In this document: one piece after another, positions 1-38,763 of the stretch | Layout: each line of letters opens with the position of its first letter | How positions within the stretch are numbered: the stretch's first letter is position 1 | Source of the DNA: Minisyncoccota bacterium | GTDB lineage: Bacteria > Patescibacteriota > Minisyncoccia > Phycocordibacterales > UBA5272 | NCBI GenBank assembly: GCA_018063165.1 | Contig: JAGOQU010000007.1 | Span: forward strand, 1 to 38,763 | Length of the DNA stretch: 38,763 nucleotides | Direction: 5' to 3' | The notes under the pieces: model-generated | Seen by the model: the letters and a program-made list of their open reading frames with translations, nothing else | The model's database searches: none | What the model was told of the DNA's origin: nothing | Made by a program: the position numbers and the translations under genes

Positions 1-1
1 T

Positions 2-1243
2 AATGATTTGTTGCCAATACAAAAAAATATTGTAGAGAGACTTGGTGGAACATATATCGGAGAGCATAATCCATTTATTAGAAAAATTGTCAGAAGAACA
101 AGAAAGTATCTTGAGACAACTATTAATCCTGCAACGAAGGAACCGTATCTTGCTCCAATAAAAGTTATTCTTCATGGTGAAAAAGATTCTGAAGCTATTA
201 TTCTACCAACGTATCTTCAGGAGGCATACAGTAAGGCAGAGGAGTTCTCTAAGGAATTATCTAAAGTAAAGAAGAATAGTAAGTTTGTTACTACTCTATT
301 GCTTAAGCGTGTTGGTAGTTCGATGTATGCAGGTAGTAAGACTGCACAAAAGTTGCTCGATGGTAATAAGGAAAACGAAAAGGAGTATGAAAAGAAAATC
401 GGAGAATTGTCACAAGAAGATGATCTCTTTGAAGAAGAAAGTATGGAACAGGACAGTGTCGAGATTAGTCATGAGGCTACATCAGCACTGAAAGCCTTTA
501 TTGATATTTTGAAGGAAAGAATTGATGAGGACCCTAAGTTTGGTTTGTTGGTTGAGATATTAAAGGACAAGGAATGGGTTAAACGAGGGTGTATTATTTT
601 TTCACAGTACTATGATACTGCATATTGGTTCGCAGAGAAGTTGGTAAAAGAGAATATATTGCCGAATGAAAAAATTGCTCTATACGCTGGAGGTGATAAG
701 TCAGGAGTATTCCTCGATGGTGTGTTTGTTAAACGCCCAAAAGATGAGTTGAAGAAAATGGTTAAGAATGGCGAGATTAAAATTCTGTTCGGTACTGATG
801 CGGCAAGTGAAGGTTTGAATATGCAAACACTAGGATCACTAATTAATATTGACTTACCATGGAACCCGACAAGATTAGAGCAGCGAAAGGGAAGAATTCA
901 GAGAATTGGTCAAAAGTATGACGAGGTATGGATACACAATATGAGATATAAAGATTCTATTGAAGACAGAGTTCATAAAATCTTGTCTGAGAGACTGGAA
1001 TCAATCACTAGTATTTTTGGACAGCTTCCTGATATTTTGGAAGATGTTTGGGTGGAGATTGCTAAGAATGATATCGAGAAGGCAAAAAAGATAATTGCAC
1101 TAATTCCAAGAAGGAGTCCGTTTGAAGCAAAGTATGAAAATCCTAAAATGATTACTACACTCAAATGGGAATCATGTTCAAAAGTTCTCGATGAGTATAC
1201 TAAAGTGGACCACTTTAAAAAGAGTTGGGGAGATAAGAAATAG
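2..1243 (+). CDS. SNF2/RapA-type helicase, C-terminal part (5' end outside window)
   Basis: The reading frame is open to the left edge, so the N-terminal ATPase lobe lies outside the window. The visible part holds the second helicase lobe: a segment starting IIFSQYYDTA, then GTDAASEGLNMQ (motif V, nt 791-826) and RLEQRKGRIQRIGQ (motif VI, arginine fingers, nt 872-913), which is the SNF2/RapA signature. Before it sits a charged helical stretch with NPFIRKIVRRTRKYLE, typical as I recall of large prokaryotic SNF2 helicases that often carry a phospholipase-D-like domain and sit in phage-defence loci. The role would be ATP-driven translocation or remodelling on nucleic acid. It is followed 27 bases later by a DUF262/HNH/AlbA_2 protein on the same strand, which supports a defence role by context only. 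Family call is firm; system identity is not. Confidence 0.85.
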   Translation, partial: NDLLPIQKNIVERLGGTYIGEHNPFIRKIVRRTRKYLETTINPATKEPYLAPIKVILHGEKDSEAIILPTYLQEAYSKAEEFSKELSKVKKNSKFVTTLLLKRVGSSMYAGSKTAQKLLDGNKENEKEYEKKIGELSQEDDLFEEESMEQDSVEISHEATSALKAFIDILKERIDEDPKFGLLVEILKDKEWVKRGCIIFSQYYDTAYWFAEKLVKENILPNEKIALYAGGDKSGVFLDGVFVKRPKDELKKMVKNGEIKILFGTDAASEGLNMQTLGSLINIDLPWNPTRLEQRKGRIQRIGQKYDEVWIHNMRYKDSIEDRVHKILSERLESITSIFGQLPDILEDVWVEIAKNDIEKAKKIIALIPRRSPFEAKYENPKMITTLKWESCSKVLDEYTKVDHFKKSWGDKK

Positions 1244-1270
1244 TAAAGTTTGTTAATAATAAAAATAAAT

Positions 1271-3394
1271 ATGAAAATAAATCAAATCCTTGATAAAATT
1301 GACGACAACCAGTTGTTCATTCCGTCTTTCCAGCGAGAATATGTTTGGAAAAGAGCTGATGCTAAAAATCTCATTTCTTCACTCATCAAGAAGTATCCAA
1401 CTGGAACAATGTTAACATGGGAAACAAATAGCCCGCCTGAGCTTAAAGGTGATTGGAAGTACGATTCGATGCAAGGAGCTGTTAAGATTATTCTCGATGG
1501 GCAGCAACGTATAACAACCTTATATATGCTAATTAAAGGAAAGATACCTCCTTACTATACTGAGAGTGAGGTACTGAATGACCCTCGAGGTTTGTACGTT
1601 AATATAAAAACATTAGAATTGGAATATTTCATTAAAAATAAAATGGAGAATAATCCATACTGGATAAATGTAACAGATATCTTTCAAAAGAATGTTAGAG
1701 AGCGTGACGTTGTAAGAAAACTAGAAGAAGGCGGTGCTACAGTCACAAGAGAAGAAGAGGATGTTATCTCTGATAATTTTCAGTCCATAAGCAGTATTCC
1801 TGACTTTGAATTCGTAGAGCAAATAATTCCAGTTAAAGCGAATCTAAAAGAAGCTATAGATATTTTTTATATTGTTAATGCAAGTGGTATCAATTTAACT
1901 GACGCAGAACTAGCACTAGCACAAATTTCTGGTTACTGGCCTCAAGCAAGAGAAGAATTTAAAAAGAAGCTCGCAGAGTTAGAAGAAAATGGTTTTGTTT
2001 TTAATCTTGATTTTATTATCTATTGCTTACTAGGAATATTACATAGCAAGGGTTCTGAAATGACGAAGCTACATAGTGAAAATAATAATGATAATCTTAG
2101 ATCTGCATGGAAAAAGTTGAATGAAAACGTGCTTGATTATGTTGTGAATATATTGAGAACTCATGCATATGTGGACCATACTAAAGAGATTAATTCGAGG
2201 TATGCAGTAGTGCCTATCGTTGTATATGTTTTCAACAAGGAAAGGTCTGTTCTATCTGAGGAGGAGATTAAAAAGGTTGTGAAGTGGTTTTACTATTCTC
2301 AAATAAGACAACGATACATAAGTCAGCTTCCTCAAAAACTTGATAAAGATATTAGTGTTGTTGTTAAGTCTGCTAAACCATTTGACGAACTGCTAAATAT
2401 AATAGCATCAGAAAGATCTCTTGAAATTTCACCAGATGAATTTATTGGTGTCGATGTTAGAAATGCATTGTTTAGTTTAATGAGATGGTATTTCAAAAGT
2501 AGAGAAGCGGTATGCTTCACTACAGGTATGGGTATAAGGCAAAATATGGGAAAGAAATATTCTTTAGAGTGGGACCATATTTTCCCGTACTCATTACTTA
2601 AAGAAGACGGTTACGATATGAATAATAGACATAAGTATTCATTGGCTCAAGAAATAACAAATAGAGCAATACTGACTCAGCTTGGAAATCGAAGAAAGGG
2701 GAATGAAAAGGCAGATGAATATCTAAAAAATGTAAGAAACGAATTTCCAAAAGCATTAAAGTTACAATCTATTCCAGAAGATGATAATTTATGGAAACAG
2801 GAAAATTTTGAAAGCTTTATTGCTAAAAGAAGAGAAATGCTTGCTGGCGAATTAAATTCTTTTTTGAATAATATTACAGCAACAGAGGAAGCTGTTAGCG
2901 AGGTTCCTCTTGATGAGATTATTAAAGAAGGAGAAAGTAATGAATTGGAGTTTAAGTCTTCATTACGTTGGAGCTATAACACGGGTAATGTAGATAAGAA
3001 ATTGGAAGCTGTAATCTCAAAGACTGTGGCAGCCTTTGGTAATAGTGAAGGAGGTATTTTAGTGATTGGAGTAAATGATGATGGTGAAGCACTTGGTCTT
3101 GATCGAGATTACGGGTCACTTAATGGAAATAAAGACGAGTTTGAAATTCATTTAAGAAATGTTTTGAATGAGGCCTTTGGTAAGTCTTTTATAGCATCAA
3201 ATGTTAAAATGACATTCCATGAGATTAATGAATTTGAAGTCTGTAAAATAGAGATACAGAAAAGTAAAAAACCACTGTATCTTAGCCTTACTGATGACAG
3301 GGGTCAGAAACAAGAAAAATTCTATGTAAGAAGTGGTAATACTTCTCAAGAGTTACTTACCAGTGAAATCAGCGACTATATTTCAAATCGGTAA
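1271..3394 (+). CDS. DUF262-DUF1524 (GmrSD-like) protein fused to an AlbA_2/Schlafen-type domain
   Basis: 707 aa from the ATG at 1271; a frame-compatible TTG at 1250 exists but has no support. Residues ~1-250 are a DUF262 domain (ParB-like nucleotide-binding fold): DGQQR at ~76-80, and FYIVNASGINLT for the usual F-x-x-x-N-x-x-G. Residues ~430-490 are DUF1524, an HNH-type nuclease, with WDHIFP (His ~436) and a downstream TNRAILTQLGNRRKGN. Residues ~550-705 are an AlbA_2 (divergent AAA-4, Schlafen-like) domain with ELEFKSSLRW and AFGNSEGGILVIGVNDDG. GmrSD-type proteins are type IV restriction enzymes that cut modified phage DNA, with NTP hydrolysis in the DUF262 part; AlbA_2 domains are linked to nucleic-acid binding or RNA cleavage. 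Adjacent helicase suggests one operon. Domain calls are strong, the biological role is inferred. Confidence 0.88.
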   Translation: MKINQILDKIDDNQLFIPSFQREYVWKRADAKNLISSLIKKYPTGTMLTWETNSPPELKGDWKYDSMQGAVKIILDGQQRITTLYMLIKGKIPPYYTESEVLNDPRGLYVNIKTLELEYFIKNKMENNPYWINVTDIFQKNVRERDVVRKLEEGGATVTREEEDVISDNFQSISSIPDFEFVEQIIPVKANLKEAIDIFYIVNASGINLTDAELALAQISGYWPQAREEFKKKLAELEENGFVFNLDFIIYCLLGILHSKGSEMTKLHSENNNDNLRSAWKKLNENVLDYVVNILRTHAYVDHTKEINSRYAVVPIVVYVFNKERSVLSEEEIKKVVKWFYYSQIRQRYISQLPQKLDKDISVVVKSAKPFDELLNIIASERSLEISPDEFIGVDVRNALFSLMRWYFKSREAVCFTTGMGIRQNMGKKYSLEWDHIFPYSLLKEDGYDMNNRHKYSLAQEITNRAILTQLGNRRKGNEKADEYLKNVRNEFPKALKLQSIPEDDNLWKQENFESFIAKRREMLAGELNSFLNNITATEEAVSEVPLDEIIKEGESNELEFKSSLRWSYNTGNVDKKLEAVISKTVAAFGNSEGGILVIGVNDDGEALGLDRDYGSLNGNKDEFEIHLRNVLNEAFGKSFIASNVKMTFHEINEFEVCKIEIQKSKKPLYLSLTDDRGQKQEKFYVRSGNTSQELLTSEISDYISNR

Positions 3395-3423
3395 AAATAT
3401 AAAAGCAGTGTTTTAAATAGCTT

Positions 3424-3645
3424 ATGTCTCAAAAAATAGACCCAAAAGAAAGAGATCCAATACTTGGTAAGATAATAAGACAGGCTCATAAAGAAGCAGT
3501 GGTGCAACTTTTAGAAGAAAAATTTCCAGAAGGATTAGGATATTGTCATGTGTTATGGGGAAGACAACAACAAATACTTAAAGAAAAATATGGGGTAGAT
3601 TGGAAGAGCCCTTCTGATATGAATCCTGAAATTATGTACGACTAG
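3424..3645 (+). CDS. Small conserved-type protein, 73 aa, unknown function
   Basis: Starts at ATG 3424, first of three packed micro-genes. It has a helical, charged N-terminal part and a C-terminal ILKEKYGVDWKSPSDMNPE segment ending in YD. The same ILKEKYGxxWK motif closes the 224-aa protein at 4770-5444, so the two share a small module. I recall similar tails in small proteins of Candidate Phyla Radiation genomes, but know no function. There are no membrane segments or catalytic motifs. No Shine-Dalgarno sequence is visible before the start. Confidence 0.6.
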   Translation: MSQKIDPKERDPILGKIIRQAHKEAVVQLLEEKFPEGLGYCHVLWGRQQQILKEKYGVDWKSPSDMNPEIMYD

Positions 3646-3647
3646 TT

Positions 3648-3830
3648 ATGGGGCAATTATCTAAAGAAGCGATAGAAGATCTTAAACTTACTCTAAGGAA
3701 TAAGTATGGTCCAGATTTTTGCAGTACATTAACGGATGAAGAATTTGAAGAAATTGGAATGTTATTTCTAACTGCTCTAGCTGAAGGCTTGAAGATGAAA
3801 GTTGAACAACATAATAAAAATAAAATATGA
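3648..3830 (+). CDS. Small protein, 60 aa, unknown function
   Basis: The ATG lies two bases after the stop of the previous micro-gene, and the TGA stop overlaps the next start as ATGA, which argues for translational coupling in a three-gene unit. The product is predicted mostly helical, with LRNKYGPDFCSTLTDEEFEEIG followed by a short hydrophobic helix (MLFLTALAEGLKM). This is the only gene in the window ending in TGA. Function unknown; nothing suggests an enzyme. Confidence 0.6.
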   Translation: MGQLSKEAIEDLKLTLRNKYGPDFCSTLTDEEFEEIGMLFLTALAEGLKMKVEQHNKNKI

Positions 3831-3982
3831 ATATAGATAATATAAATGAAGTGGAAGATGAAGACATTAAGCAATTAATGGAGGATAATGACATTGATGA
3901 AGAAACAGCAGAAAAGGCTCAGGAGTTGATTGATGAAGGACTAGATGAGGAAGAAGCTGTCATGATAGCTGAGGAGATGTAG
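3827..3982 (+). CDS. Very acidic micro-protein, 51 aa, unknown function
   Basis: The start overlaps the preceding TGA stop (ATGA). The product is extremely acidic, about a third Asp/Glu, with two repeating patterns of the type DIDEETAEKAQELIDEG and LDEEEAVMIAEEM, which look like two short helix-turn-helix hairpins (a UBA-like or small three-helix arrangement is possible). Position in a coupled micro-operon and clean codon structure support it being real. The ligand or partner is unknown; acidity suggests binding to a basic protein or mimicry of nucleic acid, which is speculation. Confidence 0.6.
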   Translation: MNIDNINEVEDEDIKQLMEDNDIDEETAEKAQELIDEGLDEEEAVMIAEEM

Positions 3983-4006
3983 TATTTGTTATATTTTAGA
4001 AATTAC

Positions 4007-4015
4007 TGATACTAT
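4007..4015 (+). promoter_or_regulatory. Extended -10 promoter element (TGA TACTAT)
   Basis: TGn followed by TACTAT ends six bases before the ATG at 4022. The same layout recurs before at least six other genes here, so transcription would begin at or next to the start codon (leaderless mRNA). Confidence 0.5.
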
Positions 4016-4021
4016 TTTAAT

Positions 4022-4330
4022 ATGATGAAAATAATTATTCCAGAAAATTTAAAAGATTCATACTGGGACCGTGTGCTTTATCTTTCTAGGAAGAACAAGG
4101 ATTCATTAATTATTTTTACTGAAGAAGAGAAAAGTTTTCTAGATAAAAAATTAAAAGAATTAGATAAAAATCCTGATAGCTCAGCTTTTAATCGTTTTAT
4201 ATTAGCTGGAATAATCAGAACAAAATCTGTTAGTAATGTATTGGAGCTACCAAAGGAGTTTGAAGAGTTTTCAAAAGTAGAAGTTTCCTTTTCTTTTGAA
4301 AGGAACAGTGTTCTTGTTAGTAAGAACTAA
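4022..4330 (+). CDS. Hypothetical protein, 102 aa
   Basis: Starts with two consecutive ATG codons; the first fits the -10 element six bases upstream. The product is charged and predicted soluble: an N-terminal strand (MKIIIPENL), a helical middle rich in Lys/Glu, and a C-terminal segment of alternating hydrophobic residues (KVEVSFSFERNSVLVSK). I do not recognise the family. Its stop codon overlaps the stop of the convergent gene on the minus strand by two bases, leaving no room for a terminator between them. Confidence 0.6.
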   Translation: MMKIIIPENLKDSYWDRVLYLSRKNKDSLIIFTEEEKSFLDKKLKELDKNPDSSAFNRFILAGIIRTKSVSNVLELPKEFEEFSKVEVSFSFERNSVLVSKN

Positions 4331-4641
4331 AACCAGACTTTTGATCTATGGTCTTCTGACACAGTACCAACATTACACATTGGACAAGTTTCATCATCTT
4401 TTAGAAAGGTGTGAGCGCTAGCACAGTTCGGGCAGATGTAAGTAGCACTCTCTACTGTTACAACTTCTTTACACGCTTTACAGAACTCCATAGAAACTCT
4501 TTCTAAAACATATTCAGGTCTAGCTGGTAACATTTTTTCATCTTCAGGAGTGCCATCTTTCCATACTGGAGTAATCTTACTAAGGTTTAATTCAAAACAA
4601 CACTCTTTATTGCTACATTTATAGTTGTTTATACAAGACAT
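4327..4641 (-). CDS. Zinc-ribbon protein, 104 aa, unknown function
   Basis: Contains several metal-binding pairs: a CSNKEC pair near the N-terminus, then CKAC, CPNC and CPMC, consistent with two zinc ribbons. Between the first pair and the rest is a proline-containing linker (RPEYVLERVSMEF). Such small ribbons often bind nucleic acid or protein, but no partner is evident. It is convergent with the 102-aa gene and their stop codons overlap. The AT-rich upstream region (4642-4760) is shared with the divergent gene starting at 4770. Confidence 0.65.
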   Translation of the reverse strand: MSCINNYKCSNKECCFELNLSKITPVWKDGTPEDEKMLPARPEYVLERVSMEFCKACKEVVTVESATYICPNCASAHTFLKDDETCPMCNVGTVSEDHRSKVWF

Positions 4642-4753
4642 TATACAAACAAGTATATCACTTTAAGTATATAGCTATATACATGCTAGTTTTTGTATAA
4701 AATATAAAGTAAATAAAGCTTTTTAGTACTCTCGAGATTTTTAGAGTATTAAG

Positions 4754-4762
4754 TGGTATTAT
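4754..4762 (+). promoter_or_regulatory. Extended -10 promoter element (TGG TATTAT)
   Basis: TGn-TATTAT ends seven bases before the ATG at 4770 and one base before the ATG at 4764. By the 6-7 base spacing seen at other genes, it supports 4770 as the true start of a leaderless gene. Confidence 0.5.
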
Positions 4763-4769
4763 CATGAAT

Positions 4770-5444
4770 ATGGCAACAAAAGAAGATGTAAAACAACTTA
4801 CACAATTATTAATAAAGCTTGGTGGTGGCGAGCAGATTCAAGTGACCATGAGTCGTAATTTAGTAATGGATGTTATTCATTCAGAAGATTTCAGTGATTC
4901 ACTGAGTGAGTTAGAAGAACAAGATATAGTTACTTTATTAAAAGGACTTTGCTTATTCGAAAAATTACCAGATATGCAGTTTGGAAGTACGACACAAATT
5001 CCTAAAATACTTAAAATATTTGAACATGAACTTCAACGTCTTCAAGATTTGATTGACTGGCTTTTTGTTAATAGAGATAATCCATATATACCCTACGGAG
5101 GACATATTCCATTACAAGTAAAATCTTTATTAGAATATCATGATTATGAAAAGAGAAGAGAGGAACATAGACAAAAAATGAGGGAGGAGGACCAAAAGAA
5201 ACATCAGGAGGCAGAGCTGGTCAAGGAGGAGAAAAGAAAATTTCATGAGAATATCACTAATTCTAAAAGAGAAATTTTTGCAAAGATAGATAAGGAAGTC
5301 GAAGATCTACTAAAAGATAGAACAAAAGATAATGGGTATGATGATTCTTTTCAATTAATGAAGCAAAGAATACTTAAAGAGAAATATGGAATAAATTGGA
5401 AAATCACAAAAACAAAGAGTGTTATTTATTCACCATACTATTAA
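4770..5444 (+). CDS. Coiled-coil protein, 224 aa, unknown function
   Basis: I chose the second ATG (MATKEDVKQL) because of promoter spacing; the ATG at 4764 would add two residues. The N-terminal half is helical with hydrophobic spacing. Residues ~130-195 are a long Glu/Lys/Arg-rich helix (EKRREEHRQKMREEDQKK and beyond), a likely coiled coil. The C-terminus carries an ILKEKYGINWK motif shared with the 73-aa micro-protein at 3424-3645. No catalytic motif is visible. The next gene starts two bases after its stop, so the pair is probably cotranscribed. Confidence 0.65.
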   Translation: MATKEDVKQLTQLLIKLGGGEQIQVTMSRNLVMDVIHSEDFSDSLSELEEQDIVTLLKGLCLFEKLPDMQFGSTTQIPKILKIFEHELQRLQDLIDWLFVNRDNPYIPYGGHIPLQVKSLLEYHDYEKRREEHRQKMREEDQKKHQEAELVKEEKRKFHENITNSKREIFAKIDKEVEDLLKDRTKDNGYDDSFQLMKQRILKEKYGINWKITKTKSVIYSPYY

Positions 5445-5445
5445 T

Positions 5446-6120
5446 ATGTTAATGCCATTTATACAGCCAGGATTATTTAAGTATGATATGGATGAGAGTG
5501 ATTGTACTCCACACCAAGCTGACATTCTTTTTAAAGAAGGCTTGTTGTCATTTGATCACAACAAAAAAGCAGAGTTTGAGAAACACGAAATTAATGAGCT
5601 GGATTTTTTGAAAACACTATATTTTGATTCTGGCATACCTGTTGCTGTGGTGAAGTCTATGCTGAAAAAACTTGGCAAGCCTTACAGTTTTACTTTTGAA
5701 CAAATATATTGGGATTATTGTACGCAGGACTGGAAAGCGATTCCTGAGGATGTTGATGATTATACTGAAGAAAATATAAAGGATATTGTTTTTGATAACT
5801 TTCAGGTCTTTCTGGAGAAAATTGATAAAGAAGATGGGTATGAACTAGATGAACTTTCTTTGATTTCTGAAAACATTAAAGATTTTTTAGAAGAAGTCTA
5901 CAAAACTAAAAAAAGGAACAGAGTCATAAGAGTGTGTCCTAAATGTAAATCAACAGAGGTTAAGAAAATTTTATTCGGTCTTATCGATGATACTGTTACA
6001 TACAGAGATGATTATTATCTAAAGGGATGCTGTATTGACTGTGACTGTATATGGCATTGTATGTCTTGTCATTATGAATGGGGTTTGAGTGATGGGCACT
6101 ATGAAGAGCAAGGTTTGTAA
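5446..6120 (+). CDS. Protein with C-terminal zinc-ribbon-like Cys pairs, 224 aa, unknown function
   Basis: Starts at ATG 5446, two bases past the previous stop; an in-frame TTG at 5419 lies inside the upstream gene and is unlikely. The N-terminal ~150 residues are acidic and helical (SGIPVAVVKSMLKKLGKPYSF could be a small helix-turn-helix-like segment). The C-terminus has CPKC, CIDC and CMSC pairs over ~45 residues plus His and Trp, a zinc-ribbon arrangement. Family not recognised. It is followed after 17 bases by the DUF3142 gene, possibly in the same transcript. Confidence 0.65.
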   Translation: MLMPFIQPGLFKYDMDESDCTPHQADILFKEGLLSFDHNKKAEFEKHEINELDFLKTLYFDSGIPVAVVKSMLKKLGKPYSFTFEQIYWDYCTQDWKAIPEDVDDYTEENIKDIVFDNFQVFLEKIDKEDGYELDELSLISENIKDFLEEVYKTKKRNRVIRVCPKCKSTEVKKILFGLIDDTVTYRDDYYLKGCCIDCDCIWHCMSCHYEWGLSDGHYEEQGL

Positions 6121-6137
6121 AAATTAAAGCAGAATAG

Positions 6138-6887
6138 ATGAAAATTTCTAGGGTAATTATTAAAAACAAATATACAACAGTATTGTTGTGTTTTATTGTT
6201 GTCTTAATTTTTTTTCTATACCCTAGAAATAAAATAATTATCTGGGTATGGGAAAGAAATGAAAATCTTACTTTTTTGAACAGAGACACTGTCGTTGCAT
6301 ATTATGCTGGATCAGTGATATTAGAAAATGGTCGTATGGTTATTTCCAAAAGAGTGCAACCTTTAAAATTGAATTCTGACACAGAAATAATTCCAGTTAT
6401 AAGAATAGATAACTTCGATACTGTAAAAGAATTAACTGCTCCTCGAATGAAACAGGTGGAGGATTTCATCATACAAACATGTGATCAGAATCTTGTTGTC
6501 GGGTGTCAGATAGACTTCGATGTAAAATCTTCTGAGCGTGATGTGTACAAGGTTCTCATCTCTTCGGTCCGAGAAAGACTTCCTAAGAATCTACCATTAT
6601 CAATGACAGCTCTGGTGTCGTGGTGTGACACATACTCATGGATAAATGATACAAAAATAGATTTTGCAGTACCTATGTTTTATAGGCTTGGTTCCGATGA
6701 ACAGATGATACGAGGAGGGTATACAGGTAAGACCTTTATGGAGTCACCAAAGTGCTCTTCTGCTATAGGGGTAACAACTGATGAGCCAATTCCTAAGGCT
6801 AAATATATAGGAAATAGGGATATTTATATTTTTAACCCTCATTCTTGGACTGAATCGGAACTTAAGCGTATACTCAAAATAATATAA
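6138..6887 (+). CDS. DUF3142 family protein, membrane-anchored
   Basis: 249 aa. Residues ~10-29 form one hydrophobic segment after a basic N-terminus, so the rest should sit outside the cell membrane. The body matches DUF3142 as I know it: IIIWVWERNENLTFL at the start, a central VVGCQIDFDVKSSERDVYKVL, SMTALVSWCDTYSWI, then FAVPMFYRLG. The family is thought to adopt a TIM-barrel, glycoside-hydrolase-like fold; the acidic residues in QIDFD could be catalytic, but no activity is known to me. It is followed nine bases later by a large exported TPR-like protein, a pairing I recall from other bacteria, which suggests they act together on the envelope or on a surface polymer. Confidence 0.75.
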   Translation: MKISRVIIKNKYTTVLLCFIVVLIFFLYPRNKIIIWVWERNENLTFLNRDTVVAYYAGSVILENGRMVISKRVQPLKLNSDTEIIPVIRIDNFDTVKELTAPRMKQVEDFIIQTCDQNLVVGCQIDFDVKSSERDVYKVLISSVRERLPKNLPLSMTALVSWCDTYSWINDTKIDFAVPMFYRLGSDEQMIRGGYTGKTFMESPKCSSAIGVTTDEPIPKAKYIGNRDIYIFNPHSWTESELKRILKII

Positions 6888-6896
6888 AACAAAGAA

Positions 6897-9248
6897 ATGA
6901 AACATATAACAAGAAAGCAGGCTTTAACAGTAACACTTTTCTTTGTTTTTTCATTCGGGATTACGTATGCTTGTGGACCATATTTTCCTATTTTCTTCCA
7001 TACTCCAGAAACTATAAAAAAGTTATCCTTCTCAGAAATAGGATTAGATTTTTCTACACTTGATAGTAGTGATATCGTAATTCCTTCAGAAGATGTTGAT
7101 ATACGCACTTTGTATCCAATATACAGAAAAATAATTGGTAAACCTCTTTCATATCAAACAAAGAAGTCGCTGTACTATGTTGAGTCGGATACATCCTATT
7201 ATGATGAGAATTATAGCTATCCACCAGAGCCATCAAATGTTTGGGAAAAAGAAACGACAGGATCTGTCAGTGCATGGAGTAGAGAAAAATGGATCACTCT
7301 TTGTTTACCAGAAACATACGCTACTGCAAATATCGCACTTAAGACCAGAAAAGCCTCATACAGTAAGTCAGACCTTTCAGAATGGATATCTAATCAAAAC
7401 ATGGTTTTTGCATCCTGTGCTACAGCTGTACATCCTTCTGAAACAGTAACAAGAGAAGAGAATATTAAGTGGTATTCTCGTGTCGCTCTTTATGTAAAAA
7501 ATACAGCAAAAAAGGTTGCATCTTTCTTTAAAAAAGAAGAGAAAGTTGTTATTGTGAAGCAAGAGTGTGTAACAAAAGAATGTTTGTTTACTGTGAAATA
7601 TAAAGGAATGTTACAACAGGATTATGAGTACCAGCAAGCTGCTATTTCTTACTACACATTAGATTTTAATCTTGCTAGTAAACAATTCAAAGTAATTGCA
7701 GAAACAAAGAATCATCCATGGCAAGCATATGCGACATATACACTTGGTAGAGTCTACCTTTTCTTGGGTGACGAAACTAAGAAGAATGTAGAATACGACA
7801 AACAAGCAATGGACCAGTTCACAACTCTTATTTCTACAAATGTGTATAAGAATATTTCCAATGATCAACTGAAAGAATTGCGTATCAGTGCCGAAAATAC
7901 CATTAATCGTATTATGTACAAAAAAGATGAGCAGTTACTGGAGACAACAAATAAGGTGGAAGCTATAAGGGTGATACTTGATGATTTACAGAGTAAGAAT
8001 ATTCCTGATTCAATTTCTAGTCATACAGAATATGTACAGTGGTACTACGCTTGGACAGGGACATCAACACTTTCTTTTACTAAGAAAAAGTATCAAGATG
8101 CTAAGCAGACTGCGTGGCTACTTCCTCTAGTTAAGAATATTAAAAAATCAGATTCTATGTTTTCTGAAGTAGAGAAAGCTGTAGGTCAGATACCTGCTAA
8201 CTCTCCAGTGTATTGGACCGCTCACTATTATCTTATTAAGTCCTATGTAGATGCTGGAGATAAGGATACCGCTAATAAACTTTTGTCTCAGTTGCCAAAG
8301 ACAACAAACTCTCTTCTTTTTAATTACTTTGAAAATCTGAAAATGATGTCTACAGACAATCTTACAGATATGTATAAGTATTCTATTCGTTATGCAGTAA
8401 CGTCAGATTATATTTCTGATGGTCGTGATGATGCTAAGATAAAGCAAATACAATTCATTGATGATAAAGCTAAGGCTATTTTTGAACACATTCCACTTGA
8501 AAAGCAGGCAGAGATTTTCTCTAATGACGGAGTTCTTCCAAGTAGTCAGATGGAACTTATTCGTCTTACCATTTTTGTACGAGCAGTACTCTATGGAAAT
8601 TTTACTATAGCTGATCAAATGGCAACACTTATTTCTAACCATAACCAAAATATTGGTAATGACCTTAGGGAATATATGAATGCAAAGAATGCAGAGGATA
8701 AGAAATTTACTTCAGCACTCTTCATGCTTAAATATCCAGGTGCTGGTCTATGGTTTTACGATGATGCTGTTGTGAAAGTTCCTTACCAAACATTATCAAC
8801 TGCTATGATGTGGGAAGATAACCTAGTTACTTCATATAAGACTGTTTCTAACTATGATTACAACAGATGGGACTATTGTCAGCCATACAAATATGTAGAG
8901 GATTCAAATAGTTACGAAACTGTTTCTACTGACTTTAGAGAGTACGGTTATGATATTTCTTTTATGGAGACTCTTTTGTCTAAAAATGAAATAGCCTCAG
9001 CTATTACTCAGTCTAAGTTTATGTATGTTGTACCACCAAATTACTTCGCAGAAGTTGTTCTTTCATATGCAAAAGCACATCCAAAAGATGCACGTGTACC
9101 AGAAGCTCTTTCTCTTGCAACAAAAATGACAAAATACTCAACATGCAAGAATGATGACACATCAGGATACTCAAAGAAAATGTTTAAATTATTGCATGAC
9201 AAGTACCCAAATAGTATCTGGGCTAAACAGACAACTGTTTACTATTAA
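6897..9248 (+). CDS. Large exported TPR-like protein with CGPYFP mature start
   Basis: 783 aa. Residues 1-25 are a signal sequence (basic start, then TVTLFFVFSFGITYA) followed by Cys26 in CGPYFPIFF. Cys26 could be a lipidated residue, but TYA-C is a poor lipobox, so lipoprotein status is uncertain. Residues ~230-300 look like TPR helices (YYTLDFNLASKQFKVIAE, AYATYTLGRVYLFLGD), and similar helical pairs recur to the C-terminus (YAKAHPKDARVPEALSLATK). Partnership with the upstream DUF3142 gene (nine-base gap) suggests a shared extracytoplasmic function. Stop codon 9246-9248. No enzyme motif seen. Confidence 0.75.
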   Translation: MKHITRKQALTVTLFFVFSFGITYACGPYFPIFFHTPETIKKLSFSEIGLDFSTLDSSDIVIPSEDVDIRTLYPIYRKIIGKPLSYQTKKSLYYVESDTSYYDENYSYPPEPSNVWEKETTGSVSAWSREKWITLCLPETYATANIALKTRKASYSKSDLSEWISNQNMVFASCATAVHPSETVTREENIKWYSRVALYVKNTAKKVASFFKKEEKVVIVKQECVTKECLFTVKYKGMLQQDYEYQQAAISYYTLDFNLASKQFKVIAETKNHPWQAYATYTLGRVYLFLGDETKKNVEYDKQAMDQFTTLISTNVYKNISNDQLKELRISAENTINRIMYKKDEQLLETTNKVEAIRVILDDLQSKNIPDSISSHTEYVQWYYAWTGTSTLSFTKKKYQDAKQTAWLLPLVKNIKKSDSMFSEVEKAVGQIPANSPVYWTAHYYLIKSYVDAGDKDTANKLLSQLPKTTNSLLFNYFENLKMMSTDNLTDMYKYSIRYAVTSDYISDGRDDAKIKQIQFIDDKAKAIFEHIPLEKQAEIFSNDGVLPSSQMELIRLTIFVRAVLYGNFTIADQMATLISNHNQNIGNDLREYMNAKNAEDKKFTSALFMLKYPGAGLWFYDDAVVKVPYQTLSTAMMWEDNLVTSYKTVSNYDYNRWDYCQPYKYVEDSNSYETVSTDFREYGYDISFMETLLSKNEIASAITQSKFMYVVPPNYFAEVVLSYAKAHPKDARVPEALSLATKMTKYSTCKNDDTSGYSKKMFKLLHDKYPNSIWAKQTTVYY

Positions 9249-9374
9249 TATATTAGACCTATTTAATTAAATGAAATTAATTTTTTTCGACATTTATTGC
9301 ATGATGCACCATTATGGTATTGAATTAGAGTTCAACTGCCGGTAGGCTTGTATTAAAGAATTAACACAGAATAT

Positions 9375-9530
9375 ATGAAAATCGGACCAGAAAGGATAGA
9401 GGAATACAAGAAAATCTATAGAGAGATATACAATAAGGAGATAAGTGATACAAAAGCATATGAAGAACTACATGCACTAGTATGTCTTATGGATACCGTA
9501 TATAGACACCAGAATAAAGTGATACAATAA
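9375..9530 (+). CDS. Micro-protein, 51 aa, unknown function
   Basis: ATG at 9375, TAA at 9528-9530, ending four bases before the next start. The product begins MKIGPERIEEYKKIYREIYN and then has AYEELHALVCLMDTVYRH: two amphipathic helices, a pattern I recall from very short proteins in Candidate Phyla Radiation genomes. The tight spacing to the HAD-like gene implies one transcript. Function unknown. Confidence 0.55.
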   Translation: MKIGPERIEEYKKIYREIYNKEISDTKAYEELHALVCLMDTVYRHQNKVIQ

Positions 9531-9534
9531 GCAA

Positions 9535-9963
9535 ATGAACAATAGCTTACAAGCAGTGTATATTGATATAGATGGAACTATTCTAAATAAGAATGGGATA
9601 CCAGCGCACGGTGCTACTGAGCTTATACAATTCTGTGTTGAGAATTTTGATACCTATTGGCTTACGACACATTGTAAAGGAGATGCAGAAGTTACTATGA
9701 AGCATATAAAGAGATATTTCCCTGATGCTTCTCATCAGTATCTTGCAAAGATACAAGCTACTAACTGGGGAGCAATGAAAACAGATGCTCTAAACTTCTC
9801 TGAAGATTTTATTTGGTTTGATGATTACTTGATGCAGGCAGAGTTACAAGTGCTTGAAGATTACGGTGCAGAAAGTAACCATATTATGATTAACCTAGAA
9901 GAAAATCCTTACCAATTAGAAGAAATGCTTGAATATGTAAAGACTTTTAAACAAGATAAATAA
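9535..9963 (+). CDS. HAD-like hydrolase, small (142 aa)
   Basis: Motif I is DIDGT at residues ~11-15 (nucleophile Asp plus second Asp). Motif II is likely the Thr in YWLTTH (~41-46). Motif III would be Lys in GAMKTDAL. Motif IV is WFDDY (~94-98). All catalytic elements of a haloacid-dehalogenase phosphatase are therefore present in a minimal form without a large cap. Substrate cannot be inferred. Translationally close to the 51-aa gene upstream. Confidence 0.7.
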   Translation: MNNSLQAVYIDIDGTILNKNGIPAHGATELIQFCVENFDTYWLTTHCKGDAEVTMKHIKRYFPDASHQYLAKIQATNWGAMKTDALNFSEDFIWFDDYLMQAELQVLEDYGAESNHIMINLEENPYQLEEMLEYVKTFKQDK

Positions 9964-9975
9964 TTAGTTTTTTCT

Positions 9976-9984
9976 TGTTATACT
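9976..9984 (+). promoter_or_regulatory. Extended -10 promoter element (TGT TATACT)
   Basis: TGn-TATACT lies ten bases before the ATG at 9995. It is just downstream of the previous stop, so this gene has its own promoter. Confidence 0.5.
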
Positions 9985-9994
9985 TAAAAACACT

Positions 9995-11203
9995 ATGAAC
10001 GAAATTATTTGCCCACATTGTAAAAAAGCTTTTAAGGTTGATGAGGCTGGATTTGCTGATATTGTAAAACAGGTACGTGACCATCAGTTTGAAAAGGAAT
10101 TGCATGAGCATATTGATATGTTTGAAAAAGATAAAGTAAGTGCTATAAAACTTGCTGAAGCTACTATTACAAATACATTACAAAAGGATATTGCAAAGAA
10201 GGAATCTGAGTTAGCTGAAATGAAATCAAAAATTGAGAAAGCGGAACTTGAAAAAAAGATGGCTGTTAGTGAAGCTGTTACGAGAATCGAGAAGGAGAGG
10301 GATGAGATTACTCATGAGTTAAAAAATAAAGATACTGAGAAGCAGTTGCTTGAGGTCTCTTTACGAGAAAAATATGCAACTGAACTGAAGAGTAAAGATG
10401 ACATCATCAAGATGAAAGATGAGACAATTGTATTTTATAAGGATCACAAATTGAAATTGAGTACTAAGATGGTAGGTGAGACACTTGAACAGCACTGTGA
10501 AATAGAATTCAACAAGCTTCGTGCTACAGGATTTCAGAATGCATACTTTGAAAAGGATAACGATTCAAAGACAGGTAGTAAAGGTGATTATATTTATAAA
10601 GAACATGATGAGTCAGGTACTGAAATCATTTCTATTATGTTTGAGATGAAGAATGAGGGTGATGAAACTGCTACAAAGAAAAAGAATGAAGACTTTTTAC
10701 GTGAACTCGATAAAGACAGAAACGAAAAGGGGTGTGAATATGCAATCTTAGTTACATTACTCGAAGCAGATAATGAACTCTATAATTCTGGTATCGTAGA
10801 TGTGTCCTATAAATATCCAAAGATGTATGTTGTACGCCCGCAATTTTTTATTCCTATCATTACACTACTTCGTAATGCGTCGATGAATTCTCTTATATAC
10901 AAATCTGAACTTGCAGTTATAAAAAGTCAGAATATTGATGTTACTCATTTTGAAGATCAGTTAAATGACTTCCGTGATGACTTTGGACGTAACTATCGTC
11001 TTGCATCTGAAAAGTTTAAAAGTGCAATAGATAATATTGATAAGTCTATTGTTCAGCTTCAAAAAACAAAAGAAGCTCTCATTTCGTCAGAAAGTAACTT
11101 ACGTATAGCAAACGATAAAGCTGAAGATTTGACAGTTAAAAAACTAACAAGAAATAACCCTACAATGAAAGCAAAATTCGCAGAGATTTCTGATACAAAT
11201 TAA
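9995..11203 (+). CDS. DUF2130 coiled-coil protein with nuclease-like core
   Basis: 402 aa. It opens with [10 protein letters not shown] (Cys6, Cys9, half a zinc finger), followed by a long Glu/Lys-rich coiled coil (residues ~30-150). The DUF2130 core (~155-320) begins [17 protein letters not shown] and carries GDYIY (Asp198) and IMFEMKNE (Glu217-x-Lys219), an arrangement like the PD-(D/E)xK nucleases, then [13 protein letters not shown] second helical region closes the protein ([16 protein letters not shown]). The family is related in layout to RmuC-like proteins and is usually assigned to DNA metabolism; actual cleavage is not shown. Likely monocistronic, ending at a hairpin terminator. Confidence 0.8.
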
Positions 11204-11252
11204 TTGTAAAATAATAATAAGATTATATACAAATGTATTTTTATACACTAAA

Positions 11253-11286
11253 AAAGTCATGTATCTTAGTTAAGATACATGACTTT
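11253..11286. terminator. Bidirectional hairpin terminator, 16-bp perfect stem
   Basis: Perfect 16-base inverted repeat (11253-11268 and 11271-11286) between two convergent genes. On the minus strand it is followed by a T-run, so it best serves the minus-strand gene. It can also end the DUF2130 transcript. Confidence 0.75.
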
Positions 11287-11312
11287 GTATTTGGTGTGGT
11301 TTATGTAAAACA

Positions 11313-11711
11313 TTAGATAATTTCAGAACATGCATAACCCCATCTTCCAACAAGATTTTCATCATTTCCGTGTTTATCCTCTTTTATGATTTCTGTTAAT
11401 ATAAAAGGAAAATGTATATGTGTACCACGATATACATTTCTTGAAGTATAGTGAATAACAAGCCCCTTATAATCGTGTTCAATAAGATAATCAATAAATC
11501 GTATTGATGCATCTGGTATTTGTATACCAAAGTAATGTTCGGCGATTGGGTTACTAATGGAAATCGCATCAAATTTTTTTGTACCAGTAAAAGCTTTTAT
11601 ACCACCTTCAATACAGGTTTCTGTATGTGTTTCAAAATGACGACTTTTCGCTTCTTCTTCCATGGCTTTAGCAAGAGCCTTTTTACTTTCGATAACAAGA
11701 ATTTGTAACAT
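11313..11711 (-). CDS. Receiver-like protein, 132 aa, unknown function
   Basis: The N-terminal half follows the pattern of a response-regulator receiver (MLQILVIESKKALAKAMEEE, then KFDAISISNP), but the phospho-acceptor Asp position at the end of strand 3 is Ser/Asn and the acidic pair after strand 1 is Glu-Ser. So it is at most a degenerate receiver, or one of the divergent receiver-like families; GLVIHYTSRNVYRG is compatible with the latter. A strong Shine-Dalgarno AAGGAG (complement of 11717-11722) sits five bases before the ATG, unlike most larger genes here. Fold assignment is tentative. Confidence 0.6.
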   Translation of the reverse strand: MLQILVIESKKALAKAMEEEAKSRHFETHTETCIEGGIKAFTGTKKFDAISISNPIAEHYFGIQIPDASIRFIDYLIEHDYKGLVIHYTSRNVYRGTHIHFPFILTEIIKEDKHGNDENLVGRWGYACSEII

Positions 11712-11716
11712 AATGA

Positions 11717-11722
11717 CTCCTT
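11717..11722 (-). promoter_or_regulatory. Strong Shine-Dalgarno AAGGAG
   Basis: AAGGAG on the minus strand, five bases before the ATG at 11711. It fixes the start of the receiver-like gene and contrasts with the leaderless layout of many neighbours. Confidence 0.7.
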
Positions 11723-11813
11723 TTTGTAAGCTAACGTACTTTTCTACATTAAATCATAACAGTATTTTTATTTTAAGTAAACTTTTGATAAACTATAGAT
11801 ATTATACTATTAT

Positions 11814-12194
11814 ATGCATTTAGAGTCAGTTCAGATATCGCATAATTTGCATACAGCCAAAAAACATACAATGATGAATATTGTATGGAAAGAAACAGTG
11901 CGGTCAGTTGTTTTTCTTTTTAAGGCTTTTAGGTATCTTGCGTTTTTAGTATTTCCTTTTTACATCATACGTGCTCTTTTTGAATTTATTATTGATTTAC
12001 AAGTCAAAATTGGAAGTAAGTCATATGCACTTTCTATGTTAAAAATACCATTAGCTGTGTATTGTTTTGGTACATTTTTGACACCATTACCTTCATATAT
12101 AGTGTATGTACTTGCTCTTTTGCCAAGTAAATCTGTGTTTCCTGTGCTTATTATAGCTATGGTTTTTGGATTTTTTAGGGCTATACTTATATAG
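11814..12194 (+). CDS. Small integral membrane protein, 126 aa
   Basis: A cytoplasmic-looking N-terminus of ~30 residues is followed by hydrophobic segments at ~33-62 (VVFLFKAFRYLAFLVFPFYI), ~76-95 and ~100-125 (YIVYVLALLP, VFPVLIIAMVFGFF). TATACT lies five bases before the ATG at 11814; a later double ATG at 11871 is an alternative start that would trim 19 residues. No family recognised. The next gene has its own promoter-like element. Confidence 0.55.
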   Translation: MHLESVQISHNLHTAKKHTMMNIVWKETVRSVVFLFKAFRYLAFLVFPFYIIRALFEFIIDLQVKIGSKSYALSMLKIPLAVYCFGTFLTPLPSYIVYVLALLPSKSVFPVLIIAMVFGFFRAILI

Positions 12195-12215
12195 CTTTCT
12201 AGATTGAAACTTTTT

Positions 12216-12224
12216 TGTTACACT
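12216..12224 (+). promoter_or_regulatory. Extended -10 promoter element (TGT TACACT)
   Basis: TGn-TACACT lies ten bases before the trhO start; a second TATACT (12229-12234) abuts the ATG itself and is too close to serve a leaderless start there. Confidence 0.4.
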
Positions 12225-12234
12225 TCTCTATACT

Positions 12235-13125
12235 ATGAAATATCAAGTACTTCTTTTTTATAAATACGTTACTATTACTAACCCAGAAGAATTAAAAGCT
12301 CACTCTTTTGCTCTTTGTGAAAAATATCATTTAACAGGGAGAGTTATTATTGCAGAAGAGGGTATTAATTATACGCTTGAAGGTCTTACAGAAGATACTG
12401 AAGATTTTGTGACAGAATTTTTGAAAGATGAAAGATTTAAAGATACACATATCAAGCGTAGTGAAGGTTTTGGAAAATCTTTTCCTCGTCTTTCTATTAA
12501 AATTAGAAAAGAAATTGTTGGAACACGTTTTCCTCAAGAAGTGGATCCTCGAATAAAAACAGGAAATCATCTCCCTGCTGAGGAGCTCAAAAAATGGTAT
12601 GAAGAAGAAAAAGATTTTGTGATTGTTGATATGAGGAATTCATATGAGTATGCTGTAGGACACTTTAAGGGTTCTGAGGATCTTGGAATGGCTGCATCAC
12701 GTGAACTTAAAGATACTGTAGAAAAATTAGAAAAAATAAAAGATAAAACTATAGTAACCGTATGTACCGGGGGTATTAAATGTGAAAAAATGTCAGCATA
12801 CCTTCTTCATAAAGGATTTAAGGATGTTCATCAATTATCTGGAGGTATACACACATACATGGAAAAGTTTCCAGCGCAAGATTTTTTGGGAACATTATAT
12901 ACATACGATGAAAGACTTGTTATGGATTTTGGTGGAGATAGAGAAATTGTTGGGCGATGTAAGAGATGTGATGCAAAGACAGAGAAGTTTCAAAATTGTG
13001 CTAATTCAGAATGTAATATGTTATTCCTTATTTGTGATGAGTGTGTCTCGTCAGAAGGACCAGGGTTCTGTAGTGAAAAGTGTGAACATTCAACAGCTCG
13101 CGTAGTTCAAAGAGTGAGAGCCTAA
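12235..13125 (+). CDS. trhO: tRNA uridine(34) hydroxylase TrhO (YceA/UPF0176, rhodanese family)
   Basis: 296 aa, near the usual length of the family. Layout: N-terminal acylphosphatase-like domain (MKYQVLLFYKYV, GRVIIAEEGINYTLEG), then a rhodanese domain with FVIVDMRNSYEYAVGHFKGS and the catalytic loop VCTGGIKCEK (Cys177), then a C-terminal Cys-rich zinc-binding part (CKRCDAK, CANSEC, CDECVS, CSEKCEH). TrhO makes 5-hydroxyuridine at the wobble position of tRNAs using oxygen, which affects decoding. Every expected motif is present, so the call is firm. It appears to be a single-gene unit. Confidence 0.93.
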   Translation: MKYQVLLFYKYVTITNPEELKAHSFALCEKYHLTGRVIIAEEGINYTLEGLTEDTEDFVTEFLKDERFKDTHIKRSEGFGKSFPRLSIKIRKEIVGTRFPQEVDPRIKTGNHLPAEELKKWYEEEKDFVIVDMRNSYEYAVGHFKGSEDLGMAASRELKDTVEKLEKIKDKTIVTVCTGGIKCEKMSAYLLHKGFKDVHQLSGGIHTYMEKFPAQDFLGTLYTYDERLVMDFGGDREIVGRCKRCDAKTEKFQNCANSECNMLFLICDECVSSEGPGFCSEKCEHSTARVVQRVRA

Positions 13126-13190
13126 ATAAGATTTTTTTACTTAGTTTTGTATTTAGTATAACTTTATACATTCTGTAAAGAGTTTTCTTG

Positions 13191-13199
13191 TGATACGAT
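13191..13199 (+). promoter_or_regulatory. Extended -10 promoter element (TGA TACGAT)
   Basis: Ends six bases before the ATG at 13206, predicting a leaderless transcript for the PrmC-like gene. Confidence 0.5.
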
Positions 13200-13205
13200 A
13201 GAGAT

Positions 13206-13955
13206 ATGAAATTTGAGAAGAAAGTAGAGGTGCTTCGTATAAAGAAACACAAAGGAAGAGAGACTGAAGAGTTCTTGCGTGATGTCATTGCAGTTGCTGA
13301 AGGAGAAGCGTTTGAATATATACTTGGAGAAGTGCTTTTTTGTGGAGCAAAGGTAGATCTTTCACTTAGACCTATGATTCCAAGATATGAAACAGAGTTC
13401 TGGGTGCGTCATGTTATAGAAGATATAAAAAAAATAGATACACGACAAGGATTAAGAATACTTGATTTATTTTCAGGATCTGGAAATGTTGGTCTTGCTA
13501 TGTTAAAAAATATTCCAGATTCAAATGTTGATTTTATTGAGTTTGATCCAAAATTAAATGAACAAATAGAAATCTCTGTATATAAAAATAATTTTGATAA
13601 ACATAGGGTAAAAGTAATAACAGGGGATACTTGGAATGGAGCTGAAGGGGTGTATGATTATATTTTTGCTGTACCACCGTATGTACCACCTGAACTCATG
13701 GAAGAAGTTATGAGTGAGCTTTCAGCTGAAACAGCTCTTTCATTTTTTGATAAAGAAGATGGATATTTTTATCATAAAGAAGTGCTTTCTAAAGGGATGT
13801 CATTTTTACAAGAAGGGGGTATATTATATTTAGAATTTGATATCACTCAACGTGAAGAGATAGAATATTTAGCACAAGAGTATGGTTGGAAAGAGTATTT
13901 CTTTTTGGAAGATCCCTATGAACATGAATGTGTTATTGCTTTAATGAAACACTAA
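13206..13955 (+). CDS. prmC: PrmC/HemK-like methyltransferase with altered NPPY motif
   Basis: 249 aa, shorter than typical PrmC (~280). The RPMIPRYETE segment (55-64) matches the PrmC hallmark that precedes the methyltransferase core. LRILDLFSGSGNVGLAML (83-100) is the SAM-binding motif I, FIEFDPK is motif II, and the substrate-binding motif reads AVPPYVPP (155-162) where the family has NPPY. PrmC methylates the Gln of the GGQ loop in release factors RF1/RF2, and the Asn of NPPY holds that Gln. Val156 therefore questions the substrate or activity. The rest of the fold is intact, with no frameshift. Either a retuned PrmC or a relative acting on another substrate. Confidence 0.75.
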   Translation: MKFEKKVEVLRIKKHKGRETEEFLRDVIAVAEGEAFEYILGEVLFCGAKVDLSLRPMIPRYETEFWVRHVIEDIKKIDTRQGLRILDLFSGSGNVGLAMLKNIPDSNVDFIEFDPKLNEQIEISVYKNNFDKHRVKVITGDTWNGAEGVYDYIFAVPPYVPPELMEEVMSELSAETALSFFDKEDGYFYHKEVLSKGMSFLQEGGILYLEFDITQREEIEYLAQEYGWKEYFFLEDPYEHECVIALMKH

Positions 13956-13972
13956 TTATTTTAAGGTGTAAA

Positions 13973-14006
13973 AAAAACCGTTATATTAAAAAATATAACG
14001 GTTTTT
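13973..14006. terminator. Bidirectional hairpin terminator, 15-bp stem
   Basis: Stems 13973-13987 and 13992-14006 with a four-base loop of A, flanked by A- and T-runs. It separates the convergent PrmC-like gene and the 111-aa gene, whose stop codon overlaps the stem. Confidence 0.8.
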
Positions 14007-14340
14007 ATTCTGAAGCGTATACCTGTGTTTCTGGTTTTTCTGAAAGAACAAGTGCAGTGAGAACAAGTCTAACTTCAGAAGGTAGTAACGAACGATCTAA
14101 ATCAATTTTTATCGCACCCGGATGCCCATAATGTATTGTTGATAATCCATCAATAGAGATTTTCCAGTGTGATGCATTAATTTTTCTACATTCACCATAA
14201 TACTCTTCTGTAGACCTAGTGATACATACTGCTCCATTTTTTGTATATACACCATATGTTAGAATTTCTGGTTCGGAATATTCTTCTGCATCACCTAGTA
14301 CTTTAAAAACATCTCCAAGTTTCCAAATAGTTGAGTGCAT
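14005..14340 (-). CDS. Hypothetical protein, 111 aa
   Basis: I use the ATG at 14340 (MHSTIWKLGDVFKVLG), preceded by a possible AGGTG ribosome site seven bases upstream; an ATG at 14367 would add nine residues. The product is mixed beta: LGDVFKVLGDAEEY, EILTYGVYTKNGAVCITR, HWKISIDGLSTIHYGHPGAI, ending in a helical stretch. It is predicted soluble with no known motif. The first part could be a small barrel-like domain, but I do not recognise it. The TAA stop lies inside the terminator hairpin. Confidence 0.55.
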   Translation of the reverse strand: MHSTIWKLGDVFKVLGDAEEYSEPEILTYGVYTKNGAVCITRSTEEYYGECRKINASHWKISIDGLSTIHYGHPGAIKIDLDRSLLPSEVRLVLTALVLSEKPETQVYASE

Positions 14341-14456
14341 ATATGTACACCTATATGATGAGAACAAAATCTACTGTACTTGATTTTATGACAGTTGTCA
14401 ATGTTGAGAACTGTTTAGTAAAGTTGTTTATACATAAAGACAGAAAGTGATTTTTG

Positions 14457-14465
14457 TGGTATAAT
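14457..14465 (+). promoter_or_regulatory. Extended -10 promoter element (TGG TATAAT)
   Basis: A consensus TATAAT with TGn, 44 bases before the uvrA start, so this gene would have a short leader. No SOS (LexA-like) palindrome was seen beside it. Confidence 0.6.
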
Positions 14466-14509
14466 TCTTTAGTTAAAAAGATCTCATTTATATACAACTC
14501 TAGTAACTT

Positions 14510-17119
14510 ATGGCTCCTAAAAAAATAGAACATATAGAAAGTATCATCGTTCGTGGCGCTAGAACACATAATCTCAAAAATATTACGGTTGAGATGCCTC
14601 GTCATAAGATGATAGTCTTTACCGGACTTTCTGGTTCTGGTAAAAGTTCGCTTGCTTTTGATACTATTTTTGCTGAAGGTCAACGTAGATATGTAGAGTC
14701 ACTTTCGGCATATGCTCGTCAATTTCTTACACAACTTCAAAAACCTGATGTAGATGAAATTATTGGTCTTTCTCCTGCTATTTCTATTGATCAAAAATCT
14801 GCAGGACGTAATCCGCGTTCTACTGTAGCTACAATTACAGAAATATATGACTATCTTCGTGTGCTCTATGCTCGTGTTGGTAAACCATACTGTGTTGATT
14901 GTGGTAGTAAAATTCAAAAACTATCTAACGAAGAAATAATGCGTTTTATTTTGGATAAGGTAAAAGCTATTGATTATAAAAAAATAAAAACAGAACTTAT
15001 GGGGGTTGAATTTTCTCATGCAGAAGTCCATATCATGTCTCCACTTGTACGTGGAAGAAAAGGGGAACATTATCAAATGCTCTATGATATGCTCGGAAAA
15101 GGATATACAGAAGCGGTAATAGATGGAAACCGTAAATCACTTCGTGAGCAAATTATTCTTTCTAAAACAAAAAAACATGAAATATCTATATTGGTAGATT
15201 CTATTGATCTTGATGGGTTTCGTAAAAAAGCGACAGAAAAAGATGCACTTATACGTCTTTCAGAAGCTATTGAACGAGCTTTAACAGAATCTAATGGTCT
15301 ACTTGAAGTAGAAATACTTGGTGAGAAAACGATAATGAGTAATAAGTTTTCTTGTGCTTCATGTGGTTTTTCTTTTCCAGAAATTGAACCTCGTCTTTTT
15401 TCTTTTAACTCCCCATATGGTGCATGTCCTACATGTAATGGTCTTGGGACAAAATATTTTGGTGGACTAGATGAATGTGACGATTGTCACGGAAAACGTC
15501 TTCGACCTGAAGCACTTCACGTGTATCTAGATGATATAGAAAAAATAAATATTGTTGATATTACAGCGCTTTCTATTAGAGACGCGAAAGATTATTTTGC
15601 TCGCATCCCACTTACACCAAAAGAACAAGAAATAGCCTCTGTTGTGATAAAAGAAATTGAATCAAGACTTGAGTTCATGCTTAATGTTGGTCTTGATTAT
15701 CTTTCCCTTAATCGTAAAGCAGATACACTTTCTGGTGGTGAAGCTCAGCGTATAAGACTTGCATCTCAGTTAGGGTCTCAACTTGTTGGTGCTTTGTATG
15801 TGCTTGATGAACCGACTATTGGTCTTCATCAACGTGATAATGACCGTTTAATAAAAACACTTATACATCTTCGTGATATAGGTAATACAATTATTATCGT
15901 TGAACATGATGAAGATACTATTTTTGCTTCAGATTATATAGTGGATATTGGTCCAAAAGCAGGAGTTCATGGAGGTAACGTCGTTGTGTCTGGATATCTT
16001 GAAGAATTGCTAACTGCTCCAAATAATAAATCGGGTAGTCTCACCCTAGCGTACCTTCGTGGAGAAAAAGAAATAGCTGTTCCTGTTCGTAGACAAGAAA
16101 ATAAAGGGGAGCTTCGTGTAACAGGTGGAAATGTGTTTAACATTAAAGATATGAATGTTAACGTTCCACTCGGTAAATTAGGAGTGATTACTGGTGTATC
16201 GGGTTCTGGTAAAAGTTCTTTTATGTATGAGATACTTCATCGTAATTTGCTTGCTAGACTTGAAAGACGTCACAGATCTGCACAAATATATAATTGTACA
16301 TCTTTTTCTGGGACCGAATATATTTCTCGTGTAGTGATGATAGATCAAGGCGCAATTGGTAGAACTCCACGTTCTAACCCTGCTACATATACGGGGTGCT
16401 GGACATTTATTCGAGATCTTTTTGCTGAGACAGAAGAAGCACGTATTCGTGGTTGGAAGCCATCAAGATTCTCTTTTAATGTCAAAGGTGGTAGATGTGA
16501 GGTGTGTCAGGGTAATGGTGAAATAGCAGTAGAAATGCACTTTCTTCCAACTGTGTATGTAGAATGTGATGTATGTCAGGGTAAGAGATTTATGAAAGAA
16601 ACGTTAGAAGTGAAATGGAAAGGAAAAAGTATTTATGATGTTCTTCGTATGACAGTGGAAGAGGCTCTTACATTCTTTTATGAAATTCCAGCTGTATATG
16701 ATCGCATCAAGACACTTTCTGATGTAGGTCTTTCATATCTTGAACTTGGTCAATCTGCAACGACTCTTTCGGGTGGAGAAGCTCAACGTGTGAAGATTTC
16801 TTCAGAGTTGTATCGTCCACATGTAGAAAGAACAATATACCTTCTTGATGAGCCTTCTATCGGTCTTCATTATGAGGACATAGCAAAGCTTATTGAAATT
16901 TTAAATAAATTAGTTGATAAAGGAAATACTGTATTACTTATAGAGCATAATCTTGATATTATAAAATGTGCAGATCATATTATAGATATTGGTCCTGAGG
17001 GTGGGGTAGGTGGTGGTAAGGTTGTAGCAACAGGTACACCAGAACAGGTAGCAAGTAATCCAAAGAGCTATACTGGACACTACTTGAAAAAAGTTTTAAA
17101 AAGAGGAAAAGGAAAGTAA
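14510..17119 (+). CDS. uvrA: UvrABC excinuclease subunit A
   Basis: 869 aa, somewhat short for UvrA (commonly 930-960) yet with all core parts. First ATPase: Walker A GLSGSGKSS (39-47), zinc site CVDCG, then CASCG...CPTCNGLG...CDDCHGKR, ABC signature LSGGEAQRIRLASQ (~405) and Walker B LYVLDEPTIGLH. Second ATPase: GVSGSGKSS (~562-570), zinc module GRCEVCQGNG...CDVCQGKR, LSGGEAQRVKISSE (~753) and IYLLDEPSIGLH. UvrA dimers scan DNA for bulky lesions and load UvrB. Alone on its transcript, closed by a strong terminator; uvrC follows 616 bases later after two minus-strand genes. uvrB is not in the window. Confidence 0.97.
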   Translation: MAPKKIEHIESIIVRGARTHNLKNITVEMPRHKMIVFTGLSGSGKSSLAFDTIFAEGQRRYVESLSAYARQFLTQLQKPDVDEIIGLSPAISIDQKSAGRNPRSTVATITEIYDYLRVLYARVGKPYCVDCGSKIQKLSNEEIMRFILDKVKAIDYKKIKTELMGVEFSHAEVHIMSPLVRGRKGEHYQMLYDMLGKGYTEAVIDGNRKSLREQIILSKTKKHEISILVDSIDLDGFRKKATEKDALIRLSEAIERALTESNGLLEVEILGEKTIMSNKFSCASCGFSFPEIEPRLFSFNSPYGACPTCNGLGTKYFGGLDECDDCHGKRLRPEALHVYLDDIEKINIVDITALSIRDAKDYFARIPLTPKEQEIASVVIKEIESRLEFMLNVGLDYLSLNRKADTLSGGEAQRIRLASQLGSQLVGALYVLDEPTIGLHQRDNDRLIKTLIHLRDIGNTIIIVEHDEDTIFASDYIVDIGPKAGVHGGNVVVSGYLEELLTAPNNKSGSLTLAYLRGEKEIAVPVRRQENKGELRVTGGNVFNIKDMNVNVPLGKLGVITGVSGSGKSSFMYEILHRNLLARLERRHRSAQIYNCTSFSGTEYISRVVMIDQGAIGRTPRSNPATYTGCWTFIRDLFAETEEARIRGWKPSRFSFNVKGGRCEVCQGNGEIAVEMHFLPTVYVECDVCQGKRFMKETLEVKWKGKSIYDVLRMTVEEALTFFYEIPAVYDRIKTLSDVGLSYLELGQSATTLSGGEAQRVKISSELYRPHVERTIYLLDEPSIGLHYEDIAKLIEILNKLVDKGNTVLLIEHNLDIIKCADHIIDIGPEGGVGGGKVVATGTPEQVASNPKSYTGHYLKKVLKRGKGK

Positions 17120-17138
17120 TGTTTTGTGAGATGGTGTA

Positions 17139-17183
17139 GATATGAAAAAGGGTGACCGCGAAGCGGTCACCCTTTTTCATATC
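17139..17183 (+). terminator. Strong intrinsic terminator, 21-bp perfect stem
   Basis: Stems 17139-17159 and 17163-17183 with a GAA loop. The GC-rich core (GGGTGACCGC) is flanked by A5/T5 tracts. It ends the uvrA transcript and is the most GC-rich hairpin in the window. Confidence 0.85.
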
Positions 17184-17195
17184 TTTTAAAAATAA

Positions 17196-17217
17196 AACCA
17201 CCTATAAATAGGTGGTT
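17196..17217 (-). terminator. Intrinsic terminator, 10-bp stem
   Basis: Stems 17196-17205 and 17208-17217 (AACCACCTAT and complement). On the minus strand it is followed by a T-rich run, so it ends the two small minus-strand genes upstream of it. Confidence 0.75.
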
Positions 17218-17237
17218 ATTGCTACATAGGTTTTATG

Positions 17238-17447
17238 CTATGCAAGCTGAGTTCTTGGTATACAAGGAATTTTTGTGGGTAGATCTGATGGTTGAAACCC
17301 TCTTTCAAATGCTCCACACGCTGAATTATGGTGACAAGACGGCTTAACTGAGTAATACATGACACCCCGTATTACTTTTTCTATCGGTCCATCTGGTTTT
17401 GTTTTTTTGCAACCAGTACATCCATATTTACAATTAGGGTTTGGCAT
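17238..17447 (-). CDS. Small cysteine-rich protein, 69 aa
   Basis: Begins MPNPNCKYGCTGCKK with Cys6, Cys10 and Cys13, followed by three more cysteines (PSCHHNSACGAF, KIPCIP) and two adjacent His, so metal binding is plausible. The start overlaps the end of the 63-aa gene by 14 bases, with AAAGGTAAA about eight bases upstream as a ribosome site inside that gene. Ends before a matching terminator. Family not recognised; reality is supported by overlap, ribosome site and terminator. Confidence 0.5.
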   Translation of the reverse strand: MPNPNCKYGCTGCKKTKPDGPIEKVIRGVMYYSVKPSCHHNSACGAFERGFQPSDLPTKIPCIPRTQLA

Positions 17448-17625
17448 GAGTTTTACCTTTCTTTTTTTCTACGACAGGTATATACGCTGCTTCGTAACCG
17501 TAATTGTTTTGGTATTCACAGCACGAAGAAACTATTTCAATACGATGAGGTGCTCTTCGCAGAGTTGCTAAAGCACGTTGATAAAAACTCATCCCCAGAG
17601 TGGTTTTATTTTTTTTGAGCAACAT
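17434..17625 (-). CDS. Small basic protein, 63 aa
   Basis: Starts MLLKKNKTTLGMSFYQRALATLRR and ends in a Lys-rich tail (EKKKGKTHAKP). Upstream on the minus strand is AAGGAG, about ten bases before the ATG. Its 3' end overlaps the cysteine-rich 69-aa gene, so both are probably translated from one mRNA that ends at the 17196-17217 hairpin. Net positive charge hints at nucleic-acid or ribosome association, but nothing in the sequence proves it. Confidence 0.45.
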   Translation of the reverse strand: MLLKKNKTTLGMSFYQRALATLRRAPHRIEIVSSCCEYQNNYGYEAAYIPVVEKKKGKTHAKP

Positions 17626-17734
17626 TAAGTATATACTCCTTCTTTATGTAATGTACAACAAAATAAAAACTGTATGCTAGATAAATATAATTTGCATTTT
17701 TATCCAGGCAAGAGTATATTATACCATATAAAGT

Positions 17735-18949
17735 ATGAAAAAGCAAGATCTAGCAACATGTGACTTACCAGACACTCCTGGTGTGTATTTTTTTCGTGAT
17801 GATTCAGGTTCTATTTTGTATATAGGAAAAGCAACATCACTTAAAGATAGAGTAAGAAGTTACTTTAACCCAGATCTCATGGAGACGCGAGGTCTTCGTC
17901 TTGTTAGTATGGTAACTATAGCAAAAACAGTAACGTTTCAGGAGACATCGAGCGTTCTTGAGGCATTACTCCTTGAAAGTAAATTAATCAAGGAATATTC
18001 CCCTATATATAACGCAAAAGAAAAAGATGATAAAAGTTTCACATGTGTCATTATAACCAAAGAGACGTTTCCCAGAGTTTTGGCAATGAGGATACGAGAT
18101 TTTGAGAAAAAAATCGCGAAGAAAGATTGTATCGCTGTGTATGGTCCTTTTGCTTCAATGACACAATTACGTGAGGCGATGAAAATAATACGCAAGCTAT
18201 TTCCTTACAGAGATACTTGTGAAATCGGTCAATCAAAACCATGTTTTAATGCTCAGGTACACCTTTGTCCTCGGGTTTGTACAGGTGAAATTTCTAAAGA
18301 AGAATATGCAAAAAATATATCACATATACGTAAATTATTTGGTGGTAAAAAAGTAGACATTAAAAAATCGTTAGAAAAAGATATGAAAGAATATGCCAAA
18401 AAAGAGCTATTCGAAAAAGCGCTAAAAGCAAGAAATACCTTATTTGCACTGGACCATATAAAAGACATAAGCCTAATACAGGAAGAAGAAGTATTGTCTT
18501 TTAAAGATAAAAATTTTCGTATAGAAGGGTATGACGTTGCTCACATCTCTGGAACTTCCCGTGTCGGTGTTATGGTGGTTATAGATGGTAAAGAAAAAGC
18601 AAAAAATGAATATAGAAAGTTTAAACTAGAAGAAAAAGTTAATGATGATTATGAGGGGTTGCGCCACATTTTGACACGAAGATTTTCGCATAAAGAATGG
18701 CGTTTTCCAGACCTTATAGTTATTGACGGAGGGGCTGTACATAAACAAATCGCAGAAAAAGTATTAGCAGAATTAGGTCTTCTTATACCATGTGTTTCTG
18801 TAGTAAAAGATGAGCGCCATAAACCAAAGGACATACTAGGAAGTAAAGTACATGTGGATTACCATAAAAAGGAAATACTTTTGATTAATGACGAGGCACA
18901 TAGATTCGCCATCGGATATCACAAGACCTTACGAAATAAGATAAAGTAG
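17735..18949 (+). CDS. uvrC: UvrABC excinuclease subunit C, short form
   Basis: 404 aa versus about 600 for standard UvrC. The GIY-YIG nuclease (residues ~12-95) has TPGVYFFRD and LYIGKATSLKDRVRSYF; this domain makes the 3' incision. A Cys cluster (CEIGQSKPCFNAQVHLCPRVC) matches the UvrC iron-sulfur site. A UVR-like UvrB-binding helix is seen as ELFEKALKARNTL. The RNase-H-like nuclease for the 5' incision has EGYDVAHISGT, LIVIDGGAVHKQ and NDEAHRFAIGYH. The protein stops a few residues later, so the C-terminal tandem helix-hairpin-helix DNA-binding domain is absent. The clean stop and nearby next gene argue against assembly error. Confidence 0.93.
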   Translation: MKKQDLATCDLPDTPGVYFFRDDSGSILYIGKATSLKDRVRSYFNPDLMETRGLRLVSMVTIAKTVTFQETSSVLEALLLESKLIKEYSPIYNAKEKDDKSFTCVIITKETFPRVLAMRIRDFEKKIAKKDCIAVYGPFASMTQLREAMKIIRKLFPYRDTCEIGQSKPCFNAQVHLCPRVCTGEISKEEYAKNISHIRKLFGGKKVDIKKSLEKDMKEYAKKELFEKALKARNTLFALDHIKDISLIQEEEVLSFKDKNFRIEGYDVAHISGTSRVGVMVVIDGKEKAKNEYRKFKLEEKVNDDYEGLRHILTRRFSHKEWRFPDLIVIDGGAVHKQIAEKVLAELGLLIPCVSVVKDERHKPKDILGSKVHVDYHKKEILLINDEAHRFAIGYHKTLRNKIK

Positions 18950-19077
18950 ATATTATAAAAGTTAAGGTGTCAATAGTAACTCTTGACATAGAAATTAAAG
19001 ACAAAAACTACGTCTTTTAGTGTTTTTTAGGTACACTAGATGTATTACTAAAACAAGATAATATTTCTACAGAGTGT

Positions 19078-22029
19078 ATGACTATCCCACAAATCATTAA
19101 GAAAAGAAACGGTGATGTTGTTCCGTTTGACGTTAATAAAATTGAGAAGGTGATAAAGAAAGCGTTCTTAGCGGCAAGACTAGATGAGAATGAGCCGATT
19201 GCAAAAAGTATAGCTGGACTTGTAAGTAGTGAGCTTGAGTTCAAAATGCTTGCAAATGAAGGGGTTAGTTTAAACGTAGAACAAATACAGGATATAGTAG
19301 AAAGACATTTAATGTCAGCTGGTTTTTTTGATGTAGCAAAGAAATATATTATCTATCGTTATGAACATGAAAAAATAAGAGAACAAGAGAAATTTAAAGC
19401 AATTGAAAAGCTTGAAGAGGGTGCTCTTTATGTATTAAAAAGAAACGGTAAAAAACAAAAATTTGATATTGAAAAAGTAAGAAAAAGTCTCGGATATGTT
19501 CTTTCAACGCTTTCTGATGAAGAAAAGAAACTTTTTGAAACAGAGGTAGTTCTTAATCAGGTAAAACTCGAAGTATTCGATAATATGAGCACTAAGGATG
19601 TGGGAAAGGTCTTGCTTATGAATATACGCTCCATGATTGAGCTTGACCCTGTCTATTCTAAGGTTGGTGCTACTTTGCTACTTTCTAAGCTCTATAAGCA
19701 GGTTTTGGGTGATTCTGTGGATTTTGGAAATATCAAGAATGAAATGAAAAAGTTCTATCCAAAATATATTCAAAAAATGGTGGAACTTAAAAAATTTGAT
19801 CAAAGAATGCTTGATTTTGATTTAGAAAAACTTGCAGATTATTTGGTTTTGGAAAGAGATCATAATTTTGAATATATGGGGCTAGAAATACTCTCCTCTC
19901 GTTATTTAATAGAAGATAGTGAGACAGGTTTGCCTCTAGAGACACCTCAGATGTTCTGGATGCGTATTGCTATGGGTACAGCGATTATCGAAGATAAAGA
20001 TAAAAAAGAAACAGTAGCAAAAGATTTTTATGATATTTTGTCAGAATTTTATTACACACCAGGAGGAAGAACTCTTTTCCAGTCTGGAACGATAAAAGCT
20101 CAACTTTCTAATTGTTTCGTTAACATAGTACCAGATGATCTTCGTGAAATATTTAGAATGTATTCTGATAACGCTCAACTACTTAAATGGTCAGGTGGTG
20201 TAGGAACTAGCTGGTCAAAAGTTCGTGGTACAGGCGCACAAGTAAAATCAGTAGATATACATTCTCAGGGTGTTGTTCCGTATCTTAAAATTGCAAATGA
20301 TATAAATGTTTGTGTTATGCGAAGTGGAAAAAGACGTGCTGCATCTGTTGTGTATTTGGAAACATGGCATGTTGATATAGAGGATTTTCTTGAACTTCGT
20401 AAAAATACTGGAGATGAAAGACGTCGTACTCATGATCTTAATACATCTAACTGGATACCTGATTTATTTATGGAGAGAGTTAAAGAAGATAAAGAGTGGA
20501 CACTATTCTCACCAGATGAAACACCAGACCTTCCTGATCTTTATGGAAAAGCTTTTGCTGTTCGTTATGAAGAATATGAAAAAATGTCTAAAGATGGAAA
20601 GATTAAATTGTTCAAAGTTATAAAAGCAAAAGATCTATGGAAAAAAATGATTGGAATGCTTTTTGAAACTGGTCACCCTTGGATTTGTTTTAAAGACCCT
20701 TCAAATATTCGTTCTCCTCAAGATCATGTTGGTGTTATTCATTCTTCAAATCTTTGTACAGAGATTATGCTTAACACGTCTGATCATGAGACAGCTGTAT
20801 GTAACTTAGGTTCTATTAATCTCGCAAAATTTGTTACTAAACATAAAACTATTGATAAAGAATTGTTACAAAAAGTTGTACGTTCTTCTGTTCGTATGAT
20901 AGATAACACTGTTGATATTAATTATTACCCAACAGAAGATAGTAAGGCTTCAAATATGAAGCATCGCCCAATTGGACTCGGTATACGTGGATATCATGAT
21001 GCGCTCTATGGTATGAATATTTTGTTTGATACCAATGAAGCTGTTGACTTTGCAGATGAATCAATGGAACTCATTTCATATTACACAATTCTTTCATCGA
21101 GTGAGCTTGCAAAAGAAAAAGGAAAATATGATTCTTATGAAGGATCTAAATGGAGTAAAGGAATACTTCCACAAGACACTGTTGCATTACTAGAAAAAGA
21201 AAGAGGTTCAGTTATAGATATTCCTAAGGGTGGTAAGCTTGATTGGACACCAGTACGAAATCATATCAAACAATACGGTATGAGAAATTCCAACACTATG
21301 GCAATCGCACCAACAGCGTCTACTGCTAACCTTGTAGGGTGTATTCCAACAGTTGAACCTATTTATAAGAATATTTATGTTAAGAGTAATAAAGAAGGTG
21401 AATTTATTGTAGTAAATAAATATCTAGTAGAAGATCTTAAGAAAATTAATCTATGGAATCGTGACATGGTAAATAAGATTAAGTTTTATGATGGTTCTAT
21501 TCAAGAAATACACGAGATACCACAAGACATAAAAGAGAAACATAAGGAAGTGTTTGATATTAATCAAAAATGGCTAATATTAGCAGCAGCTCGTCGTGGC
21601 AAGTGGATAGATCAGGCACAGTCAATCAATATTTTCTTTAAGGGTTCTTCAGGAAAAGAATTGTCAGATGTATATATGATGGCATATGACCTAGGTTTAA
21701 AGACGACGTATTACTTACGTACACTTGGTGCTTCACAAGTTGAAAAGTCTACTGTTAATACTTCAGAATTTGGTTCAACACATTTACGAGATAGTAAGTC
21801 TTCAACAGTAGCTCCTGCTTCACAAGCTGATTTACCTTCTTCTTTTACGTCTACGTCTTCAACTTCGACTAGTGCTTCTTCGACTATTACAACTAATCGT
21901 ATAGTTGATGTAGGTGTTGAATCTACATCTTCAGTACAAGCTGTAGAAGGTATGAAAATCGAACGTACAGCTAAATATGTTATTTATAGACCTGAACAAA
22001 TGGAGGAATGTGAAGGATGTTCAGCGTAA
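19078..22029 (+). CDS. nrdA: Class I ribonucleotide reductase, alpha subunit
   Basis: 983 aa. Two ATP-cone domains in tandem, each opening with KRNG (KKRNGDVVPFDVNKIEKVI near 8-100; LKRNGKKQKFDIEKVRKSL near 120-210), suggest allosteric activity control. The catalytic barrel shows LSNCFV (Cys ~347), NLCTEIMLNT (Cys ~560 with Glu ~562), AVCNLGSINL (second redox Cys) and the loop APTASTANLVGCIPTVEP. The C-terminal tail ends CEGCSA, the mobile redox pair. Between barrel and tail lies a Ser/Thr-rich linker (~905-945). It reduces ribonucleotides to deoxyribonucleotides together with the beta subunit encoded 48 bases downstream. Confidence 0.96.
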   Translation: MTIPQIIKKRNGDVVPFDVNKIEKVIKKAFLAARLDENEPIAKSIAGLVSSELEFKMLANEGVSLNVEQIQDIVERHLMSAGFFDVAKKYIIYRYEHEKIREQEKFKAIEKLEEGALYVLKRNGKKQKFDIEKVRKSLGYVLSTLSDEEKKLFETEVVLNQVKLEVFDNMSTKDVGKVLLMNIRSMIELDPVYSKVGATLLLSKLYKQVLGDSVDFGNIKNEMKKFYPKYIQKMVELKKFDQRMLDFDLEKLADYLVLERDHNFEYMGLEILSSRYLIEDSETGLPLETPQMFWMRIAMGTAIIEDKDKKETVAKDFYDILSEFYYTPGGRTLFQSGTIKAQLSNCFVNIVPDDLREIFRMYSDNAQLLKWSGGVGTSWSKVRGTGAQVKSVDIHSQGVVPYLKIANDINVCVMRSGKRRAASVVYLETWHVDIEDFLELRKNTGDERRRTHDLNTSNWIPDLFMERVKEDKEWTLFSPDETPDLPDLYGKAFAVRYEEYEKMSKDGKIKLFKVIKAKDLWKKMIGMLFETGHPWICFKDPSNIRSPQDHVGVIHSSNLCTEIMLNTSDHETAVCNLGSINLAKFVTKHKTIDKELLQKVVRSSVRMIDNTVDINYYPTEDSKASNMKHRPIGLGIRGYHDALYGMNILFDTNEAVDFADESMELISYYTILSSSELAKEKGKYDSYEGSKWSKGILPQDTVALLEKERGSVIDIPKGGKLDWTPVRNHIKQYGMRNSNTMAIAPTASTANLVGCIPTVEPIYKNIYVKSNKEGEFIVVNKYLVEDLKKINLWNRDMVNKIKFYDGSIQEIHEIPQDIKEKHKEVFDINQKWLILAAARRGKWIDQAQSINIFFKGSSGKELSDVYMMAYDLGLKTTYYLRTLGASQVEKSTVNTSEFGSTHLRDSKSSTVAPASQADLPSSFTSTSSTSTSASSTITTNRIVDVGVESTSSVQAVEGMKIERTAKYVIYRPEQMEECEGCSA

Positions 22030-22061
22030 TAGAGTATTTTTTACAATATAAAAAATTAGTA

Positions 22062-22067
22062 TATAAT
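22062..22067 (+). promoter_or_regulatory. Candidate -10 box TATAAT before nrdB
   Basis: A consensus TATAAT in the 48-base nrdA-nrdB gap, ten bases before the nrdB ATG. It may give nrdB a second, short-leader transcript. Confidence 0.4.
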
Positions 22068-22077
22068 AAACACCACT

Positions 22078-23112
22078 ATGCCTATAACACCAACAACACA
22101 AAGAATAGATATTAATCAAAGAAAGATTATTAACGGAAAAGATGCAGATGTTATGCAACTGTATCCAATGAAACATACGTTTGCTTGGGATACCTATTTA
22201 GCTGCTAATGCTAATCATTGGTTACCAACAGAAATCTCAATGCAACGTGATATTGAGCAATGGAAAGCAAAAGATGTTTTAACTCAAGATGAGAGAGATG
22301 CGTTTGAGACAGTGCTTGGCTTCTTTTCTACAGCAGACTCTTTAGCTGCGAATAATATCGTGCTTGCTTTTTATAAGCATATAACAAGTCCAGAAGTAAG
22401 AATGTATCTTCTTCGTCAGGGGTATGAAGAAGCAATACACACACATTCATATCAGTATATAGTAGAATCTCTCGGTCTTGATCAAGGGAAGATATTTAAT
22501 ATGTATAGAGAAAAAAAGGCTATATACGATAAAGATAATCTTATACTTACTCTTAATGAAGGAATTTTTGATGATAACTTTCATACAGGAACATTTGAAA
22601 GTGATCAAAAATTTTTAGAGAATATGTGTGTTTTCTCTCTTATTTTAGAAGGTCTTTTCTTCTATTCTTCTTTTGCTGTAATGTTTGGTCTCCAGAGACA
22701 AAATAAAATGACTGCGAGTGCAGAACAGATTCAATATATTATGCGTGATGAGTCTAATCATCTTAATTTTGGTGCGTACATGATTAATACAATCAAAGAA
22801 GAACAACCAGAATTATGGACACCAGAATTCCAGCAACATATCATCGATCTTATGAAGCGTGCAGTTGAGCTTGAATACGAATTTGCTATTACTGTATTCC
22901 CTAAAGGAATATTTGGTATGAATGCACAAGGTTTTAGACAGTACGTGGAGCATATAGCAGATAGACGTCTTAATGTAGTTGGTCTTCCATCTATTTATGG
23001 ATCACCTAATCCATTTCCTTGGATGAGTGAGGCTATAGATCTTTCAAAAGAAAAAAACTTTTTTGAGACGAGGGTTACAGAGTATAAAGTGGGAGGGACT
23101 TTAGAGTGGTAA
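22078..23112 (+). CDS. nrdB: Class I ribonucleotide reductase, beta subunit
   Basis: 344 aa, normal length. Ferritin-like fold with the expected metal ligands: FFSTADSLAAN (first Asp), YEEAIHTHSY (Glu, His and, four residues after the His, the Tyr expected to carry the radical), EGLFFYSSFAVMFGL (Glu) and MRDESNHLNFG (Glu and His). The radical Tyr is kept, so this is a tyrosyl-radical enzyme in layout, not the Tyr-less class Ic type. The C-terminal tail (TEYKVGGTLEW) docks onto the alpha subunit. It forms a two-gene operon with nrdA and ends at a hairpin. Confidence 0.95.
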   Translation: MPITPTTQRIDINQRKIINGKDADVMQLYPMKHTFAWDTYLAANANHWLPTEISMQRDIEQWKAKDVLTQDERDAFETVLGFFSTADSLAANNIVLAFYKHITSPEVRMYLLRQGYEEAIHTHSYQYIVESLGLDQGKIFNMYREKKAIYDKDNLILTLNEGIFDDNFHTGTFESDQKFLENMCVFSLILEGLFFYSSFAVMFGLQRQNKMTASAEQIQYIMRDESNHLNFGAYMINTIKEEQPELWTPEFQQHIIDLMKRAVELEYEFAITVFPKGIFGMNAQGFRQYVEHIADRRLNVVGLPSIYGSPNPFPWMSEAIDLSKEKNFFETRVTEYKVGGTLEW

Positions 23113-23146
23113 TTAGAAGAGTTTAAAGAGAACTTAAAATTTTAGA

Positions 23147-23177
23147 AAATACATTCACATATATTGTGTATGTATTT
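23147..23177 (+). terminator. Hairpin terminator after nrdAB
   Basis: Stems 23147-23159 and 23165-23177 (13 bp, one mismatch) followed by a T-rich run. Very AT-rich, so weaker than the others. The central palindrome resembles an NrdR site but sits downstream of the operon. Confidence 0.6.
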
Positions 23178-23259
23178 TTTATTTAAATATAAAAAAATGA
23201 TGAAAGTCATTAAACTCAAGATTCTTGATATCATTTGTTATTGGTTTGAAAATAAAATT

Positions 23260-23268
23260 TGCTATACT
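23260..23268 (+). promoter_or_regulatory. Extended -10 promoter element (TGC TATACT)
   Basis: Ends seven bases before the ATG at 23276; a possible TTGGTT -35 lies 16 bases upstream. Predicts a leaderless mRNA. Confidence 0.55.
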
Positions 23269-23275
23269 TTAAAGT

Positions 23276-23905
23276 ATGAACATATTTTTACTTAGTGTTA
23301 CAGATAATTTGAATCTTGAGCTCAAAGACACTCTTGGTAGTGAGATTAAAAAGAGTGGGAATAAGGTTGCATATATTTCGTCAGAGCCACAAGAGGCTCC
23401 ACGAGAATATTATCTTTCTACAATAAAAGATTATGAAACAATAAGTGAAGGTGTGGAAGTAGATTATTTTGATCTGTCTGATGATTTTTCAGATGAGTCA
23501 CTGGAAGATATGCTTCATTATGGTGTTATATATCTTTCAGGTGGGAATACATATATGTTTCTTAATGATGCACGAAAAAGAAGTTTGTATAAAATTTTAA
23601 GAAAACATTTACAAAATGGAGGATTGCTTATTGGAGCTAGTGCTGGGGCACTTATGATGACTCCCTCTATAGATATAGCAGAAGGGTTTGATGAAAATAT
23701 TTTTGGACTCATTGATGTAAAAGGGTTCGCATTTGTACCATTTGAATTTTTCCCTCATTTTGAAGAATTATACCGTGAGTATATTGATTCTTATATGAAA
23801 AATAATATACGTGAGCTCTATCTTTGTAGAGATGGTGATGGTATCTTTTGTGGGGATGACGGTATAAAAATATTTGGAAATGTTTCAAAATATACGGTAT
23901 ACTAA
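23276..23905 (+). CDS. Peptidase S51 (dipeptidase E-like) family protein
   Basis: 209 aa. YLSGGNTYMFLNDAR (~86-100) and IGASAGALMMTPSID (~119-133) are the S51/class I glutamine-amidotransferase-like landmarks, with Ser122 in the nucleophile elbow. FEFFPHFEELYREY, about 45 residues on, should supply the His. The family cleaves Asp-X dipeptides or related substrates; most members are only known by similarity. Predicted cytoplasmic. The anchored FKBP isomerase starts six bases after its stop, so the two are cotranscribed, which could link them to protein or peptide turnover. Confidence 0.85.
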   Translation: MNIFLLSVTDNLNLELKDTLGSEIKKSGNKVAYISSEPQEAPREYYLSTIKDYETISEGVEVDYFDLSDDFSDESLEDMLHYGVIYLSGGNTYMFLNDARKRSLYKILRKHLQNGGLLIGASAGALMMTPSIDIAEGFDENIFGLIDVKGFAFVPFEFFPHFEELYREYIDSYMKNNIRELYLCRDGDGIFCGDDGIKIFGNVSKYTVY

Positions 23906-23911
23906 GAGTCT

Positions 23912-24376
23912 ATGAATTTAAAATATATTGGAATTGGGGTTGTTGGTGTTGTTGTGCTTATTACTATTTTTATGGTTAATCAGCCAACTAAAACTAGTGA
24001 TACAAAAACTAATACAAACATAAAAACTATGACAGAACAAAATATTGGTGGTGTTACTGTAGTTGATGAAGTTATCGGAACGGGGGCTACAGCTGTTTCT
24101 GGAAATAAAGTTACCGTACATTATATAGGTACACTTACAAATGGTACTGTGTTTGATGCTTCACGTAATCGAGGTAACGATGGTTTTTCCTTTACTCTTG
24201 GTGCAGGTGAGGTAATACAAGGTTGGGATGTGGGTGTTGCTGGTATGAAAGTTGGAGGAAAGCGTAAACTTACCATTCCACCACAAATGGCATATGGTGA
24301 ACGTGCTATTGGTAATATTATTCCTGCTAATTCAACATTAGTTTTTGAAGTAGAACTTTTAAACACAGGAAAGTAA
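23912..24376 (+). CDS. FKBP-type peptidyl-prolyl isomerase, membrane-anchored
   Basis: 154 aa. Residues ~5-23 are one hydrophobic helix ([17 protein letters not shown]) followed by a Thr/Lys-rich spacer, so the catalytic domain should face the outside. The FKBP domain (~45-153) is complete: [55 protein letters not shown], and [12 protein letters not shown]. It speeds proline isomerisation in exported proteins. Overlapping context with the S51-like gene and a strong terminator 20 bases later define a two-gene operon. Confidence 0.93.
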
Positions 24377-24394
24377 CTTTTAAAAGAATTATAA

Positions 24395-24425
24395 CAAAAA
24401 AAGTGGCTTTAAAAGCCACTTTTTT
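24395..24425 (+). terminator. Intrinsic terminator
   Basis: GTGGCTTT / AAAGCCAC stem, extended by A6/T6 tracts, directly after the FKBP gene. Ends the S51-FKBP operon. Confidence 0.85.
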
Positions 24426-24499
24426 GTTGTTATACCTTATAGTTTGTATAACGCATTAAATATGCACACAGGTAAAGACTACAAGCTACTAGATCTCTC

Positions 24500-24508
24500 T
24501 GATATACT
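24500..24508 (+). promoter_or_regulatory. Extended -10 promoter element (TGA TATACT)
   Basis: Ends six bases before the ATG at 24515, supporting that start over the out-of-frame ATG at 24511 and predicting a leaderless mRNA. Confidence 0.55.
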
Positions 24509-24514
24509 ATATGT

Positions 24515-25459
24515 ATGTTAAAAGTATCAAAAAGTCTTTCTGAGATTGCAGTACTTCGTGGTGGTAAAAAAGATTTTAAATTGTCTTTACAAGAGGGTTT
24601 AGAAGTACTTCAGTCATTAACAAAACTAGGATATCATCCACTTGATGTACTTATTGATTCAGAAGGAGTTTGGACAAGTAAGGGAAAAGCAACAGATGCT
24701 CATCATATATTTACTATAGCTCATACAGTCGTCGATACAACGAGGTCAACTCATGAAGCATATCAAGAACTTGCAAAGAAAATGCATATACCTCTTTTGT
24801 TTTCTCAAGCAAATAAAGTAACTATGGATAGAGAGGATATGTATAGAATACTTCGTCAACAAAATGTTAAGGTACCTAATACATTTACCGTGCGAGCTGC
24901 AGCGCCACTTAAAAATAGCTTGTTTAGAGAATTGTGGTCAAAATATCATACACCACTTATGATTAGACCTCTTAAAAAAACAGAAGGTGCTCCATCTAGA
25001 CTTATAAAATTATTTTCTGATCTTGAGAAAACTATACGTGAATATCATGAAAAGGGTATAGATATGCAAATTCTTACGTATAGAAAAGCTCAGACACATT
25101 CAGTTGCACTATTACCAAAATTTCGTAGAGAAAAAGTATATACACCTCTTTTTGTGGAAACATTTAATGTGCACAATGAGATACCACACAAAGATTCTAT
25201 TGTTCGCCCTCATATGCAGGCACCTCAAATAAAAAAAGATCACATGAAAGCTCTTGCTACTAAGGTGTATGACGCTCTTGATTTACAAGGACCTGCAACT
25301 GTAGATATTATTAGTTATAATAATGATCATGTAGTTGTAAATGTTGACACATCTCCTTCACTTAGAAAAGATGGACGCTTTATGAAAGCGCTTGAGACTA
25401 CCGGTGTTGATGCTGGACATTATATTCATTCACATATTCAAAATGAGCTTGATAGATAA
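24515..25459 (+). CDS. Divergent ATP-grasp protein, D-alanine-D-alanine ligase-like
   Basis: 314 aa, the size of Ddl. The start resembles the Ddl N-domain (IAVLRGGKKDFKLSLQEG for the usual VLFGGxSxEHxVSL). The ATP-grasp core follows (MDREDMYRILRQQNVKVPNTF; YHTPLMIRPLKKTEGAPSRLI). The end matches (LQGPATVDIISYNNDHVVVNVDTSPSL, then GVDAGHYIHSHIQ). Against Ddl, the RVDF Arg is Thr and the metal-binding ExN of 'EVNTxPG' reads NVD. So the enzyme may be inactive as Ddl or use another substrate. Role in cell-wall precursor synthesis is therefore uncertain; fold assignment is good. Confidence 0.7.
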   Translation: MLKVSKSLSEIAVLRGGKKDFKLSLQEGLEVLQSLTKLGYHPLDVLIDSEGVWTSKGKATDAHHIFTIAHTVVDTTRSTHEAYQELAKKMHIPLLFSQANKVTMDREDMYRILRQQNVKVPNTFTVRAAAPLKNSLFRELWSKYHTPLMIRPLKKTEGAPSRLIKLFSDLEKTIREYHEKGIDMQILTYRKAQTHSVALLPKFRREKVYTPLFVETFNVHNEIPHKDSIVRPHMQAPQIKKDHMKALATKVYDALDLQGPATVDIISYNNDHVVVNVDTSPSLRKDGRFMKALETTGVDAGHYIHSHIQNELDR

Positions 25460-25532
25460 AAAGATTTTAAGTATTGTACTAGGGTTACCTTTTATTATTA
25501 TTTTTTTACTTTGGATATTTAAAATAGTATAA
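25443..25532 (+). CDS. Possible 29-aa membrane micro-protein
   Basis: The ATG overlaps the end of the ATP-grasp gene by 17 bases in another frame, and the TAA stop abuts the terminator stem. The product is a short basic start followed by one hydrophobic helix (ILSIVLGLPFIIIFLLWIF). Placement between coding end and terminator favours translation, but at this length chance is possible. Confidence 0.35.
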   Translation: MSLIDKKILSIVLGLPFIIIFLLWIFKIV

Positions 25533-25555
25533 AAACCTACTTTACAGTAGGTTTT
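25532..25555. terminator. Bidirectional intrinsic terminator, 10-bp stem
   Basis: Stems 25532-25541 and 25546-25555 (AAAACCTACT and complement) with a TTAC loop and T6 tail. It serves the ATP-grasp gene on the plus strand and the convergent gene ending at 25559. Confidence 0.85.
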
Positions 25556-25558
25556 TTA

Positions 25559-26029
25559 TTAAATCTTTATTTTTTTGTTTAATAGATTATTAGCTAAAGA
25601 AATTATCTCTAGTAATTCTTCTGTTTCAACTTTTCTACGTATTTTTTCTCCGAGTTCAGGATTAGTTAAGTAGTGTGTTCCGCCTGTATGAAGAGACTCT
25701 CCTTTTGTTGGTATAAGAAATGGCATAGCACTTAAAAAACCCAATGGACATGTTTCTAGTATTGTATTATCTGGTGTTAAAAGCCAAGAATGCTCTGTTC
25801 TTGTTACTATATATGATGAAGCATATATATTAGTTAAACCAAGATAGTGTCCATCAATTACACGTAGTTCAGGGATATTATGTGCAAGTATTCTAGTTAA
25901 GGAGTGACATGTAAGTAAAAGTTCATTTATTAAATAGAGTTCAAAATTAAAAATAAATTCAGTTATTTTTTTACATAGAGTAATATCTTGTTCTGTTATA
26001 TATTTAGTTATTTCCGGTCTTTCTATCAT
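25559..26029 (-). CDS. Conserved-type protein with papain/transglutaminase-like Cys-His layout, 156 aa
   Basis: Cys41 lies at the start of a helix (LLLTCHSLTRILAH), followed by RVIDGHYLGL, then TEHSWLLTPDNTILETCPLG, where His80 and Asp87 could complete a Cys-His-Asp triad. The order Cys-helix, G-x-Y, H-S-W-L, 'dG-x-I-x-D-like' is what small papain/transglutaminase-like hydrolases show. No signal peptide, so cytoplasmic. A GGA-containing purine run precedes the ATG. Fold and triad are inference, not proven by homology here. Confidence 0.6.
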   Translation of the reverse strand: MIERPEITKYITEQDITLCKKITEFIFNFELYLINELLLTCHSLTRILAHNIPELRVIDGHYLGLTNIYASSYIVTRTEHSWLLTPDNTILETCPLGFLSAMPFLIPTKGESLHTGGTHYLTNPELGEKIRRKVETEELLEIISLANNLLNKKIKI

Positions 26030-26093
26030 TTACTTTTTCCTTTTCAAAAATATGTTTCTTTTCTGATACTATATGTTTTTTAAAAAGAAGTCA

Positions 26094-26137
26094 AAAGTAA
26101 AAACCGCCCCTCTGGTAAGTATGGCGGTTTTTACTTT
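26094..26137 (-). terminator. Intrinsic terminator, 15-bp stem
   Basis: Stems 26094-26108 and 26123-26137 (core ACCGCC/GGCGGT) with a 14-base loop. It ends the DUF1508 transcript on the minus strand and insulates the next minus-strand gene. Confidence 0.8.
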
Positions 26138-26197
26138 CTTCTTATATTACAAAAAGCAATTAAGAGACGTCTTTGTTTGATGCGTTACGGTTGCTTC

Positions 26198-26521
26198 TTA
26201 GGCATTCACACCAACAACTTTTTTGGTAGCTGGCTTTTTTGTGATTACCTCCGACGCCGCCGCCTTTTCCACAACCTTCTTTCCTGTTACAGAAATCGGC
26301 TGCTTCCCAGTTGTTTTTGAAGCCGCATCTGCTTTTTTATCGGCATCAACGAGAACGGCTTTAGATACCCATTCTGATAACTTCTTCACTTGCATCATGG
26401 CAACTGCTTTCTTCTCAAACTTTTCAGAAGAGACGATTAGTTTACCTTCGCGAGAAAGGAGTTTAAATTGGTAGAGGCCTTTCTTGTCTTTATAGACTTC
26501 AAGGATTGTCGTTTTTGACAT
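26198..26521 (-). CDS. DUF1508-like protein with Lys/Ala-rich tail, 107 aa
   Basis: Start at ATG 26521 (MSKTTILEVYKDKKG); a longer frame to 26575 would include the promoter and is unlikely. Residues ~4-55 resemble DUF1508 (YegP type): EVYKDKKGLYQFKLLSREGKLIVSSEKFEKKAVAMMQV. Residues ~60-107 are a low-complexity Lys/Ala/Val/Thr tail (KKADAASK, KKPATKK), histone-like and probably disordered. The gene is visibly richer in G+C (GACGCCGCCGCC on the plus strand) than its surroundings. Function unknown; the basic tail suggests nucleic-acid contact. Confidence 0.65.
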   Translation of the reverse strand: MSKTTILEVYKDKKGLYQFKLLSREGKLIVSSEKFEKKAVAMMQVKKLSEWVSKAVLVDADKKADAASKTTGKQPISVTGKKVVEKAAASEVITKKPATKKVVGVNA

Positions 26522-26565
26522 TCTTTTTCTATTAAAAGCTGATAATGAAACAACTGTCTTCCTAT

Positions 26566-26574
26566 AGTGTAACA
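26566..26574 (-). promoter_or_regulatory. Extended -10 promoter element (TGT TACACT), minus strand
   Basis: Lies 44 bases upstream of the DUF1508-like start and inside the longer alternative frame, which argues for the 26521 start. Confidence 0.45.
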
Positions 26575-26651
26575 ACTCAGCGTGATATACTCAAGTAAAA
26601 GTAAGAGAGTTATTCACACCTTGTCTTTTTATACGTATTAGTTATGATTTT

Positions 26652-27461
26652 ATGGATAGTAATAAAGAAATGAAAAATAATAAAGATGCTATTTTTATAA
26701 AAAAAGTAATTTCTTTTTATAATAGAAATGGTAGACATACATTAGCTTGGAGAAAAAATATTACAGCTTATAAAATTCTTGTAAGTGAAATAATGTTACA
26801 ACAAACACAGGTATCTCGTGTTGTTCCAAAATTTGACATGTGGATGAATCTTTACCCAACTCTTGCATCTTTACGTGAAGCAACTTTAACAGATATTTTA
26901 ATTCTTTGGCAGGGGCTTGGGTATCAAAGACGTGCTAAAGCTTTACATGATATAGCTAAAGAATACAAAATAATACCTAAAGATTTTGAATCATTATGCA
27001 AATTACCTTCAGTTGGTACGTATACCGCATCAGCAGTATGTGCATTTGCTTATGATGCTTTTAGTTATCCTATGATTGAGACAAATATTCGCACTGCTTT
27101 AATTGAAACATTTCATAAAGATAAAAAAGAAATTAATGATGACATTTTACGTGAAGATTTAAAAAGAATTGTACAAAATGTTTTAATTCAAAATATGGGT
27201 GCCAGAAAATGGTATTACGCGTTAATGGATTATGGTGCGTATTTGAAAGAGATAAAAATTTCACATAATGATAAAAGTGCTCATTATAGTAATCAAAAAG
27301 TATACAAAGGATCAGATCGTGAACTTAGAGCAAAAATACTTTTTGCTATTACTCATAAAGAAAAAATACCAGTAGATAACAGGACTCAAAAAATTTTAGT
27401 AACACTTAGTAAAGAGGGTTATATTAAAAAAGTAGGAACTACTTTTAGCATTAAAGAATAG
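26652..27461 (+). CDS. mutY: A/G-specific adenine glycosylase-like protein, without Fe-S cluster
   Basis: 269 aa, against ~350 for MutY. The N-terminal glycosylase matches: HTLAWRKNITAYKILVSEIMLQQTQVSRVVPKF, with Glu46 (the E of SEIMLQQTQ), LWQGLGYQRRAKALHDIA, and the helix-hairpin-helix LPSVGTYTASAV (118-129). The catalytic Asp segment reads MIETNIRTAL (141-150), with Glu143 for Asp. After ALMDYGAYLKE, where MutY has four cluster Cys, none remain, and the NUDIX-like 8-oxoG recognition domain is missing. It would remove adenine opposite 8-oxoguanine; the missing parts make specificity uncertain. Only plus-strand gene in the surrounding minus-strand block. Confidence 0.8.
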   Translation: MDSNKEMKNNKDAIFIKKVISFYNRNGRHTLAWRKNITAYKILVSEIMLQQTQVSRVVPKFDMWMNLYPTLASLREATLTDILILWQGLGYQRRAKALHDIAKEYKIIPKDFESLCKLPSVGTYTASAVCAFAYDAFSYPMIETNIRTALIETFHKDKKEINDDILREDLKRIVQNVLIQNMGARKWYYALMDYGAYLKEIKISHNDKSAHYSNQKVYKGSDRELRAKILFAITHKEKIPVDNRTQKILVTLSKEGYIKKVGTTFSIKE

Positions 27462-27472
27462 TTTTTTAAAAA

Positions 27473-28162
27473 TTATTTAACGCCACATTCTGTAAGTAAT
27501 ACGTCAATTTGTTTTTGTGTAAGAATATGTGCTGTTCCCGATTTTAATCCTCTTAAAACAAAAGACATAATACGAACTCTCTTTAGTGACAGTACTGTTA
27601 AATTGAGTGCATTAAGCATACGACGTATTTCATGTTTTTTACCCTCAGTTAAAATTATTCTAAGTGAATAACCTTCATTATATATTGCAACAGATTTTAC
27701 AGGTGCATATTGTGTTTCTTGGGTATAGATACCTTTTTTAAGTAATGTGATAACTCTAGGTGTTGCTTTTTCTCTTACAACAACTTCATACTCTTTTTCT
27801 CTACCATATTTTGGATTAAGGAGAGCATCAACAACACGGTAATCATTGCTGTAAAGAAGTAGACCTTCACTTTCTTTATCTAGTCTTCCTAACGGTTCAC
27901 AATTAGGTATGAGTTCATTTTTACCAGTTATTTCACCTCGAGGTTTATGGTAGAGTGCGTATACCAGATCTTTTGCTATTTGTTTTACATGTACAGTATC
28001 TCCTTGTTTTACTTTGTCACCCAATGTTGCAGGTTTATTGTTGATGGTTATATAATTTTTTGTAATATAATCATCAATAAGACGTCTAGACCCTATACCA
28101 GCATCACGTAAGAATGTATTTATTCTCGTTGGAGTTTTTGTAGTTACTTTTATTTCTTTCAT
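27473..28162 (-). CDS. RsuA/RluB-family pseudouridine synthase
   Basis: 229 aa. N-terminal S4 RNA-binding domain (RINTFLRDAGIGSRRLIDDYI...VKQGDTVHV, ~13-58), then the catalytic domain with PRGEITG and the signature GRLDKESEGLLLYSND, Asp95 being the nucleophile, followed by KYGREKEYEVVV and LTEGKKHEIRRMLNAL. It isomerises a uridine in rRNA (16S or 23S; family members RsuA, RluB, RluE, RluF cannot be told apart here). It starts five bases after the MFS stop, so the two share an operon. Confidence 0.9.
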   Translation of the reverse strand: MKEIKVTTKTPTRINTFLRDAGIGSRRLIDDYITKNYITINNKPATLGDKVKQGDTVHVKQIAKDLVYALYHKPRGEITGKNELIPNCEPLGRLDKESEGLLLYSNDYRVVDALLNPKYGREKEYEVVVREKATPRVITLLKKGIYTQETQYAPVKSVAIYNEGYSLRIILTEGKKHEIRRMLNALNLTVLSLKRVRIMSFVLRGLKSGTAHILTQKQIDVLLTECGVK

Positions 28163-28167
28163 ACTTG

Positions 28168-29349
28168 TTATTTTATATGGTTAGTAGTTTGTTTAATAGT
28201 AAGTGCATGAGACATTCCCCATAGTATAACGCAACCAAGAATAATAAACATTAATTCTGGTGATTGTATAAGAATAGGTGACGCCAAAAATCCAATGGTG
28301 CCTGCTGATATTATTGCAACTCCTCGTATATTCATAAAAAGAGTTGTAAGAGAAGCATCTTCTGGACCAATTTTTTTAAAGAAAAATGAGTATACCATTG
28401 TTTCAGCAAAAGATGTTCCTATGCGTGACATAAGTAGTAGTAACGCCCAAACTCTAATATCTGTACTTTTTATAATTACACATAAGAAGGTGCTTATTGT
28501 CATTATTATCAGGCCTATAATTAAAATATTTTTTTCTTCATGTTTAGAGTCAGCTAGTATACCAAGTTCATAAGGAAGTATAACTAGAGGTATAAGTGCT
28601 ATTGGTAAAATATAAGAAAGGTAACTAGTAAGAGGGATGCCTATAGTTGCTAGATACATTGGTGAATAAATTATCATTACGGAATAAAAAAATTCGATAA
28701 CAAAATCAGCAATAAAGATAGATTTTAAATTTTTATTTTTTGTTACTTTTTTTATAGCACCAAAAATATCTACACTGGTATATGCTGGTTCTTGTATATG
28801 TGTAAGATATTTGTGAAGAAAATATAAAAATGGCACAAGTACAAGAGATGCAACAATATAAAGAACTTTAAAAGAAGAATGAGAAAGTATAGCACCTCCT
28901 ATCATAGGTGAAATTAAAACACCCGCACTTAGTATTGCAAGAAAGAGACCTCGAATACTTCCTGTCTCAGCATGTTTACTAAAACTCTCAATAAAAATAT
29001 TAAGACAAATATATAGAAAAGATTGTAATACGGTATGTATTATAAAAAATAACGCTATAATATAAAGATTTTCTGTTATAGCAAATGTTATAGTAGCTAT
29101 GATTTCAGCAATAACTAAGAAGAATGTATACCTATATGTGTGAAATTTTTTAATAGACTTTGTAATTGTAAGTGAAGCAAGAAGTGTTGCGATACTTCCA
29201 AATGTATAAAGAATACTTACTGTACCTGAATTAAAATATGTGTGAAGAAAAGTTGATGTTGCATATAATGGAATAGCATAATGAAGTGCAAAAAGAATAG
29301 TAAGCATGTATGTTACAACAAGAAGTTTATTTCGAAGAATAGAATGCAT
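28168..29349 (-). CDS. Major facilitator superfamily transporter
   Basis: 393 aa, dominated by about 12 hydrophobic segments in two halves around a central charged loop (KYLTHIQEPAYTSVDIFGAIKKVTKNKN). An MFS-type A motif equivalent is visible as GSIATLLASLTITKSIKKF after the second segment. Substrate unknown; the family includes drug and sugar exporters. It is the first gene of a two-gene unit with the pseudouridine synthase, probably joined only by position. An extended -10 element lies 11 bases upstream. Confidence 0.85.
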   Translation of the reverse strand: MHSILRNKLLVVTYMLTILFALHYAIPLYATSTFLHTYFNSGTVSILYTFGSIATLLASLTITKSIKKFHTYRYTFFLVIAEIIATITFAITENLYIIALFFIIHTVLQSFLYICLNIFIESFSKHAETGSIRGLFLAILSAGVLISPMIGGAILSHSSFKVLYIVASLVLVPFLYFLHKYLTHIQEPAYTSVDIFGAIKKVTKNKNLKSIFIADFVIEFFYSVMIIYSPMYLATIGIPLTSYLSYILPIALIPLVILPYELGILADSKHEEKNILIIGLIIMTISTFLCVIIKSTDIRVWALLLLMSRIGTSFAETMVYSFFFKKIGPEDASLTTLFMNIRGVAIISAGTIGFLASPILIQSPELMFIILGCVILWGMSHALTIKQTTNHIK

Positions 29350-29360
29350 ACGTATATTTT

Positions 29361-29369
29361 AGTATAACA
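29361..29369 (-). promoter_or_regulatory. Extended -10 promoter element (TGT TATACT), minus strand
   Basis: Minus-strand TGn-TATACT, 11 bases before the MFS ATG at 29349. Fits a very short leader. Confidence 0.5.
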
Positions 29370-29422
29370 AAACATTAGAGAAGAGGCGATCTAGATATCC
29401 AGAGTTTTTAATACATTCTTAT

Positions 29423-29457
29423 ATAAAAAATGGAAGCGGGAAGCTTCCATTTTTTAT
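29423..29457 (-). terminator. Intrinsic terminator, 15-bp stem
   Basis: Stems 29423-29437 and 29443-29457 (AAAAAATGGAAGC and complement) with a five-base loop, directly downstream of the RNase J gene on the minus strand. Confidence 0.85.
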
Positions 29458-29470
29458 GTATAAATATTAT

Positions 29471-31363
29471 TTAAACGCTAATGATTACTGGAATAATCAC
29501 CGGTCGTTTTGCTGTTTTTTGAAGAAGGAACTTTGTGGTTGCTTCAACTACATCTTGTTTCATTTGATCAAGGTTAGCAAAACCACCATGTAAAAGTCCA
29601 TCATCAATAACTTTTTTAGTTAAAAGTCTTGTCTGGTAAAGAAGGTCTTGTGATTCTTTGAGATAAACAAAACCTCGAGAGATAAGATCTGGTGATTTTT
29701 TAAGGATATGGGTGTGACTATCTATGACACCAATAACAACAAACATACCATCTTCAGCTAGTGTCTGTCTGTCTCTCATAACAACATCTTGTATTTTACC
29801 AACAGATGTACCGTCAACAACAATCATTTCTCCTGGTGCAAGTTCCTTTAATTTTGTTATCTTTGTGCCACCATCTTGAATTTCAATAATCATGCCGTTA
29901 TCTGGTATAACTATGTTTTCTTCCATCATGCCAAGTTTACGTTCAAGATCAGCGTGAACACGAAGCATATAGTGATATCCATGAACCGGTATAAAAAATT
30001 TAGGGTGTATTTTTCTGTGAATCCAAACTAGTTCATCTGCATTTGCATGCCCAGAAGAGTGTACATCTGATGTTTTGTAATGAATTATATGAGCACCCAT
30101 ACGAGAAAGCTTATCTTTTAAGTTCTGTACAGCACGTTCATTACCAGGTACAACAGAAGAAGACATAAGTATTGTGTCTCTCGATGTTAACCTTATAAAT
30201 TTATGTGTTTTTGTAGCTATTCTTCCAAGAGCTGCAAATTCTTCACCTTGTTGTCCTGTTGCCAAAATAATAATTTTATTTTCAGGATAATGAGCCATTT
30301 CTTCAAGAGGTATAAGAGTTTCTGGTTTAATTTTAAGCATATTAGCTAGCTTAGAAATTTCAACATTTGTTTTCATGCTTCTTCCTTCAACAACTACTTT
30401 TTTACCATATTTTTCAGCTGTTTCTAGCATGAAAAGCATACGTTCTACCTGAGAAGCAAAAGTACTAATGATAAGTCTTCCTGAAGTCTCACGTATAATA
30501 TTTTCTATATTTTTGTATACAACTGTATCAGAAATAGAAAATCCTGGATTTTCACAGTTGGTGGAGTCACCCATAAGAAGAAGTGTATTTCTTTCTTTAA
30601 ACACCTCGTAACGTTCAACTTCTTCATCTGTTGGTATACCATCATTATGTTCAAGACGTATATCTCCAGTGTGAACAATATCACCATAAGGTGTTTCTAT
30701 TATAATACCCATAGAATCTGGTATTGCATGTGTCACACCAAAAAATCTAACTTTAAGATCCCCAAGGGTAATTGAATCTCCTTTTTCTACAACGTTAATT
30801 GTAAGAGGGGATAGATGAGGGAATTCTTCTTGTCTTTTTCGTATCATGAGAGATGTAAATAGACGTGCATATAGTTGAGGGTTACCAATGCGAGGCATTA
30901 TATAAGGTATTGCTCCTATATGATCAAGATGTCCATGTGTTACTAGAACTCCTTTTATCTTGTGTTTATTTTCCTCTAGATATCGTGTATTTGGTAGGAT
31001 AAAATCAATTCCTGGTGTGTGTTTTTCTGTAAATTGAACACCACAGTCTATTATAAGAATAGTATCCTTATATTCAACCATACTCATATTACGTCCAATT
31101 TCTTCAACACCACCAAAATGAATTATACGTATATCTCCTTCTTTTAGTTTAGGTATATGTCCAAGTTCACTTTTTGGAGATACCGTAGTATCAAATTTTG
31201 GACCAACCATAGAACGTGGAGGTCTGTTGTTTCTCATTCTATTTGTTGAATTGTTTCTGGGTCTTTGTTCTTGCACACGTCTAAAACCTGTTGAAGATTG
31301 AGCTTGTGTATCTTGAGGTAAAGATGTTGGTGTATTTGATTGTGGTGTTATATTTGGGTTCAT
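29471..31363 (-). CDS. rnj: Ribonuclease J
   Basis: 630 aa. Residues 1-75 are a polar, Asn/Gln/Pro/Arg-rich extension with no fold expected. The metallo-beta-lactamase/beta-CASP core begins RIIHFGGVEEIGRNMSMVEY and has the zinc motif THGHLDHIGAIPY, the DSTNCENPG loop, SGRLIISTFASQVERM (beta-CASP) and HSSGHANADELVW, PVHGYHY. A C-terminal domain follows. RNase J is a 5'-3' exonuclease and endonuclease in RNA decay and rRNA processing. It ends the secG-SBP-rnj group (gap 26 bases from the SBP stop). Confidence 0.95.
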   Translation of the reverse strand: MNPNITPQSNTPTSLPQDTQAQSSTGFRRVQEQRPRNNSTNRMRNNRPPRSMVGPKFDTTVSPKSELGHIPKLKEGDIRIIHFGGVEEIGRNMSMVEYKDTILIIDCGVQFTEKHTPGIDFILPNTRYLEENKHKIKGVLVTHGHLDHIGAIPYIMPRIGNPQLYARLFTSLMIRKRQEEFPHLSPLTINVVEKGDSITLGDLKVRFFGVTHAIPDSMGIIIETPYGDIVHTGDIRLEHNDGIPTDEEVERYEVFKERNTLLLMGDSTNCENPGFSISDTVVYKNIENIIRETSGRLIISTFASQVERMLFMLETAEKYGKKVVVEGRSMKTNVEISKLANMLKIKPETLIPLEEMAHYPENKIIILATGQQGEEFAALGRIATKTHKFIRLTSRDTILMSSSVVPGNERAVQNLKDKLSRMGAHIIHYKTSDVHSSGHANADELVWIHRKIHPKFFIPVHGYHYMLRVHADLERKLGMMEENIVIPDNGMIIEIQDGGTKITKLKELAPGEMIVVDGTSVGKIQDVVMRDRQTLAEDGMFVVIGVIDSHTHILKKSPDLISRGFVYLKESQDLLYQTRLLTKKVIDDGLLHGGFANLDQMKQDVVEATTKFLLQKTAKRPVIIPVIISV

Positions 31364-31389
31364 AGTGAGTAATTTATTTTTATAATTTT

Positions 31390-33108
31390 TTAGTGAATAA
31401 TGTTTTCTAGTAAAGTTAATAGTTGCTTATGATACACTTTTGGCCAAACATGATCCGTGTACGTATGCCAACTTTCTATAAGTGTAAAACGTGAAGAATT
31501 ATCAAAACTATAATAGGGTAAAGGAGAAACTGTTTTATCATTGGTGACGTAAATAAGAGATGGTGCATAAAGAAAAATACCAGGGACTTCTTCAATAAAT
31601 TCCTTTTTAACATCTTCATAAGCACTTACTCTACTTAGTTCGTCATTATTATTTCGTAATGTTTCTAAATTAGAATCTAGTTTTTTACTTACATAATTAG
31701 AAATATTAAGGCCTGGGTAAGTTCTTTGTGAAGAATGCCAAAAAGCATACAAATCAGAAGGTGACTGTGTAATTGTTCCAAATAAAAGAGCTTCAAAATC
31801 TCTATCTTTTATAACCGATTGATTAAGATCAGAAACTTCATATATAGTAATTGTTGTTTCTACACCTATTTTTTCCCAATCAGATTTTATCATTTCTGCT
31901 ACTTTTTTCATTTCTTCTGTATTAGCTGTAGCTAAGGTTATCTTGAGACTAGTCGAAGCATTTTTTGTAATTGATTTGTTTTCTAGAAGAATTTCTTTAG
32001 CTTTTGTAACATCATATAAAGAAACGCTACCATTTTCATCAAATGGGTAAGGATCATTAATAACTTTACCATACTTATGCAGAACTTCGTTTACGATAGC
32101 GTCTTTGTTGATTGCCATCTGTAGAGCTTTTCTGATATCTTTATCTAAAAGAATATTTTGTTTGTTTGGATTAAAGAAAATAGCAAAAGTTCTTGGAAGT
32201 AAAGATGTATGAACTTTATCTTTTAAAATATTAAGAGTACCGATCTTGTCAGGGCTTATACCATGTATTCTTTCTATAGTACCATCTTCAAAAGCTTTAA
32301 ATAAATATTTTTCATTTTGATATGTAGATATAATTAACGTTGTAATGTATGGTCTACCTAGTGTGTATTTTTTATGAGATTCTAATGTAAAAATAGTGGG
32401 TATGCCTGAGTTGGTTGCTACTTTTTTTATAGAATAAGGACCACTTCCAATAGCATGAATATTGTAATCACTAAGACTAATTTGGTCTTCATTTAGATTT
32501 TTCCAAATATGTTTTGGTACTATACCTACAGTTAATATATCCATAAAGAGAGGGAAAGGTTTTTTTAAAGAAAATATTATTTTCTTATCATTTATTTTTT
32601 CTATAGATACACCTTCCCATTCAATGTAATGAGGGCTTTTAAGAATTGGATTTTGTATTAAACTGACGGTATATATTATGTCATCTGCTGTTAAAGGAGT
32701 TCCATCATGAAATTCAGCAGATTTTTTGATAGTTACTTCATAATGTAATTTATCATCCGTTTCTACTATTGTTTCTGCCACATCAAGAATTATGTGTCCT
32801 TGAGTATCTTTTTTTGTGATACCTGCATAAATAAGAGAAGTTAAATCTTTGTCTTGGTCACTTGTTGCTAGTATCGGGTTAATAAATCTAGGTGTTCCTA
32901 TAATTCCCTCTTTTATGAGTCCTCCATATGTTGGTATTGATATTAAAAATCTATTGTTATATACAACCAAAGAAGAAAAAAATAAAATAAAAGATATGAA
33001 TAAAAGAGACCAAAAAAGAATAACTCTTTCAGGGGAAAGTGATTTATAAAGTCTCAATATTCCTAACTTTAATGTGTTTAATTTATTTTTATAATAAGAA
33101 GAGTCCAT
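31390..33108 (-). CDS. Solute-binding protein family 5 (peptide-type), membrane-anchored
   Basis: 572 aa from ATG 33108; an in-frame TTG two codons earlier (33114) is less likely. The N-terminus is basic, then residues ~27-52 form one hydrophobic helix without a lipobox, so it is an uncleaved anchor. The family-5 pattern follows: GLIKEGIIGTPRFINPIL, SLIYAGITKKD, HDGTPLTADDIIYTV, and near the end LFGTITQSPSDLYAFWHSS. These proteins bind oligopeptides or metals and deliver them to an ABC permease, but no permease or ATPase gene is adjacent. It lies between secG and rnj on the same strand with short gaps. Confidence 0.85.
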   Translation of the reverse strand: MDSSYYKNKLNTLKLGILRLYKSLSPERVILFWSLLFISFILFFSSLVVYNNRFLISIPTYGGLIKEGIIGTPRFINPILATSDQDKDLTSLIYAGITKKDTQGHIILDVAETIVETDDKLHYEVTIKKSAEFHDGTPLTADDIIYTVSLIQNPILKSPHYIEWEGVSIEKINDKKIIFSLKKPFPLFMDILTVGIVPKHIWKNLNEDQISLSDYNIHAIGSGPYSIKKVATNSGIPTIFTLESHKKYTLGRPYITTLIISTYQNEKYLFKAFEDGTIERIHGISPDKIGTLNILKDKVHTSLLPRTFAIFFNPNKQNILLDKDIRKALQMAINKDAIVNEVLHKYGKVINDPYPFDENGSVSLYDVTKAKEILLENKSITKNASTSLKITLATANTEEMKKVAEMIKSDWEKIGVETTITIYEVSDLNQSVIKDRDFEALLFGTITQSPSDLYAFWHSSQRTYPGLNISNYVSKKLDSNLETLRNNNDELSRVSAYEDVKKEFIEEVPGIFLYAPSLIYVTNDKTVSPLPYYSFDNSSRFTLIESWHTYTDHVWPKVYHKQLLTLLENIIH

Positions 33109-33140
33109 AAGCAAATATACAAAGGACTAACTAAAGGTAA

Positions 33141-33365
33141 CTAATGAAATACAATATTTGATGCAAGAGAGGTAACGAATAATATCACAACAAGTATAGT
33201 TAAACGATGAAGTGATTTCTCTGCGCCACGTTTTTCTAGGGAAGCACTTGATCCTCCGTCAGCACCAAAAGCACCTGATGCGTCAGTGTTTGCTCGTTGT
33301 ATAAGCACAAGAGCTATTAGGAGAGTAGCTAATATTAGTTGCACAATAGATAGCAATTGAAACAT
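33141..33365 (-). CDS. secG: Preprotein translocase subunit SecG
   Basis: 74 aa with the SecG layout: a first hydrophobic helix (LSIVQLILATLLIALVLIQ), the conserved loop with GAFGADGGSSASLEKRGAEK, and a second helix (LHRLTILVVILFVTSLASNIV). SecG helps the SecYEG channel move proteins through the membrane. An extended -10 element ends six bases before the ATG. It heads a minus-strand group with the binding protein and RNase J. Confidence 0.93.
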   Translation of the reverse strand: MFQLLSIVQLILATLLIALVLIQRANTDASGAFGADGGSSASLEKRGAEKSLHRLTILVVILFVTSLASNIVFH

Positions 33366-33371
33366 AATTAT

Positions 33372-33380
33372 AGTATATCA
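33372..33380 (-). promoter_or_regulatory. Extended -10 promoter element (TGA TATACT), minus strand
   Basis: Ends six bases before the secG start codon, giving a leaderless transcript for secG and the genes after it. Confidence 0.6.
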
Positions 33381-33444
33381 TATAAGCTATTTTGATGCAA
33401 AATAAGATGGGTTGTGTTGTGGAAAAACTAATAATCCCTTTAAT

Positions 33445-36400
33445 TTAAATGGTCTTAAGGCTTTTTATTTCATCAATTACAATAGTTTTTTCACCGTTTC
33501 TTGTGGATACTTTACCTTTCACTATAAGAGGTGCATCTAATATGATTAAACTTTTATATTTTTTGTATGTTTCCGGAAATACAGCAACTTCAATAGTATT
33601 AAGGTAGTCTCTTAATTTAAGTAAAGCCATTTTGTCTCCTTTTTTCGTTACTGTTATTTTGCAATTTTCTATTATAACAGCAATAGAAATTTCTTTTCCG
33701 TCAGGTGTTCCATGATGAACTGTATCTATCGTGATACCACGACTATCTATTTTTTCTTTCCAAGGATCAAGGGGGAAACCGGAAACAAACAAACCAAGAA
33801 GCTCTTTTTCCCAGATTAATTTTTGTTCTTGTGAGGTTGGTTTTGTTTTTTTCATTACAAAAGGAGATGAGTCTAATTCTCCAAAGAGACTATTTTGCAT
33901 AATATTATCTTTGACTACGTGTTTATGAAAATCAAGAATACTTTCTAAGTTAGCTAAAATTTCTCCTCTTTCTCCAAAATTATCAAGAGCACCACACATA
34001 GTAAGAGCAGTGAGTGATTTTTTATTTAAGTTTTTGTGAGTAACACGTTTAATGAAATCCTCAAAAGATTTATAGGGTCCATTTTTTTCTCTTTCTTCTA
34101 TTATTGCATCTGAAATATCAACACCTAGGTTTTTAACAGTGTAAAGACCAAATCGTATTTCTTCTTTTCCATTTAGATCCTTAACAATACTAAAACCACC
34201 TTGACTCATGTTAACATCAGGGGGTAATACAATAATACCCATACGTTTACATTCAGAAACTATTTCTGCAATTTTCTCAACATCACCACTTTCATTTGTC
34301 ATGATAGCTGTCATATAAGCAACTGGAAAGTTTGCTTTCATATAAGCTGTTTGGTAAGCAACTCTACCATAACTAGCTGCGTGCGCTTTGTTAAAACCAT
34401 AAGCAGCAAAAGGTTCGATAAGAGACCATAGTAACTGACTTTTCTTTTCGGAAAGACCATGTTCTATAAAACCTTTATGTAATTTTTCTTTTTGATCTTG
34501 CATTTCTGCAGGAATTTTTTTACCCATCGCTTTACGTAACTTGTCAGCTTCAAGCCAGGAGTATCCTGCTAAATGAATAGCAATGAGCATCACATCGTCT
34601 TGGTAAACAATTACCCCAAAAGATTGATCAAGGATAGGTTCAAGTCTTGGGTCAAGAAATGAAATAAGTGAAGGGTTATGTTTACGTGCAATATAATCCG
34701 GTATCATTTCAAGCGGTCCAGGACGATAAAGTGCCACCATGGCGTTAATATCAAAAATAGTACTAGGTTTAAGTTCTTTAAGAAATCGTGTCATCCCTGA
34801 TCCATTTAATTGAAATAAACCAACGGTTTCACCTCGAGATAGCATGTTGAAAGTGTTTGAGTCATCTAGGGGTATGTTCTCTATGTCAACATCTACACCA
34901 TAACGTTCTTTAGTTATTTTAAGAGCATCTCCAAGAATTGTTAAATTTCGTATACCTAAAAAGTCAAATTTAAGAAGACCTGCATCTTCAACTGTGTACA
35001 TGTCGTACTGAGTAATGACTTTACCACCTTTAGGATCTTTTTGTATTGGTGTGAATTCCCAGAGTGGCGTAGGTGAAATAACAGTTCCTGCTGCGTGAAC
35101 AGAAATGTGTCTGGCGCATCCTTCAATTTTTTGTGCCATGTCTAGAATAGTTTGTACTTCTCTATCAGTATCGTAAACAGCTTTAAGTTCAGGTATCTCT
35201 TCTAATGCTCCAGCTATCGTTACTGGAAAACCTTGTTTTGGTGGTGGTATCATTTTACTTATTCTATCTCCTACCATGTACGGATATTTCATGGCTCTAG
35301 CCACGTCTCTTACCGCTCCACGAGCCATCATCGTCCCAAACGTTCCTATTTGTGCAACGTTATCTATACCATATTTACTACGTGCATAGTCGATAACCTT
35401 GTCTCGTTTTGTGTCAGAATAGTCCATATCAATATCGGGCGCAGAAGGTCTTTCAGGGTTCAAAAAGCGTTCAAAAGGAAGCTTATAAGCAATAGGGTCA
35501 CATTTAGTTATTCGTAAAAGATAGGTGACAAGAGATCCAGCTACAGAGCCTCTAATGTTAGTGAGTATGTCATTTTCTCGAGCAAATCTGAGTAAGTCGT
35601 ATACTACAAGAAAATAAGGAGAATAACCTTTGTCAGCTATAACCTTCAGTTCATAATCAAGTCTTTTTTTTACAGAATCTGTTAATTCCATATTACGTAC
35701 TTTAAGACCTGCATAAGCAAGATCTCTTACATCCTCGTCATAACTTTTTATATATTCAATAGCAGGGAAAACCCAAGAACCAAGAGGGATTTCAAGATCA
35801 CATAGATCTGCAATTTTGACGGTGTTTTCTAGAGCTTCTGGTATATCTTTGAATTGTTCATTTGCTGTTTCTTCGTCAACAAAATCAAAAAGATCTTTTT
35901 GGAAAAGATGGTTATATTCTTCTAGAGAGTTTTCTTCACCATGAATAAGAAAAAGAGTCTTATGAGCATTTTTATCTGAAGGTGCTAAGTAGTGAGTATT
36001 CCAAGTTGCAACTAAGGGTGTGTTGGTTAACCTAGAATACTCTATTGTTTTTAATCTCATTTTTTCAAAATGTTCTATAGAATTTTGAGGGTTAATTTCT
36101 AGATAAAAATTACCTTCAAAATTTTTTTTATAAAAAAGTATTCTTTCGAGTGCTTCTTTTTCGTTAATAACTAGTAAGTTACTAATATCTCCCCACACAC
36201 CACCAGAAAGAATAAGAAGACCTTCTCTATATTTAAGGAGAATCTCATCTGTTAGTATAGGGGTGAGTGGATTTTCTATATTAACTTCAGAAGTTAAATG
36301 CATTAAGTTTTTATAACCTATTAAGTTGGTAGCAATAACAACAATTTGAAATACTCGGTCATTATATTTAATTGAAAATTCTGCACCAATAATAGCTTTA

Positions 36401-36573
36401 ATTTTTTCTTTTTTACATACTTTATAAAATTCAATTACACCGTACATGTTACTGTAATCTGTTATAGCAAGGGATGACATTTTTAACGAAGATGCTTTTT
36501 TTACAATAGCCTCAATTTTAGGCAGTGCACGAAGAAGAGAATAATGAGTATGGTTTCGAAGATGAATTATCAT
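33445..36573 (-). CDS. dnaE: DNA polymerase III alpha subunit
   Basis: 1042 aa, shorter than E. coli DnaE (1160). PHP domain at the N-terminus: HTHYSLLRALPKIEAIVKKA, then AITDYSNMYGVIEFYK, in which the usual metal-binding His after TD is Tyr, so the PHP site is probably inactive as in E. coli. Catalytic Asp pair in APDIDMDYSDTKRD (~377-390), third Asp in LLKFDFLGIRNL (~534). YQDDVMLIAIHLAGYS and GFNKAHAASYGRVAYQTAYMKA are further family landmarks. An OB-fold domain closes the protein (~955-1030). The tau-binding C-terminal part of E. coli is missing. It replicates the chromosome as the main polymerase. Confidence 0.96.
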   Translation of the reverse strand: MIIHLRNHTHYSLLRALPKIEAIVKKASSLKMSSLAITDYSNMYGVIEFYKVCKKEKIKAIIGAEFSIKYNDRVFQIVVIATNLIGYKNLMHLTSEVNIENPLTPILTDEILLKYREGLLILSGGVWGDISNLLVINEKEALERILFYKKNFEGNFYLEINPQNSIEHFEKMRLKTIEYSRLTNTPLVATWNTHYLAPSDKNAHKTLFLIHGEENSLEEYNHLFQKDLFDFVDEETANEQFKDIPEALENTVKIADLCDLEIPLGSWVFPAIEYIKSYDEDVRDLAYAGLKVRNMELTDSVKKRLDYELKVIADKGYSPYFLVVYDLLRFARENDILTNIRGSVAGSLVTYLLRITKCDPIAYKLPFERFLNPERPSAPDIDMDYSDTKRDKVIDYARSKYGIDNVAQIGTFGTMMARGAVRDVARAMKYPYMVGDRISKMIPPPKQGFPVTIAGALEEIPELKAVYDTDREVQTILDMAQKIEGCARHISVHAAGTVISPTPLWEFTPIQKDPKGGKVITQYDMYTVEDAGLLKFDFLGIRNLTILGDALKITKERYGVDVDIENIPLDDSNTFNMLSRGETVGLFQLNGSGMTRFLKELKPSTIFDINAMVALYRPGPLEMIPDYIARKHNPSLISFLDPRLEPILDQSFGVIVYQDDVMLIAIHLAGYSWLEADKLRKAMGKKIPAEMQDQKEKLHKGFIEHGLSEKKSQLLWSLIEPFAAYGFNKAHAASYGRVAYQTAYMKANFPVAYMTAIMTNESGDVEKIAEIVSECKRMGIIVLPPDVNMSQGGFSIVKDLNGKEEIRFGLYTVKNLGVDISDAIIEEREKNGPYKSFEDFIKRVTHKNLNKKSLTALTMCGALDNFGERGEILANLESILDFHKHVVKDNIMQNSLFGELDSSPFVMKKTKPTSQEQKLIWEKELLGLFVSGFPLDPWKEKIDSRGITIDTVHHGTPDGKEISIAVIIENCKITVTKKGDKMALLKLRDYLNTIEVAVFPETYKKYKSLIILDAPLIVKGKVSTRNGEKTIVIDEIKSLKTI

Positions 36574-36580
36574 AAAGTTA

Positions 36581-36589
36581 AGTTTAACA
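36581..36589 (-). promoter_or_regulatory. Extended -10 promoter element (TGT TAAACT), minus strand
   Basis: Ends seven bases before the dnaE ATG at 36573; consistent with the leaderless layout of other genes. Confidence 0.5.
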
Positions 36590-37229
36590 GAAAAATATTA
36601 AATATATATAGGTATAACTTTAAAAAAAGTATATAAAATATTCATTATATTTTTTTATATTAATATAACTATAGAGATATTAAAATAGTTAAAATAGTTA
36701 TATTTAACAATATATAATAAATATTTAGAAAAAACAGATAGTTTAAAAATGGTTTTAAAAAATATAATTAAAAATTAATATAATTTAAAAATATTGAAGC
36801 ATAAGTGAGAGGAGGCAGAGAAGTGTGTTTTCTGTTTTTTAAATTTAAGTGAATTAGAATCTAAATATGCTTAATTTCGATTTACATGATTTATCTAGAT
36901 ATATTTTCTTTTTCTTTTAAGTTATTTTAATGATATTTATATTTATTTTAATGCTTGTAAGGGAAAGTATTCTAACTATTAGATAAAACAGAATAAATAA
37001 TTAGCTAAAATATAATATTTTTTAAGTAAATTATTTTACTTTTTTACCTACTTTTTTATGAGCTATTTTTTAAAGAAATGTATATATTTTTCTTACTATT
37101 TTTTGCTTTAAAAATCTAATTATCTTTTTAAAAATAAGCTTTTTTTATTTTGTACTTTATCCACAACTTTATTTGATTTTTATATATACTTTAGAGTTTT
37201 TTTTATTATACTGGGTAGTATAAATCTTC
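36590..37229. other. Long extremely AT-rich intergenic region with one perfect DnaA box
   Basis: No convincing gene lies here. The sequence is almost only A and T, much more so than other gaps. It contains a 9-bp tandem repeat (AAAATAGTT twice, 36682-36699), several poly-T/poly-A runs, and TTATCCACA, a perfect E. coli-type DnaA box, at 37157-37165. Transcription diverges from it, dnaE to the left and the surface protein to the right. It may be an origin-like or promoter region; neither is proven. Confidence 0.4.
37157..37165 (+). promoter_or_regulatory. DnaA box TTATCCACA
   Basis: Exact match to the strong DnaA-binding consensus, 65 bases before the surface-protein start, in the very AT-rich gap. 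A single box is weak evidence for an origin and could be chance. Confidence 0.35.
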
Positions 37230-38763
37230 ATGCAAGAAACAGGCACAAGAATGGGTATAAAATTTAATTTTATTATTGCTATTTTTATAGCTATTTTCTT
37301 GTCTTGTAATTTTTTCTTCTCAACCGTTTATGCACAAGTTGTTAATGTAAACGGAACAACTTTTAATACTGGATCTAAAGAGATTTCCTTTTCGGGAACT
37401 AGTCCAAGAGAGATTACTTTGGTTGGTTCAAGTCTTGGTTCTTCGTTTATTAAAAAAACTTTAATAAAAAATTATGGTTTTTCTAAAACAGATTTTTTCA
37501 CAGTTAAAACTTTTGAAAATAATTTTAAAATTAAAAAATATGTTTTACCACGTTTAACAGAAGTAACTCTTTTACCTATTAAACAATTTAATTCTTTTAC
37601 TTTTAATACTTCAAAAGTTTATGCTTTAAATAATGAATCTGATGTCATTTCTTTAAGTCAAAAAAGAAAGAACATTGATTTGCTTGATCAAGTATCTCTT
37701 GCTTTTTACTGTAAAGTTTCTTCACTTTCTAGTTCTGTTAAAAGTGAGCGTTGTAATTATAATAATATCCTTTCTGGAGTTGTTTTAAAAAATAAAGAAA
37801 ATAGTATTGCAACAAGTTCAATTTCTTTAGAAAAACCTGTAACTAAAGACTCTTTTGTTACTAATATTTTTTCTACAACAACCACAGTCTATATAACAAA
37901 ATATATACCAGTACCTGGTCCAAAAGGTGAATCTGGTAAAAATGGTAAAGATGGAAAAGATGGTGTATCTATTTCAACAACAAGTTCTTCTTATTCAAAT
38001 CAGTCAGTATTCATTCCTTTTTACTCCTCCGTTGGTAATACTGTAAGTAATCTAAGTAATACAACTATTAATTCTGTTACTATAACAGGAGGAACTGGTA
38101 ATAATTTACTTCTTTCTTCTTCGACGCTAACTGATACCGTTTTTAACGGTTCTAGTATTTTTAATGGTAATGTAATTGTTAATAATATTCTTACAGCTAA
38201 TACTATAGTTGCAACATCTGCACTATTTATAGATGCTACTACTACTAATTTAACAATTTTAGGTAATTTGAGAGACTCTAACAATCTCACTGGAAATCCT
38301 GGTCAAGTTTTGGCTTCAAATGGAACATCTACATATTGGACATACGCTACTGGCACTATAATTGGAGGTTCAGCAACGTCTTCTACAATATATTGGAATG
38401 GTGGTTCATGGGTTGAAAATCTTAATTTTTTTGCTGATAGTCAAGGAAATCTTTCTAGTAATGGAACTCTATCTATTTTAGGTACTTCAACACTTGCAAC
38501 TACTACAATATCAAATTTATCAACTCCTAATGCAAATATAACTGATTTAACAGCTGGAAATGCTTTAATTACAGAGCTTATTGCAGCTTCAAGTACAATA
38601 AATAAATTAATTGCTTCATCTGCAACCTTTACAGACGCTACTTCAACTAATTTCTTCTCTAATCTTCTTACTGCTGTAACAGGATTCTTTACTAATTTAG
38701 TTGCTACTAACGCTACTACATCTAACCTTGTAACAGGAACACTTACTGCAACATCTTCAGCAA
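37230..38763 (+). CDS. Giant repetitive surface protein, N-terminal part (3' end outside window)
   Basis: Starts at ATG 37230 (a second ATG at 37251 is possible) and stays open for 511 codons to the window edge. Residues ~10-35 are a signal sequence (FNFIIAIFIAIFLSCNFFFS, likely cut after VYA). Residues ~230-247 are six collagen-like Gly-X-Y triplets (GPKGESGKNGKDGKDGVS). From there the chain is Thr/Ser/Asn/Ala-rich with degenerate repeats such as TSTNFFSNLLTA, FFTNLVATNATTSNL and GTSTLATTTISNL, typical of very large Parcubacteria surface proteins, which often look like phage-tail or adhesin fibres. Probable role: cell-surface attachment, perhaps to a host cell. Function is inference. Confidence 0.8.
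   Translation, partial: MQETGTRMGIKFNFIIAIFIAIFLSCNFFFSTVYAQVVNVNGTTFNTGSKEISFSGTSPREITLVGSSLGSSFIKKTLIKNYGFSKTDFFTVKTFENNFKIKKYVLPRLTEVTLLPIKQFNSFTFNTSKVYALNNESDVISLSQKRKNIDLLDQVSLAFYCKVSSLSSSVKSERCNYNNILSGVVLKNKENSIATSSISLEKPVTKDSFVTNIFSTTTTVYITKYIPVPGPKGESGKNGKDGKDGVSISTTSSSYSNQSVFIPFYSSVGNTVSNLSNTTINSVTITGGTGNNLLLSSSTLTDTVFNGSSIFNGNVIVNNILTANTIVATSALFIDATTTNLTILGNLRDSNNLTGNPGQVLASNGTSTYWTYATGTIIGGSATSSTIYWNGGSWVENLNFFADSQGNLSSNGTLSILGTSTLATTTISNLSTPNANITDLTAGNALITELIAASSTINKLIASSATFTDATSTNFFSNLLTAVTGFFTNLVATNATTSNLVTGTLTATSSA

Follow-up and report, generated by a model that had tools for sequence, protein, structure and literature searches.

A five-gene operon, carried on mobile or integrated DNA, would have its 3' end at the left edge of the window, as we call the whole stretch of 38,763 nucleotides analysed here. 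This operon probably combines a Type-2 BREX-related (BR) restriction core with a co-expressed accessory effector, predicted to act both as a nuclease on modified DNA and as a Schlafen-type RNase. The genes follow one another on one strand in the order DUF499 ATPase, DUF3780, DUF1156 methyltransferase, HKD-SNF2 helicase and, as the fifth, a gene for a DUF262-HNH-AlbA_2 fusion protein (Table 1). Such a fusion is apparently undescribed, as none was found in the literature searched. The first-pass annotation had regarded the helicase and the large protein as a candidate defence locus, to be decided by the genes upstream. Both statements are borne out: contig C3 supplies DUF499, DUF3780, the methyltransferase and the helicase's PLD-bearing half, and the cassette scores as Type-2 BR with a GmrSD-family companion.

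Table 1. Features of the five-gene locus; unprefixed ranges are positions in the window
Feature	Position	Strand	Evidence
Assembly overlap with contig C3 end	window 1..127 = G000:C3:38244-38370	.	exact match
DUF499 AAA+ ATPase	L054:10213-13305 (contig C3)	same strand as cassette	PADLOC, NCBIfam
DUF3780, stand-alone	L054:13289-13855 (contig C3)	same strand as cassette	PF12635
DUF1156 N6-adenine methyltransferase	L054:13858-16746 (contig C3)	same strand as cassette	NF042963
HKD(PLD)+SNF2 helicase, N-terminal part	L054:16752-18371 (contig C3)	same strand as cassette	PLDc_2
HKD(PLD)+SNF2 helicase, C-terminal 413 aa	2..1243	+	Helicase_C 4.6e-15; PADLOC PLD_Helicase 1.4e-86
Putative DUF262-HNH-AlbA_2 fusion, 707 aa, GmrSD/BrxU-like with Schlafen-type domain	1271..3394	+	Pfam, PADLOC, PDB profiles
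DUF262 (GmrSD_N) domain; FQR 20-22, DGQQR 76-80, F199...N203	1277..1927	+	Pfam residues 3-218, 3.4e-29; alignment
HNH/His-Me region; D435-H436, N464, N473	2573..2692	+	shared motif residues; HEC-05 coverage
Schlafen AlbA_2 domain; E555, E560, D603	2933..3352	+	Pfam SLFN_AlbA_2 residues 555-694, 7.5e-19

Contig C2, one of 15 in a genome of 843 kb, begins with the first base of the window, whose first reading frame is open at the 5' end. The missing N-terminal half of this protein was located at the end of contig C3 by searching the same genome with the PLD_Helicase family, and joining C3 to C2 gives an intact helicase of 911 amino acids with HKD(PLD) and SNF2 parts. The protein first taken for an SNF2-type helicase is indeed a helicase, but not a simple SNF2 one, as its PLD/HKD half lies on C3. 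The joined helicase scores 1200.5 bits with NF042964 ('phospholipase D-like anti-phage protein'; cut-off 1100), and the methyltransferase, in which TDPPY and motif I are present, 1341 bits with NF042963 (cut-off 1000). DUF499 matches the PADLOC DUF499 profile at 9.3e-188 and NF042962 at 6.3e-227 (756 bits, equivalog cut-off 1200), while DUF3780 reaches 149 bits with PF12635 (cut-off 27) and 151 bits with NF042961 (cut-off 200). Since these two proteins stay below the NCBIfam equivalog cut-offs, they appear to be diverged members of their families. DUF499 has Walker motifs (GGGKTH, LLDE) and an Fn3_assoc match at residues 842-885. The PLDc_2 match of the helicase lies at residues 50-176; in an alignment with six relatives, HGK and GSMNES of the HKD region are conserved, but the aspartate of the strict HxKx4D motif is not. 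The Walker, DPPY, helicase and PLD-region motifs are otherwise intact across the cassette.

Type-2 BR systems are defined by DUF499, a DUF1156-type N6-methyltransferase, a helicase in which an N-terminal HKD nuclease replaces TUDOR, and a stand-alone DUF3780 (PMC12839542; NAR 2026, gkag035); their DUF499 protein is described with an FnIII-like domain and a C-terminal RRM (PMC12839542). Because all the defining features of gene content are present, the four-gene core can be assigned to this named kind and is, on that assignment, not new. The combination that the first-pass annotation left unplaced is a Type-2 BR system (PMC12839542) with a companion of the GmrSD family. Other candidates were discarded. 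DISARM, with DrmA, DrmB and a separate DrmC, does not agree in gene content, the cassette genes scoring as BR-2 components, and the DrmD match of 183.7 bits is far under the cut-off of 610. Hma (Type-1 BR) has a helicase with an N-terminal TUDOR and a C-terminal REase and lacks DUF3780, unlike the present locus with its HKD N-terminus and DUF3780, and the HmaA-C matches are weaker than those to BR-2. A leftward search for PLD, methyltransferase or DUF4391 genes had been advised; the first two were found and DUF4391 was not, and a PLD-DUF4391 arrangement is excluded on gene content.

The fifth gene starts at ATG 1271 (the mechanical list of open reading frames places the start at TTG 1250) and is separated from the helicase by 27 bases on the same strand (1244-1270), exactly the gap given by the first-pass annotation. 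Promoter and terminator signals around it do not exceed what chance would give. The AlbA_2 domain ascribed to its product is confirmed, and so is DUF262; the DUF1524 nuclease claimed beside them is not recovered by Pfam (GmrSD_C) at E<=0.01, yet the HNH/His-Me residues are there, and this part is best described as a putative DUF1524-like region too diverged for detection by Pfam. The PADLOC HEC-05 (BrxU-type) profile covers residues 2-534 at 1.9e-49, and a profile of the fusion matches BrxU (PDB 7p9k, 1.4e-31) and SLFN13 (5yd0, 1.8e-8). In an alignment of ten fusions, H436, N464 and N473 are invariant (10/10) and D435 is D or H; the DUF262 motifs FQR, DGQQR and FxxxN are common to all ten, with small departures in two.

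The residues E555, E560 and D603 of the AlbA_2 part are invariant in 10 divergent fusions and align, by hmmsearch to 5yd0, with SLFN13 residues taken to be E205, E210 and D248 on the basis of the E-x4-E spacing plus D, with a presumed offset of 13 between the numbering of the PDB chain and of the paper. Mutation of these SLFN13 residues lowers or abolishes its RNase activity (PMC5862951). Because other bacterial AlbA_2 proteins also carry the E-E-D residues, they may mark the domain rather than an active RNase. SLFN13 requires a two-lobe pseudo-dimer, and in the fusion AlbA_2 is a single stretch of about 140 amino acids in which the two-lobe core was not found; a homodimer of the fusion could stand in for it. 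An AlphaFold model, built with 6 sequences, is poor (pLDDT 54). A different reading, with a considerable chance of being correct though below an even one, holds that AlbA_2 is a nucleic-acid-binding or sensing module devoid of RNase activity, by which the GmrSD nuclease is guided or is brought to the helicase of the adjacent restriction system. AlbA-type domains bind nucleic acid, and in type I, type III and BR-2 systems alike the fusions recur next to a translocase subunit. The invariance of the equivalents of the SLFN13 catalytic triad speaks against this, as do reports that Schlafen-family RNases serve BREX/BR loci as auxiliary effectors (PMC12839542). We keep to the Schlafen-type RNase as the predicted role of the domain.

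BR-2 cassettes are rare in Patescibacteria: two of 380 sampled genomes were above the DUF3780 cut-off. The second of these Patescibacteria, G373, has the same cassette order with 66-80% amino acid identity, and DNA homology to it runs from DUF499 across the contig junction to the end of the helicase, where it stops. As the homology does not extend further, the fusion gene appears to be a module separate from the core cassette. The gene order also occurs in plasmid loci of Thermodesulfobacteriota, Proteobacteria, Deinococcota and Thermomicrobiota, with insertions in some. GmrSD genes without AlbA_2 accompany other BR-2 cassettes. That of G373 precedes DUF499 by 90 bp, that of Methylocystis follows the helicase after 28 bp, and that of Lichenicola lies 1.3 kb from the cassette. 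Since GmrSD flanks other cassettes and the homology to G373 ends at the helicase, core and GmrSD companion seem to have been exchanged separately, and GmrSD to have joined the core more than once. GmrSD_N was found at 68 places in 372 Patescibacteria genomes; as an immediate neighbour it would be expected by chance at ~4e-4 per cassette, a figure that clustering in defence islands would raise.

Several of these cassettes show further features. In G373 (L110 / L111, G373:C2), GmrSD and PDDEXK_1 lie upstream, and a NERD-helicase and a TPR protein with glycine/aspartate repeats downstream. The Methylocystis plasmid GmrSD (L118:16368-18205) is annotated as two overlapping ORFs, possibly owing to a frameshift or as a real two-protein form. 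A separate AlbA_2 + HATPase (Schlafen-type) gene is placed between methyltransferase and helicase in the BR-2 operon of a Desulfosarcina plasmid (L112:13558-15015), and a Pycsar system directly upstream of the cassette in a Stutzerimonas plasmid (L113:3091-5642). Two Deinococcus plasmid loci have a VapBC pair between DUF3780 and methyltransferase (L115:10630-11366, L117:10609-11378), and the cassette of L117 is interrupted by IS elements.

The close relatives of the fusion, 60-62% identical along their whole length, come from Allopontixanthobacter, Sphingopyxis, Bizionia and Sinorhizobium; more distant ones (28-36%) occur in Dojkabacteria and haloarchaea. In four independent settings, this BR-2 locus included, the fusion gene or a relative abuts a restriction-helicase gene on the same strand. 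In sphingomonads it is 94 bp from type I HsdR, at two nearly identical loci; in Bizionia it is flanked by HsdR and HsdM (2 bp and an 8-bp overlap); in Dojkabacteria it overlaps type III Res by 28 bp (L049 and L051 adjoin HsdR, L053 adjoins Res). A Hypoth_Ymh/HEPN-like gene lies directly 3' of the Dojkabacteria fusion gene (L053:12252-12947), in a type III RM operon. The relatives in Sinorhizobium and Haloquadratum are near RM genes without abutting them, that of DL31 has a divergent BR operon at a distance of 2.3 kb, that of G1217 is beside an MmeI-type enzyme, and that of G039 has no defence gene nearby. No full-length fusion was found in the phage collection; viral contigs contain distant GmrSD relatives, none of which matches along the AlbA_2 part.

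The first-pass annotation advised counting how often the two genes are neighbours in other genomes. That they always occur together finds no support: in our neighbourhood survey most fusions were beside other RM systems or alone and most Type-2 BR loci were without a fusion. With most BR-2 loci lacking it and several relatives standing alone, coupling between core and fusion is not obligatory. It might be argued that the fusion gene encodes an autonomous type IV restriction enzyme, which has nothing in common with BR-2 but the defence island and, perhaps, the promoter, and is not functionally coupled to it. Homologs that stand alone or beside unrelated RM systems agree with this, as does the end of the G373 homology exactly at the helicase, and BrxU and HEC-05 proteins have been described as acting independently (PMC11411939). 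We nevertheless hold autonomy to be less likely than not, given that the short same-strand gap here and the 2-bp spacing or overlaps in Bizionia and Dojkabacteria suggest co-expression, and that GmrSD genes recur at BR-2 loci. An accessory effector expressed together with the core is the reading that we follow.

That the C3-C2 join is an assembly chimera, with the cassette in reality not followed by the fusion gene, is highly improbable and nearly refuted: the join rests on an assembler k-mer overlap with no read-spanning contig, and both contigs terminate there, but the 127-bp overlap occurs at only two places in the genome (the C3 end and the window start), the joined helicase is full-length, above its family cut-off and aligned end to end without a break with the G373 homolog (80% amino acid identity), and the C-terminal half of the helicase shares one contig with the fusion gene, so that these two are neighbours whether or not the join is correct.

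On contig C3, 6 kb before the operon, a serine recombinase gene extends over the 3' end of a tRNA-Asp gene, an integration hot spot (L054:2594-4281), and is followed by a degraded repeat of the recombinase's N-terminal part with 78% identity (~L054:4301-4411). A second attachment site for this element was not found in the genome. Downstream of the locus, the window encodes a small zinc-ribbon protein on the minus strand (4327-4641), with weak TFIIB-type and DZR matches.

The sequences show what the cassette is, the order of its genes, that the catalytic motifs are preserved and that the neighbourhoods recur; we infer phage defence by this copy, specificity for modified DNA, RNase activity and coupling to the core. 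The methyltransferase would mark self DNA, DUF499 and DUF3780 would detect DNA that is unmarked or foreign, and the helicase would translocate on it and cut it by its HKD domain. In the fusion, expressed together with this core, DUF262 would bind NTP and sense modified DNA as in BrxU/GmrSD, and HNH would cut such DNA, which is expected to escape the core. AlbA_2 would act as a Schlafen-type RNase on tRNA-like targets and halt translation if the attack on DNA fails or DUF262 is triggered. A type IV role is suggested by the analogy with BrxU beside BREX (PMC8565348) and TgvAB in a type I RM operon (PMC11411939). Most likely, the fusion would cover phages that evade the core through their modified DNA, and the RNase may be a back-up. 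A more far-reaching proposal, which we offer tentatively and think doubtful as a whole, is that the fusion is a new single-chain dual effector, an NTP-driven sensor and cutter of modified DNA plus a Schlafen RNase. It might move about as a plug-in companion to the translocase genes of unrelated restriction systems (type I, type III, Type-2 BR), acting once the main system has been evaded or blocked. With the fusions repeatedly found next to restriction translocases, the idea that such companions protect against phages able to inhibit or evade the main system can be put to the test.

The locus is now placed in a named system, and a rare BR-2 cassette is documented in Patescibacteria, bacteria with small genomes. 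Compared with Type-2 BR systems (PMC12839542; NCBIfam NF042961-NF042964), it agrees in its four core genes and their order, including the HKD-SNF2 helicase, stand-alone DUF3780 and DUF1156 methyltransferase, and probably also in an Fn3-associated segment of DUF499; it differs in the fused GmrSD-AlbA_2 gene directly downstream and in its Patescibacteria host. Hma with embedded HEC-05/HEC-06 likewise has a GmrSD-like protein beside a DUF499/methyltransferase/helicase core (PMC11411939, PMC12839542). The fusion has DUF262 and a putative HNH part in common with the BrxU/GmrSD type IV enzymes, all motif residues included, and its gene, like that of BrxU, a complementary type IV restriction enzyme next to BREX (PMC8565348), sits beside a BREX-type core, but it has an additional C-terminal Schlafen AlbA_2 domain, and its HNH part is too diverged for Pfam DUF1524. 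TgvAB of Vibrio cholerae and RloF of Campylobacter are GmrSD-like genes within type I RM loci, comparable to the Bizionia and sphingomonad relatives (PMC11411939, PMC4619093); unlike the fusion, they have no reported AlbA_2 part, and TgvAB is a two-protein system. With Schlafen RNases (SLFN13 and the BREX/BR auxiliaries) the fusion shares the AlbA_2 fold by profile and the aligned E-E-D residues, but the domain is a single lobe joined to a type IV restriction enzyme and not to a kinase-like and wHTH part. The BR-2 core was known already, and so were GmrSD genes that accompany BREX/BR and RM loci; GmrSD and Schlafen RNases have been reported as auxiliary effectors of BREX/BR loci (PMC12839542). 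What appears to be new is the fusion of the two in one protein. If the fusion acts as its motifs imply, it would unite type IV restriction and Schlafen-type RNA cleavage in a single chain and offer a direct bacterial parallel to the vertebrate SLFN antiviral RNases.
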